NCBI RefSeq assembly: GCF_000787855.1
Contig: NZ_BBPQ01000012.1
Span: 128,567 to 173,252, forward strand
Length of the DNA stretch: 44,686 bases
Origin: Streptacidiphilus anmyonensis
Lineage (GTDB): Bacteria > Actinomycetota > Actinomycetes > Streptomycetales > Streptomycetaceae
Direction: 5' to 3'
Of this stretch, positions 1-44,686 are shown piece by piece (within the stretch, counting starts at the first letter, position 1; every line of letters begins with the position of its first letter). The position numbers were made by a program, and so were the translations under genes. Below the pieces are notes generated by a model. That model was given only the letters and a program-made list of their open reading frames with translations, made no database searches and was not told the origin of the DNA.

Positions 1-187
1 GCACCGGGCCGCGCACCGCGCCGCGTTCGGGCCCGCCGCGGTCGGGTGCGCCGCGCTGCGGCGCGGGTCGGCCGACGGGGCCGTGCGCCAGACCGTGGTC
101 GTGGCTGTGGGTCCCGCGCTGGGTCGGTGGCTGGGCTGCGCGCTCCGGCGATCCCGCCGCCGGGCGCTGCGTCGACTGCCCAGTCAT
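1..187 (-). CDS. hypothetical protein, 5' part only (runs off the left edge)
   Basis: The ATG at 187 on the minus strand follows a strong ribosome binding site (GAGAGGAGAGG, one T before the ATG) and opens a frame with no stop to the window edge. Third codon positions are nearly all G or C, as in real genes of this genome. The 62 visible residues begin MTGQSTQRPAAGSP and are rich in Pro, Gly, Arg, Gln and His with no recognisable domain. This looks like a disordered N-terminal region; the functional part lies outside the window. Function unknown. It lies downstream of the Nudix gene on the same strand, but a hairpin and a promoter-like region separate them, so it is probably its own unit. Confidence 0.6.
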   Translation of the reverse strand, partial: MTGQSTQRPAAGSPERAAQPPTQRGTHSHDHGLAHGPVGRPAPQRGAPDRGGPERGAVRGPV

Positions 188-253
188 ACCTCTCCTCTCA
201 CGCGGTCCTTCCGCACGGTTCCCCGTCCCTCGCGCGCCTCTCGTTCGGCGGCA

Positions 254-281
254 AAGCCCATAAACCCACTAGATCGGGCTT
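254..281 (-). promoter_or_regulatory. AT-richer inverted repeat upstream of the left-edge gene
   Basis: AAGCCC (254-259) and GGGCTT (276-281) form a 6-bp inverted repeat around an AT-richer core, 70-95 bp upstream of the ATG at 187. The local drop in GC suggests the promoter or operator of the minus-strand left-edge gene. No -35/-10 pair could be fixed with confidence. Confidence 0.3.
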
Positions 282-329
282 ATCAGGTGTAACAGACGCA
301 CAGGGGACATTCATGGTTCCGCGCGGAAG

Positions 330-354
330 CCGCGGTGTCACTTGCGCACCGCGG
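330..354 (-). terminator. hairpin between the Nudix gene and the left-edge gene
   Basis: CCGCGGT (330-336) and ACCGCGG (348-354) form a perfect 7-bp stem with an 11-nt loop, 22 bp past the stop codon of the Nudix gene. There is no T-tract. It is probably a transcription stop for the Nudix gene, although a role as a protein site is possible. Confidence 0.4.
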
Positions 355-376
355 CACGCTGTCTCACGACGGGGCG

Positions 377-1048
377 TCACACGCCGGGCGCGCGCTCCCC
401 AGCGCGTGCGCGTCCTGCGCGTGACTCCACGGCCAACGCAACGAGCTCCGCCCACCACCGGTCACGGCCATGGGCGAGCAACTCCTGTGCCTCGTCGGCC
501 GGGAGGACGCGCACCTCGACGACCGCCTCGCCGTCCTCCGGGTTGGTCGGCTCGGAGTCGACCACCACCTCGCCCCAGCCCCACAGCCAGGCCTTCTCTG
601 GATGCGGCTGCCACGGCCGGTAGGGCACGGGGTTGTCGGTGACGCAGCGGTGCGCGCCGATCCACACCGGCGCGCCGAGCAGCCGGGCGCCGGCCTCCTC
701 GCGCAACTCCCGCGCGAGGCAGTCCTTGACGCTCTCGTCCCGTTCGCGGGTGCCGCCGGGCAGGAACCAGTGGTCGCGCTCGTCGCGGCAGAGCACGACG
801 CCGTGCCCCTCGGCCTGCCCTGCCTGCCCTGCGCCCTGCCTCCCGGCGTCCGGGAGTGGTGCGAAGCCGATCAGGTGCACGTTGGTGACGAGCCGGTCCT
901 CGGGCAGTTGGACGGAGAACCGGGCGTCGTAGCCTCCCCAGGCCCAGAACTGCGGTGCGTGCAGACGCGGGAACCGCCGTGCCAGGGCCTCGGCATCGGC
1001 GGGGTCCGGGGCTGCCGAACCGTCAGAACGCGCAGTCGTCGAAGTCAT
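377..1048 (-). CDS. Nudix hydrolase
   Basis: A 223-aa protein with a full Nudix box (G-x5-E-x7-R-E-L-x-E-E-x-G-A, from GTRERDESVKDCLARELREE, residues about 99-121). This motif binds the metal ions used to hydrolyse nucleoside diphosphates linked to another group. The substrate cannot be predicted. The following WxGxHRCVTDNPVPYRPWQPH segment resembles the variable domain of actinobacterial 8-oxo-dGTP-type Nudix proteins, but this is not diagnostic. The ATG at 1048 has no ribosome binding site; a TAGTCT -10-like hexamer (1056-1061) ends six bases before it, so the transcript may be leaderless. The C-terminal 20 residues are Arg/Ala/Gly-rich and probably disordered. Confidence 0.85.
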   Translation of the reverse strand: MTSTTARSDGSAAPDPADAEALARRFPRLHAPQFWAWGGYDARFSVQLPEDRLVTNVHLIGFAPLPDAGRQGAGQAGQAEGHGVVLCRDERDHWFLPGGTRERDESVKDCLARELREEAGARLLGAPVWIGAHRCVTDNPVPYRPWQPHPEKAWLWGWGEVVVDSEPTNPEDGEAVVEVRVLPADEAQELLAHGRDRWWAELVALAVESRAGRARAGERAPGV

Positions 1049-1055
1049 TGATCGA

Positions 1056-1061
1056 GACTAG
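1056..1061 (-). promoter_or_regulatory. -10-like hexamer for a leaderless Nudix transcript
   Basis: TAGTCT on the minus strand, followed by six bases and then the Nudix ATG, with no Shine-Dalgarno sequence. This is the spacing expected when transcription starts at or one base from the A of the start codon. No convincing -35 was seen. Confidence 0.35.
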
Positions 1062-1144
1062 CGGCTCCGCTGGCCCGTTCGGGGGAGCGCGTGCGGTGCA
1101 CCGGTTTGACGCAGCGCCGCAGAAACGTCACTGCTCACCGGGTG

Positions 1145-2461
1145 CTACCAGGACCGGGCCGGCTCCGGTGCGGCGGTCGCCCACGAGGCCGCGCGGGTGC
1201 CCTCCGCCGACCGCCGGGGCCCGGGGACCGCCTGGGAGCGCGGCGCGCCCGTCTCGACCGGGTGCCGCCGTCGAGGCCGTCCGCCGCGCCGCTTCCTGCC
1301 GGGCGTCGGCCAGAGCAGCACGTAGCCGGTCGACAGGACCACGAAGCCGAGCCGGACCAGGCCGCGCGTCGGGTCGTCCGGGATGAACAGCGTCCCGCCG
1401 TAGAGGGTGAGCAGCGCGATCCAGCTCCACCACGGCACCAGGCGGCGCTGGCCCACCGCGTCCCACAGCAGGGTGCCGAGCAGGACGGAGGCGCTGTAGT
1501 AGGTGTAGGTGCTGGGGTCCAGCAGGATCCGGGCGTTCGCGCCGAGCAGGATCACCGCGGGCCAGCGGCCCCGCCACACCGCCAGCGCGCCGAGTACGCC
1601 GCCGAGCGCGAACTGGGCGGGCCGGTCCCACGGCGGGGTGCCCGCGCTGGTCACGCCGAGCCAGCGCAGCGAGGACGCGGGCTGGTTGGGGATCGCGAAC
1701 TTCGCCGCCGAGACGGAGCCCAGGTTGCCGAGGTAGAACGGCAGCCAGGCGCCGGCGACCACGCCGCAGAAGAGCAGGAAGGGCCCGCGCCGCGTGCCGC
1801 GCGGCAGCACCAGCAGCAGCACCGCGAAGGGCACCGCGGTCGGCTTGGCGTCGACGGCCAGCGCCAGCCAGACCGCCACCGCCCACGTGCCCCCGCGCGC
1901 CAGCGAGTGCACGGCCACGGTGGTGAAGAACAGCGCCAGCACGTCGTCGAGGTGCGCGAAGCGGACGGAGACCTCGATCCACATGGGGATGAAGGCCAGT
2001 CCCGCGATCAGGATGCGCTGTTGCAGGCGACGGTGGTTGGTGCCGGTGCCCAGGTAGTGGAGGGCGGCCGTGCGGCCGACCAGGGTCAGCATCACCAGTC
2101 CGAGCACCGACATCGCCGCCTCGGCGAGGAGCTGCCCGGTGGCCGGCGTGAACGGTTGGAAGAGCCGGGCGACGGCGAGGCTGACCGGTCCGATCTGCAG
2201 TTCGGGGTGCGTGGCGTAGAGCGAGAGGCCGCCGCCGGCCTGGTTGCCGAAGAGCAGCTGCTCGCCCTGGCGCAGGTAGTGCCAGGACACGCCGCCGTTC
2301 GGGACGACCAGCACGAACCAGAGCGCGGTCCAGGCGACGAGAAGCAGGTGGTGTCTGCGCACAGGCAACCACCGCACGATCCGTCCGGTATCCGCCCGGT
2401 AGTCGGAGAGCGTCGTCTCCTCGCCGGCTCGGCTCACGTTCGTCCTTTTCGCCTGATTCAC
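1145..2461 (-). CDS. polytopic membrane protein, GT-C glycosyltransferase-like
   Basis: A 438-aa protein with about ten hydrophobic helices from residue 38 onward and a basic, Pro/Arg-rich C-terminal tail of about 60 residues. An acidic pair in the segment VSVRFAHLDDVLALFF, in a loop between helices, is the kind of motif found in GT-C enzymes that use lipid-linked sugars (compare the GT87/DUF2029 actinobacterial mannosyltransferases). The assignment rests on topology and this motif, so the sugar and acceptor are unknown. The GTG at 2461 is chosen because GGAGGG lies six bases upstream. An overlapping frame on the same strand (1128-2531) is longer but encodes an Arg-rich, non-membrane sequence typical of a shadow. 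Confidence 0.75.
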   Translation of the reverse strand: MNQAKRTNVSRAGEETTLSDYRADTGRIVRWLPVRRHHLLLVAWTALWFVLVVPNGGVSWHYLRQGEQLLFGNQAGGGLSLYATHPELQIGPVSLAVARLFQPFTPATGQLLAEAAMSVLGLVMLTLVGRTAALHYLGTGTNHRRLQQRILIAGLAFIPMWIEVSVRFAHLDDVLALFFTTVAVHSLARGGTWAVAVWLALAVDAKPTAVPFAVLLLVLPRGTRRGPFLLFCGVVAGAWLPFYLGNLGSVSAAKFAIPNQPASSLRWLGVTSAGTPPWDRPAQFALGGVLGALAVWRGRWPAVILLGANARILLDPSTYTYYSASVLLGTLLWDAVGQRRLVPWWSWIALLTLYGGTLFIPDDPTRGLVRLGFVVLSTGYVLLWPTPGRKRRGGRPRRRHPVETGAPRSQAVPGPRRSAEGTRAASWATAAPEPARSW

Positions 2462-2546
2462 CCGTTACCCTCCGGGGTGCGGGCCATCTTAGGCGTTGAA
2501 TGAAAGAACGATGAGCGGTCCACCGGGTCATCGGTCTTACCGAAGG

Positions 2547-3971
2547 TCAGTACCCGACCTCCTCCCGCAGCAGCCGACTGAGTTCGGTCACGGCCGCGGG
2601 GAAGGCCGCGTCGCGGGGCGTTCCGTAGCCGAGGACCAGCCCGGCCCGGTGCCCGGTCGATGACCCTCCGGCCCTCGGTCGGGAGGCGGCCTCGTGCCAG
2701 TGCTCCCCGAGTGTGCCGAAGGCGAGGCCCCGGGCCGCCGCCTGACGCAGCAGCCGCGACTCCGGCGGTGCGTCCGACGGGAGACCCAACAGCACGTGCT
2801 GACCTGCCGCGACGCCCTCCAGCCGGTAGCCCTCCAGCGCGGAGAGCAGCAGATCCCGACGGCGCCGGTAGCGCGAACGGCTCGCGCGCACATGGCGGTC
2901 GTAGGCGTGGGAGGTGAGGAACTCCGCCAGCGTCAGCTGTCCCAGCGCCTCTGACTGGAAGTCGGTCAGGCGCTTGGCCCGCATGACGGGCTCGACCAGT
3001 CGGCCGGGCAGCACCATCCAGGCGAGCCGGACGCCCGGGGCGAGGGTCTTGGACGCGGTGCCGACGTAGACGACGCAGTCCGGAGCGGTGCCCTGGAGCG
3101 CGCCGACCGGCTGGCGGTCGTAGCGGAACTCGCCGTCGTAGTCGTCCTCGACGACCACCGTGTCCGCGGCCCGCGCCCACGAGACCAGCGCACGACGCCG
3201 CTCCGGGTGCAGTGTGACGCCGGTCGGGTACTGGTGGGCCGGGGTCACGACCGCCGCGGCGACGCCGGACGGCGACAGGGCGGCGGGATCCGCGCCGTGG
3301 GAGTCCACCGGCAGCGGGACCACGTCCCGGCCGGCGAAGCGGAGCGCCTCGCGGTGGAACGGCAGCCCCGGGTCCTCCAGGGCGAACGCGCCCTGCGGCA
3401 GGACGCGGGCAAGCAGGGTGAGGGCCTGGATGTAGCCGGCGGTGACGACGATGCGGCCGGGGGCCGCGTCCACGCCGCGCGCCCGGCCGAGGTAGTCGGC
3501 GAGCGCGGCGCGCAGCTCCGGGCGGCCCCGGCTGTCGCCGTAGGCGAAGGCGGCGGGCGGCGCCTCGCCCAGTGCGCGGCGGGACGCACGGAGCCAGGCC
3601 GCGACCGGGAAGGAGCCCACGTCCGGGGTGCCGGGCCGCAGATCGTGCCGGGGCGGTCGTGGTGCGCCGCGCGACGCGCGCCGCTCCGGGCGCGCCACGT
3701 CCGCGACGCGGGTGCCGGAGCCGTGACGGGCGATCAGGTAGCCCTCGGCGGTCAGTTGGTCGTAGGCGGCGCTGACCGTCCCCCGGGCGACGCCGAGCTC
3801 GGCGGCGAGGACCCGGGTGGCGGGCAGCCGCGTGCCGGAGGAGAGGCGTCCGCCGCGGACGGCGTCGCGCAACGACCGCTCGAGCGCCGCGCGCACCCCC
3901 TCCCCGGAGGCCCGCCCGGCGGTCAGGTCGAGGTGGAGGTCGACACCGAAAGTGGACCACTCATCGGACAT
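2547..3971 (-). CDS. MocR/PdxR-type transcription factor (GntR wHTH fused to aminotransferase fold)
   Basis: A 474-aa protein. Residues about 12-90 form a GntR winged helix (LPATRVLAAELGVARGTVSAAY, then EGYLIARHGSGTRV). The rest is a fold-type I aminotransferase domain with VVEDDYDGEFRYD and the lysine of VGTASKTLAPGVRLAW, which in this family holds pyridoxal phosphate. MocR proteins bind PLP and sometimes an amino compound to switch a divergent neighbour. Here the neighbour is the AhpD-like gene 47 bp away. Three TGGAC-type half sites lie in and next to the shared spacer, one inside the first codons of this gene, which fits autoregulation. The effector is unknown. Confidence 0.9.
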   Translation of the reverse strand: MSDEWSTFGVDLHLDLTAGRASGEGVRAALERSLRDAVRGGRLSSGTRLPATRVLAAELGVARGTVSAAYDQLTAEGYLIARHGSGTRVADVARPERRASRGAPRPPRHDLRPGTPDVGSFPVAAWLRASRRALGEAPPAAFAYGDSRGRPELRAALADYLGRARGVDAAPGRIVVTAGYIQALTLLARVLPQGAFALEDPGLPFHREALRFAGRDVVPLPVDSHGADPAALSPSGVAAAVVTPAHQYPTGVTLHPERRRALVSWARAADTVVVEDDYDGEFRYDRQPVGALQGTAPDCVVYVGTASKTLAPGVRLAWMVLPGRLVEPVMRAKRLTDFQSEALGQLTLAEFLTSHAYDRHVRASRSRYRRRRDLLLSALEGYRLEGVAAGQHVLLGLPSDAPPESRLLRQAAARGLAFGTLGEHWHEAASRPRAGGSSTGHRAGLVLGYGTPRDAAFPAAVTELSRLLREEVGY

Positions 3972-4006
3972 GGAAATGGACCTTATCGTGAGTCCACTGA
4001 CGGACC
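3951..4006. promoter_or_regulatory. TGGAC-type half sites between the MocR and AhpD-like genes
   Basis: AGTGGACCACT (3951-3961, itself an 11-bp near-palindrome), TGGACC (3977-3982), the reverse form AGTCCACT (3991-3998) and GGACC (4002-4006) crowd a 56-bp stretch covering the 47-bp divergent spacer and the start of the MocR gene. Repeated half sites in direct and inverted order are typical of MocR operators. Binding by the adjacent MocR protein is inferred from position. Confidence 0.5.
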
Positions 4007-4018
4007 AGACTTGTGGGC

Positions 4019-4507
4019 ATGACGACGAACACGAACACCGCAGCGAAGAACGACAACCCTCAGCTCACCGTCCGCGTGGCCGCCGACAAGCTGGCGCCCG
4101 CCGCGATGAGGGCGATGGTCGCCCTCGACAAGGCCACCGCCGGCAGCGACCTGGAGGCCGGGCTCAAGGAACTGGTCCGCGCCCGTGCCTCGCAGATCAA
4201 CGGCTGCGCCTACTGCGTCGACACCCACAGCGCCGACGCGCTGGCCGGCGGCGAGGACCAGCGGCGGCTCCTGCTGCTGCCGGTCTGGCGGGAGACCGGC
4301 CTCTTCTCCCGCCGCGAGCGCGCCGCGCTCGCACTGACCGAGGCGGTGACCCGCCTCTCCGACGGACCGGTGGGCGACGAGGTGTGGGCGGCCGCCGCCG
4401 AGGAGTTCGAGGAGACCGAGCTGGCCGAGCTGGTCTGGCTGATCACCACCATCAACGCCTGGAACCGCGTCAGCGTCGCGACGCAGGCCTGGCCCGTCAA
4501 CGAGTGA
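4019..4507 (+). CDS. AhpD-like carboxymuconolactone decarboxylase family protein
   Basis: A 162-aa alkylhydroperoxidase-fold protein. The helix RASQINGCAYCVDTHSADA carries the complete AhpD CxxCxxxH motif, so a thiol-based peroxidase or disulfide reductase role is plausible. It is divergent from the MocR regulator and probably its main target. The ATG at 4019 is taken as the start; a GTG two codons upstream (4013) is equally possible. No Shine-Dalgarno is visible in the short spacer, so the mRNA may be leaderless. Its 3' end overlaps the convergent Nramp-like gene by 11 bp. A second protein of the same type, with a similar QINGC..C helix, is encoded at 10853. Confidence 0.85.
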   Translation: MTTNTNTAAKNDNPQLTVRVAADKLAPAAMRAMVALDKATAGSDLEAGLKELVRARASQINGCAYCVDTHSADALAGGEDQRRLLLLPVWRETGLFSRRERAALALTEAVTRLSDGPVGDEVWAAAAEEFEETELAELVWLITTINAWNRVSVATQAWPVNE

Positions 4508-6143
4508 GCGCCACCTCGACGATCTTCACGATCACCAGCACCATCGCGACGAGCAGGTAGCCGCGGAGGGCGCTCATACCGATCTTGCGGCCGGTGGCCA
4601 TGACGGGCCGGGTGAGCGTCTCCAGCGGCGGCATCCGCCAGGTGTCGCGCCCGGTGCGGTCGAGGTCGTCCTCGACCGTGGCCGTGCGCCGCTTGGTGAA
4701 CGCCGCGTACCCGGCGGCCACGACACCCACGACGCCGCAGGCGGCCATGATGTCGACGATCGCGCCCGCGCCGATGTCCGGGAACAGCACCGAGGCCGTC
4801 AGGATGACCGACAGCGTGACCAGCACCCCGACGACGGCCGCCGTGAAGGCGTTCGTCTTCGGTCCGTTCACCCACGGCCCCAGCACCTGCCGGTCGTTGC
4901 AGAGCAGCAGCAGGAACACCGTCGCGGAGGGCAGCAGCACGCCCGCGAGCGTCTGCACGCCCTCGGTCAGCAGGCCGAGCGGCGAACCGGGGATCAGCAC
5001 GACCGCGGCCGCCAGGGCCACGATGCCGGCGTAGACGGCGTAGAAGCCCTTCGCGCCCTTCACGCCCCGGTGCAGCGAGTGCTTGATGCCGAAGACGTCG
5101 CCGATGGCGTAGGCCGTGGAGAGCGAGACCGCGAACGCGCCGATGATCGAGGCGTCCAGCAGCGCGACGGCGAACAGCACGCCCGCGACCTTGCCCGCGT
5201 GGGCCTCGATGCCGTGGGCCAGACCGGCCGCGTCCGTGAAGCCGCCGAAGCCCGCGGTGCCGGCGAAGGCGGCGGCGGAGGCCCCCATCAGCGCGGCGGC
5301 GCCGAGGACCACCACGACGATGCCGAGCCACAGGTCGGCCTTCTCGTACCTCATGAAGCGCGGCGTGATCCGCTTGTCGATGACGTAGCTCTGCTGGAAG
5401 AACAGCTGCCACGGCGCGACCGTCGTGCCGACGATGCCGATGATCAGCAGCATCACGGTGGCGAGCTGCCCCTGACCGCCCGGCAGGTTCGGCACCGCGA
5501 AGTCGTGGGCCATCTGCGAGGTCTTCGGGTGGGACAGGAAGTAGATCGGCACCAGCAGCAGCGATCCCGCGCACAGCGCGACCGCGATCCGCTCGAACCG
5601 CTGGAAGGAGCCGGTGAACGCGGAGGCGATGATGATCGCGGCGGCCAGCACCACGGCCGCGGCCCTGGGCAGGCCCAGGTAGCCCGCGGCCAGCGTGATG
5701 CCGATGAACTCCGTCACCAGCGTCAGGGCGTTGAGGATGAACAGGTCGATGACGCTGAACGCGCCCCAGAACCTGCCGAAGCGCTCCAGGATCAGCCGGG
5801 CGTGGCCGACGCCGGTGACCGCGCCGAGACGCAGCACCATCTCCTGGTTGACGTAGAGCACGGGTACCAGCAGCAGCAGCGTCCACAGCAGGTGGGTGCC
5901 GTAGTTCTGCCCGGCCTGGCCGTAGGTGGCGAAGGCGCCGGCGTCGTTGTCGCCGACCATGACGATCAGTCCGGGGCCGACGATCGCGAGCAGCGTCTTG
6001 AGCTTGGCGGACAGGCCGCGGCGCTCGTCGTGGTCGTCGAGCCTGATCGTGCCGAGCGCGCCGCGGATGTCGCCGACGTGCGCGTCGTCCAGCACGGCGG
6101 TGCGGGTGCGGCGGGTGTCGCGGGTGTCGATCGTGGTGGTCAT
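4497..6143 (-). CDS. Nramp-related metal transporter, probably Mg2+ (M-box controlled)
   Basis: A 548-aa protein with about 11 membrane helices of the Nramp/LeuT fold. The first helix reads GPGLIVMVGDNDAGAFATYG and a central helix VGTTVAPWQLFFQQS, so the two signatures of Mn/Fe-type Nramps (DPGN in helix 1, MPH in helix 6) are replaced by DND (residues 65-67) and APW. Loss of the helix-6 methionine, which favours soft transition metals, is known in Nramp-related Mg2+ transporters. The M-box riboswitch in its leader independently suggests Mg2+. The ATG at 6143 is chosen because GGAGGG lies six bases upstream; an upstream in-frame ATG at 6221 lacks a site. Inner-membrane importer, made when Mg2+ is scarce. 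Confidence 0.85.
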   Translation of the reverse strand: MTTTIDTRDTRRTRTAVLDDAHVGDIRGALGTIRLDDHDERRGLSAKLKTLLAIVGPGLIVMVGDNDAGAFATYGQAGQNYGTHLLWTLLLLVPVLYVNQEMVLRLGAVTGVGHARLILERFGRFWGAFSVIDLFILNALTLVTEFIGITLAAGYLGLPRAAAVVLAAAIIIASAFTGSFQRFERIAVALCAGSLLLVPIYFLSHPKTSQMAHDFAVPNLPGGQGQLATVMLLIIGIVGTTVAPWQLFFQQSYVIDKRITPRFMRYEKADLWLGIVVVVLGAAALMGASAAAFAGTAGFGGFTDAAGLAHGIEAHAGKVAGVLFAVALLDASIIGAFAVSLSTAYAIGDVFGIKHSLHRGVKGAKGFYAVYAGIVALAAAVVLIPGSPLGLLTEGVQTLAGVLLPSATVFLLLLCNDRQVLGPWVNGPKTNAFTAAVVGVLVTLSVILTASVLFPDIGAGAIVDIMAACGVVGVVAAGYAAFTKRRTATVEDDLDRTGRDTWRMPPLETLTRPVMATGRKIGMSALRGYLLVAMVLVIVKIVEVALTR

Positions 6144-6262
6144 GGTGATCCCTCCCTGGGGCCGCGGGCAGGGCCGTCGGCCGGTCGGAGGGCATGCAGC
6201 ATCCATCCGCCCTGCGTGCACGTGTGCGTGCGCGCAGGCGAAAGCAAGAGGAACGCAGGTGG

Positions 6263-6340
6263 TTACCGCATGCCGAAAGAAGACGAGGTCAAGCGGGTGT
6301 CGTGGGGTCGTTTACGACCCGGACCAGGACTGCCGTCCAT
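6263..6340 (-). CDS. candidate 25-aa leader peptide between the riboswitch and the transporter
   Basis: The ATG at 6340 follows a strong GGAGGGAGG (11-nt spacing counted from its end) and opens a 25-codon ORF ending in TAA, a rare stop in this genome. It starts MDGSPGPGRKRPHD and ends TSSSFGMR. It lies between the M-box and the transporter ATG, 119 nt upstream of the latter. A 6-bp hairpin (GGGTCG/CGACCC, 6305-6320) lies inside its codons, so ribosome progress would change leader folding. Three prolines and a basic GRKRPH stretch could slow translation, as in the proline-rich MgtL leader of enterics. It could also be chance, but start site, position and hairpin together favour a real regulatory ORF. 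Confidence 0.55.
   Translation of the reverse strand: MDGSPGPGRKRPHDTRLTSSSFGMR
6305..6320 (-). promoter_or_regulatory. hairpin inside the leader ORF
   Basis: GGGTCG and CGACCC form a 6-bp perfect stem with a TTTA loop (7 bp if the inner T-A pair forms). It spans about codons 7-12 of the leader peptide. It may be one arm of an attenuator read by the ribosome. Confidence 0.4.
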
Positions 6341-6405
6341 CGCTTCTCGCCTCCCTCCGGTCATGACGCGGCTCGCGCGTCGCAACGGCAGGGGGCACAC
6401 CGGAC

Positions 6406-6428
6406 CCGGATCGTCGGAACCGATCCGG
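6406..6428 (-). promoter_or_regulatory. strong hairpin just downstream of the M-box
   Basis: CCGGATCG (6406-6413) and CGATCCGG (6421-6428) make a perfect 8-bp stem with a 7-nt loop, starting 8 nt after the riboswitch boundary on the minus strand. There is no U-tract, so it may be a Rho-related or structural part of the expression platform rather than a simple intrinsic terminator. Confidence 0.45.
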
Positions 6429-6435
6429 CACACCC

Positions 6436-6596
6436 CAACTCGTCAGAGCTTTGGCACTCCACGGCGTAGCGCTGCGCGCAGCCACTTGGCCTCAACCCTT
6501 AGGTCGGGAGGAGGTGTCCTGATCCGGAGCGTCTCTCGACGGTTGGGATCAGTGGCCTGTGTCCGTGGAGACGCCTCACCGAACGAGGTGTCTCAT
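6436..6596 (-). ncRNA. M-box (ykoK leader) magnesium riboswitch
   Basis: On the minus strand the leader of the Nramp-like gene contains the two hallmark conserved blocks of the M-box: CTCGTTCGGTGAGGC (about 6573-6587) near its 5' end, and GTGCCAAAGCTCTGACGAG (about 6440-6458) at its 3' end. CTCGT and ACGAG close the P1 helix. The middle contains CTAAGGGTTGAGGCCAAGTGGCTGC, here given only in part as GGCCAAGTGGCTGC, which matches the internal asymmetric region of the family. M-boxes sense Mg2+ and switch expression of Mg2+ transporters. The Rfam M-box model would be the decisive test. Confidence 0.85.
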
Positions 6597-6618
6597 CTGA
6601 AGAACCCGTCCAGGTTCA

Positions 6619-6641
6619 CTCCGGCGCGGCGGCGCTGTCAA
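6619..6641 (-). promoter_or_regulatory. possible promoter of the M-box transcript
   Basis: A consensus TTGACA lies at 6636-6641 on the minus strand, about 40 bp upstream of the riboswitch. The hexamer 17 bp downstream is TGAACC, a weak -10. The region between the riboswitch and the SARP1 stop also contains two copies of CAGCCCGGCCT (about 6690-6711) of unknown meaning. Confidence 0.35.
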
Positions 6642-6720
6642 ATCCGTTTACGCGTTCCTGACGCCGCAGCCCGCCCGCAGCGCGCTCTCAGCCCGGCCTC
6701 AGCCCGGCCTCAGCTGGCCC

Positions 6721-9700
6721 TCAGTCCGACCCCAGCGTGTCCCGGAAGGCGCGTGCGTCCGCGGCCTCAGGGACGTCCAACTGCTCGTACAGCTCCGCCG
6801 CCCGCCCGGCGTGCTCGCGGGCCACGGCCAGTCGCCCGCGCCGCTGTTCGGCGCGGGCGAGGCCGGCATGGGCGCGGGCCCGTTCGGGGCGGCTGCGCGC
6901 GTCGGCGGCCAGCAGCAGCGCGGCGGTGTGCTCCTCCGCCGCCCGGTCCGGGGCGTCCGCGGCGAGCGCCGCCTCGCCCAGGCCGTTGCGTGCGGCGGCC
7001 TCGCCGAGCAGGTTGCCGAGCGTCCGGTACAGGTCCCTCGCCTGCGCGTGCTGCTCCAGCGCGACCGGCAGGTTGCCGTGACGGGCGTTGATCAGCCCGA
7101 GGTCGTTGAGGATGCCGGCCTCGCCGAGCCGGTTTCCCAGCGTGCGGTGCAGCGCGAGCGCGGCGTCGAAGGAGTCGTTGGCCTCGTGGCACAGGTCCGA
7201 ACGTTCCAACACCTGGGCGAGGTTCCCCAGCAGGTGCGCCTCGCCGACCGTGTTGCCGGCGGTGCGCGCCAGCGCCAGCGCCTCCTCGTAGCAGGCCCGC
7301 GCCCGCGTCAGCTCGCGGTGCCGGAACGCCACGTTGCCCAGGGTGTTGAGTGCCCGTGAGCGCTCGTACGCGCCGCCGTCCGGCAGGCCGGCGCAGAGGT
7401 CGGAGGCCGCCTCGGCGTCCTCGCGGGCCTGCTGGTAGGCGCCCAGCCGCCAGTGCGCCCAGCTCAGGTCGGTCAGCGCGGTGGTCTGCGCCGCGGGCGA
7501 GCCGAGGCGTTCGGCGCAGTCCAGCGCGAGGGCGTGCACGGTCACGCCGTCGGTGTGGTGGGCGTTGCCGTCGAGGTATGGGCGCAGCGTGGCGGCGAGT
7601 CGCACCACCTGGTCCGGTCGCCCGTTCGCGGCCGCATCGGCGGCGACCGCGACCAGGTTGGGCCGTTCGGCGTCCAGCCAGGCGCGGGCGGCGCGCGGAT
7701 CGGCGAGGGCGGAGGCGGAGGCGGACGCGGGGTCGGAGGCGTCCCCGTCCGTGGACGGCGGCGCGGGCAGCCGGTCCGCGCCGTACGGGTGGAGCAGCGC
7801 CACGGCCGCGTGGGCGGTGCGCAGGTAGTGGGCGTAGAGGCGGTCACGGGCCGCTTCGCGTGCCTCCTCGCTGTCCTGGCCCGTGGCAGTCGAGCGGGCG
7901 TGCTCCCGCAGCAGGTCGTGGAAGGTGTAACGCCCTGCCTCGTGCTGGACCAGCATGTGCGCGTCGAGGAGGTCCTCCAGCAGGTCCTCCGCGTCCGGCA
8001 GCGGCAGTCGGGCGAGCGCGGCGGCGGCCGACGCGTCGAAGTCCCGGCCCGGCGCGGAGCCCAGCAGCCGGAAGACGCGCTGCTGCTCGGAGGGCAACTG
8101 CTCGTAGGAGACGGTGAACGCGGCCGCCACGCCGCGGTCTGCGGTGGCCAGTTCGGCGAGACGGCGGCGCTCGTCGCGCAGCCGGTCCGCGAGGTAGGCC
8201 ACGGTCCAGCGCGGCCGGTGCAGCAGCCGCGCGGCGGCGATCCGGACGGCGAGCGGCAGGAACCCGCACAGTTGCAGCACGTCCAGCGCGGCCAGCGGTT
8301 CGGCGTCGGCCCGCTCGCCGACCACCGAGGTGAACAGCCCGATCGCGTCGGCGGCCGGGAACAGGTCCACCGAGAGCGCGGCGGCCCCGTCCAGATCCAC
8401 CAGCCGTCGCCGACTGGTCACCAGCACGAGGCTCCCGGCCGAGCCAGGCAGCAGCGGTCGCACCTGCTCGGCCGAGGCGGCGTTGTCGAGCACCGCCACC
8501 ACCCGCCGCTCCGCCAGCTCCGCCCGCCACAGCGCTCCGCGCTCCTGCGCCCCGGCGGGTATCCGCTCGGCGGGCAACCCGATCTGACGCAGCAGCAGGT
8601 CCAGCGCGTCCTCCGTCGGCAGCGGCTGCCGCCCGGCGGTGTCGGACTGAAGGTCCACGAAGAGCTGCCCGTCGGGATACCTCCCGGCGAGCGCGTGCGC
8701 GGCGTGCACGGCCAGCGTCGTCTTCCCGATCCCGGCCATCCCGTCGATCGCCACGACCCCGCCCGCGGCGTCCACCAGGCGCGCCAACTCCCCTTCCCGT
8801 CCGGTGAAGTCGGGCAGGTCGTAGGGCAGGTAGTCCGACCGCAGGGCCCGCCCGCGGCCTTCTGCCGCGGCCCCGCCGTGCGGTGCCCCGCCGGGACCCG
8901 GGCTCTGCGCGCCGGGTGCTGCCGCCCTCGGGTTGGCGGGCGGGCCGCTCCGGGTTGCTCCGGACGGCAGGGCGTGGGCCGGGCTTCCCGTTCCGCCGTC
9001 GACGGTCCCCGCCCCGGCGCCGCCGGGTGCTGTCGTGCCGGGCCACGGACTCTGTGGGCCGGGCGCTGTCGGCCCAGCGCCTGGGGAGCCGCCTGGGGTT
9101 GCTCCGGGCGCTGGGGCGTGCGCCGGGCTTCCCGCTCCGCCGTCGACGGTCCCCGCCCCGGCGCCGCCGGGTGCTGTCGTGCCGGGCCAGGGATTCTGCG
9201 TGCCGGGAGCTTCCCGGCCAGTGCCTGGGGAGCCGTGTGGGGACGTGGTGGGCGCTTCGGTGGGAGTCTCGCCGGACCGGGCGGCTGGGCCGTCGGCGGC
9301 CGAGCGGGCGACGCGCGGGCCGGGGACACCGGGGGAGCCGTCGTCCCCGGCCGGTCGTGCGGGCGGCAGGTGCAAGGAGGGGTCGTCGCGCAGGACCGCC
9401 GCTTCGAGGGCGGTGAACGCGCGGCCCGGGTCGAGGCCCTGGGTCTCGGCGAGGGCCGCGCGGTAGGCGCGGGCGGTCGTGAGGGCGTCGGCCTGGCGGC
9501 CGGCGCGGTGGAGGGCGAGGACGAGGTGGGCGGTCAGGCGCTCGCGCAGCGGGTACGCGGCGGCCTGGGCGCTGAGGTCGTCGAGCACCTCCTCGTGGCG
9601 GCCGAGGCCCAACTCCGCCTCGCAGAGCCGCTCGAACGCGCTCAGGCGCTTCTCCTCCAAGCGGGCGCGGTGGTCCGCCGCGTACTCCGCGCGCACCCCG

Positions 9701-10143
9701 CCGAGTGCCTCGCCCCGCCAGAGCGCGAGGCCCGCGCGCAACTCGGCCGCGGCCGCGTCCGGCCGCCCGTCCGCGGCGACGCGCTGCGCCTCGGCGACGT
9801 GGGCGGAGAAGACCGTCTGGTCCAGCCGTCGCCGCTCGGTCTCACGCGCGAGCGCGACATAGCCCTCGGGGCGCGTCTCCAGCAGTTCGGCCGCGCCGCC
9901 GCCGCGCAGGACCCGGCGGATCGCGGTGACGGCCGCGTGGATCTGGGCGCGGGCGGTCTCCGGCGCGTCGACGCCCCAGACCGCGTCGATCAGCCGCTCG
10001 GCGCTCACCACGCGACCGGCGTTGACCAGCAGATATCCCAGCACTGCCCGGTGTCGCGGGGCGAGCCCCGGCAGCGGCCGTCCGGTGTCGTCGAGGACCT
10101 CCACAGGCCCCAGCACCGTCAGTGAGACCTGTGCGGCGCTCAC
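6721..10143 (-). CDS. AfsR/SARP-family regulator with NB-ARC and TPR domains (SARP1)
   Basis: A 1140-aa protein. Residues 1-95 are an OmpR-like DNA-binding domain (SLTVLGPVEV..., AVLGYLLVNAGRVVSAERLI) and about 100-250 the bacterial transcriptional activation domain. A Pro/Gly/Ala-rich linker (about 255-430) contains a tandem repeat. An NB-ARC ATPase follows, with Walker A GMAGIGKTTLA near 470, kinase-2 VVAVLDNAA near 550, LVTSRRRL and a GFLPLAVRIAAARL motif. TPR-like helices fill about 800-1140. Such regulators switch specialised-metabolism or stress genes on ATP binding. The GTG at 10143 is chosen because GGGGGA lies six bases upstream; the frame continues upstream through the divergent promoter but looks non-coding. 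Its likely target is the divergent AhpD/CMD operon and perhaps itself. Confidence 0.85.
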   Translation of the reverse strand: MSAAQVSLTVLGPVEVLDDTGRPLPGLAPRHRAVLGYLLVNAGRVVSAERLIDAVWGVDAPETARAQIHAAVTAIRRVLRGGGAAELLETRPEGYVALARETERRRLDQTVFSAHVAEAQRVAADGRPDAAAAELRAGLALWRGEALGGVRAEYAADHRARLEEKRLSAFERLCEAELGLGRHEEVLDDLSAQAAAYPLRERLTAHLVLALHRAGRQADALTTARAYRAALAETQGLDPGRAFTALEAAVLRDDPSLHLPPARPAGDDGSPGVPGPRVARSAADGPAARSGETPTEAPTTSPHGSPGTGREAPGTQNPWPGTTAPGGAGAGTVDGGAGSPAHAPAPGATPGGSPGAGPTAPGPQSPWPGTTAPGGAGAGTVDGGTGSPAHALPSGATRSGPPANPRAAAPGAQSPGPGGAPHGGAAAEGRGRALRSDYLPYDLPDFTGREGELARLVDAAGGVVAIDGMAGIGKTTLAVHAAHALAGRYPDGQLFVDLQSDTAGRQPLPTEDALDLLLRQIGLPAERIPAGAQERGALWRAELAERRVVAVLDNAASAEQVRPLLPGSAGSLVLVTSRRRLVDLDGAAALSVDLFPAADAIGLFTSVVGERADAEPLAALDVLQLCGFLPLAVRIAAARLLHRPRWTVAYLADRLRDERRRLAELATADRGVAAAFTVSYEQLPSEQQRVFRLLGSAPGRDFDASAAAALARLPLPDAEDLLEDLLDAHMLVQHEAGRYTFHDLLREHARSTATGQDSEEAREAARDRLYAHYLRTAHAAVALLHPYGADRLPAPPSTDGDASDPASASASALADPRAARAWLDAERPNLVAVAADAAANGRPDQVVRLAATLRPYLDGNAHHTDGVTVHALALDCAERLGSPAAQTTALTDLSWAHWRLGAYQQAREDAEAASDLCAGLPDGGAYERSRALNTLGNVAFRHRELTRARACYEEALALARTAGNTVGEAHLLGNLAQVLERSDLCHEANDSFDAALALHRTLGNRLGEAGILNDLGLINARHGNLPVALEQHAQARDLYRTLGNLLGEAAARNGLGEAALAADAPDRAAEEHTAALLLAADARSRPERARAHAGLARAEQRRGRLAVAREHAGRAAELYEQLDVPEAADARAFRDTLGSD
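8895..9212. repeat. 144-bp imperfect tandem repeat inside SARP1
   Basis: Two long copies with a 144-bp period (for example GGGCTTCCCG at 8981 and again at 9125), each encoding about 48 residues with the shared core PWPGTTAPGGAGAGTVDGG, plus a degraded third PGAQSPGPGG. The unit is a multiple of three, so copy-number change lengthens the disordered linker without breaking the frame. Confidence 0.75.
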
Positions 10144-10173
10144 CCGTCGTCCCCCTCGCCCCCGCCTCGGGAA

Positions 10174-10214
10174 GTCCATCGGGCGTCCATCGCGGACGCA
10201 TCGCGAATCTATCA
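10174..10214. promoter_or_regulatory. four 11-bp-phased repeats between SARP1 and the CMD operon
   Basis: On the plus strand TCCATCG (10175), TCCATCG (10186), CGCATCG (10197) and TCTATCA (10208) are spaced exactly 11 bp apart. Read on the minus strand they are TGATAGA, CGATGCG, CGATGGA and CGATGGA. Heptamers repeating every 11 bp are the known layout of SARP binding sites. On the plus strand a weak GAATCT -10 (10226-10231) ends six bases before the ATG of the CMD gene, consistent with a leaderless transcript. Which gene the array serves is not settled. Confidence 0.6.
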
Positions 10215-10237
10215 ACCGGGCCCGCGAATCTCTTCCC

Positions 10238-10780
10238 ATGACAGGAATCCCCCTGATCGAGCCGGAGACGGCCACCGGACCAGCGGCACGGTGGCTGGCC
10301 GAGGCCCAGCAGACCTTCGGGATCACCCCGAACCTGGTCAAGGCGCTGGCCAACAGCCCAGCGGCGCTGCGCGGCTTCCTGGCGATGACGCTGGCGCTCC
10401 GCGAGGAGGGCCGGCTCTCCGCCTCGACCCGCACCCGGATCGGGCTGCTGGTGGCGCAGGAGCACCGCAGCGCCTACGGCCTGTCCGTGCACAGCTTCCT
10501 GGCGGGCACGGTCGGCGGCCTCTCCGAACGGGAGGTGGCCGAGGCCCGCCGGGGGCGGGCCGAGGACGCGAAGGCGTCGGCGGTCCTCGCCTACGCGGCC
10601 GCGCTGCTGCGCGGTCGGGGGGCGGTCACGGCCCTGGAGAGCGCCGCCGCCGCGCGGGATCTGACAGCCGAGGAGCAGACCGAGGTGATCGCCCAGGTGA
10701 TCGTCCACAGTCTCGCCGACTGGCTGGCCCTCGCCGCCGGCATCCCCGTCGACTGGCCCCTGGTCAGCCCCGACGACTGA
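10238..10780 (+). CDS. AhpD/CMD-fold protein without the CxxC motif
   Basis: A 180-aa helical protein resembling the peroxidase-related carboxymuconolactone decarboxylase family (FGITPNLVKALANSPAALRGFL..., RTRIGLLVAQEH...). The helix that carries CxxCxxxH in AhpD reads RSAYGLSVHSFL, so both cysteines are gone while the histidine remains. It is therefore unlikely to be a thiol peroxidase; a binding or lactone/decarboxylase-like role is possible. The ATG at 10238 has no ribosome binding site and sits right after a -10-like hexamer, suggesting leaderless translation. It is the first gene of a three-gene plus-strand set with 10853 and 11376, facing SARP1. Confidence 0.75.
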   Translation: MTGIPLIEPETATGPAARWLAEAQQTFGITPNLVKALANSPAALRGFLAMTLALREEGRLSASTRTRIGLLVAQEHRSAYGLSVHSFLAGTVGGLSEREVAEARRGRAEDAKASAVLAYAAALLRGRGAVTALESAAAARDLTAEEQTEVIAQVIVHSLADWLALAAGIPVDWPLVSPDD

Positions 10781-10809
10781 ACGAAGCACGGCACCCGACA
10801 CACCACCAC

Positions 10810-10839
10810 TTCCAGTTCCAGTTCCAGTTCCAATTCCAA
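10810..10839 (+). repeat. hexanucleotide tandem repeat upstream of the AhpD-like gene
   Basis: Five hexamers in a row: TTCCAG three times, then TTCCAA twice. The last unit runs into the AAGGAG ribosome binding site (10838-10843) of the next gene. Such a low-complexity tract is unusual in a GC-rich leader. Confidence 0.85.
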
Positions 10840-10852
10840 GGAGCACACCGAA

Positions 10853-11314
10853 ATGTCTGTTCAGCCCCGCATGCAGAACCCGGCCGTGGTCATCTCCGAC
10901 GCGATGCAGCCGATCATGGGCGTGTTCAAGGCGGCCCACCAGGGCGGCGTCGACGAGACCGTCCTGGAACTCGTGCACCTGAGGGTCAGCCAGATCAACG
11001 GCTGCAGCCCGTGTGTGGACGCCGGCATCAAGTCGCTGACCAAGCTGGGCGTCAGCAGCGAGCGCCTCGGCCTGGTGGCCGCCTGGCGCGAGACCCCGTA
11101 CTACTCCGACGCGGAGCGTGCCGCGCTCGCCCTGGCCGAGGCGTCCACCCGCCTCGCCGACCGCCCGGACCCGGTCTCGGACGAGGTCTGGGACGAGGCG
11201 GCCCGGCACTTCGACGAGAAGCAGTTGGCCGCGCTGGTCCTGATGATCGCCGTCACCAACATGTTCAACCGCCTCAACGCCACCACCCGCCAGGCCGCCG
11301 GCGCCGCCTGGTAG
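10853..11314 (+). CDS. AhpD-like carboxymuconolactone decarboxylase family protein
   Basis: A 153-aa protein paralogous to the one at 4019. The active helix reads RVSQINGCSPCVDAGIKS: the CxxC pair is present but the following histidine of AhpD (CxxCxxxH) is glycine, which may lower peroxidase activity or leave only disulfide exchange. AAGGAG lies nine bases before the ATG. It follows the CxxC-less CMD gene by 72 bp and precedes the dimeric-barrel gene by 61 bp on the same strand, so the three may be co-transcribed under the SARP1-side promoter. The physiological substrate is unknown. Confidence 0.85.
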   Translation: MSVQPRMQNPAVVISDAMQPIMGVFKAAHQGGVDETVLELVHLRVSQINGCSPCVDAGIKSLTKLGVSSERLGLVAAWRETPYYSDAERAALALAEASTRLADRPDPVSDEVWDEAARHFDEKQLAALVLMIAVTNMFNRLNATTRQAAGAAW

Positions 11315-11375
11315 CCCGCGGCTGCCCGGCCGGCCGCACCTCACAGAGCCGCACCACCCCCAGGAGGGAACCACC

Positions 11376-11666
11376 ATGTCCGTGGTGAGAAGCCACACCT
11401 ACCGTGTCGACCCGTCCGACGTCGCCCAACTGCTGGAGCGTCGCGCCGCACTGGTCTCGGCGATCCGGGCCCGGCACGCCGGCCTGAGCGCGGTGAAGCT
11501 GATCCGCCTGGAGGACGGCAGCTACACCGACACCTGGTACTGGGACTCGGCCGAGCAGTTGGCCGCCGCGCTCGCGGCGATCCCCTCCTTCGGCGAGGCG
11601 CCGCTCGCGATGGCGCTCACCCGCGACGGCACCGCCCAGAACGGCGTTCTCGTCGACGAGTTGTGA
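11376..11666 (+). CDS. small dimeric alpha/beta-barrel (ABM-like) protein
   Basis: A 96-aa protein (RSHTYRVDPSDVAQLLERRAALVSAIRARHAGL, here quoted by its first part RSHTYRVDPSDVAQLLERR). It has the beta-alpha-beta pattern with a DTWYWDSAEQLAAALAAI segment typical of ferredoxin-like antibiotic biosynthesis monooxygenase/DUF family proteins. These bind small hydrophobic or aromatic molecules and some oxidise quinol-type substrates without cofactor. AGGAGGG lies shortly before the ATG. It is the last gene of the set opposite SARP1 and is followed by a strong terminator. The monooxygenase function is family-level inference only. Confidence 0.65.
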   Translation: MSVVRSHTYRVDPSDVAQLLERRAALVSAIRARHAGLSAVKLIRLEDGSYTDTWYWDSAEQLAAALAAIPSFGEAPLAMALTRDGTAQNGVLVDEL

Positions 11667-11678
11667 CGACGACCCGGA

Positions 11679-11721
11679 ACGGCCGTGCCGCCTGCCCTCC
11701 GGCAGACGGCACGGCGGCCGT
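11679..11721. terminator. bidirectional terminator hairpin
   Basis: ACGGCCGTGCCG (11679-11690) pairs with the right arm at 11707-11721, which carries a 3-nt insertion in an otherwise matching arm. An inner TGCC/GGCA extends the stem. It sits between the stop codons of the convergent 11376 and 11773 genes. Confidence 0.65.
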
Positions 11722-11772
11722 CGTTCGGACGGCCGGTCGGGACGGTGTCCGGCGCCTGTTCCAGGTGTCGGT

Positions 11773-12369
11773 TCAACCGGTCTTGGCCGCCTTGGCGGCC
11801 TTCGCCGCCGCCTTCATCTCCTGCTTGTGGGCCCGGACCTTCTCCAGGGAGGCCGGGCCGGTGATGTCCGCGACCGAGCGGAAGCTGTCCTTCTCGCCGT
11901 AGGCCCCGGCAGCCTCACGCCATCCCTTGGGACGGACGCCGAACTGCTTGCCGAGCAGCGCGAGGAAGATCTGCGCCTTCTGGCGGCCGAAGCCCGGCAG
12001 GTCCACCAGCCGGTCCAGCAGCTCGGTGCCGCTGGAGACGTCCCGCCACAGCGCCTCGGCGTCGCCGTCGTAGTGGGCGTCGAGGTAGGCGCACAGTTGC
12101 TGGATCCGCTTGGCCATCGAGCCGGGATAACGGTGGATGGCCGGCTTCTCCGCGCAGAGCGCGGCGAAGGCATCTGGGTCGAAGTCGGCGATCCGATGGG
12201 CGTCCAGGTCGTCCCCGCCGAGGCGTTGCAGAAGCGTGTACGGGCCGGCGAAGGCCCACTCCATCGGCACCTGCTGGTCGAGCAGCATCCCGATCAGCGC
12301 GGCCAGGGGGCTGCGGCTGAGCAGGGCGTCCGCATCCGGGTTCTGGGCGAGGTGGAGGTCGGTCGCCAT
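11773..12369 (-). CDS. HhH-GPD family DNA repair protein
   Basis: A 198-aa protein with an early DQQVPMEWAFAGP segment and a helix-hairpin-helix LVDLPGFGRQKAQIFLALLG (about residues 122-141), as in base-excision glycosylases of the endonuclease III superfamily. The aspartate that normally follows the hairpin in a VDTHV-type strand is not present; the sequence there is GVRPKGWREA, so catalysis may differ. It lacks an Fe-S cluster motif, and the C-terminus is a short Lys/Ala-rich tail (KAAAKAAKAAKTG) likely to contact DNA. The ATG at 12369 is preceded by AAGGAGAGCGCC. It is a conserved actinobacterial protein whose lesion specificity is not known to me. Confidence 0.8.
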   Translation of the reverse strand: MATDLHLAQNPDADALLSRSPLAALIGMLLDQQVPMEWAFAGPYTLLQRLGGDDLDAHRIADFDPDAFAALCAEKPAIHRYPGSMAKRIQQLCAYLDAHYDGDAEALWRDVSSGTELLDRLVDLPGFGRQKAQIFLALLGKQFGVRPKGWREAAGAYGEKDSFRSVADITGPASLEKVRAHKQEMKAAAKAAKAAKTG

Positions 12370-12493
12370 GGCGCTCTCCTTACGGTCCTGACGGTCCTGG
12401 GCTCGCCGGAACCATTTTCCGTGCGCCTGCCCGCCCTCGCCCGGTGAAACGCCGCCGCGCCGAAACGTTCCTGCACGCCGTGACGCGCGCGCC

Positions 12494-12522
12494 GCGCGTG
12501 ATGCGTGCCGCGCATGACGCGC
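12494..12522 (-). terminator. hairpin downstream of the DinB-like gene
   Basis: GCGCGT-G-ATGCG (12494-12505) and CGCAT-G-ACGCGC (12511-12522) form an 11-bp stem with one G/G mismatch and a 5-nt loop, 55 bp past the stop at 12578. The area is rich in GTGACGCG-like repeats. It may end the DinB-like transcript. Confidence 0.4.
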
Positions 12523-12577
12523 GTCTCGCCCGTGACGCGGGGACGCGGGAACGTTCCGGCTCTCCGGCGGTGGGCGG

Positions 12578-13132
12578 TCAGAGGCCGACCGCGCCGTCGA
12601 TGCGTTCGCGCAGCAGGTCGGCGTGGCCGTTGTGGCGTGCGTACTCCTCCACCATGTGGATCAGCACCCAGCGCAAGGAGACCGGGCCGCGCCAGGAGTC
12701 CTTGCCGGTCAGGTCCAGGTCGGGCGTGGCGGCGGTGAAGGACTCCGCGAAGGCGACCTCCTCGCGCCAGGCCGCCCAGGCGGCCGCGACCAGCGCCGGG
12801 TCGTCCGTCGCCGCGTCGAAGTCGGCGTCGGGCCGCTCCGGGGTGGCGTAGCGGTCCGGCGCGTCGTGCCCGGCCAGTGCGCGGCGGAACCAGCGCCGCT
12901 CGACGTCGGCGAGGTGCCGGACCAGGCCGAGCAGTGACAGCGTCGACGGCGGCACCGACCGTTCGGCCAGCTCGGCGGCCCCGAGCCCGGCGCACTTCGC
13001 CTCCAGCGTCGCCCGCTGCGCGCCCAGCACCCCCACGAGCACGTCCCGCTCCGCGCCGACGGCCGGCGTCGCGAACCGCGGCGCGCTCTCGTCGCCCCCG
13101 AACAGCTCCGCCCGCCTGCGAGCTCGACTCAT
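12578..13132 (-). CDS. DinB-superfamily / DUF664 (mini-circle-type) protein
   Basis: A 184-aa four-helix protein. LGLVRHLADVERRWFRRALAG (first 20 residues shown as LGLVRHLADVERRWFRRALA) and LIHMVEEYARHNGHADLLRE carry the three histidines that bind a metal ion in the DinB fold, and the C-terminal RERIDGAVGL is characteristic of DUF664. Related enzymes include metal-dependent thiol transferases that use mycothiol or bacillithiol, so a detoxification role is possible but unproven here. It is monocistronic on the minus strand, divergent from the zinc-type ABC importer. Confidence 0.8.
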   Translation of the reverse strand: MSRARRRAELFGGDESAPRFATPAVGAERDVLVGVLGAQRATLEAKCAGLGAAELAERSVPPSTLSLLGLVRHLADVERRWFRRALAGHDAPDRYATPERPDADFDAATDDPALVAAAWAAWREEVAFAESFTAATPDLDLTGKDSWRGPVSLRWVLIHMVEEYARHNGHADLLRERIDGAVGL

Positions 13133-13224
13133 CCCTCAGCGTCCCTTCGGCCGGACTGGTCCCGTCGCCGGGCACCCTGGTCCCGGGCACCCTAGTCCTG
13201 GGGCGGGGCCGCCGCCGTCGCTTC

Positions 13225-13288
13225 GGTCAAGATTCGGTAATGATTTTCATCCCACACCCATTCGGGCTAGGGATGAAAACCGTTTCCA
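13225..13288 (+). promoter_or_regulatory. Zur-like operator region upstream of the metal ABC importer
   Basis: TGAAAACCGTTTCCA (13274-13288) is a 7-1-7 near-palindrome of the Zur type. A half-matching box CGGTAATGATTTTCA lies at 13235-13249. TTTTCATCC (13244-13252) and GGATGAAAA (13271-13279) also form a perfect 9-bp inverted repeat. The first box is preceded by GGTCAAGATTCGGTAATGAT (13225-13244), which matches a site upstream of the CooC-like ATPase (36993-37012) at 16 of 20 positions. Zinc-responsive repression by Zur is the likely logic. Confidence 0.6.
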
Positions 13289-13342
13289 TTTAACGTGGAG
13301 GAGTCAGCTGCCGGCCACGTCTGCCTCTGGGGGGTCACCACC

Positions 13343-14332
13343 ATGCGCTCGTCCGTCCCATCCCTTCGGGTCACCCGCCGCCTGTCCCGAGCGGTGCTCG
13401 GTGGTGTGGTGATCGCCTTGATGGCGACGGTCAGCGCCTGCGCGACCACGGCTCCGCCCGGATCCCGCACCGGATCGGGCGCGGCCGACGCCTCGGGCGT
13501 GGCGGCGGGCGGCACGGTGGTCCAGGTGGTCGCGGCGGAGAACTTCTGGGGGTCGATAGCCTCCCAGCTGGGCGGCGACCACGTGCACGTGACCAGCGTC
13601 ATCACCAACCCGGACACCGACCCGCACTCCTACGAGCCGACCGCCGCCGACGCCCGCACGGTCACCGGAGCGCAGTACGTGATCGTCAACGGCATCGGCT
13701 ACGACGCCTGGGCGGACAAGCTGCTGGCCGCCAACCCCGGCGCCGGCCGCACCGAGCTCAAGGTCGGCGACCTGGTCGGCATCCGGCCGGGCGGCAACCC
13801 GCACCGCTGGTACTCGCCCACCGACGTGCACCGGGTCATCGACCGGATCACGGCCGACTACAAGAGGATCGACCCGGCCGACGCCGCCTACTTCGACCGG
13901 CAGAAGCAGACCTTCGAGACGCGGACCCTGGCCCGGTACGACCAGCTGATCGCCGACATCAAGGCGAAGTACGCCGGCACCCCGATCGGCGCCTCGGAGT
14001 CCATCGTCACCCCGCTCGCGGAGGGCCTGGGCCTGAGGATGCTGACGCCGGAGAGCTTCCTCGACGCGATGAGCGAGGGCACCGACCCGACCGCCGCCGA
14101 CAAGGCGACCATCGACCAGCAGATCAAGTCCAAGCAGATCAAGATCTACGTCTACAACAGCCAGAACTCCACCCCCGACGTCGTCGCCCAGGTGAAGCTG
14201 GCGAAATCCGAGGGCATCCCCGTCACCACCGTGACCGAGACCCTCGCCCCCGCGGGCGACACCTTCGAGCAGTGGCAGACCACCGAGCTCCAGGGCATCG
14301 AGCAGGCCCTCCACCAGGCCACCGGGAAGTGA
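13343..14332 (+). CDS. metal-binding lipoprotein of a Zn/Mn ABC importer (ZnuA-like)
   Basis: A 329-aa cluster-9 solute-binding protein. The signal peptide ends in the lipobox VSAC (Cys near residue 33), so it is a lipid-anchored surface protein. Metal ligands appear as DPHSYEPTAADA and GNPHRWYSPTDV. Two later positions that are usually His and Asp fall in ESIVTPLAEG and YNSQNSTPDV, a variant seen in many actinobacterial members. There is no His-rich loop; instead the ATPase carries one at its C-terminus. The ATG at 13343 is chosen to give a normal signal peptide; a GTG at 13295 would add 16 residues. First gene of a four-gene importer operon. Confidence 0.88.
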   Translation: MRSSVPSLRVTRRLSRAVLGGVVIALMATVSACATTAPPGSRTGSGAADASGVAAGGTVVQVVAAENFWGSIASQLGGDHVHVTSVITNPDTDPHSYEPTAADARTVTGAQYVIVNGIGYDAWADKLLAANPGAGRTELKVGDLVGIRPGGNPHRWYSPTDVHRVIDRITADYKRIDPADAAYFDRQKQTFETRTLARYDQLIADIKAKYAGTPIGASESIVTPLAEGLGLRMLTPESFLDAMSEGTDPTAADKATIDQQIKSKQIKIYVYNSQNSTPDVVAQVKLAKSEGIPVTTVTETLAPAGDTFEQWQTTELQGIEQALHQATGK

Positions 14333-14340
14333 GGACGCAC

Positions 14341-15351
14341 GTGAACCCTGTCGTCGCGGCGGAGCCGCAGCACAACGCGGACCAGCACAACACGAAGCAG
14401 CAGAACCCCGTCCCCACCGCCGCGTCCGCGGCCGGTGGTCCCTCCGAGGCGGGCGGCCAGGCCGCGCCGGTGCTGTGCCTGTGCGGCGCGGCGGTGCGGG
14501 TCGGCGGCCGCACGCTCTGGTCCGGCGTCGACCTCGAGGTCCAGGCCGGGGAGTTCGTCGCCGTGCTCGGCCCTAACGGCGTCGGCAAGTCGACACTGGT
14601 CAAGGTGCTGCTCGGGATCATGCCCGCGGCCGAGGGCGAGATACGGGTGCTCGGCCGCCGCCCCGGCGAGGCCGGCAGCCGCGTCGGCTACCTGCCCCAG
14701 CGCCGCAGCTTCGACCCGGACCTGCGCATCCGCGGCGTCGACGTGGTCCGGATGGGCCTGGACGGCGACCGCTGGGGCGTACCGCTGCCCTGGTCCCGCA
14801 ACCGGCGCGAGCAGCAGCGGCGCGTCGACGAGGTGATCGAGCTGGTCGGCGCCTCCGGGTACGCCCACCGGCCGATCGGGCAGTGCTCGGGAGGCGAGCA
14901 GCAGCGGCTGCTGATCGCCCAGGCGCTCGTCCGCCGTCCCGAGGTGCTGCTGCTGGACGAGCCCCTGGACAGCCTGGACCTGCCCAACCAGAGCGCGGTC
15001 GCCGCGCTGATCGGCCGCATCTGCCACCAGGAGAACGTCGCGGTCGTCATGGTCGCCCACGACGTCAACCCGATCCTGCACCACCTCGACCGCGTCGTGT
15101 ACATCGCCGAGGGCGGCGCGGTGTGCGGCCCGCCGAGCGAGGTCATCAACTCCGAGACGCTGACCCGGCTCTACCGCACCCCGGTGGAGGTGCTGTCCAC
15201 GCAGGACGGCCGCCTCGTCGTGGTCGGCCAGCCCGAGGCGCCCGCCGTCCACGCGGACCGCCACGACGACGGTCACGGTCACGGTCACGGTCACGGCGAT
15301 CGCCGCGGTCAGAGCGACCGTCGCGGTCACGGCGACCGTCGCGCGGGGTGA
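14341..15351 (+). CDS. ABC importer ATPase (ZnuC-like) with His-rich tail
   Basis: A 336-aa ATPase: Walker A LGPNGVGKST, signature CSGGEQQRL, Walker B VLLLDEPLD and H-loop VMVAHD. It energises import through the two permeases that follow. The GTG at 14341, 8 bp past the lipoprotein stop with GTGAGG upstream, is chosen. The N-terminal 45 residues (QHNADQHNTKQQN) and C-terminal 30 residues (HDDGHGHGHGHGD) are extensions beyond the usual ATPase of about 260 residues. The His/Asp-rich tail would bind Zn2+ in the cytosol and could sense or buffer incoming metal. The permease starts 6 bp after the stop. Confidence 0.9.
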   Translation: MNPVVAAEPQHNADQHNTKQQNPVPTAASAAGGPSEAGGQAAPVLCLCGAAVRVGGRTLWSGVDLEVQAGEFVAVLGPNGVGKSTLVKVLLGIMPAAEGEIRVLGRRPGEAGSRVGYLPQRRSFDPDLRIRGVDVVRMGLDGDRWGVPLPWSRNRREQQRRVDEVIELVGASGYAHRPIGQCSGGEQQRLLIAQALVRRPEVLLLDEPLDSLDLPNQSAVAALIGRICHQENVAVVMVAHDVNPILHHLDRVVYIAEGGAVCGPPSEVINSETLTRLYRTPVEVLSTQDGRLVVVGQPEAPAVHADRHDDGHGHGHGHGDRRGQSDRRGHGDRRAG

Positions 15352-15357
15352 GCTGAG

Positions 15358-16266
15358 ATGGAGTCACCGGTCTTCTCCTGGAACCCGCTCTACGACTTCC
15401 AGTTGATGTGGTCCTACCCGTTCATGGTCAACGCCTTCCGCGCGGGCGCGATCGTCGCCGTCGTCGCGGGCGCCGTCGGCTGGTTCATGGTGCTGCGGCG
15501 GCAGACCTTCGCCGGGCACACGCTCTCCGTCGTCGCCTTCCCGGGCGCGGCGCTGGCGACGCTGGCCGGATTCAGCCTGAGCCTCGGCTACTTCGGCTTC
15601 TGCGTCGCCGCCGCGCTCGTGCTGGCGCTGATGCGGCGCGGCCGCGAGCCCGGCGGCTCGGAGGAGTCGGCCGCCACCGGGGTCGTGCAGGCGTTCCTGC
15701 TGGCCTGCGGCTACCTGTTCATGGCCCTCTACAAGGGCCTGCTGGAAGGACCGCAGGCGCTGCTCTTCGGCAGCTTCCTCGGCATCACCACCGGACAGGT
15801 CGCCACACTCGCCGTCGCCGGGCTCGCGGTCCTGCTGGCGCTCGCGGTCCTCGGCCGCCCGCTGCTGTTCGCCTCCGTCGACCCGCAGGTCGCCGCCGCG
15901 CGCGGGGTGCCCGTGCGCGGTCTCTCGGTCGCCTTCCTGGTGCTGCTGGGCGTCGCCACGGCCGAGGCCGCGCAGATCACCGGTGCGCTGCTGGTCTTCG
16001 CGCTGATGGTGCTGCCGGCGGCGACCGCCCAGGTGCTGACGGCCCGTCCCGGGCTGAGCCTGCTGCTGACCGTGGTCCTGGGCTTCGGCGTGACCTGGGC
16101 GGGCCTGGTGGCCGCCTTCTACTGGCCCTACCCGCTCGGATTCTTCGTGACCTCGTTCGCCTTCGGGCTCTTCCTGCTCGCCCACGGCGCGCGCTTCGCG
16201 GCGTGTGCGCTGGAGCGCCGCCGCGACGCCTCCGGCACGGCGGCCCTGGCCGGGGGTGCGGCATGA
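15358..16266 (+). CDS. metal ABC importer permease 1 (ZnuB family)
   Basis: A 302-aa ABC-3 family permease with about eight membrane helices, starting with a long amphipathic N-terminus (YDFQLMWSYPFMVNAFRAG) and carrying the family motifs RRQTFAGHTLSVVAFPGAAL and DPQVAAARGVPVRGLS. It forms the membrane channel with the second permease, whose start overlaps its stop by 4 bp (ATGA), so the two are translationally coupled. Confidence 0.9.
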   Translation: MESPVFSWNPLYDFQLMWSYPFMVNAFRAGAIVAVVAGAVGWFMVLRRQTFAGHTLSVVAFPGAALATLAGFSLSLGYFGFCVAAALVLALMRRGREPGGSEESAATGVVQAFLLACGYLFMALYKGLLEGPQALLFGSFLGITTGQVATLAVAGLAVLLALAVLGRPLLFASVDPQVAAARGVPVRGLSVAFLVLLGVATAEAAQITGALLVFALMVLPAATAQVLTARPGLSLLLTVVLGFGVTWAGLVAAFYWPYPLGFFVTSFAFGLFLLAHGARFAACALERRRDASGTAALAGGAA

Positions 16267-17147
16267 ACCTCCTGCTGGCCTCCTCCGGCGCGGCCTCGGC
16301 CTGGTCCCAGCCCTTCTTCCACCACGCCCTGCTGGCGGGCACGTTCATCGCGCTCGCGGCCGGACTCGTCGGCTACTTCCTGGTGCTGCGCGCGCAGATC
16401 TTCACCGGCGACGCGCTCAGCCACGTCGCCTTCACCGGCGCGATGGCCGCCCTCGCGGGCGGCTACGACCTACGCCTGGGCCTCTTCGTCTCCTGCGTCC
16501 TGGTCGGGCTGCTGCTGGCCGGGGTCGGCCGCCGCGGCAAGGCGGACGACGTCGTCATCGGCAGCGCCTTCGCCTGGGTGCTGGGCCTCGGCTCGTTCTT
16601 CCTGACCCTCTACACGACCTCCGCCAGCGGCAACGGCAACGGCGGCGCGGGCACCTCGGTGCTCTTCGGCTCCATCTTCGGCCTGGACGGCGGCCAGACC
16701 CTGGTCGCGGTGCTGATCGCGCTCGCGGTCTCGCTCGCGGTCGTGCTGATCGCCCGGCCGCTGCTCTTCGCCACCCTCGACGAGAACGTCGCCGCCGCAC
16801 GGGGCGTCCCCGTCAAGGCCCTCGGGCTCGGTTTCCTCGCCCTGGTCGGCGTCACCGCCGGCGAGGCGACACAGGCCGTCGGGTCCCTGCTGCTCCTGGG
16901 CCTCCTGGCGGCCCCGGCAGGCACGGCGATCCGCCTCACCGACCGCCCCTTCCGCGGCCTCGCCCTGGCGGCGGCCCTCGCCGTGGGCGAGATGTGGGCG
17001 GGCCTGGCCATCGCCGCCTGGATCCCGCAGTGCCCACCGAGCTTCGCCATCATGACCGCCGCGACCCTCGCCTACGCCGCGACCTGGCTCCGCCCGACCC
17101 GCGACCGGCGCCCCGCCCCCGTGTCGGCGCCGACCGCGGCGAGCTGA
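16263..17147 (+). CDS. metal ABC importer permease 2 (ZnuB family)
   Basis: A 294-aa ABC-3 family permease, paralogous to permease 1: LRAQIFTGDALSHVAFTGAM and DENVAAARGVPVKALG match the same motifs. A pair of non-identical permeases suggests a heterodimeric channel. A Gly/Asn-rich external loop (SASGNGNGGAG) is unusual. Last gene of the operon; the 200 bp after it contain no clear intrinsic terminator before the SARP2 promoter. Confidence 0.9.
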   Translation: MNLLLASSGAASAWSQPFFHHALLAGTFIALAAGLVGYFLVLRAQIFTGDALSHVAFTGAMAALAGGYDLRLGLFVSCVLVGLLLAGVGRRGKADDVVIGSAFAWVLGLGSFFLTLYTTSASGNGNGGAGTSVLFGSIFGLDGGQTLVAVLIALAVSLAVVLIARPLLFATLDENVAAARGVPVKALGLGFLALVGVTAGEATQAVGSLLLLGLLAAPAGTAIRLTDRPFRGLALAAALAVGEMWAGLAIAAWIPQCPPSFAIMTAATLAYAATWLRPTRDRRPAPVSAPTAAS

Positions 17148-17355
17148 TCACCGACAACCGGCCCCGCGGCGTCGCGGAGGTCCCGCGCGCGGGGGCCTGC
17201 GTGCCGCGCATGCGGCAGCAGCTCCGCCGCCGACTCCCCGCCAGAGGGCCGGCTGATGCGGCCGGCCGCCGGGCTCGCTTGGCCGATACAAGATCACTCA
17301 TGCTTCCCCACAAGCGAGTTACTGTGTTCGTGGCCGATCGGGGGAGGGGGCCTGA

Positions 17356-20300
17356 ATGCGGTTGGGCGTGTTGGGTCCGCTGGAGGTCGAGACGGGGGCC
17401 GGGGAGCGCGCCGTCGTCGCCGCGCCGAAGCAGCGGACCGTGCTGGCCTGTCTCGCGCTGCGCGCCAATCACGCGGTGTCGACCGACGCGTTGATGGAGT
17501 CCGTCTGGCCCGACCGGCAACCGGCGAACGCGAAGCCGGCGATCCTGAACTACGTGGCCCGGCTGCGCCGGAACCTGCTGGACGTCGCCGAGCGGGTGCA
17601 GACGACCGCCGGCGGGTACCGGCTGGAGGTCCGTGAGGACCGCGAGCTCGACCACATGCACGCCGCAGCGCTCGCGACCACCGCCCGGAACGCCGTCTGC
17701 GGCGGGGACTGGAGCGGCGGAGAGCGGCAAGCCGACGCGGCGCTCGCGCTGTGGCGGGGCGAGCCCTTGGAGGACGTGCCCTGTGACCGGCTGCGGTCCG
17801 ACTGGGCGCCGACCTTCGACGCGCTGCGGATGCGGCTGGAGGAGACCCGTCTCGACGCCCTGCTCGCCGCGGGCCACTTCGACCGGGCGCTGCCCCGGCT
17901 GATGCACCTGACCGCGGCGCACCCCCTGCTCGAGCCGCTGCACGAGCGCGCCGTGGTCGCGCTCTACGGGACCGGCCGTCGCGCGGAGGCTTTGGGCTGC
18001 TACGGCCGGGCCCGCTCGGCCCTGCGGGACGGCATCGGCGCGGACCCTGCACCCTGCCTGCAGGACCTGCACGCGCTGGTCCTGCGCGACGCTCCGGTGC
18101 AGGAGCTGGTGGCGGTGTGGCGGAGGGCCCGCGCGCTGGCGCATTCGGGCGGGGCGCACCCAGGCGGGCCGCACGCGGGTGGGCGCTCGCCCGCCGACGT
18201 CGGCGCCGGCGCCGGGGCGGCGTCCGGGGCTGAGGCGGTGTCCGGGACCGGAGCGGTGGCCAGGCCTAGGGCGGAGACCGGATCGCAGTCAGCGGGGCAC
18301 CCTGCCTCGGCCGGGTTTCCGCTCTCGCAACTTCCCTGCCCGCCACGGTCCGTCGTCGGAAGGGAACGGGAACTTCGGGAGCTCACCCGACTGTTGGCCG
18401 AGCCGCCGAGCGCGGCCGAGTCGCAGGACAGCGGCACCCCGACGGAGGCAGGCGGCGGCGTCCGGGTGGCCGCCGTCGTCGGGCCCGCCGGCGTGGGCAA
18501 GACGACGCTCGCCCTGGCCTGGGCACACCGTGTCGCCCACCGCTTTCCCGGCGGGCAGATGTACTTGGACCTGAACGGCTTCGCCGCCGAGGGCAGACCC
18601 GTCGCCACGGACGCCGCCGTCGGCGCGCTGCTCGACTTCCTGGGTGTTCCGGCGGCTCGCCTGCCCGCTACGCCCGAGGGGCGCGCGGCCCTGTACCGGG
18701 GGCTGGTCGCGGACAAGCGGCTGCTGCTGGTCTTCGACAACGTGCGGGACGCCGCCCAGGTGCGGCCGCTGCTGCCGTCCGGCGACGAGTGCCGCGCCCT
18801 GGTGACCAGCCGCCGCTCGCTCGGCAGCCTGGTGGTGCTCGACGGGGCCGAGACGCTGCCGTTGGGGCCGCTGAGCGCTTCGGACTCGCGCGAACTGCTG
18901 GTCCGCAGACTCGGAGCGCAGCGCGTCTCCGGTCAGGAGGCGGCCGTCGCGGTGGTCGCGGAGCGGTGCGCGCACCTGCCGCTGGCCCTGTCCGTCGCCG
19001 CGGCCCGCGCCACGTCGGCGGACAGGGCCATGCCGCTCTCCGCCCTGGCCCGGCAGTTGGAGCGCGGCGCACTCGACGCCCTCAGCGCCGGGGACGACGC
19101 GAGCAGTGTGCGCACCGTGCTGTCCTGGTCGTACGAGGGGCTGACGACTGCGGCCGCGCGTCTCTTCCGGTTCCTCGGCCTGCATCCGGGTGCGGAGTTC
19201 ACCGTGCCGGGCGCGGCGGCCCTGACCGACCTGCCGCCGACCCGCGTGGCTGCCCTGGTCGAGGAGCTGGCGGCGCTGAGCCTGCTGACCGAAACCGTCC
19301 CGGGCCGGTACACCCTGGACAGCCTGCTGCGGCAGTACGCCGCAGAGTTGATCGCCGACGAGACCGCCGATGCCCAGCGGACCGATGCTGCCCATCAGGC
19401 CGATGCCCATCGCACCGGCGGTGGGCTGATCGATGACGGGCTGACCGGTGGTGGGTCGACCGTCGACGGACCGGCCCACGCGGTGACCGGCGCGGCGGAG
19501 CAGCACGCGGCGCGGCACCGCCTCTACGACTACCACCTGCGCTCCGCGCTGGCCGCCGACCGCCGTTGCGCGCCCGTGCTCTCGGCCGTTCAGGCCGACG
19601 GGGTGCCGCTGCCGACGGGGCTCGCGTCACGGGACTTCGACGGCCGCGACGCGGCCCTGGCCTGGCTGGCCGACGAGCAGCGGGTGCTCGCGACCCTGAT
19701 CGCCCAGGCGTCCTCCTGCGGCCTGGACTCCTACGCGTGGCGGTTGGCCCTCGCCCAGTCCGCGGGGCTGGCCCTGCGTGGCGACCACACCGAGGAACTG
19801 CGGCTGGCCCGCCTGGCGTTGGGCCCGGCCAAGCGTCTTCGGGACGCGACCGGACAGGGCTGCTGCTACCTGGTGATCGGACGCGCGCTGGCGCAGCTCG
19901 GCGAGGTGCAGACCGCCCGCTTCCAACTACGGCGCGCTCTGGGCCTGTTCCGGGCCACCGAGGCCGTGGAGCTGCTCGGTGAGGCCCATCGGGCGCTGGG
20001 CGACTGCGCCCACCGTCAGGGCCGACATCGGGAGTTCGCGGCCCACGCCCGCTCCTGCCTGGCGGCGGCCCGGCAGTCGGGCGACCCGGTCCGCGTCTGC
20101 CACGCGCTCGACCGCCTCGGCTGGGCGCTCCTCCACTGCGGTGAGCCCCGGGAGGCCCACGTCCACAGCCTGGAAGCCGTCGGCCTGGCGCGCGAGCTGG
20201 GCCTGGCCCGGTCGGTGCGCGAGCGGCTCGACGCGGGCCGCCGCCTGGCCCACGCCGAACTGCTGGCCGCCGAGGGCGAGCCGGAGCACGCGCGGGCGAT

Positions 20301-20508
20301 CTGGCGAGAGGTCGGCCTGACCGCCCGGTCCGACAGCCCTGAGCAGGCCGCGTACGCCGAGCGTCGGCTCGCCGCGCACCGCCCGCACGCCGACCCGGCC
20401 GCGGGCGTGGCCCGGGTCGCGGCGTCGGGTCCGGGCTTGGTGGCAGGTGCGGGCGCAGCGGCAGGCGCGGGTGCGGCGACGCCCAGGGCGCCCGAGGTGA
20501 CACCCTGA
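17356..20508 (+). CDS. AfsR/SARP-family regulator with NB-ARC and TPR domains (SARP2)
   Basis: A 1050-aa protein: OmpR-like DNA-binding domain (1-90; MRLGVLGPLEV, LRANHAVSTDALMESVWPD), activation domain (about 95-255), a flexible Ala/Gly linker, and an NB-ARC ATPase with Walker A VVGPAGVGKTTLAL (about 374-387), LLLVFDNV (about 456-463), LVTSRRSL and CAHLPLALSVAAAR. A C-terminal helical TPR-like region follows, interrupted by a TGGG/DDG-rich insert near 680-710. It ends 103 bp upstream of ubiD. The ubiD and ubiX promoters share 11-bp-phased heptamers in the SARP layout, so this protein is the natural activator of both operons. It shares its domain plan, not close sequence, with SARP1. Start: ATG 17356 with GGGGGAGGGGG upstream. 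Confidence 0.88.
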   Translation: MRLGVLGPLEVETGAGERAVVAAPKQRTVLACLALRANHAVSTDALMESVWPDRQPANAKPAILNYVARLRRNLLDVAERVQTTAGGYRLEVREDRELDHMHAAALATTARNAVCGGDWSGGERQADAALALWRGEPLEDVPCDRLRSDWAPTFDALRMRLEETRLDALLAAGHFDRALPRLMHLTAAHPLLEPLHERAVVALYGTGRRAEALGCYGRARSALRDGIGADPAPCLQDLHALVLRDAPVQELVAVWRRARALAHSGGAHPGGPHAGGRSPADVGAGAGAASGAEAVSGTGAVARPRAETGSQSAGHPASAGFPLSQLPCPPRSVVGRERELRELTRLLAEPPSAAESQDSGTPTEAGGGVRVAAVVGPAGVGKTTLALAWAHRVAHRFPGGQMYLDLNGFAAEGRPVATDAAVGALLDFLGVPAARLPATPEGRAALYRGLVADKRLLLVFDNVRDAAQVRPLLPSGDECRALVTSRRSLGSLVVLDGAETLPLGPLSASDSRELLVRRLGAQRVSGQEAAVAVVAERCAHLPLALSVAAARATSADRAMPLSALARQLERGALDALSAGDDASSVRTVLSWSYEGLTTAAARLFRFLGLHPGAEFTVPGAAALTDLPPTRVAALVEELAALSLLTETVPGRYTLDSLLRQYAAELIADETADAQRTDAAHQADAHRTGGGLIDDGLTGGGSTVDGPAHAVTGAAEQHAARHRLYDYHLRSALAADRRCAPVLSAVQADGVPLPTGLASRDFDGRDAALAWLADEQRVLATLIAQASSCGLDSYAWRLALAQSAGLALRGDHTEELRLARLALGPAKRLRDATGQGCCYLVIGRALAQLGEVQTARFQLRRALGLFRATEAVELLGEAHRALGDCAHRQGRHREFAAHARSCLAAARQSGDPVRVCHALDRLGWALLHCGEPREAHVHSLEAVGLARELGLARSVRERLDAGRRLAHAELLAAEGEPEHARAIWREVGLTARSDSPEQAAYAERRLAAHRPHADPAAGVARVAASGPGLVAGAGAAAGAGAATPRAPEVTP

Positions 20509-20541
20509 GATGACCCCGGGGTGCCCCAGGGGGCCCCAGGG

Positions 20542-20585
20542 CGTTGGCCGGACGATAGGTCCGCGATATCGCCCCTCCCTAGCGT
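20542..20585 (+). promoter_or_regulatory. SARP-type operator and promoter of the ubiD operon
   Basis: Heptamers CGTTGGC (20542), CGATAGG (20553) and CGATATC (20564) are spaced exactly 11 bp apart. Nine bases after the last one comes TAGCGT (20580-20585), a TAnnnT -10. This is the canonical SARP activator layout (heptamers replacing the -35). The same layout, heptamers and -10 occur in front of ubiX on the other strand. Confidence 0.75.
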
Positions 20586-20611
20586 CGGGCGCACCGACGA
20601 GGAGGACGTTC

Positions 20612-22117
20612 GTGAACCATCTCAAGAGCCTGCGCGCCTTCATCGACGCCCTGGACGCGATCGGCGAGATCCAGCCGATCGACAAGGAAGTGGACTGGCG
20701 GCTCGAAATCGGCGCCGTGGCGCGTCGCACCTACGAACTGCGGGCCCCGGCACCGCTGTTCAACACCATCACGGGCATCGAGAAGGGCTTCCGGGTGCTG
20801 TCCGCGCCCGGCGGCCTGTCCGCGCAGCCCGGCCTGACCTACAGCCGCATCGCGCTCGCCCTCGGCCTGCCCGCCGACGCCAGGGGCGCCGACATCGTCA
20901 CCGCGCTGGCCGACGCCCGACGGCGCGAGCCGATCCCGCCGGAGGTGGTGGAGCGGTCCGCGGCGCCCTGCAAGCAGAACGTCATGACGGGCGACGAGAT
21001 CGACCTGCTGAAGTTCCCCACCCCGCTGATCCACGACGGCGACGGCGGCCGCTACATCCAGTCCTTCGGGATGAACATCGCCCGCACGCCCGACGGGTCG
21101 TGGACCAACTGGTCGATCAACCGCATGATGCTCGTCGACCGCAACCGCCTCGCCTGCCTGATCCCGCCGCCGCAGCACCTGGGGATGATCCGGGCCCAGT
21201 GGACCGAGCGCGGCGAGGACATGCCGATCGCGGTCGCCCTCGGCGTCGAGCCCGGCCTGCCCTACGTCGGCGGCATGCCGCTGCCGGAGGGGGACGACGA
21301 GTCCCACTTCCTGGGCGCCTACTTCGGCGAGGGTGTGGAGCTCGTGCGGGCCGAGACCGTGGACCTGCTCGTCCCGGCGACCGCCGAGATCGTCATCGAG
21401 GGCTACGTCTCCCGCACCGACCTGGTCGAGGAGGGTCCGATGGGGGAGTACCCGGGGTACCTGGACCGCGGCAGCCACTCGCCCAAGCCCGTCCTGCACG
21501 TCACCGCCGTCACCTACCGCGACGACGCCATCCTGCCCGTGGCCGTCGCCGGCGCGCCCGTCGAGGAGGACCACACCGGCTGGGGCCTGCCGCACGCCGC
21601 CGAGATGACGCACGTGCTCCGCGAGGCCGGCCTGCCGGTCTCGGCCTGCTGGGGCGTACTGGAGTCGGCGGCGCACTGGTGGGTGGTGGCGCTCAAGCCG
21701 TCCTGGCACGAGGAGTCGGGCCTGGACTCCAAGGCGATGACACAGCGCGTCGGCGAGGTCGTCTTCGGGGCGGGCAAGCTCGCCTTCGGCGTGCCCAAGC
21801 TGGTGCTCGTCGAGCACGACTTCGACATCGCCGATCCCGGACAGATCATCTGGGCCTTCGCCAGCCGCTCGCACCCCGAGCACGGCGAGGCGCACTTCCC
21901 GGGCCAGCCGCAGAACATCATCCCGGTCTACCTCGACGAGCACGAGCGGCTGAGCTACCACGCCACCAAGGTCGTCTACAACTGCCTGCTGGCCGACCGC
22001 TTCCCGGTCGACGAGCGGCCGGTGGCCTCGGACTTCGCCCACAACTGGTCCTCCGAGCTGCAGCAGCACGTGCTGGACAACTGGGAGGCCTACGGCTTCA
22101 CGAGCGTCAAGGAGTGA
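20612..22117 (+). CDS. UbiD-family prenyl-FMN-dependent decarboxylase
   Basis: A 501-aa protein close to the Fdc1/UbiD class: TPDGSWTNWSINRMMLVD, IPPPQHLGMI, LVPATAEIVIEGY, LVEEGPMGEYPGY and SYRDNAILPV-like TYRDDAILPV. The catalytic Arg and two Glu of UbiD enzymes are present (R171 in SINR, E274 and E279 in EGPMGE). Such enzymes (de)carboxylate alpha,beta-unsaturated or aromatic acids and need prenylated FMN, supplied by UbiX, which is encoded at 24206-24769. The substrate is unknown. The GTG at 20612 follows GGAGGAC. It is the first gene of a two-gene operon with the atypical SDR and lies directly behind SARP2 and its putative operator, so it is not likely to be the menaquinone-pathway UbiD. 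Confidence 0.9.
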   Translation: MNHLKSLRAFIDALDAIGEIQPIDKEVDWRLEIGAVARRTYELRAPAPLFNTITGIEKGFRVLSAPGGLSAQPGLTYSRIALALGLPADARGADIVTALADARRREPIPPEVVERSAAPCKQNVMTGDEIDLLKFPTPLIHDGDGGRYIQSFGMNIARTPDGSWTNWSINRMMLVDRNRLACLIPPPQHLGMIRAQWTERGEDMPIAVALGVEPGLPYVGGMPLPEGDDESHFLGAYFGEGVELVRAETVDLLVPATAEIVIEGYVSRTDLVEEGPMGEYPGYLDRGSHSPKPVLHVTAVTYRDDAILPVAVAGAPVEEDHTGWGLPHAAEMTHVLREAGLPVSACWGVLESAAHWWVVALKPSWHEESGLDSKAMTQRVGEVVFGAGKLAFGVPKLVLVEHDFDIADPGQIIWAFASRSHPEHGEAHFPGQPQNIIPVYLDEHERLSYHATKVVYNCLLADRFPVDERPVASDFAHNWSSELQQHVLDNWEAYGFTSVKE

Positions 22118-22145
22118 GGCGGCCTCGCCCTGTTCCCGTGCCCTG

Positions 22146-22184
22146 ATCCGAAGACGAGCCAATCCGAAGACGAGCCAATCGAAG
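22146..22184 (+). repeat. 16-bp tandem repeat upstream of the SDR-like gene
   Basis: Two perfect copies of ATCCGAAGACGAGCCA (22146-22161, 22162-22177) followed by a partial third that becomes the GAAGGAAGAG ribosome binding region of the gene at 22199. Confidence 0.85.
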
Positions 22185-22198
22185 GAAGAGAGCCACTG

Positions 22199-22870
22199 AT
22201 GATTGACGTGAGTGAAAAGGGCAGCGCCCTGATCGTCGGCGTCGGCCCCGGACTCGGCGTCGCGGTGGCCCGCGCGTTCGCCGAGGCGGGTCACCCGGTC
22301 GCGCTGATCGGCCGCACCGGCGGCACGCTGAAGGAACTGGCGGGGCAACTCCAGGCCGAGGGTCATGTCGCTCGCGACTACCAGGCCGACGCCGCCGACG
22401 CCGAGCAGCTCGGGTCCGTGCTGGACCTGGCCGTCGCCGAGCTGGGCGCTCCCGAGGCGCTCGTCTACAACGCCGCCTACGGACGCCCCGACACCCCCAC
22501 CGCCGTGAGCCCGGAGGGCTGGGCGGACAGCCTGGCGGTCAACGTCATCGGCGCGACCGTCGCCGCAGGGCACGTGATCCCCGCCTTCCGCGGCGGCCGT
22601 GGCACGGTCCTGTTCACCGGCGGCGGCTTCGCGCTCGCGCCGTCCCCCGACTACACCACCCTGTCGGTGGGCAAGGCCGCCCTGCGCGCCTACGCGCACG
22701 CCCTGCACGAGGAGCAGCGCGAAGCGGGCGTCCACGTCACGACCGTCACCATCCGCGGCTTCATCAGCCCGGGTGACGAGCGCTTCGACTCGGCGGCGAT
22801 CGCCAAGGTCTACCTGGAGCTGCACCGAAGGCCCCGCGACCAGTGGCAGGCGGAGTACGTCTACCCCTGA
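22199..22870 (+). CDS. atypical SDR-fold oxidoreductase lacking the catalytic Tyr
   Basis: A 223-aa Rossmann protein: nucleotide-binding GVGPGLGVAVARAFAEAGH near the N-terminus and YNAAYG in place of the NNAG motif. At the active site the usual YxxxK reads LSVGK (within DYTTLSVGKAALRAY), so Lys is kept but Tyr is replaced by Leu; a Tyr lies three residues earlier. It may be a non-classical reductase, an isomerase or a binding protein. ATG at 22199 with GAAGGAAGAG upstream. It follows ubiD by 81 bp on the same strand and is probably co-transcribed, so it may act on the decarboxylation substrate or product. Confidence 0.75.
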   Translation: MIDVSEKGSALIVGVGPGLGVAVARAFAEAGHPVALIGRTGGTLKELAGQLQAEGHVARDYQADAADAEQLGSVLDLAVAELGAPEALVYNAAYGRPDTPTAVSPEGWADSLAVNVIGATVAAGHVIPAFRGGRGTVLFTGGGFALAPSPDYTTLSVGKAALRAYAHALHEEQREAGVHVTTVTIRGFISPGDERFDSAAIAKVYLELHRRPRDQWQAEYVYP

Positions 22871-22913
22871 TACCGCTGACACCGCCGCGGTGGGGGCGAT
22901 CGTCGCCCGGAAA

Positions 22914-22947
22914 CGGTGGCCGGAGCACTGAACTGCTCCGGCCACCG
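22914..22947. terminator. bidirectional terminator between the two convergent operons
   Basis: CGGTGGCCGGAGCA (22914-22927) and TGCTCCGGCCACCG (22934-22947) form a perfect 14-bp stem with a 6-nt loop, 43 bp past the plus-strand SDR stop and 48 bp past the minus-strand SDR stop. Confidence 0.8.
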
Positions 22948-22995
22948 CGACGTTCCCCCTCCTCCCTCGGCCTCCCTCGGCCGGATCGCCGGCCG

Positions 22996-23757
22996 CTAGC
23001 TCTGCACCGTCCCGCCGTTGACCCGGATGGTCTGCGCGGTGATCCAGCGGGCGGCGTCGCCCGCCAGGAACGTCACCACGGCGGCGATCTCCTCGGGCCG
23101 TCCCAGCCTCCCGAAGGCACTCAGGGCCTCCAGACCGGCGAGGAACTCCGCGCTCTTGCCGTTGCGGTAGGACTCGGTCTCGGTCGCGCCGGGGCTGACC
23201 GTGTTCACCGTGATGCCTCGTCGCCCGAAGTCCTTCGACAGGATGTGCGTGAACTGCTCCACCGCGCCCTTGGTCGCGTCGTAGACCGCGTAGCCGGGGA
23301 GCATCAGCGCGGTGGTCGAGCTGGAGATCGTGATCACCCGCCCGCCGTCCCGCATCCGTTCCAAGGCCAGCTGCAGCCCGTGGAAGACGCCCTTGACGTT
23401 GACCGCGAAGCTGCGGTCGAACTCCTCCTCGGTGACCTCCGCGAACGGCTTGGTCACCGCCACCGCGGCGTTGTTGACCAGGATGTCCCAGCCGCCGAAC
23501 GACCCCGTCAGCCGGTCCACCATCGCCGCGTACTCGGCACGGACCGTGACGTCGGCCGCGACCGCCACCGCCGTTCCGCCCGCCTTCTCGATGCCGCGCA
23601 CCACCGCGTCGGCAGGCTCGGGCGTGTGCGGGTGGTTGACGACGACGCGGGCGCCCGCGGCGGCCAGATCGCGCGCGACGGCCGCTCCGATACCGGTCGC
23701 GGCCCCCGTCACCAGCGCGGTCCGGCCGGTGAGGCTCCGCTGCTCGACGCTGCTCAC
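22996..23757 (-). CDS. short-chain dehydrogenase/reductase (classical SDR)
   Basis: A 253-aa NAD(P)-dependent oxidoreductase with all classical SDR motifs: TGAATGIGAAVA (cofactor loop), DILVNNAAV, Ser of ISSSTTAL, YDATK catalytic Tyr/Lys and a C-terminal RWITAQTIRVNGG. Similar to FabG-like carbonyl reductases; substrate unknown. The GTG at 23757 overlaps the TGA of the DUF3224 gene by 4 bp (GTGA), so translation is coupled. Third gene of the ubiX operon. Confidence 0.88.
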   Translation of the reverse strand: MSSVEQRSLTGRTALVTGAATGIGAAVARDLAAAGARVVVNHPHTPEPADAVVRGIEKAGGTAVAVAADVTVRAEYAAMVDRLTGSFGGWDILVNNAAVAVTKPFAEVTEEEFDRSFAVNVKGVFHGLQLALERMRDGGRVITISSSTTALMLPGYAVYDATKGAVEQFTHILSKDFGRRGITVNTVSPGATETESYRNGKSAEFLAGLEALSAFGRLGRPEEIAAVVTFLAGDAARWITAQTIRVNGGTVQS

Positions 23758-24209
23758 GTCTCGAACCAGTAGTCCAGCCACACCTCGGCGCCCTCGCCGA
23801 GGTTCGCCCGGAAGCCGCCGGTGCCACGCAGCCCCGTCAGCCCGCCGGTGCCGGAGCCCGGCACCACGAACCACTCGCCGTTGACGACAGCGCTCTCGAC
23901 CGTGCCCTGGTCCTGCAGCAGGAACGTGCCGGTGCGGCCCGCCAGCGAACCGCTGACCCGCTCGATCCCGACGAAGCTCGCCGACCCGTCCGGCGCGGAG
24001 GACTGCAGGAACTCCACGACGCCGTCCGCCGTGATGTCGCCCGAGAAGCTCTCCTCGACATGAATGCGGGTCAGCACCGGCCCGTCGGTCGGCTTGTCGT
24101 AGACGGTCGGTTCGTACGTGGCCACCGTGATCACGGCGTTGGCCCGTGTGGTGGTGGGGTTGCGCATATCTCGTCCGATCCTTCGCTCTCGATGGTCCGC
24201 AAGGGTCAT
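23754..24209 (-). CDS. DUF3224-family protein
   Basis: A 151-aa, probably beta-barrel protein: EPTVYDKPTDGPVLTRIHVE, SFSGDITADGVVEFLQS, ASFVGIERVSGSLAGRTGTF and WFVVPGSGTGGLTGLRGTG fit the DUF3224 pattern (allene-oxide-cyclase-like barrel in family descriptions). No catalytic residues can be assigned; a small-molecule binding or cyclase-like role is possible. The ATG at 24209 overlaps the ubiX stop (ATGA), and the 3' end overlaps the SDR start, so all three are coupled. A later ATG (24167, MRNPTTT) is a weaker alternative start. Confidence 0.75.
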   Translation of the reverse strand: MTLADHRERRIGRDMRNPTTTRANAVITVATYEPTVYDKPTDGPVLTRIHVEESFSGDITADGVVEFLQSSAPDGSASFVGIERVSGSLAGRTGTFLLQDQGTVESAVVNGEWFVVPGSGTGGLTGLRGTGGFRANLGEGAEVWLDYWFET

Positions 24210-24769
24210 TCACCCCAGCGCGGTAGATCCGGCACGTCGATCCCGAGCAGATCCAAGGCCCGTCCGGCCGTGTGCTGGACGATCTCGTCGACGCTCGTCG
24301 GACGCAGGTAGAACGCCGGCACCGGGGGCATGACGATCCCGCCGGACTCGGTGACGGCTGCCATCGCCCGGATGTGGCCGAGCGTCAGCGGTGTCTCCCG
24401 CACCATCAGGACCAACCGACGGCGCTCCTTCAGCGTCACGTCCGCCGCCCGGGTGAGCAGGTTGTCCCCGTTCGACTGGGCGATCGCCGACAGCGTCCGG
24501 ATCGAGCACGGCGCGACGATCATCCCCGCCGTCCGGAACGACCCCGAGGCGATCGCCGCGCCCACGTCCGCCGGCCGATGCACGACGTCCGCCATGGCGG
24601 CCAGATCCCCGGCCGACAGGTCGGTCTCGTATGCGCGGGTCTGCTGTCCGGCGGGCGTGACGACCAGGTGGGTCTCCACTCCGACCTTCCGCGCCAGCTC
24701 CAGCACCCGCAGCCCGTACACGATCCCGGTCGCGCCGCTGATGCCGACGACCAGTCGCCGTTTGTCCAC
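24206..24769 (-). CDS. ubiX: UbiX flavin prenyltransferase
   Basis: A 187-aa flavoprotein: VVGISGATGIVYGLRVLELA (FMN loop), IVAPCSIRTLSAIAQSNGDN, RRLVLMVRETPLTLGHIRAM and MPPVPAFYLRP, all hallmark UbiX motifs. It attaches a dimethylallyl group to FMN to make the prenyl-FMN used by UbiD enzymes, here surely the one at 20612. The GTG at 24769 is chosen because GGAGG lies eight bases upstream and the protein then starts near MDKRRLVVGISG; an ATG at 24805 has no good site. First gene of the minus-strand operon. Confidence 0.92.
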   Translation of the reverse strand: MDKRRLVVGISGATGIVYGLRVLELARKVGVETHLVVTPAGQQTRAYETDLSAGDLAAMADVVHRPADVGAAIASGSFRTAGMIVAPCSIRTLSAIAQSNGDNLLTRAADVTLKERRRLVLMVRETPLTLGHIRAMAAVTESGGIVMPPVPAFYLRPTSVDEIVQHTAGRALDLLGIDVPDLPRWGE

Positions 24770-24820
24770 CGCCAGTCCCTCCGTCGACCGTTGCCTCCCT
24801 TGCACCTTGCGGCGGGCTGG

Positions 24821-24864
24821 ACGCTAGGAGGCGATGCCAACGCGGCTCTATCGCCGCACTATCG
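24821..24864 (-). promoter_or_regulatory. SARP-type operator and promoter of the ubiX operon
   Basis: On the minus strand CGATAGT (24864-24858), CGATAGA (24853-24847) and CGTTGGC (24842-24836) are spaced 11 bp apart. Nine bases later comes TAGCGT (24826-24821). Heptamers, phasing, nine-base gap and -10 are the same as in the ubiD promoter, though the order of heptamer types is reversed. Confidence 0.75.
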
Positions 24865-24963
24865 CGGCGGCCGGTCGGCGGCGGCGCTCGTTGATCGCGC
24901 CGCTGAGGCGGCCGGGGCAGGGTCATGACCTCGGACTTGACCTTGGGTGTCCGCGACGGGTCG

Positions 24964-24969
24964 TACCCT
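24964..24969 (+). promoter_or_regulatory. -10 element of a leaderless nth transcript
   Basis: TACCCT, a TAnnnT -10, ends exactly seven bases before the ATG at 24977, which lacks a ribosome binding site. TTGACC occurs upstream near 24938 but at a spacing (21 bp) too long for a standard -35. Confidence 0.4.
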
Positions 24970-24976
24970 GGCGGGT

Positions 24977-25900
24977 ATGGCGAAGAGTGGCGTGTCCGTG
25001 ACCGCTGGTGCTGCCGGCGGGCCGGGGTTCAAGAAGGCGGCGTTCCCGAAGACGCAGACGGCGAGGGTGCGGCAGGCGCGGAGGATCAACCGCGTGCTGG
25101 CGGAGGTCTACCCGTACGCGCATCCCGAGCTCGACTTCGAGAACCCGTTCCAGCTGCTGGTGGCGACGGTGCTGTCCGCACAGACGACGGACCTCCGCGT
25201 GAACCAGACGACACCGGCCCTGTTCGCGAAGTACCCCACCCCGGCGACGATGGCGGCCGCGAATCCGGAGGAGCTGGAGGAGCTGATCCGGCCCACCGGG
25301 TTCTTCCGGAACAAGGCCAAGTCGCTGCTGGGCCTGTCCGCCGCGTTGCGTGACGACTTCGGCGGTGAGGTGCCCGGCCGGCTGGAGGACCTGGTCACCC
25401 TGCCGGGAGTCGGCCGAAAGACGGCCAACGTCGTGCTCGGCAACGCCTTCGGCGTGCCCGGCATCACCGTCGACACCCACTTCGGCCGACTGGCCAAGCG
25501 CTTCGGCTGGACCGAGTCGGACGACCCGGTGAAGGTCGAACAGGAGGTGGGTGCGCTGGTCGAGAAGCGCGAGTGGACCATGCTCTCCCACCGCGTCGTC
25601 TTCCACGGCCGTCGCATCTGCCATGCCCGACGTCCCGCCTGCGGGGCCTGCCCGATCGCCCAGCTCTGCCCCTCCTACGGTGAGGGGGAGACCGATCCGG
25701 TGAAGGCGGAGAAGCTGCTCAAGTACGAGAAGGGCGGCCAGCCCGGCCAGCGCCTCAAGCCCCCTGCGGACTACCCGGGTGAGGCGGCTGCCCGCGCCGC
25801 GGCGCACGGCGGCCCGACCCCGGACAGCGCTGACGACGCAGACGCCCACGCCCACGCCGACGCCGACGCCGACGGCGCGGGGGCGGGGGCGGGCGAGTGA
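24977..25900 (+). CDS. nth: endonuclease III (DNA glycosylase/AP lyase)
   Basis: A 307-aa base-excision repair enzyme for oxidised pyrimidines. The helix-hairpin-helix [14 protein letters not shown] holds the catalytic Lys, [14 protein letters not shown] the catalytic Asp, and C-x6-C-x2-C-x5-C ([17 protein letters not shown]) binds the 4Fe-4S cluster. The core is normal length; about 25 residues at the N-terminus and 60 at the C-terminus, ending in an acidic His/Asp/Ala repeat ([14 protein letters not shown]), are extra. The ATG at 24977 fits a leaderless mRNA; the GTG at 24947 lies upstream of that -10. The stop overlaps the next gene (GTGA). Confidence 0.93.
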
Positions 25901-26664
25901 GCGCGTCCGCAGCGGTGGGGGTGCGGCGGGAGGGGATCCCGGACTGGCTGGTGCCCGTGCGCGAGGTCGCCGAGTCCGTGGAGCCGCGACAGCTCAGCCG
26001 GTTCCTTCCGCCTTCCCAGGGCGGGCGGCGCTCAGCGGTGCTGGTGCTCTTCGGCGAGGCGCCGGGCGGCCAGGGGCCCGACCTGCTGCTGATCGAACGC
26101 GCCCGACGGCTGCGCTCCCACGCCGGACAGCCCTCCTTTCCCGGCGGCGCCCTCGACCCTGAGGACGGCGACCCGGAGGGCGAGGGCCGGATCCGCGCCG
26201 CGCTGCGCGAGGCCCGGGAGGAGACCGGCCTCGACCCGGACGGAGTGCAGGTCTTCGGTGTGCTGCCGGACCTCTACATCCCGGTCAGTGACTTCGTGGT
26301 GACGCCGGTGCTCGGCTGGTGGCACACGCCGACCCCGGTCGCGCCCGTGGACGAGGGCGAGGTGGCCGAGGTCTTCCGCGCCCCGGTCGCCCGCCTCGCG
26401 GACCCGGCGAACCGAGCCCGGGTGCGGCACCCCAGCGGCTTCCGCGGCCCTGCCTTCCAGATCGACGGCCACGTGATCTGGGGCTTCACGGCAGGCGTGA
26501 TCGACCGGCTGCTCCACCACGCCGGCTGGGAGCGGCCCTGGGACAACGGCCGCGAGGTCGAGCTCGGCGACCCGTCCGTCTTCGCCTCCCCCGAGGAGCA
26601 GCAGCGCGCCCGTGAGCTGATGGGCGACGGCCTGCTGCCGCCCGGCACCCTCGGGGCGGACTGA
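25897..26664 (+). CDS. Nudix hydrolase, CoA pyrophosphatase type
   Basis: A 255-aa protein with [20 protein letters not shown], the signature that precedes the Nudix box in CoA diphosphatases (NudL/UPF0035), joined to the box GxxExE..., [12 protein letters not shown]. The box itself has a slightly longer loop ([20 protein letters not shown]). It would hydrolyse CoA or acyl-CoA to phosphopantetheine products. The GTG start overlaps the nth stop by 4 bp, so the two are coupled; the pairing nth-nudL-marP is conserved in actinobacteria as I recall. Confidence 0.88.
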
Positions 26665-27053
26665 GCCTCGGCCCCGGACTGCCCCGGCTCACCCCGGCCC
26701 CGCACCGGTCGGGGCTGGAACCGCCTCGACCCCGGCCCGCCCGGCCCGCACCTTTTCGTGGCCCGGACCGTTCCCGTCCTCGGGCCCTGACCCACCCTGA
26801 CCGACCCCGGCCGGTCCCGACCGACCTCTGCCGATCCCTGCCGACCGTTGGGCCTGGCCTGGCCTGGGCCGGGCCTGGGTCGGGCCGTGATCCGGCCGCA
26901 GCGGGCGCGTTGCGCCCGGCCTCGTTCCCCGTCCCCCGGCCCCGCTCCCCTTGCTCTCGCCTCAGCCTATGTCCCGTGACCGGCGTGTCACGAGTTGTCC
27001 ACAGGCCAGGGGACTGACTGCGCCCATTCGGGTGGCCGTGGCAAGGTAGCCGG
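26665..27053. other. 389-bp intergenic region with degenerate repeats
   Basis: No gene seen. From about 26670 to 26890 it consists of low-complexity runs of CGACC/CCTGGC/CCCCGG units. CGTGAC (26975-26980) and GTCACG (26987-26992) form an inverted repeat, and TTGTCCACA, a DnaA-box-like nonamer, lies at 26995-27003, about 50 bp before the protease start. No clear terminator. Confidence 0.6.
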
Positions 27054-28232
27054 GTGAACGTCCTCGATGTCCTGCTGATCCTTGCCGCCGTCGGATTCGC
27101 CGTGAGCGGCTACCGGCAGGGTTTCGTGGTGGGTGCGCTCTCCGTCATCGGCTTCCTCGGCGGCGGCGTGATCGCCGTCCAACTGCTGCCGCTGCTGCTG
27201 CGCCACCTCTCCCCGGGGATGGTCACCTCGGTGGTCGCCGTCGTGGTGGTCATCGTCTTCGCCGCCTTCGGGCAGGCCTTCACCACGCACTGGGCCTGGA
27301 AGCTGCGCGGCCGGATCGGCCGCAGCAAGGCGCGGGTTCCCGACGCGATCGGCGGCGCGCTGGTCAACGTCCTGGCCATGCTGCTGGTGGCCTGGCTGAT
27401 CGGCTCCGCTCTCGCCGGCACCTCGCTGCCCACGGTCGCGCACCAGGTGCGCAGCTCCAAGGTGCTCGGCGGGGTCCAGGACATGCTGCCTGCCGGGGCG
27501 CCCGGATGGTTCTCGGACTTCACCTCGACGCTGGCCCGCAACGGCTTCCCCCAGGTCTTCAACCCGTTCCAGAACGAGCCGATCACCAATGTGCCCGCTC
27601 CTGACCCGGCCCTGGTGAACGACCCCGCGGTGAGAGCCGCCCGGCAGAGCATCGTCAAGGTCATCGGAACGGCCCCCTCCTGCAGCAAGGTCATCGAGGG
27701 CACCGGCTTCGTCTACGCCACCGACCGCGTCATGACCAACGCCCACGTCGTCGGCGGCGTCACCGACCCGACGGTCCACCTGGGCAGCCGCACGTACCAG
27801 GCTCACGTCGTCCTCTACGACTGGCAGCGTGACGTCGCGGTCCTGGACGTCCCTGGTCTGCGCGCCCCCTCGCTGACCTTCGCCGGCACGGCTGTCACGG
27901 GTGCGGACGCGATCGTCGCCGGGTTCCCCGAGAACGGCCCCTTCAACGTGCAGGCTGCGCGCATCCGTGGGCGCATCGAGGCCAACGGGCCGGACATCTA
28001 CCACCGCGGCAACGTCAGCCGGGATGTCTACTCGATCCGCTCCACCGTTCGGCAGGGCAACTCCGGCGGCCCGCTGCTGACCTCGGACGGCGAGGTCTAC
28101 GGCGTCGTCTTCGCCAAGTCGCTCGACGACGCGCAGACGGGCTACGCGCTCACCATCGACGAGGTCCGCGGCGACGCCCAGCGCGGGGTGAGTCTCACAG
28201 CGCCCGTGACCACGGAAGCCTGCGCGCTGTAA
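27054..28232 (+). CDS. MarP-like membrane-anchored serine protease
   Basis: A 392-aa protein: four N-terminal membrane helices of the CvpA type (residues 1-125), then an extracytoplasmic trypsin-like domain. The triad is H231 (TNAHVV), D260 (QRDVAVLD) and S337 (GNSGGP). Two cysteines (PSCSK and the C-terminal EAC) may form the disulfide seen in the mycobacterial acid-resistance protease MarP. It probably cleaves periplasmic or cell-wall proteins in response to acid or oxidative stress. GTG start at 27054 with AAGG upstream. Stands alone behind a repeat-rich spacer. Confidence 0.9.
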   Translation: MNVLDVLLILAAVGFAVSGYRQGFVVGALSVIGFLGGGVIAVQLLPLLLRHLSPGMVTSVVAVVVVIVFAAFGQAFTTHWAWKLRGRIGRSKARVPDAIGGALVNVLAMLLVAWLIGSALAGTSLPTVAHQVRSSKVLGGVQDMLPAGAPGWFSDFTSTLARNGFPQVFNPFQNEPITNVPAPDPALVNDPAVRAARQSIVKVIGTAPSCSKVIEGTGFVYATDRVMTNAHVVGGVTDPTVHLGSRTYQAHVVLYDWQRDVAVLDVPGLRAPSLTFAGTAVTGADAIVAGFPENGPFNVQAARIRGRIEANGPDIYHRGNVSRDVYSIRSTVRQGNSGGPLLTSDGEVYGVVFAKSLDDAQTGYALTIDEVRGDAQRGVSLTAPVTTEACAL

Positions 28233-28257
28233 CCGAGTGGGCGCGACTGGTCAGGCC

Positions 28258-28372
28258 GTTCGGACTCTCCGAACCCTTCGGACCCACTTCCGGCCGCTCC
28301 GGCCTCTCCGGACCCAGATCCGCCCCCTCCGGACCCACATCCGACTCCCGGTCGGACCCTCCGGACCCGCCT
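28258..28372. repeat. degenerate tandem repeats (TCCGGACCC)
   Basis: About 110 bp of short repeats built on CTCCGGACCCACATCCG-like units (TCCGGACCC occurs four times) between the protease stop and the next gene. No ORF; possible stem-forming termination region. Confidence 0.6.
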
Positions 28373-28484
28373 GATCGGGATCGTGATCGAATCGGCTGCT
28401 CGGGGCTGCTCGGGGTGGTCCGGCTTCCTGGTACGGTCGGGCGCGAGCGTGAGATCGCGTCAGCAACCAGGAGGACGACCAGTC

Positions 28485-29183
28485 ATGATGGGCCACTCGC
28501 ACGCGGTGAGCGGGGCGCTGCTCTTCGCGGCCACCTCGCCCTTTCTGCCGCCGCTGGTGATGCACTCTCACCTCAAGCCGCAGGAGATCCTGATGGGAAC
28601 GATCCTGTGCGCGGGCGCGGCCCTGCTGCCGGATCTGGACCACCACGACGGCACCATCGCCAACTTCCTCGGCCCGATCAGCAAGTTGCTCTGCCGTTTC
28701 GTCGCCTGGATCTCGGGCGGCCATCGGCACGCGACGCACTCGCTCTTCTTCGTGGCGCTGATGACCGTCGGCACGTGGGCCGGCGTCACCTACCTCGGCC
28801 GGAACTTCACCCTCGGCATGACCTTCTTCCTGTTGGCCATGGCGGTACGGGCGTTGAACCTCTGCCCGCCCGGGCACGCGTTCAACGCCTGGGGCACGAT
28901 CATCGCGGAGGCCGGCATCGGCACCGCTGTGATCGCCAAGTTCATCCCCTCCGCTCCGGGTTGGCTCCCCTACGCGGTCGGGCTCGGCTGCGTGGCGCAC
29001 CTGCTCGGCGACTCCATCACGAAGATGGGCGCGCCGTGGCTGTGGCCGATCAAGACCCGCTACGAGATCGAGATCATCAAGAGCAGCGGCAACAAGCTGG
29101 AGACGGAGATACTCGTTCCGCTGATGGGCGTGGGCACCATCGCGCTGCTCTGGTTCACCGCGCTCTCGCCGAAGAAGCTCTAA
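28485..29183 (+). CDS. membrane-bound metal-dependent hydrolase (YdjM/DUF457-like)
   Basis: A 232-aa integral membrane protein with five or six helices and conserved acidic/His motifs MGHSHAVSG, LLPDLDHHDGTIANF, SGGHRHATHS and HLLGDSIT, typical of YdjM/LexA-regulated-type membrane metal hydrolases. The ligands suggest a membrane-embedded Zn or Mn site. Substrate unknown. AGGAGG at 28469-28474 selects the first ATG (28485); a second follows directly. The C-terminal stretch after DSITKMG is long and ends with a helix (LMGVGTIALLWFTAL). Confidence 0.82.
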   Translation: MMGHSHAVSGALLFAATSPFLPPLVMHSHLKPQEILMGTILCAGAALLPDLDHHDGTIANFLGPISKLLCRFVAWISGGHRHATHSLFFVALMTVGTWAGVTYLGRNFTLGMTFFLLAMAVRALNLCPPGHAFNAWGTIIAEAGIGTAVIAKFIPSAPGWLPYAVGLGCVAHLLGDSITKMGAPWLWPIKTRYEIEIIKSSGNKLETEILVPLMGVGTIALLWFTALSPKKL

Positions 29184-29215
29184 CCGGGCAAGGCAGGACG
29201 CACGCTGACGATCCG

Positions 29216-29249
29216 ACGGGTCGGCCCCGAGCTACCGGGGCCGGCCCGT
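29216..29249. terminator. bidirectional terminator
   Basis: ACGGGTCGGCCCC (29216-29228) and GGGGCCGGCCCGT (29237-29249) form a 13-bp stem with one T/G wobble and an 8-nt loop. It lies between the stop at 29183 and the stop codon of the minus-strand small ORF at 29250. Confidence 0.75.
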
Positions 29250-29441
29250 TCAGCGTTGGCGCAGGCGCAAGGTGACCCAGCGGGCGCGGCGGCCGATCAG
29301 GCGTGGGAAGCCGACGTGGACCGCTGGTTCCAGCAACGCGGTCACCGCCTTCGGGGTGTTGGGTGAGCCCGAGGGCAGGCTCGACGAGGGCGAGCGGCGG
29401 CGGCTTCGGGACGCGGAGGCGCGTTCGTGCATCCAGCTCAT
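29250..29441 (-). CDS. small basic protein, 63 aa, unknown
   Basis: The ORF starts MSWMHERASASRSRRRS and ends with a basic helix-like RRARWVTLRLRQR. Third codon positions are G or C in about nine of ten codons, as in real genes here, and the stop abuts a strong bidirectional terminator. A GGAG lies one base before the ATG at 29441 but ten bases before the in-frame ATG at 29432, so the latter may be the true start. An inverted repeat upstream could be its operator. No family recognised. It could still be chance coding in a high-GC strand. Confidence 0.5.
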   Translation of the reverse strand: MSWMHERASASRSRRRSPSSSLPSGSPNTPKAVTALLEPAVHVGFPRLIGRRARWVTLRLRQR

Positions 29442-29480
29442 ACTCCGAAGTTGCCCGCACCGGCGCGTGGGTAATCCCGA

Positions 29481-29504
29481 GCATAAGTTCCAATTGGCTT
29501 ATGC
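29481..29504. promoter_or_regulatory. AT-rich inverted repeat, probable operator
   Basis: GCATAAG (29481-29487) and CTTATGC (29498-29504) are perfect inverted repeats around a 10-bp spacer that itself contains CCAATTGG. It is 40-63 bp upstream of the small minus-strand ORF and strikingly AT-rich for this genome. Regulator unknown. Confidence 0.5.
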
Positions 29505-29562
29505 CACTGGCGTATTCACTCGACTACGCATTGCACCGAAGCCGCAGGGGTAGCCGCGTCGC

Positions 29563-30498
29563 TCACGACTGGCGAGCCTTCAGCCACTCCAGGAGCAGAT
29601 CGGAGAAGGCGTCCGGCTCCTCCTCGTGCGGGTAGTGGCCGACGCCGTCCAGAGGCCGCCAGTCGTAGGGCGCGTCGACGTACGCGCCCGAGGCGAGCGC
29701 CGTCTCCGGGAGCAGGACCGGGTCCTCCTCGCCGTGGACGTGGAGCGTCGGAACCCGCAGCTTGCGGTCCATGCGCCGGGAGAACTGGAAGCCGTCGGGA
29801 CGGCCCATGGACCGCATCAGCCACCGGTAGGGCTCGATCGAGCAGTGCCGGGTGTTCGACAGCAGCATCGCCTGCCGGTACGTCAGCAGTTCCTTCTCGC
29901 TCGGCTGACGTCCGGGGCCGGTCCAGTCCCGCAGGTACTCCGCCACCAGGGCGGCGTCCTCGGCGGCCAGCTGCCGTTCCGGCACCCAGGGGCGCTGGAA
30001 GCCCAGCAGATGCTCCGCGGCCACGATCTGCCGCCGGTCGCGCAGCAGTGAGCGTCGGAGGCTGCGCGGGTGCGCACTGGAGACCACGACGAGCCGGCGA
30101 ACCAGGGCGGGACGCATCGCGGCCGCGGTCCAGGCCAGGAAACCGCCCCAGTCGTGCCCGACGAGCGTCGCGTCGGCGACGCCGAGGGACCGGATCACGC
30201 CGGTCAGGTCGAGCGCCATGTTCGACGGGTCGTAGCCCCGTGGGGTCCGGTCGCTGCCGCCGACACCGCGCAGGTCCACGGCCACGGCACGGTAGCCGGC
30301 CCCGGCCAGGGCGGTCAGCTGGTGTCGCCAGGTCCACCAGAACTGGGGCCAGCCGTGCACCAGCAGGACCAGCGGCCCCTCGCCGAGCTCGGCGATGTGG
30401 AAGCGCGCCCCGTTCGCGGCGAGGTCACGGTGGGTCCACGGACCGTCGATGCGGGGATCGAAGGCTTCAGCGCTGGAGACGGCGGGGTCGAAGGCCAT
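29563..30498 (-). CDS. alpha/beta hydrolase, epoxide hydrolase-like
   Basis: A 311-aa protein: oxyanion motif HGWPQFWWTWRHQL, nucleophile Asp in VGHDWGGFLAW, later acid in HVHGEEDPVLL and His in GVGHYPHEEEP. The GHDWG nucleophile and the HGWPxxWxxW motif mark the epoxide hydrolase/haloalkane dehalogenase branch rather than esterases. Substrate unknown. ATG at 30498 without a clear ribosome binding site. Alone on the minus strand between the small ORF and the holin-like gene. Confidence 0.88.
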   Translation of the reverse strand: MAFDPAVSSAEAFDPRIDGPWTHRDLAANGARFHIAELGEGPLVLLVHGWPQFWWTWRHQLTALAGAGYRAVAVDLRGVGGSDRTPRGYDPSNMALDLTGVIRSLGVADATLVGHDWGGFLAWTAAAMRPALVRRLVVVSSAHPRSLRRSLLRDRRQIVAAEHLLGFQRPWVPERQLAAEDAALVAEYLRDWTGPGRQPSEKELLTYRQAMLLSNTRHCSIEPYRWLMRSMGRPDGFQFSRRMDRKLRVPTLHVHGEEDPVLLPETALASGAYVDAPYDWRPLDGVGHYPHEEEPDAFSDLLLEWLKARQS

Positions 30499-30634
30499 GG
30501 GAAGAGCGTGTCACACCCTGGGCCCGGCGCGACGCCTCCGCGCCTTGTGCCCCGTGTCCGCGTCGGTGCGGGCTGGACGTCGCGCGCGGACGTCGCTTCC
30601 GGAACGTTGCGCGCGGCGGCCGAGGCGAGTCGCG

Positions 30635-31087
30635 TCAGGGGGTCAGAGCCCGGTGCCCGTCGACGGAGGGGATCTCCGGGGCCGCCGGATGAGGCTTGGC
30701 GTTCTTGAGCACGTCCACGGTGGCCTTGGCGCCCGCGATGGTGCGCTCGGGCGGGGAGAGCTTCTTGAACCAGCGGTACGCCATGAAGCCGAGAACGGCC
30801 GCGATCAGCACGTAGACGCCGCCCATGATGAAGAAGCACCACACCAGGCCGAGGCCGGTCGAGTGGATCCCGTAGGCCGCCGCGAAGCTGAACATCGGGA
30901 TGGACGCCAGCAGGACGACCGCGGCCACGGCGATCGCGCCACCGCCGGACGCGCCGCGCACGACATCCTTCTTGATCTCCTGCTTCGCCAGCGCGATCTC
31001 GTCGTGGACGAGCGCCGACAGGTCCGCGGTCGCGGAGGAGAACAGCTCCCCCACCGTACGCTCGGTCCCGGTCCCGGGAGCGGCCAT
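30635..31087 (-). CDS. phage-holin-superfamily membrane protein (Phage_holin_3_6 type)
   Basis: A 150-aa protein: a soluble N-terminus with the conserved TVGELFSSATADLSALVHDE and IALAKQEIKKD segment, two membrane helices, and a charged C-terminus. This is the actinobacterial holin-superfamily/DUF1469 protein, widespread on chromosomes and not evidence of a prophage. The ATG at 31087 with GGAGAAGCGAG upstream is chosen over an in-frame start at 31117. It lies between the hydrolase and nhaA on the same strand. Confidence 0.85.
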   Translation of the reverse strand: MAAPGTGTERTVGELFSSATADLSALVHDEIALAKQEIKKDVVRGASGGGAIAVAAVVLLASIPMFSFAAAYGIHSTGLGLVWCFFIMGGVYVLIAAVLGFMAYRWFKKLSPPERTIAGAKATVDVLKNAKPHPAAPEIPSVDGHRALTP

Positions 31088-31168
31088 CTCGCTTCTCCTC
31101 ATCCTCACGCGACTCACGCGATCCCCGTGGCGGTCGGGGTGGTGCTTCCGTCCGCCGCTGTTGCTCTA

Positions 31169-32470
31169 TCAGATCATGCCGCTACCGGACGGTACGTCAC
31201 CACCGGACACATCGCCGTCGTCCGCGTCCTCTTCCTCACACAGCCGCCGGTACTTCTGGTTACGCATCCGCAGCAGTACCGCCGCCAGGACCGCGCACAG
31301 CAGCGAGCCGACGAGGACCGCCGCCTTGACGCGTTCGGTCAGCTCAGGATCGTGCGAGAAGGCCAGCTCGGCGATGAGCAGCGAGACGGTGAACCCGATG
31401 CCGGACAGAACCGAGATCGAGAACAGGTCCGCCCACTCAAGTTCCGGGTTCAGCTCCGCGCGGGTGAACCGGGCCGTCAGCCAGGTGCCGCCGAAGACGC
31501 CGAAGGTCTTGCCGATCACCAGGCCCAACACCACCCCGAGCGGCGCCGGCTCGGTGAACACCTGGACGAGGGCGTGCGGGCTGATCACCACCCCGGCCGC
31601 GAAGATCGCGAAGACGGGAACGCAGAAACCGGCCGAGAACGGGCGGACGAGGTGTTCGATGTGCTCGCCGGGAGAGTGCTCCTCGCCCGGGTCCTTGGTG
31701 ACCCGCAGCATCAGGCCCATCGCCACGCCGGCCACGGTGGCGTGCACACCGCCCTCGTGCATCAGCGCCCAGATGACCACGGCCAAGGGCACGTAGATGT
31801 ACCAGCCGTGAATCCGTGCCCGGTGCAGGAAGTAGAAGAGGATCAGGCCGAGCAGGGAGAGCCCGAGCGCCCAGAGCTTGACGCCGTGGCTGTAGAAGAT
31901 CGCGATGATCAGGATCGCGATCAGGTCGTCCACCACGGCCAGGGTCAACAGGAAGGCGCGCAGCGGCGACGGCAGATGCGAGCCCACGACGGCCAGCACG
32001 CCCAGCGCGAAGGCGATGTCCGTTGCGGTCGGGATCGCCCATCCGCCCAGGTGGCCGTTGGGTCCGCTGTTGACGATCACGTCGATGACCGCGGGGAGCG
32101 CGACGCCGCACACGGCGGCCGCCACCGGCAGCATCGCGGCGCGCGGGTCGCGGAGCTCGCCCACGACGAGCTCACGTTTGAGCTCGATGCCGGCCACGAA
32201 GAAGAAGACGGTCAGCAGCCCGTCCATGGCCCACTCGGCGAGGGTGAGGTCCAGGTGCAGTGGCTTGCTCGGCCCGATGGTGTAGGAGCTGACGGCCTCG
32301 TAGGAACCCGGCCACGCGTTCGCCCAGATGAGGGCCGTCACGGCGGCGATGAGCAGCAGGATGCCGCCGACCGTCTCCGCCCGCAGGGCGTCCGCGAGGA
32401 AGGCGCGTTCCGGCAGCGGCAGCCGGGCCAGGAACTGGCGACGCGGCGGCGGCGTCGGAGCGCTGCTCAC
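31169..32470 (-). CDS. nhaA: Na+/H+ antiporter NhaA
   Basis: A 433-aa antiporter with about 12 helices. The paired aspartates of LAVVDDLIAI and the PTATDIAFALGV helix form the ion-binding site, and FFFVAGIELKRELVVGEL is a family signature. It exports Na+ in exchange for protons in pH and salt homeostasis. The C-terminus carries an extra acidic tail (CEEEDADDGD). GTG start at 32470 with GAGG upstream; the ATG at 32548 would add a non-homologous extension. Confidence 0.92.
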   Translation of the reverse strand: MSSAPTPPPRRQFLARLPLPERAFLADALRAETVGGILLLIAAVTALIWANAWPGSYEAVSSYTIGPSKPLHLDLTLAEWAMDGLLTVFFFVAGIELKRELVVGELRDPRAAMLPVAAAVCGVALPAVIDVIVNSGPNGHLGGWAIPTATDIAFALGVLAVVGSHLPSPLRAFLLTLAVVDDLIAILIIAIFYSHGVKLWALGLSLLGLILFYFLHRARIHGWYIYVPLAVVIWALMHEGGVHATVAGVAMGLMLRVTKDPGEEHSPGEHIEHLVRPFSAGFCVPVFAIFAAGVVISPHALVQVFTEPAPLGVVLGLVIGKTFGVFGGTWLTARFTRAELNPELEWADLFSISVLSGIGFTVSLLIAELAFSHDPELTERVKAAVLVGSLLCAVLAAVLLRMRNQKYRRLCEEEDADDGDVSGGDVPSGSGMI

Positions 32471-32614
32471 GCGGAGGACCTCGCTTCCGTCTCGTACATC
32501 CCTTTTGTCACATGCTACGGAAGCAGGGGCGAGGCGCCGTCGAAGCACGCGGCCCGCCCCCGCCGTGAGGCTGGGGACGGGCCGCGGTCAGGACCGGTGG
32601 GCGATCCGGGCTGC

Positions 32615-34573
<1,959 letters not shown>

Positions 34574-34947
34574 CGCAACACTCCTCATCGATTACGTCCT
34601 GATTTCGTGAGATAGCTCACCAGGTCGACGGGTGTGCTGACAAGGCCCAGCCCCAAAATTGGTGTAGACCTCTCTGGCGGGCGGGGGCGGCATTCCGGTC
34701 GCGTACCGGCCGCGCGCCGGTTGCACAGTGGTTGGGACGGCTCCGGGACCGGCTTTGGGAACCGGACCGGAGGGGTGGGCCCTGGCGGGCCCCCGACAGG
34801 CCGTCAACTCGACCGGCCCCGCAGGCCCCTGCACGCGCCGTGGGCGGTGGCCGGACGGGGTCCTGGCCCCCTCCGTGCGCCCGGAGTCGCCAGGGGGCCG
34901 CCAGGACCGCCAGAGCCGCCAGGACCGCCGGGGCGGCCGGGGCCGCC
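34574..34947. other. intergenic region between acs and the carbonic anhydrase gene
   Basis: 374 bp without a gene. The acs-proximal half holds the acs promoter region and a dre-like site. The part near 34895-34945 is a run of CGCCAGGAC/CGCCAGAGC repeats leading into the 3' end of the carbonic anhydrase gene, where GCCGCC-TCA-GGCGGC forms a short stem. Confidence 0.6.
34658..34673 (-). promoter_or_regulatory. DasR-responsive element (dre)-like site upstream of acs
   Basis: On the minus strand AGAGGTCTACACCAAT, matching the palindromic dre consensus ACTGGTCTAGACCACT at 12 or 13 of 16 positions and with the GGTCTACACCA core common in natural sites. DasR is the GntR-type repressor released by glucosamine-6-phosphate, which would tie acetate use to amino-sugar breakdown (GlcNAc catabolism releases acetate). 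Confidence 0.6.
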
Positions 34948-35661
34948 TCAGGCGGCGGCGACCCGCGGGCGAACGGGCAGGAAGCCCCGGCTGCCGGGCG
35001 ACCAGACGTACGTCTGGGCTGTCGTCAGTTCGAAGTAGAGCCCGGTCAGTCGGATTGTGCCGAGCTCCGCCCTTCGGGCGACGCTCGGGTGGGCCCGCAG
35101 GTTGTCGAGCTGCTGGACCACGTTGGTCAGGCAGAGCCGCTCCAGCGGGTCGGTCGACGGAGGGCGCCCGTGGAAGCGCGCGGGCGTGTGGCGGACCCGG
35201 TGCAGGGAGTCCTGACCATGGCGTAGCCAGCGGGTCAGCGGCGTCCCGGCCCGACCGTCGCGACGGTGCGCCCCGTGCAGCAGGGACTGCATGGCGCCGC
35301 AGCCGGAGTGCCCGCAGACGGTGATGTGTCGGACGTTCAGGACGTCCACCGCGTACTCCACGGCGGCGAAGACGCTGTCGTCAGCCGTGGGCGGGACCAG
35401 ATTGCCGATATTACGGACGGTGAACAGCTCTCCGGGGCCGCTGTTGGTGATCACATTGGGGACCATCCGCGAGTCGGCGCAGGTGATGAAGAGCTGAGAG
35501 GGGGACTGTCCCTCCCGGGCCAGCCGCGCCAGCTCGGGACGGAGCAGTGGCGCGGTGTGCCGCTGGAAGTCCCGGATGCCGGTCAGGGCGTCCGGTGCGG
35601 CCGTGGCCGGGACGGATGGCGGGGACAGCGGGCAGGTCTCGGTGATCGGCGTGCTGTGCAT
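34948..35661 (-). CDS. beta-type carbonic anhydrase
   Basis: A 237-aa enzyme interconverting CO2 and bicarbonate. Zinc ligands and catalytic dyad: C61, D63 and R65 in ITCADSRMVPN, H118 and C121 in VCGHSGCGAMQ. A conserved DSVFAAVEYAVDVLNVRHI precedes the second zinc motif. The ATG at 35661 is chosen because GGAGA lies eight bases upstream; the in-frame start at 35718 has none. The last 25 residues (VWSPGSRGFLPVRPR) are typical of actinobacterial members. Zinc-dependent, and its upstream region shares a motif with the CooC-like ATPase region. Confidence 0.92.
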   Translation of the reverse strand: MHSTPITETCPLSPPSVPATAAPDALTGIRDFQRHTAPLLRPELARLAREGQSPSQLFITCADSRMVPNVITNSGPGELFTVRNIGNLVPPTADDSVFAAVEYAVDVLNVRHITVCGHSGCGAMQSLLHGAHRRDGRAGTPLTRWLRHGQDSLHRVRHTPARFHGRPPSTDPLERLCLTNVVQQLDNLRAHPSVARRAELGTIRLTGLYFELTTAQTYVWSPGSRGFLPVRPRVAAA

Positions 35662-35712
35662 GGGTCGCGTCTCCTGTGGGGTAGGACGGCGCGGCGGGGT
35701 GTGCCACGGGAA

Positions 35713-35752
35713 GGCCAAGAATCGGTAAATGAAGAGTAATGAACTCTTTACC
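35713..35752. promoter_or_regulatory. operator-like element upstream of the carbonic anhydrase gene
   Basis: GGCCAAGAATCGGTAA (35713-35728) is followed by an interrupted palindrome: GGTAA (35724-35728), AGAGT (35733-35737), ACTCT (35743-35747), TTACC (35748-35752). The first block and three further bases match the region upstream of the ATPase gene at 17 of 18 positions, on the opposite strand. It lies 52-91 bp upstream of the carbonic anhydrase ATG. Confidence 0.5.
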
Positions 35753-35819
35753 TTCCGGGCGCTCCCGGCGGCCCAAGTTCACCCGGGAGGGCGGAGCCCC
35801 AGGCCTGTGTAACGGTCGG

Positions 35820-36815
35820 TCAGACCCCCAGCGGTTCGGGGAGCTCGGCGAGGTGCTCGCCGAGCTCGAAATCCGGATCGACCTGTCCGGCGAGGTCGGC
35901 GCCGGTCTTGGCGTTGCCCCAACTCTCGGCGTTGCGCAGGTGGAAGGAGACCATCTGGCGCGTGTAGCGACCCCAGTCCCGTTCGGCGTGGGCGGCGTCG
36001 ACGGTCTCCTGCATGACCCGCAGCACCTCGGCGTTGGCCGGCTCCAGCTCGGTGAAGGCCGGCGCGCGCCCCTGCTCCGTCCGGCGCACCCAGGCGGACC
36101 GCCCGAAGCCGGCGAGCAGGGCGTCGCCCAATTCCTCGCGGAGGAAGTCGAGGTCGTCCTCGCTCTCGACCTTGTTGCCGATCACGTGCAGCCGGATGCC
36201 GTAGTCAGCGGCGTAGCCCTGGTACTGCCGGTACACCGCAACGCCCTTGCGGGTGGGCTCGCAGACCAGGAAGGTCTGGTCGAAACGGGTGAACAGGCCC
36301 GAGGCGAAGGAGTCGGCGCCGGCCGTCATGTCGGTCACCCAGTACTCCCCGGGCCCGTCGACCAGATGGTTGAGGCAGAGCTCCACTGCGCCCACCTTCG
36401 AGTGGTAGCAGGCGACGCCGAGGTCCTCCTCGTCGAAGGCGCCCGTAGCCATCAGGCGCAGTGACGCGCCGTCCACCGTGACCGGCCGGGCGCAGAGCCG
36501 GTACACGGGGTTGTCCTCGACGATGCGCAGCAGCCGGGAGCCTCGTCCGGGTGGCGTGGTCTTGATCATTGACGCCGCGTCGGCGATCCGGGGGTTTCCC
36601 CCGCGCAGGTACTCCTTGATGGCCGGGAGCTCGGCGCCCAGTGAGGGCAGTGCGGCGCACTCCTCGTCGGTGAGCCCCAGGGCGGAGCCCAGGTGCTGGT
36701 TCACATCGGCGTCCACCGCGACCACGGGGCTCCCGGTTACGGCGAGATGGCGGACGAACAGGGAGGACAGCGTGGTCTTGCCACTGCCGCCCTTGCCGAC
36801 GAAGGCGATCTTCAT
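35820..36815 (-). CDS. CooC/MinD-like P-loop ATPase
   Basis: A 331-aa protein of the MinD/CooC/ParA superfamily. It opens with the deviant Walker A GKGGSGKTT, followed by VVAVDADVNQHLGSALG and YWVTDMTAGADSFASGLF. CooC-type members load nickel into enzymes and relatives serve other metalloproteins or partitioning; the DxDxNQHLGxALG motif resembles the CooC group. A Zur-like palindrome 170 bp upstream and the neighbouring zinc enzyme (carbonic anhydrase) suggest a role in metal handling, as an inference. The ATG at 36815 with GGAG five bases upstream is chosen over an upstream in-frame start at 36914. Confidence 0.8.
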   Translation of the reverse strand: MKIAFVGKGGSGKTTLSSLFVRHLAVTGSPVVAVDADVNQHLGSALGLTDEECAALPSLGAELPAIKEYLRGGNPRIADAASMIKTTPPGRGSRLLRIVEDNPVYRLCARPVTVDGASLRLMATGAFDEEDLGVACYHSKVGAVELCLNHLVDGPGEYWVTDMTAGADSFASGLFTRFDQTFLVCEPTRKGVAVYRQYQGYAADYGIRLHVIGNKVESEDDLDFLREELGDALLAGFGRSAWVRRTEQGRAPAFTELEPANAEVLRVMQETVDAAHAERDWGRYTRQMVSFHLRNAESWGNAKTGADLAGQVDPDFELGEHLAELPEPLGV

Positions 36816-36981
36816 GGGAGCTCCGGACGGGACTCGGGGTGGTGCGCAGCGTGGAGTGGGGTGCGGCGCGACGCGGTCGCGCTGCCTGGGCCCGTCGGGG
36901 GCCGCCGAGGGCACGGCCCTCCGACGGTGCTCCCCGGCGATCGTGCCGACGGTGCGGTGTCGATGCGACGGCGACGCTTAT

Positions 36982-37012
36982 TGATAACCGTTATCGTCAC
37001 CGATTCTTGGCC
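36982..37012 (-). promoter_or_regulatory. Zur-like palindrome and shared motif upstream of the ATPase gene
   Basis: GATAAC-C-GTTATC (36983-36995) is a perfect 6-1-6 palindrome in a 7-1-7 Zur-box context in an AT-rich stretch. Overlapping it on the minus strand is GGCCAAGAATCGGTGACGAT (36993-37012), matching the sequence in front of the ZnuA-like gene (13225-13244) at 16 of 20 positions with the same orientation to the gene. The rest of the 316-bp spacer 36816-37131 is GC-rich with no gene. Confidence 0.55.
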
Positions 37013-37131
37013 ATCCTAGCGACGGTCCGGAGCCCGTAGATCGGCTTTCACTGATCCTTGACACTTTCGGGTGATGCACCCCACGTCCCCTTCGTGCTCC
37101 AGCCGCCCAGGAGTTCCGTAATGTCAGTGCG

Positions 37132-38133
37132 GTGAGCACGAGCACCCCTTCCTCCTCCGCCGCATCCGGCCCGGCCGACCCGCTGGCGCCCCTGGGCGAG
37201 CTGCCCGGCGTCGCCGGGGCCGTCGCCGAGACCCGCCGCGCCGTGGACCGTCTCTACGGGCACCGGGTGATGCGCCGCCGCGCCGCCGAGGTCACCTCCG
37301 AGGCTGCCCTGCGCGGCGCCCGCGCCTCCGCCGCTCTGGAGGGCGCGAACTGGCCTCTTGAGGAGGTGCGCCGCCGCACCGACTTCGGACGTGACACGGA
37401 GGCCCGCCTCGTCGGTGGTGCGCTGCGCCTGAACGCCGAGGTCGGACAGTTGCTCGGGACCTGGCGTCACTCCCCGCTCCAGGTGCTCGCCCGTCTGCAC
37501 CTGCTGGCCGTGGGCGACGGGGGAGGGGCTGCTTCCTCCGGCGTGGCCGACGAGCAGGCCGGGGACGCGGCCGATGGCATGGGAGTCACCGCCGTGGGGC
37601 GGCCGCGGCGGGCCGACGAACCCGCCGAGGTGCTCTTCGGGCACCCTCTGGCCGCGACAGAGAAGGCCGAGACGGAGCTTGCGGCGCTGGAGCGAGCCCT
37701 CGACCTCTCACTGCCCCCGGCGCCGTCGGCCGCCGAGGTCTCGGCACGATTGGATACCCTCGCGCACCTGTTGGCCAGTCGCGGCGGCACCAAGCACCCG
37801 AACGAGCGAACGGCCCCCGCCCTCGTGGTCGCCGCGGTCGTCCATGGCGAACTGCTTGCGCTCCGCCCCTTCACCAGCGCGAACGGCCTGGTGGCGCGTG
37901 CCGCGACGCGGATCGTGCTGATCGCGGAAGGGCTGGACCCGAAGGCGATCTGCCCGATGGAGGTCGGCCTCGCCGAGCTGGGCAGCGATGCCTATCTCGC
38001 CGCCCTCGTGGGCTACGCCTCCGGTACGGCGGAGGGCATGGCCGCCTGGATCGCCCACTGCGCCCAGGCGCTGCGCCTCGGCGTTCGTGAGAGCACGGCC
38101 GTCTGTGAGGCCATGCAGCGCGGCATGGCCTGA
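37132..38133 (+). CDS. degenerate Fic-fold protein (probably without AMPylation activity)
   Basis: A 333-aa, Ala/Leu-rich helical protein. LLALRPFTSANGLVARAATR (residues 241-260) aligns with the Fic motif HxFx(D/E)GNGRxxR: F247, N251, G252 and the last R256 are kept, but the catalytic His is R245, the acidic residue is S249 and the first Arg is L253. Upstream, SAALEG (66-71) matches the Fic inhibitory helix (S/T)xxxE(G/N). A Gly/Ala insert lies at 128-150. It is probably a binding or scaffold protein with a Fic fold. In S. coelicolor the syntenic gene is, from memory, annotated as an oxidoreductase. The GTG at 37132 has a distant AGGAG (20 nt); TAATGT nearby suggests a leaderless mRNA. Confidence 0.7.
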   Translation: MSTSTPSSSAASGPADPLAPLGELPGVAGAVAETRRAVDRLYGHRVMRRRAAEVTSEAALRGARASAALEGANWPLEEVRRRTDFGRDTEARLVGGALRLNAEVGQLLGTWRHSPLQVLARLHLLAVGDGGGAASSGVADEQAGDAADGMGVTAVGRPRRADEPAEVLFGHPLAATEKAETELAALERALDLSLPPAPSAAEVSARLDTLAHLLASRGGTKHPNERTAPALVVAAVVHGELLALRPFTSANGLVARAATRIVLIAEGLDPKAICPMEVGLAELGSDAYLAALVGYASGTAEGMAAWIAHCAQALRLGVRESTAVCEAMQRGMA

Positions 38134-38202
38134 CCTGGCACGCCCTCACTCATCCCGGCCGAGCGGGACGTGGCGCACGGCCCGGCCGGGCGGAAAAGGG
38201 TT

Positions 38203-38228
38203 GCGGCGGCATCGGGGGATGCCGCCGC
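38203..38228 (-). terminator. intrinsic terminator on the minus strand
   Basis: GCGGCGGCATC (38203-38213) and GATGCCGCCGC (38218-38228) form a perfect 11-bp stem with a 4-nt loop. On the minus strand it is followed by AACCCTTTT, a T-tract that is rare in this GC-rich sequence, so it stops transcription coming from the 38.2-38.5 kb region. Confidence 0.75.
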
Positions 38229-38480
38229 TGGCACAGGATCCGGGTGACCATGCGTTGCCTTTGTCGTGCCCATCCGGCGGGGAACTCTGCCCGTTCACCG
38301 GGTGTGGCGGCCCAGATCGTGGGTCGGCTAGCCGTGGGTGCTCGGAGGCTGTGCGCGGTCCGTGTGGCCTGACGCTTCGATGGTTCCTTTCAACGTCGCC
38401 GTCTGAGGTGTTCCATCTGGTCTCGCGGGCCGTACCTCCTTTGTAGCGCGGAACGGCCAGAAGCGGAACCCGGGGGCTCA
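38203..38480 (-). ncRNA. candidate 6S-like small RNA (boundaries approximate)
   Basis: The 435-bp gap 38134-38568 holds no convincing gene, yet ends on the minus strand in a textbook intrinsic terminator. CCAGAT and ATCTGG (about 38323 and 38432) can pair across the segment with GGC/GCC outside, compatible with a long interrupted hairpin. From memory, S. coelicolor encodes its 6S-like RNA (scr3559) between the genes syntenic to the two that flank this gap. 6S RNA mimics an open promoter and binds RNA polymerase. No model search was possible; the 5' end is not fixed and the orientation rests on the terminator. Confidence 0.45.
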
Positions 38481-38505
38481 CTTCTTTACCCGGCTTGCCG
38501 CTTCA

Positions 38506-38526
38506 CCCGGGGTGCTCCGCCCCAGG
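38506..38526 (-). terminator. hairpin downstream of the HAD phosphatase gene
   Basis: On the minus strand CCTGGGG and CCCCGGG form a 7-bp stem (one T/G wobble) with a 7-nt loop, about 43 bp past the stop at 38569. No T-tract. It may separate the phosphatase transcript from the putative small RNA. Confidence 0.4.
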
Positions 38527-38568
38527 GCTTCCGCAGCTCGACCCGTCCGTCGGCTCCGTCCCGGCCGG

Positions 38569-39420
38569 TCAGGCCCCGGAGCGTCCGGAGCGCCGCGCCG
38601 CGTACCAGACCAGTCCGGCCGCGGTCACGGCCGCGCCCAGAGCGGCGGCGGCCAGCATCGGACGACTGGTCACCGCGAGCGAGGCGCTGCGTTCCCGCAG
38701 TTGCACCGGGCGGGTGAAGACCAGGACCGGCCAGGACCGCGCCTGTGCCTCGCGCCGCAGGGCCCGGTCGGGGTTGACGGCATGCGGGTGGCCGACGGCC
38801 TCCAGCAGCGGCAGGTCGGTGGCGGAGTCGCTGTACGCGTAGCAGCGCTCCAGGTCGTAGCCCTCGACGGCAGCCAGTTCGCGGATCGCGACCGCCTTGT
38901 TCTCCGCATAGGCGTAGAAGTCGATCTCTCCGGTGTAGCAGCCGTCCTGCTCGGCCATCCGGGTGGCGATGACGTGGTCGGCGCCGAGCATCTCGCCGAT
39001 CGGCTCGACGAGCTCCGAACCCGAACTGCTGACGATCACGACGTCGCGGCCGGCCGCGTGGTGCTCCTCGATCAGTGAAGCCGCCTCGTCGTAGATCAGC
39101 GGGTCGATCAGGTCGTGCAGCGTCTCTGCGACGATCTCCCGGACCTGGGCCACGTTCCAGCCCCGCGCGAGGGAGGAGAGGTACTGCCGCATCTTCTCCA
39201 TCTGGTCGTGGTCGGCGCCGCCGGCGAGGAAGACGAACTGTGCGTAGGCGCTCTTCAGCACCGCACGGCGATTGATCAGTCCGCCCCGGTACAGGGGGCG
39301 GCTGAAGGCCAGCGCGCTGGACTTCGCGATCACGGTCTTGTCCAGGTCGAAGAAGGCTGCCTGGCGTGCTGGGCGGGGCTGCGGGTGGTTTTCCACGAGT
39401 CGAGGATAAGTGCCAACCAT
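38569..39420 (-). CDS. HAD-IB family phosphatase with C-terminal membrane helix
   Basis: A 283-aa haloacid-dehalogenase phosphatase: motif I FFDLDKTVIAKSS with the nucleophile Asp, motif II VVIVSSSGSELV, and motif III/IV region KAVAIREL... CYAYSDSATDLPLL. It resembles SerB-like HAD-IB enzymes (PSP family), which dephosphorylate small molecules, some of them lipid intermediates. A hydrophobic helix near the C-terminus (AAAALGAAVTAAGLVWYA) followed by RRSGR suggests membrane attachment. The start is uncertain: ATG at 39420 (MVGTYPRLVENH) is chosen for homology with the usual VENH-containing N-terminus; upstream in-frame starts at 39474 and 39483 have no site. In S. coelicolor it lies next to ssd. 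Confidence 0.82.
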   Translation of the reverse strand: MVGTYPRLVENHPQPRPARQAAFFDLDKTVIAKSSALAFSRPLYRGGLINRRAVLKSAYAQFVFLAGGADHDQMEKMRQYLSSLARGWNVAQVREIVAETLHDLIDPLIYDEAASLIEEHHAAGRDVVIVSSSGSELVEPIGEMLGADHVIATRMAEQDGCYTGEIDFYAYAENKAVAIRELAAVEGYDLERCYAYSDSATDLPLLEAVGHPHAVNPDRALRREAQARSWPVLVFTRPVQLRERSASLAVTSRPMLAAAALGAAVTAAGLVWYAARRSGRSGA

Positions 39421-39512
39421 TCGGCTCAAGGCCCGGCGCGTGGGTTTGCTTGAGAAGGGCTTCGGGTACACCATGGAAGTCACGGATCGTTCGCGACCGT
39501 GCTAACCCAGCT

Positions 39513-39579
39513 CGACTCCTCCCCCCCCGAGTCGGGCTGTGGAGGACGACCCCCGCTCTCCCCCCCGGCGGGGGTCGTC
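39513..39579. repeat. two stem-loops with poly-C loops
   Basis: CGACTC/GAGTCG (39513-39518, 39529-39534) encloses a loop with eight Cs; GACGACCCCCGC/GCGGGGGTCGTC (39545-39556, 39568-39579) encloses a loop with seven Cs. They lie one after the other in the spacer between the HAD gene and ssd. The second, with a 12-bp stem, may act as a terminator. Confidence 0.7.
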
Positions 39580-39650
39580 GCATGTCGTCAGCCGGATGCT
39601 GCGGTGCGATTTCCGGATGAACGCGGGGGATGCGTCAACCTCTCGACGCA

Positions 39651-39702
39651 TTATCCACTCCCACGTGTGGCCTCGTTTTCCACACGCCCTTGTTTATCCA
39701 CA
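39651..39702 (+). promoter_or_regulatory. three DnaA-box-like nonamers upstream of the tad operon
   Basis: TTATCCACT (39651-39659), TTTTCCACA (39676-39684) and TTATCCACA (39694-39702) lie in the same orientation within 52 bp. The last is the canonical E. coli DnaA box and one or two changes separate the others from it. CCACGTGTGG at 39661-39670 adds a small inverted repeat. The 376-bp spacer 39421-39796 has no gene. Confidence 0.55.
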
Positions 39703-39796
39703 GATTGCGGCTCGCTACAGCGGTCACTTGCGAATTCGGCGCACTGTGGTGTCCGCGCCGAAACGGGCGCGTCCATCACTCCGTGAGGGAGCCGAC

Positions 39797-40966
39797 ATGG
39801 CCGCACGCCCACCCACCGATCCGCCTGACGGGCCGCCCGCGGTCCCGCCCGCCGGTCCGTCCGTCCCGTCGCTCGACGGACGGCAGCTGCGGTCCGGGCC
39901 GCTCATCGTCACCGAGGACGACGAGCTGATCGAGGCACTGCTCAAGCTCTGCGCCGCCGCTGGAGCCACTCCGCACGTCGTGTGCGGGGCCCCGCCGCCG
40001 CGCCAGGCATGGGAGGCCGCGACGCTCGTCCTCGTCGGAGTCGACGTGGCCGAACGCATGGCTTCGTTGGCTCGGCGGCCGGGCGTGCTCCTCGTCGGGG
40101 CCGATCTGGACGACGCCGCCGTCTGGCAGAAGGCCGTCGCCATCGGCGCCGAGCACGTCGTCTTCCTGCCCGACAGCGAGCCCTGGTTGCTCGATCGGGT
40201 CGCCGACGCCGCGGAGGGCGTCGGTTCGCCCGCACTCACTGTCGCCGTGATGGGCGGACGCGGCGGGGCCGGGGCCTCGACACTGGCCTGCGCCCTCGCC
40301 CTGACAGCGGCGCGAGAGGGCCATCGGACGGTCCTCATCGACGTCGATCCGCTCGGCGGCGGGCTCGACGTCCTGCTCGGCGGGGAGGAGGCGGTGGGGC
40401 TGCGCTGGCCCGATCTCGCCTCCTCCCGAGGCCGGGTCAACGCCGTCGAGTTGGAACAGTCCCTGCCCCGGTTGCACCGCCTCGCGGCCCTCAGCTGGGA
40501 CCGCGGGGACACGCTCACCATCCCCGTGGAGGCGGTGCGCACCGTGCTCGGGGCCGCCAGGCGGCGCGGGGGCGTGGTGGTGCTCGACCTGCCGCGACGC
40601 ATCGACGACGCGGCCGCGGAGGCTCTCGAACAGGCCGATCTGGGCCTGTTGGTCGTGCCGGCCGAGCTACGGGCGATGGCGGCGTCGAGCCGGGTGGCCG
40701 CCGCGGCGGCCATGCGCCTGTCGGATGTGAGGGCCGTCGTCCGCGGCCCTTCCCCGAGCGGCATGACAGGAGCCGAGGTCGCGCGCGGCCTGAGGCTGCC
40801 GCTGGCGGGGGAGCTGGCCCCGGAGCCGGGGCTGGCCGCCGATCTGGAGTGCGGGCGCCCGCCGGGCGCCCGGCCCAAGGGACCGCTGGGCCGGTTCTGT
40901 ACCGCGTTTCTGACCGAGGCTCTGGCCGGGGCCGGCCTCACGGACGGTGGGGGAGTGGCGGCATGA
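39797..40966 (+). CDS. ssd: septum-site-determining/TadZ-like ATPase (Ssd)
   Basis: A 389-aa protein: an N-terminal receiver-like domain (LIVTEDDELIEALLKLCAAAG, quoted to its first 20 residues) and a MinD/CpaE-type ATPase with deviant Walker A GGRGGAGASTLACALA, followed by VLIDVDPLGGGLDVLLGGE. TadZ/CpaE proteins place Tad pilus machines at their cellular site; in mycobacteria the homologue Ssd affects septation. The ATG at 39797 follows GAGGGAG. It opens the tad operon; its stop overlaps the tadA start (ATGA). Confidence 0.87.
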   Translation: MAARPPTDPPDGPPAVPPAGPSVPSLDGRQLRSGPLIVTEDDELIEALLKLCAAAGATPHVVCGAPPPRQAWEAATLVLVGVDVAERMASLARRPGVLLVGADLDDAAVWQKAVAIGAEHVVFLPDSEPWLLDRVADAAEGVGSPALTVAVMGGRGGAGASTLACALALTAAREGHRTVLIDVDPLGGGLDVLLGGEEAVGLRWPDLASSRGRVNAVELEQSLPRLHRLAALSWDRGDTLTIPVEAVRTVLGAARRRGGVVVLDLPRRIDDAAAEALEQADLGLLVVPAELRAMAASSRVAAAAAMRLSDVRAVVRGPSPSGMTGAEVARGLRLPLAGELAPEPGLAADLECGRPPGARPKGPLGRFCTAFLTEALAGAGLTDGGGVAA

Positions 40967-42225
40967 CGAGGAGTACGAGCACGGGACACCGCAGCCACAC
41001 GGGCGGCGGCCGTACGGCGGGCGGACCGTCCGGGGCGGTTTCCGCAGCCCTCTTGGACGCGGTACGGCTGCGGCTGGCCGAGTCCGGGTCGGAGCCCACC
41101 ATCACGGGCGTCGCAGCGGCGCTGCGCGCCCAGGGCCGGCCCTACGGTGACACGGAGGTCCTGGAGATCGTCCGGGAGCTGCGTGCCGAGATGGTCGGCG
41201 CGGGTCCGCTGGACCGTCTGCTGAGCGATCCGGAGGTCACCGACGTCCTGGTCAACGGCCCGCGCGAGGTGTGGGTCGACCGCGGGCACGGCCTGCAGCG
41301 CGCCAAGGACGTCAAGTTCACCGACGAGCCCTCCGTGCGCCGCCTGGCCCAGCGGCTCGCCCACACCGCGGGCCGCCGCCTCGACGACGCCCGGCCCTGG
41401 ACGGACGCCAGGCTGCCCCAAGGGGTCCGGTTGCACGCGGTGCTGCCGCCGGTCGCCGTCGGATGCACCTTGATCTCGCTGCGGGTCAGTCGCCCCCGCC
41501 CTTTCACCCTCGAGGAGTTGGTGGCGTCCGGCTCACTGACGACCTGGGGAGCGGGGCTGCTTCACGCCCTCGTCCGCGCCCGGGTGGCCTACCTGGTGTC
41601 GGGAGGTACGGGCACGGGGAAGACCACACTGCTCGCCGCCCTGCTGGGGCTGGTCCCCGCGGGCGAGCGCCTGGTCGTCGTCGAGGACTCCGCCGAACTC
41701 CAGCCCGACCACCCCCATCTGGTCCGGCTGGAGGGCCGACCGCCCAATCAGGAGGGCGTGGGCGGAATCGACCTTCGGGATCTGGTCCGACAGGCGCTAC
41801 GGATGCGCCCGGACCGTCTGGTCGTCGGCGAGGTCCGCGGCAGTGAGGTGCTGGACCTCCTCGCCGCTCTGAACACCGGTCATGAGGGCGGCTGCGGGAC
41901 GGTCCACGCGAATGCCGCCTCCGACGTGCCGGCCAGGCTTGAGGCCCTCGCGGCGACGGCGGGCCTCGGGAGGGCCGCCCTCCACAGCCAGTTGGCCGCC
42001 GCGCTGGACGCGGTGGTGCACCTGGTTCGGAGCCCCGGCGGACAGCGCCGGGTGGCCGAGGTCTGCGTCCTCGAACGCGGCGACGACGGCCTCGTCACGG
42101 CCCTTCCGGCGGTCCGGTTCCCGGCCGCGGGCGGCCAGGAGCCGGGCCCCGGGTGGTCTCGCCTCGCCGAGCGCTGCGGCGGGTTGCGGGCGCCTTGGTC
42201 CCGACCGAAGGCAGGAGCCGGCTGA
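40963..42225 (+). CDS. tadA: Tad secretion ATPase TadA (CpaF-like)
   Basis: A 420-aa GspE/VirB11-type ATPase: Walker A VSGGTGTGKTTLLAALLG (about 211-227), Asp box VVVEDSAELQPDHPH, Walker B RMRPDRLVVGEVRG and His box TGHEGGCGTVHAN. It powers Tad/Flp pilus assembly. The N-terminal 20 residues are Ser/Thr/Gly-rich and not conserved. Start ATG 40963 overlaps the ssd stop; its own stop overlaps the tadB start (TGATG). Confidence 0.93.
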   Translation: MTRSTSTGHRSHTGGGRTAGGPSGAVSAALLDAVRLRLAESGSEPTITGVAAALRAQGRPYGDTEVLEIVRELRAEMVGAGPLDRLLSDPEVTDVLVNGPREVWVDRGHGLQRAKDVKFTDEPSVRRLAQRLAHTAGRRLDDARPWTDARLPQGVRLHAVLPPVAVGCTLISLRVSRPRPFTLEELVASGSLTTWGAGLLHALVRARVAYLVSGGTGTGKTTLLAALLGLVPAGERLVVVEDSAELQPDHPHLVRLEGRPPNQEGVGGIDLRDLVRQALRMRPDRLVVGEVRGSEVLDLLAALNTGHEGGCGTVHANAASDVPARLEALAATAGLGRAALHSQLAAALDAVVHLVRSPGGQRRVAEVCVLERGDDGLVTALPAVRFPAAGGQEPGPGWSRLAERCGGLRAPWSRPKAGAG

Positions 42226-43307
42226 TGCCGGTCGATCCCCCCGGGCTTGGTCTCCCCCCGAGCGGGGGCGGGTGGCCCCTGACGGGCACGCCCATGGGGC
42301 GTTACGGAGTTCATGCCTGGCAGGCTGCCAGCCTCTGGCCGACGTCCGGGAGGTCGGCCCGCACGTGGCCGGCGCAGGTCCTGACGGCCTGGTTGCCGAG
42401 GCAGGCAGCCCCTTCCGGAAGCGGGACGGCCGGCATCGCTCTCTCCTGGCCCGGCGTCCACGCACTTGCGACGGCGGCGACGTTGGGGGCGCTCGGCTGG
42501 CTCTCCTGGTGGCTGGCCCGGCGGGACAGGGCTGCCAGGCGGATCGTCCGCCTGTGTCCCGGGGCCACCCGGCGCCGGTCCGGGCCCTGGCGGCAGAGGG
42601 TGCGCCGACTGCGGGCCGTGCTGCCGGTGGAGCTGCTGCTGGTACCGGCGGGAGGGCTCGCCGCCTGGCTGGCAGCGTCGCCGGTCCCAGGCGTGGCGGG
42701 CGCCGCGGCGGTCTGGCCCGTGCTGCGGTGGCGACGACGACGGCGGGTGGCCAGGGAACGAGAGCGCCGTCAAGCCGCCGTGGTGGAGCTCTGCGCGGCT
42801 CTGGCCGGCGAGCTTCGCACCGGGGCGACCCCGCACCAGGCGGTCGAGATGGCCTTTGAGGGCCTCCCGCACGGCGATGCGCTCGATTCGACCGCCCTGT
42901 TGGCCGCGGTCCGGCTCGGTGGGTCGGTGGACGGAGCACTGAGCCTCCTGGCGGAATCGCCGGGAGCCGAAGGCGCCAGGGGCGCCGCCGCCTGTTGGCG
43001 GGTCACCTCCGCCAGCGGGGCGGGTCTGGCCGAGGGACTGGACCGGGTCGCCGAGGGTCTGCGCGCCGAGCGGGCTCTGCGGGACTCCGTCCGGGCAGAA
43101 CTGGCCGGCCCGCGTTCGACGGCGGTGCTCCTGGCTCTCCTCCCCCTCTTCGGGCTGGCCCTCGGAGCGGCCCTTGGCGCCGACCCGCTGCACGTGCTGC
43201 TGCACACCACGTCGGGCCTGGTGTGCCTGCTCGTGGGAGCGGCCCTCGAATACGCCGGGCTGGCCTGGACGGCGCGCATCGCCCGCACGGCGGAGGGCAC
43301 GACATGA
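42225..43307 (+). CDS. tadB: TadB-type inner-membrane platform protein
   Basis: A 360-aa T2SSF-family protein: an unusually long Pro/Gly/Trp-rich N-terminal extension (about 80 residues before the first helix), two early membrane helices, the cytoplasmic VELCAALAGELRTGATPHQAV domain, and two C-terminal helices. It forms the membrane platform with TadC. ATG 42225 with AGGAG seven bases upstream, overlapping the tadA stop. Confidence 0.88.
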   Translation: MPVDPPGLGLPPSGGGWPLTGTPMGRYGVHAWQAASLWPTSGRSARTWPAQVLTAWLPRQAAPSGSGTAGIALSWPGVHALATAATLGALGWLSWWLARRDRAARRIVRLCPGATRRRSGPWRQRVRRLRAVLPVELLLVPAGGLAAWLAASPVPGVAGAAAVWPVLRWRRRRRVARERERRQAAVVELCAALAGELRTGATPHQAVEMAFEGLPHGDALDSTALLAAVRLGGSVDGALSLLAESPGAEGARGAAACWRVTSASGAGLAEGLDRVAEGLRAERALRDSVRAELAGPRSTAVLLALLPLFGLALGAALGADPLHVLLHTTSGLVCLLVGAALEYAGLAWTARIARTAEGTT

Positions 43308-43372
43308 GAGCGACCGGAGGGCGGCAGGCCGCCAGTGCCCTCAGCGTCCCTTCGTTCTCCGGAGCGGCCTGA
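43304..43372 (+). CDS. 22-codon coupling ORF between tadB and tadC
   Basis: ATG at 43304 overlaps the tadB stop (ATGA) and the ORF MRATGGRQAASALSVPSFSG... ends in a TGA that overlaps the tadC ATG (TGATG). This arrangement would hand ribosomes from tadB through the mini-ORF to tadC. The peptide itself has no recognisable domain. Confidence 0.5.
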   Translation: MRATGGRQAASALSVPSFSGAA

Positions 43373-44154
43373 TGAACAGCGCGTGGGTGGTCATGGCGGC
43401 CGCTGCCAGCGGGAGCACCGCCCTGGCCTCGGGCGCGGCGCTGCGGATGCGCAATCGGCGGATCCGCACAAGGGCCCGCCGGGTCGGGATCGATCCTGCC
43501 CGCAACAGGCGGCGGCCGGTGGGACGACGTCAGGGCCGGGAATGGCTCGTGCAGAAGGCCGCCTCGGTGCTGCTCGGCGCAGGATTGGCAGCCCTGTTGG
43601 GTGGCACGATGGGCTGGCTGCTGGGGATCGTGATGGCGGGGCTCGGCCTGCGCTTCCTGCCCACCCCGCCTGGACCGGCCGAGCGGGCCCGGCGACGGGA
43701 CTCCGATCTGCTGCGATCCCAGCTGCCGCTCACCGCCGACCTACTGGCGGGCTGCATGGCCTCCTGGTGCCCGCCGGACGCCGCCGTCGGCGCGGTCGCC
43801 GAGGCGATGCCGCAGCCGATGGCCGGGCGGCTCGTGGCAGCCGCCGTCCAGCTCTCCATGGGCGCCGACCCGGAGGCCTGTTGGGAGCGCCTGGGCGAGG
43901 CCGAACCGGTACTGGCCCCGCTGGGCCGGTGCCTCGCCCGAGCCGCCTCGAGCGGGGCGCCTCCCGCAGCCGGTCTCGCCAGGCTCGCCGACGCGGAACG
44001 CGCGTCGGCCGCACGGGAGGCCCAGGCCCGCGTACGCCGCGCGGGAGTCCTGGCGACCGCACCACTGGGTCTCTGCTTCCTGCCCGCCTTCGTCCTCGTC
44101 GGAGTCGTGCCGGTGGTCACCGGCCTGGCCGGGATCTTCCTGGGCCGACTCTGA
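43372..44154 (+). CDS. tadC: TadC-type inner-membrane platform protein
   Basis: A 260-aa T2SSF-family protein: an N-terminal helix (WVVMAAAASGSTALASGAAL), a pair of helices near residues 60-95, the cytoplasmic LPLTADLLAGCMASWCPPDA domain and two C-terminal helices (ATAPLGLCFLPAFVLVGVVP). Partner of TadB. The ATG at 43372 is chosen because GGAG lies seven bases upstream and the coupling ORF ends there. Confidence 0.88.
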   Translation: MNSAWVVMAAAASGSTALASGAALRMRNRRIRTRARRVGIDPARNRRRPVGRRQGREWLVQKAASVLLGAGLAALLGGTMGWLLGIVMAGLGLRFLPTPPGPAERARRRDSDLLRSQLPLTADLLAGCMASWCPPDAAVGAVAEAMPQPMAGRLVAAAVQLSMGADPEACWERLGEAEPVLAPLGRCLARAASSGAPPAAGLARLADAERASAAREAQARVRRAGVLATAPLGLCFLPAFVLVGVVPVVTGLAGIFLGRL

Positions 44155-44272
44155 GGCGAGGCGGACAGGACCTGTGTCCTGCGACCCGCAGCGCGAGCGG
44201 GTCCGCACCGCGTCGACGCGGGTCCGCCGCACCATCCCTTCGACCCGTCAACCCACCTTCTGAGGAGCCGGT

Positions 44273-44686
44273 ATGACCACCTCCGCTGACGTCCCGACCT
44301 TCGGCCCCACGCCGGGTGGTCGCCTTTCGGGCAGCACTACGCCTGCCGCGCAGGTTCCTTCGCCCGAACCGCCGCCACCCCGCACGGTGTCCTTCCGCAC
44401 GATGTCCCTCCGCACGAAGTTCGCTCGCCCGATGTCGCTTCGCTCGCCACGGCCCCGTACGCCAGCCCAGCCCTACTCCACCTCTCCGTGCGCCACGACG
44501 CCCCCCGGAGTGCCGTTCGCGCGGATCTGCCTGCGACGTCCTGGTGCCGCGGTGCAACTGCTGGCCTGCGCGGCTCAGGTGTGGCTGACGTACGGGGGCC
44601 AATCGCTCCGGCGTTGGGTGCGAGGCCGGCTCGGGTGCCTGGCCGCCGACGACGGCATGACGACGGCCGAGTACGCGGTCGGCACC
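44273..44686 (+). CDS. DUF4244 (Flp-pilin-like) protein, 3' part cut by the window edge
   Basis: 138 codons are visible. The last residues ADDGMTTAEYAVGT are the start of the DUF4244/Flp-like class, whose T-A-E-Y sequence begins the pilin-type hydrophobic helix that Tad prepilin peptidases process. GAGGAG lies four bases before the ATG at 44273. The 120-residue N-terminal extension is odd: it is Ser/Thr/Pro/Arg-rich with short repeats (SFRTMSLRTKFARPMSLRSP) and looks low-complexity, whereas the family is usually about 60-80 residues in total. A start nearer the core (for example GTG 44551 or 44580) cannot be excluded. Confidence 0.8.
   Translation, partial: MTTSADVPTFGPTPGGRLSGSTTPAAQVPSPEPPPPRTVSFRTMSLRTKFARPMSLRSPRPRTPAQPYSTSPCATTPPGVPFARICLRRPGAAVQLLACAAQVWLTYGGQSLRRWVRGRLGCLAADDGMTTAEYAVGT

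Follow-up and report, generated by a model that had tools for sequence, protein, structure and literature searches.

SARPs are mostly linked to their targets through a shared antibiotic cluster. In the 44,686-nucleotide stretch of Streptacidiphilus anmyonensis DNA analysed here (the window), a gene for a probable large SARP, SARP2, stands beside two convergent operons that encode a UbiD-family decarboxylase, a UbiX flavin prenyltransferase and their companions, and the locus raises the question of which regulator reads the repeat arrays in front of both operons and how firmly those arrays tie the genes together. The features of this module are:

17356..20508, plus strand: SARP2, probable large SARP of 1050 aa, proposed activator (Pfam: Trans_reg_C, BTAD, NB-ARC, weak TPR)
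20612..22117, plus strand: UbiD-family decarboxylase, 501 aa, GTG start at 20612 (PF01977, PF20695, PF20696; TIGR00148 above cut-off)
22199..22870, plus strand: SDR1, short-chain dehydrogenase, 223 aa (PF00106)
22914..22947, no strand: hairpin between the convergent operons, likely a two-way terminator (folding)
22996..23757, minus strand: SDR2, short-chain dehydrogenase, 253 aa (PF13561)
23754..24209, minus strand: DUF3224 protein, 151 aa (PF11528)
24206..24769, minus strand: UbiX flavin prenyltransferase, 187 aa, GTG start at 24769 (PF02441; TIGR00421 and NF004685 above cut-off)

The ubiD-SDR1 (plus) and ubiX-DUF3224-SDR2 (minus) operons meet at the hairpin (MFE -36.9 kcal/mol, z -5.97), in agreement with an earlier reading made from these letters alone (the sequence-only reading), which had called them convergent. 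The DUF3224 gene overlaps each of its neighbours, ubiX and SDR2, by 4 bases, given the annotated starts; a literature search on DUF3224 found nothing. UbiD has all three domains (UbiD N, Rift and C) and a UbiX partner nearby, and its PDB relatives 6da6, 4ip2 (PA0254) and Fdc1 are solved UbiD-like decarboxylases; it is proposed to act as a prFMN-dependent decarboxylase in one decarboxylation pathway. A SARP together with a UbiD/UbiX pair also occurs in the bagremycin and ferroverdin clusters (BagI/FevR with BagN-BagM/FevL-FevK; PMC6692506, in excerpt), but SARP2 matches the BagI/FevR model with its SARP part only (76.6 against 500 bits), and the window UbiD, at 454.4 bits against a cut-off of 1000, is not a member of the BagN/FevL decarboxylase family NF041219.

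The promoter elements in front of the two operons are:

20542..20548, plus strand: ubiD operator heptamer 1, CGTTGGC (sequence)
20553..20559, plus strand: ubiD operator heptamer 2, CGATAGG (sequence and matrix scan)
20564..20570, plus strand: ubiD operator heptamer 3, CGATATC (sequence and matrix scan)
20580..20585, plus strand: predicted -10 TAGCGT of the ubiD promoter (TANCNT invariant in 8 aligned module promoters)
20599..20606, plus strand: ribosome-binding site GAGGAGGA, ahead of the GTG start at 20612 (sequence)
24858..24864, minus strand: ubiX operator heptamer 1, CGATAGT (sequence and matrix scan)
24847..24853, minus strand: ubiX operator heptamer 2, CGATAGA (sequence and matrix scan)
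24836..24842, minus strand: ubiX operator heptamer 3, CGTTGGC (sequence and matrix scan)
24821..24826, minus strand: predicted -10 TAGCGT of the ubiX promoter (sequence and matrix scan)

On direct reading, both promoters follow one design, three heptamers at period 11, nine bases and TAGCGT, so that the heptamers, phase, gap and -10 element claimed earlier are exact; the claim that a SARP gene ends just ahead of the first site is likewise correct, SARP2 ending at 20508 with 33 bases between. In a SARP operator the direct repeats are taken to recur every 11 or 22 bp and to end about 8 bp short of the -10 element; both promoters conform to this, with period 11 and a gap of nine rather than eight bases before TAGCGT. 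Among 110 combinations of period and gap, period 11 with gap 9 was the best (9 of 9 module promoters outside the home genome above 8 bits), several of these nine having been found using that same grammar. The CGTTGGC unit comes first in the ubiD array and last in the ubiX array, and the spacers are also unlike, which indicates that neither array is a recent copy or simple duplicate of the other. Upstream of SARP2 itself, no convincing profile match was found.

The sequence-only reading had proposed a motif scan of the home genome (a 9,386,419-base, or 9.39-Mb, draft of 153 contigs), and both pattern and profile scans single out the ubiD and ubiX promoters. The loose pattern CGNTNK x3 at period 11 matched 11 times and CGWTRK x3 matched only the ubiD and ubiX arrays; two CGWTRK units at this period gave 19 matches at 17 places (8 for the reversed pattern), and at two of these places alone, again ubiD and ubiX, did TANNNT follow nine bases past the pair. 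The heptamer pair by itself is not rare: across four genomes, SGWTAK x2 at period 11 matched 21 times versus 19 for the reversed pattern, and 15 of the 21 lay outside the module, all 15 lacking TANNNT at +9. With a sequence-only profile trained on eight module promoters, the home ubiD and ubiX sites among them, these two sites scored E 3.4e-7 and 6.8e-5 and the next best place E 1.31 (150 of 2,496 first-look candidates scored). A matrix made from the ubiD heptamers alone placed the ubiX promoter directly behind its training site in a ranking of 3.56 million positions, of which 2,031 had TANNNT, and the reciprocal matrix from the ubiX heptamers placed the ubiD promoter third, behind its training site and L240, a locus that was in the ranked set because it had been fetched for holding such an array. 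At both promoters the intergenic DNA is rich in GC and contains simple CG words, as would suit a chance likeness of two promoters or the recent copying of one onto the other, and the heptamer order and spacers speak against copying. The rarity in the home genome, the cross-training ranks and the retention of the array across lineages described below agree with the earlier claim of a non-chance match, and we regard chance or copying as exceedingly improbable.

At its N-terminus, SARP2 matches PF00486 with 35.1 bits and, behind it, PF03704 with 99.1 bits, each exceeding its cut-off, and is thus a SARP by domain content. The large class of SARPs adds NB-ARC and a C-terminal TPR part; in SARP2, NB-ARC scores 38.9 bits, above its cut-off, and TPR_2 scores 20.9 bits, below its cut-off of 27. 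Residues 1-247 align with AfsR chains in the PDB. AfsR of Streptomyces coelicolor, represented with the afs box at afsS in PDB 8hvr, 8jke and 8k60, is a large SARP with nucleotide-binding and TPR parts, the class to which SARP2 probably belongs, and its box has a pair of 11-bp direct repeats that cover the -35 region, the same period as in the two arrays of the window, on which two side-by-side protomers touch polymerase and sigma (PMC10936776, in excerpt). By this analogy the array is positioned where the AfsR structural model needs one, and SARP2 would contact the polymerase in a comparable way. The two SARP domains are 37% identical; the base-reading R92 of AfsR corresponds to SARP2 R69 (counted on the alignment), whereas N65 stands in place of T88, a second base-contacting residue of AfsR, in each of the four SARP2 orthologues; their recognition helix, LNYVARLRR, is identical. 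The operators differ as well, CGATATC-like for SARP2 and CGTTYATCG for AfsR, as do the targets, an enzyme module rather than afsS.

This likeness makes it necessary to ask whether the arrays might be read by the global SARP AfsR, or by another SARP, with SARP2 a bystander. A candidate lies in the window itself:

6721-10434, minus strand: SARP1, with the same domains as SARP2 (domain search)

The published AfsR repeat, CGTT(T/C)ATCGNN, resembles CGATATCG, and AfsR homologues are present in all Streptomyces tested, 25 strains (PMC10972967, in excerpt). SARP2 itself falls far short of the AfsR equivalog NF053617 (355.6 versus a cut-off of 1430 bits), and a T-to-A change at the third position of a repeat, reported to abolish AfsR binding (PMC10936776, in excerpt), is the natural state of four of the six home heptamers, with the register uncertain by one base. 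PhoP and AfsR compete at overlapping repeats (PMC10972967, in excerpt), which would be in keeping with the heptamers being PhoP sites (PHO boxes) or other 11-bp-repeat sites under phosphate control. Such a reading leaves the co-occurrence of SARP2 with the array unexplained, and we consider it very unlikely. The core of the PHO box, GTTCACC, is also absent from the heptamers. Among known systems, the arrays resemble the operators of the pathway-specific SARPs DnrI, ActII-ORF4, VlmI and FdmR1 and of the SARP-LAL PimR, which consist of three heptamers in the classical 11-bp unit, as in the window; PimR binding requires at least two heptamers (PMC5930380 and PMC10972967, both in excerpt). Unlike the window array, these operators serve antibiotic clusters, and the PimR heptamers have another sequence (same excerpts).

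The distribution of SARP2 among relatives separates these possibilities further. UbiD relatives at E 1e-50 were found in 18 of 61 genomes, the home genome included, at 20 places outside it, of which 19 were fetched (the remaining one being a second copy in G004), and a SARP2 orthologue adjoins ubiD or ubiX in three of the 19 regions (genomes G046, G050 and G048), at 57-59% identity over the 248 aa of the DNA-binding part. Searched at E 1e-60 among 391 genomes of the order, with 7 candidates scored per genome, this part was found only in the home genome and in these three. When all candidates were scored in 14 genomes of the relatives' family, a clear gap separated the orthologues (57-59%) from other SARPs (at most 46%); in the home genus, SARP2 is present in one of 14 genomes, the home genome itself. 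In each of the three relatives an array stands in front of ubiD or ubiX, and TANCGT follows its last heptamer after nine bases. The array is thus present at 4 of 4 SARP2-linked ubi loci versus 0 of 16 fetched UbiD regions without SARP2 (Fisher p 2e-4, the genomes being related, and the four orthologue genomes coming from one order and not being independent by descent). These 16 regions gave no profile match up to E 5, and 13 of them hold a UbiD at least 59% identical, two of the 13 as partial matches; three (L034, L040 and L044) have 29-41% matches to the NB-ARC stretch of SARP2 only.

A matrix from the six home heptamers with TANNNT at +9, run over 3.06 million positions of fetched loci (overlapping loci counted), gave 14.7-20.2 bits for the promoters of G050 ubiX, G048 ubiX and a G046 M24-peptidase gene, and its best other site outside the home genome, at L101, reached 9.6 bits, slightly over the G046 ubiD promoter (8.6). 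In 16 chosen genomes the profile produced 12 matches at E up to 0.013, all before module genes, eight being training sites and four not (three distinct sequences), and the next best match had E 0.15. Of the 12 genomes in this search without SARP2, only G043 (1.5e-5) and G051 (0.011) had a match below E 0.16, which weighs against reading by AfsR or another SARP, as does the empty count in the 16 UbiD regions given how widespread AfsR is. From the co-occurrence, and from the retention of the array at unlinked genes in G046, it is strongly supported that the adjacent SARP2 is the protein predicted to read both arrays, and AfsR or a different SARP in its place appears unlikely.

In G046 the module is scattered over three contigs, SARP2-ubiD-SDR1 on C4, ubiX on C2 and DUF3224-SDR2 on C6, with an array at all three; contig extents and positions place the pieces at least about 140 kb apart even were the contigs to abut. 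The ubiX gene was located by protein search, and its promoter reads AGTTATC, CGATATA, nine bases and TACCTT (14.9 bits). The C6 site was located by a search for the heptamer pair and reads CGATATC, CGATATA, nine bases and TACCTT (20.0 bits), and behind it lie genes for DUF3224 (77% identical to that of the window) and SDR2 (85%). A search of the 18-kb regions around ubiX and DUF3224-SDR2 at E 1e-8 gave no match to SARP2. Before ubiD in G046 the array scores weakly (21.7 bits, E 0.0026, a partial model match), and a fourth array precedes the M24-peptidase gene, which is divergent from SARP2 and is followed by a FAD/BBE oxidase gene. The sequence-only reading had SARP2 activating exactly two operons; this agrees with the home draft genome, in which the next match is that at E 1.31, and does not extend to G046, where there are four target promoters. 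Every scattered piece has kept the operator, and we think it fairly probable that in this one SARP subfamily the operator alone holds the pathway together. On that reading the operator would point to hidden pathway members which a gene-cluster search would leave unconnected, the M24 peptidase being one candidate and the oxidase gene downstream perhaps another.

G043, of the same genus as G046 (g19), retains arrays before ubiX and DUF3224, which are new, non-training matches, and has no SARP2 orthologue (best SARP 45%). The persistence of arrays there is what would be expected if some other SARP reads them. On contig C25 of G043, 7.1 kb of sequence corresponds to the G046 flank (90%) and is followed by remnants of 356 bases resembling the end of SARP2 (76%) and of 339 bases from the oxidase gene (92%); the contig lacks the module ubiD, SDR1 and the greater part of SARP2. 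Flank and remnants together indicate that the module was once present in G043, and this deletion scar explains arrays without SARP2; they look like orphan sites that have not yet decayed, or sites read by another SARP.

Across the 391 genomes of the order, with 17 candidates scored per genome, the profile gave 29 matches with E no higher than 0.05, of which 12 belong to the module and 17 lie outside it. The latter number is near the chance expectation of about 20, yet two of these 17 sites reach E values under 1e-4. A SARP gene lies within about 8 kb of seven of the 17, whereas 17 control stretches, sampled in six of these genomes, have none (Fisher p 0.0036, two of the seven probably being one place in two species); L232, with a SARP-like NB-ARC match at its edge, would be an eighth and was left uncounted. 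When the 17 were split post hoc, a SARP was nearby for 7 of the 9 full-length matches and for none of the 8 partial matches. In G114 and G225 a SARP gene ends directly before the array, as in the window, and 16 of the 17 matches come from genus g9 of the home family. These array-like promoters beside other SARPs favour a different reader to some extent, and hint that other large SARPs may use a similar operator. The profile was also run on 43 of the 52 loci of other SARPs (at most 40% identical) that a search had returned along with two SARP2 loci; these 854 kb held no match at E 0.5 or better, so that the array is no general mark of SARP genes. Viral contigs scanned with the SARP alignment gave no relative.

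The arrays and their rarity, together with their occurrence alongside SARP2 and their persistence at relocated module genes, make it very probable that SARP2 is the dedicated activator of a small prFMN-decarboxylase regulon. We infer binding and activation at the arrays as follows: the OmpR-type DNA-binding domain of SARP2 would sit on two or three CGATATC-like heptamers 11 bp, or one helix turn, apart, and its protomers, aligned over the -35 region, would recruit RNA polymerase to TANCNT nine bases downstream. The ubiD-SDR1 and ubiX-DUF3224-SDR2 operons would be turned on together, so that decarboxylase and cofactor maker would appear simultaneously, and the NB-ARC and putative TPR parts may gate activation on a signal. 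The SARP operator grammar was already known; the pairing of this array with the gene pair, and its survival after dispersal, is new, and the excerpts of the pathway-specific SARP literature (PMC5930380, PMC10972967) make no mention of operators kept after cluster dispersal. Operator plus -10 element is specific enough to name a regulon from sequence, and the relatives supply a natural control, in which relocated genes kept the site and G043, having lost the regulator, kept seemingly orphan sites. Should the predicted binding by SARP2 hold, the module would offer a compact test system for DNA choice by large SARPs and for their joint control of decarboxylase and cofactor synthesis, and unlinked genes could be assigned to a common pathway.

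G050 and G051 share one array sequence, which lies ahead of a ubiX-like start (about a dozen codons, judged by eye) beside a transposase gene; the remainder of ubiX was not found around this start at E 1e-6, and the G051 genome is 81% complete, with a best SARP of 43%. Inspection by eye also showed, in G050 and G048, a possible inverted half-site that precedes the heptamer pair by 24 bases.

The window carries a second SARP gene besides SARP2, the proposed activator of the ubiD and ubiX operons, and a metal uptake set lies between SARP1 and SARP2.

6721-10434, minus strand: SARP1, a large SARP with Trans_reg_C, BTAD, NB-ARC and TPR domains
13295-16266, plus strand: genes for a ZnuA-like binding protein, an ABC ATPase and an ABC-3 permease

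SARP1 and SARP2 share 33.5% identity in the SARP domain. An Nramp transporter gene lies downstream of SARP1 on the same strand, and no convincing array, the predicted SARP-type operator, was found near SARP1 in the window.

Array-like promoters were also present beside SARP genes in Streptacidiphilus anmyonensis's own family, the Streptomycetaceae, and a similar site occurs in Plantactinospora endophytica.

L244:8032, plus strand: directly after a SARP gene end, own family
L240:8066, minus strand: directly after a SARP gene end, own family
L233:7999, minus strand: immediately upstream of a SARP gene, own family
L101:8832, plus strand: P. endophytica; GGATAGA, GGATAAC, nine bases, TACTGT

The P. 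endophytica site lies 5′ of a gene at 8915-9898, which is followed by another SARP gene; it scored 9.6 bits with the matrix of our own sites, and the profile search gave no match there.

Genomes G051 and G050 share an identical array-bearing stretch, in which a truncated ubiX-like start adjoins a transposase gene, and this common stretch may be a sign of mixed bins.

L174 and L187, 1501-1537, plus strand: the identical stretch
L041:2187 and L045:11205, both minus strand: ubiX promoters of G050 and G048

In these two ubiX promoters, a putative inverted heptamer-like word was seen by eye ~24 bases 5′ of the heptamer pair.
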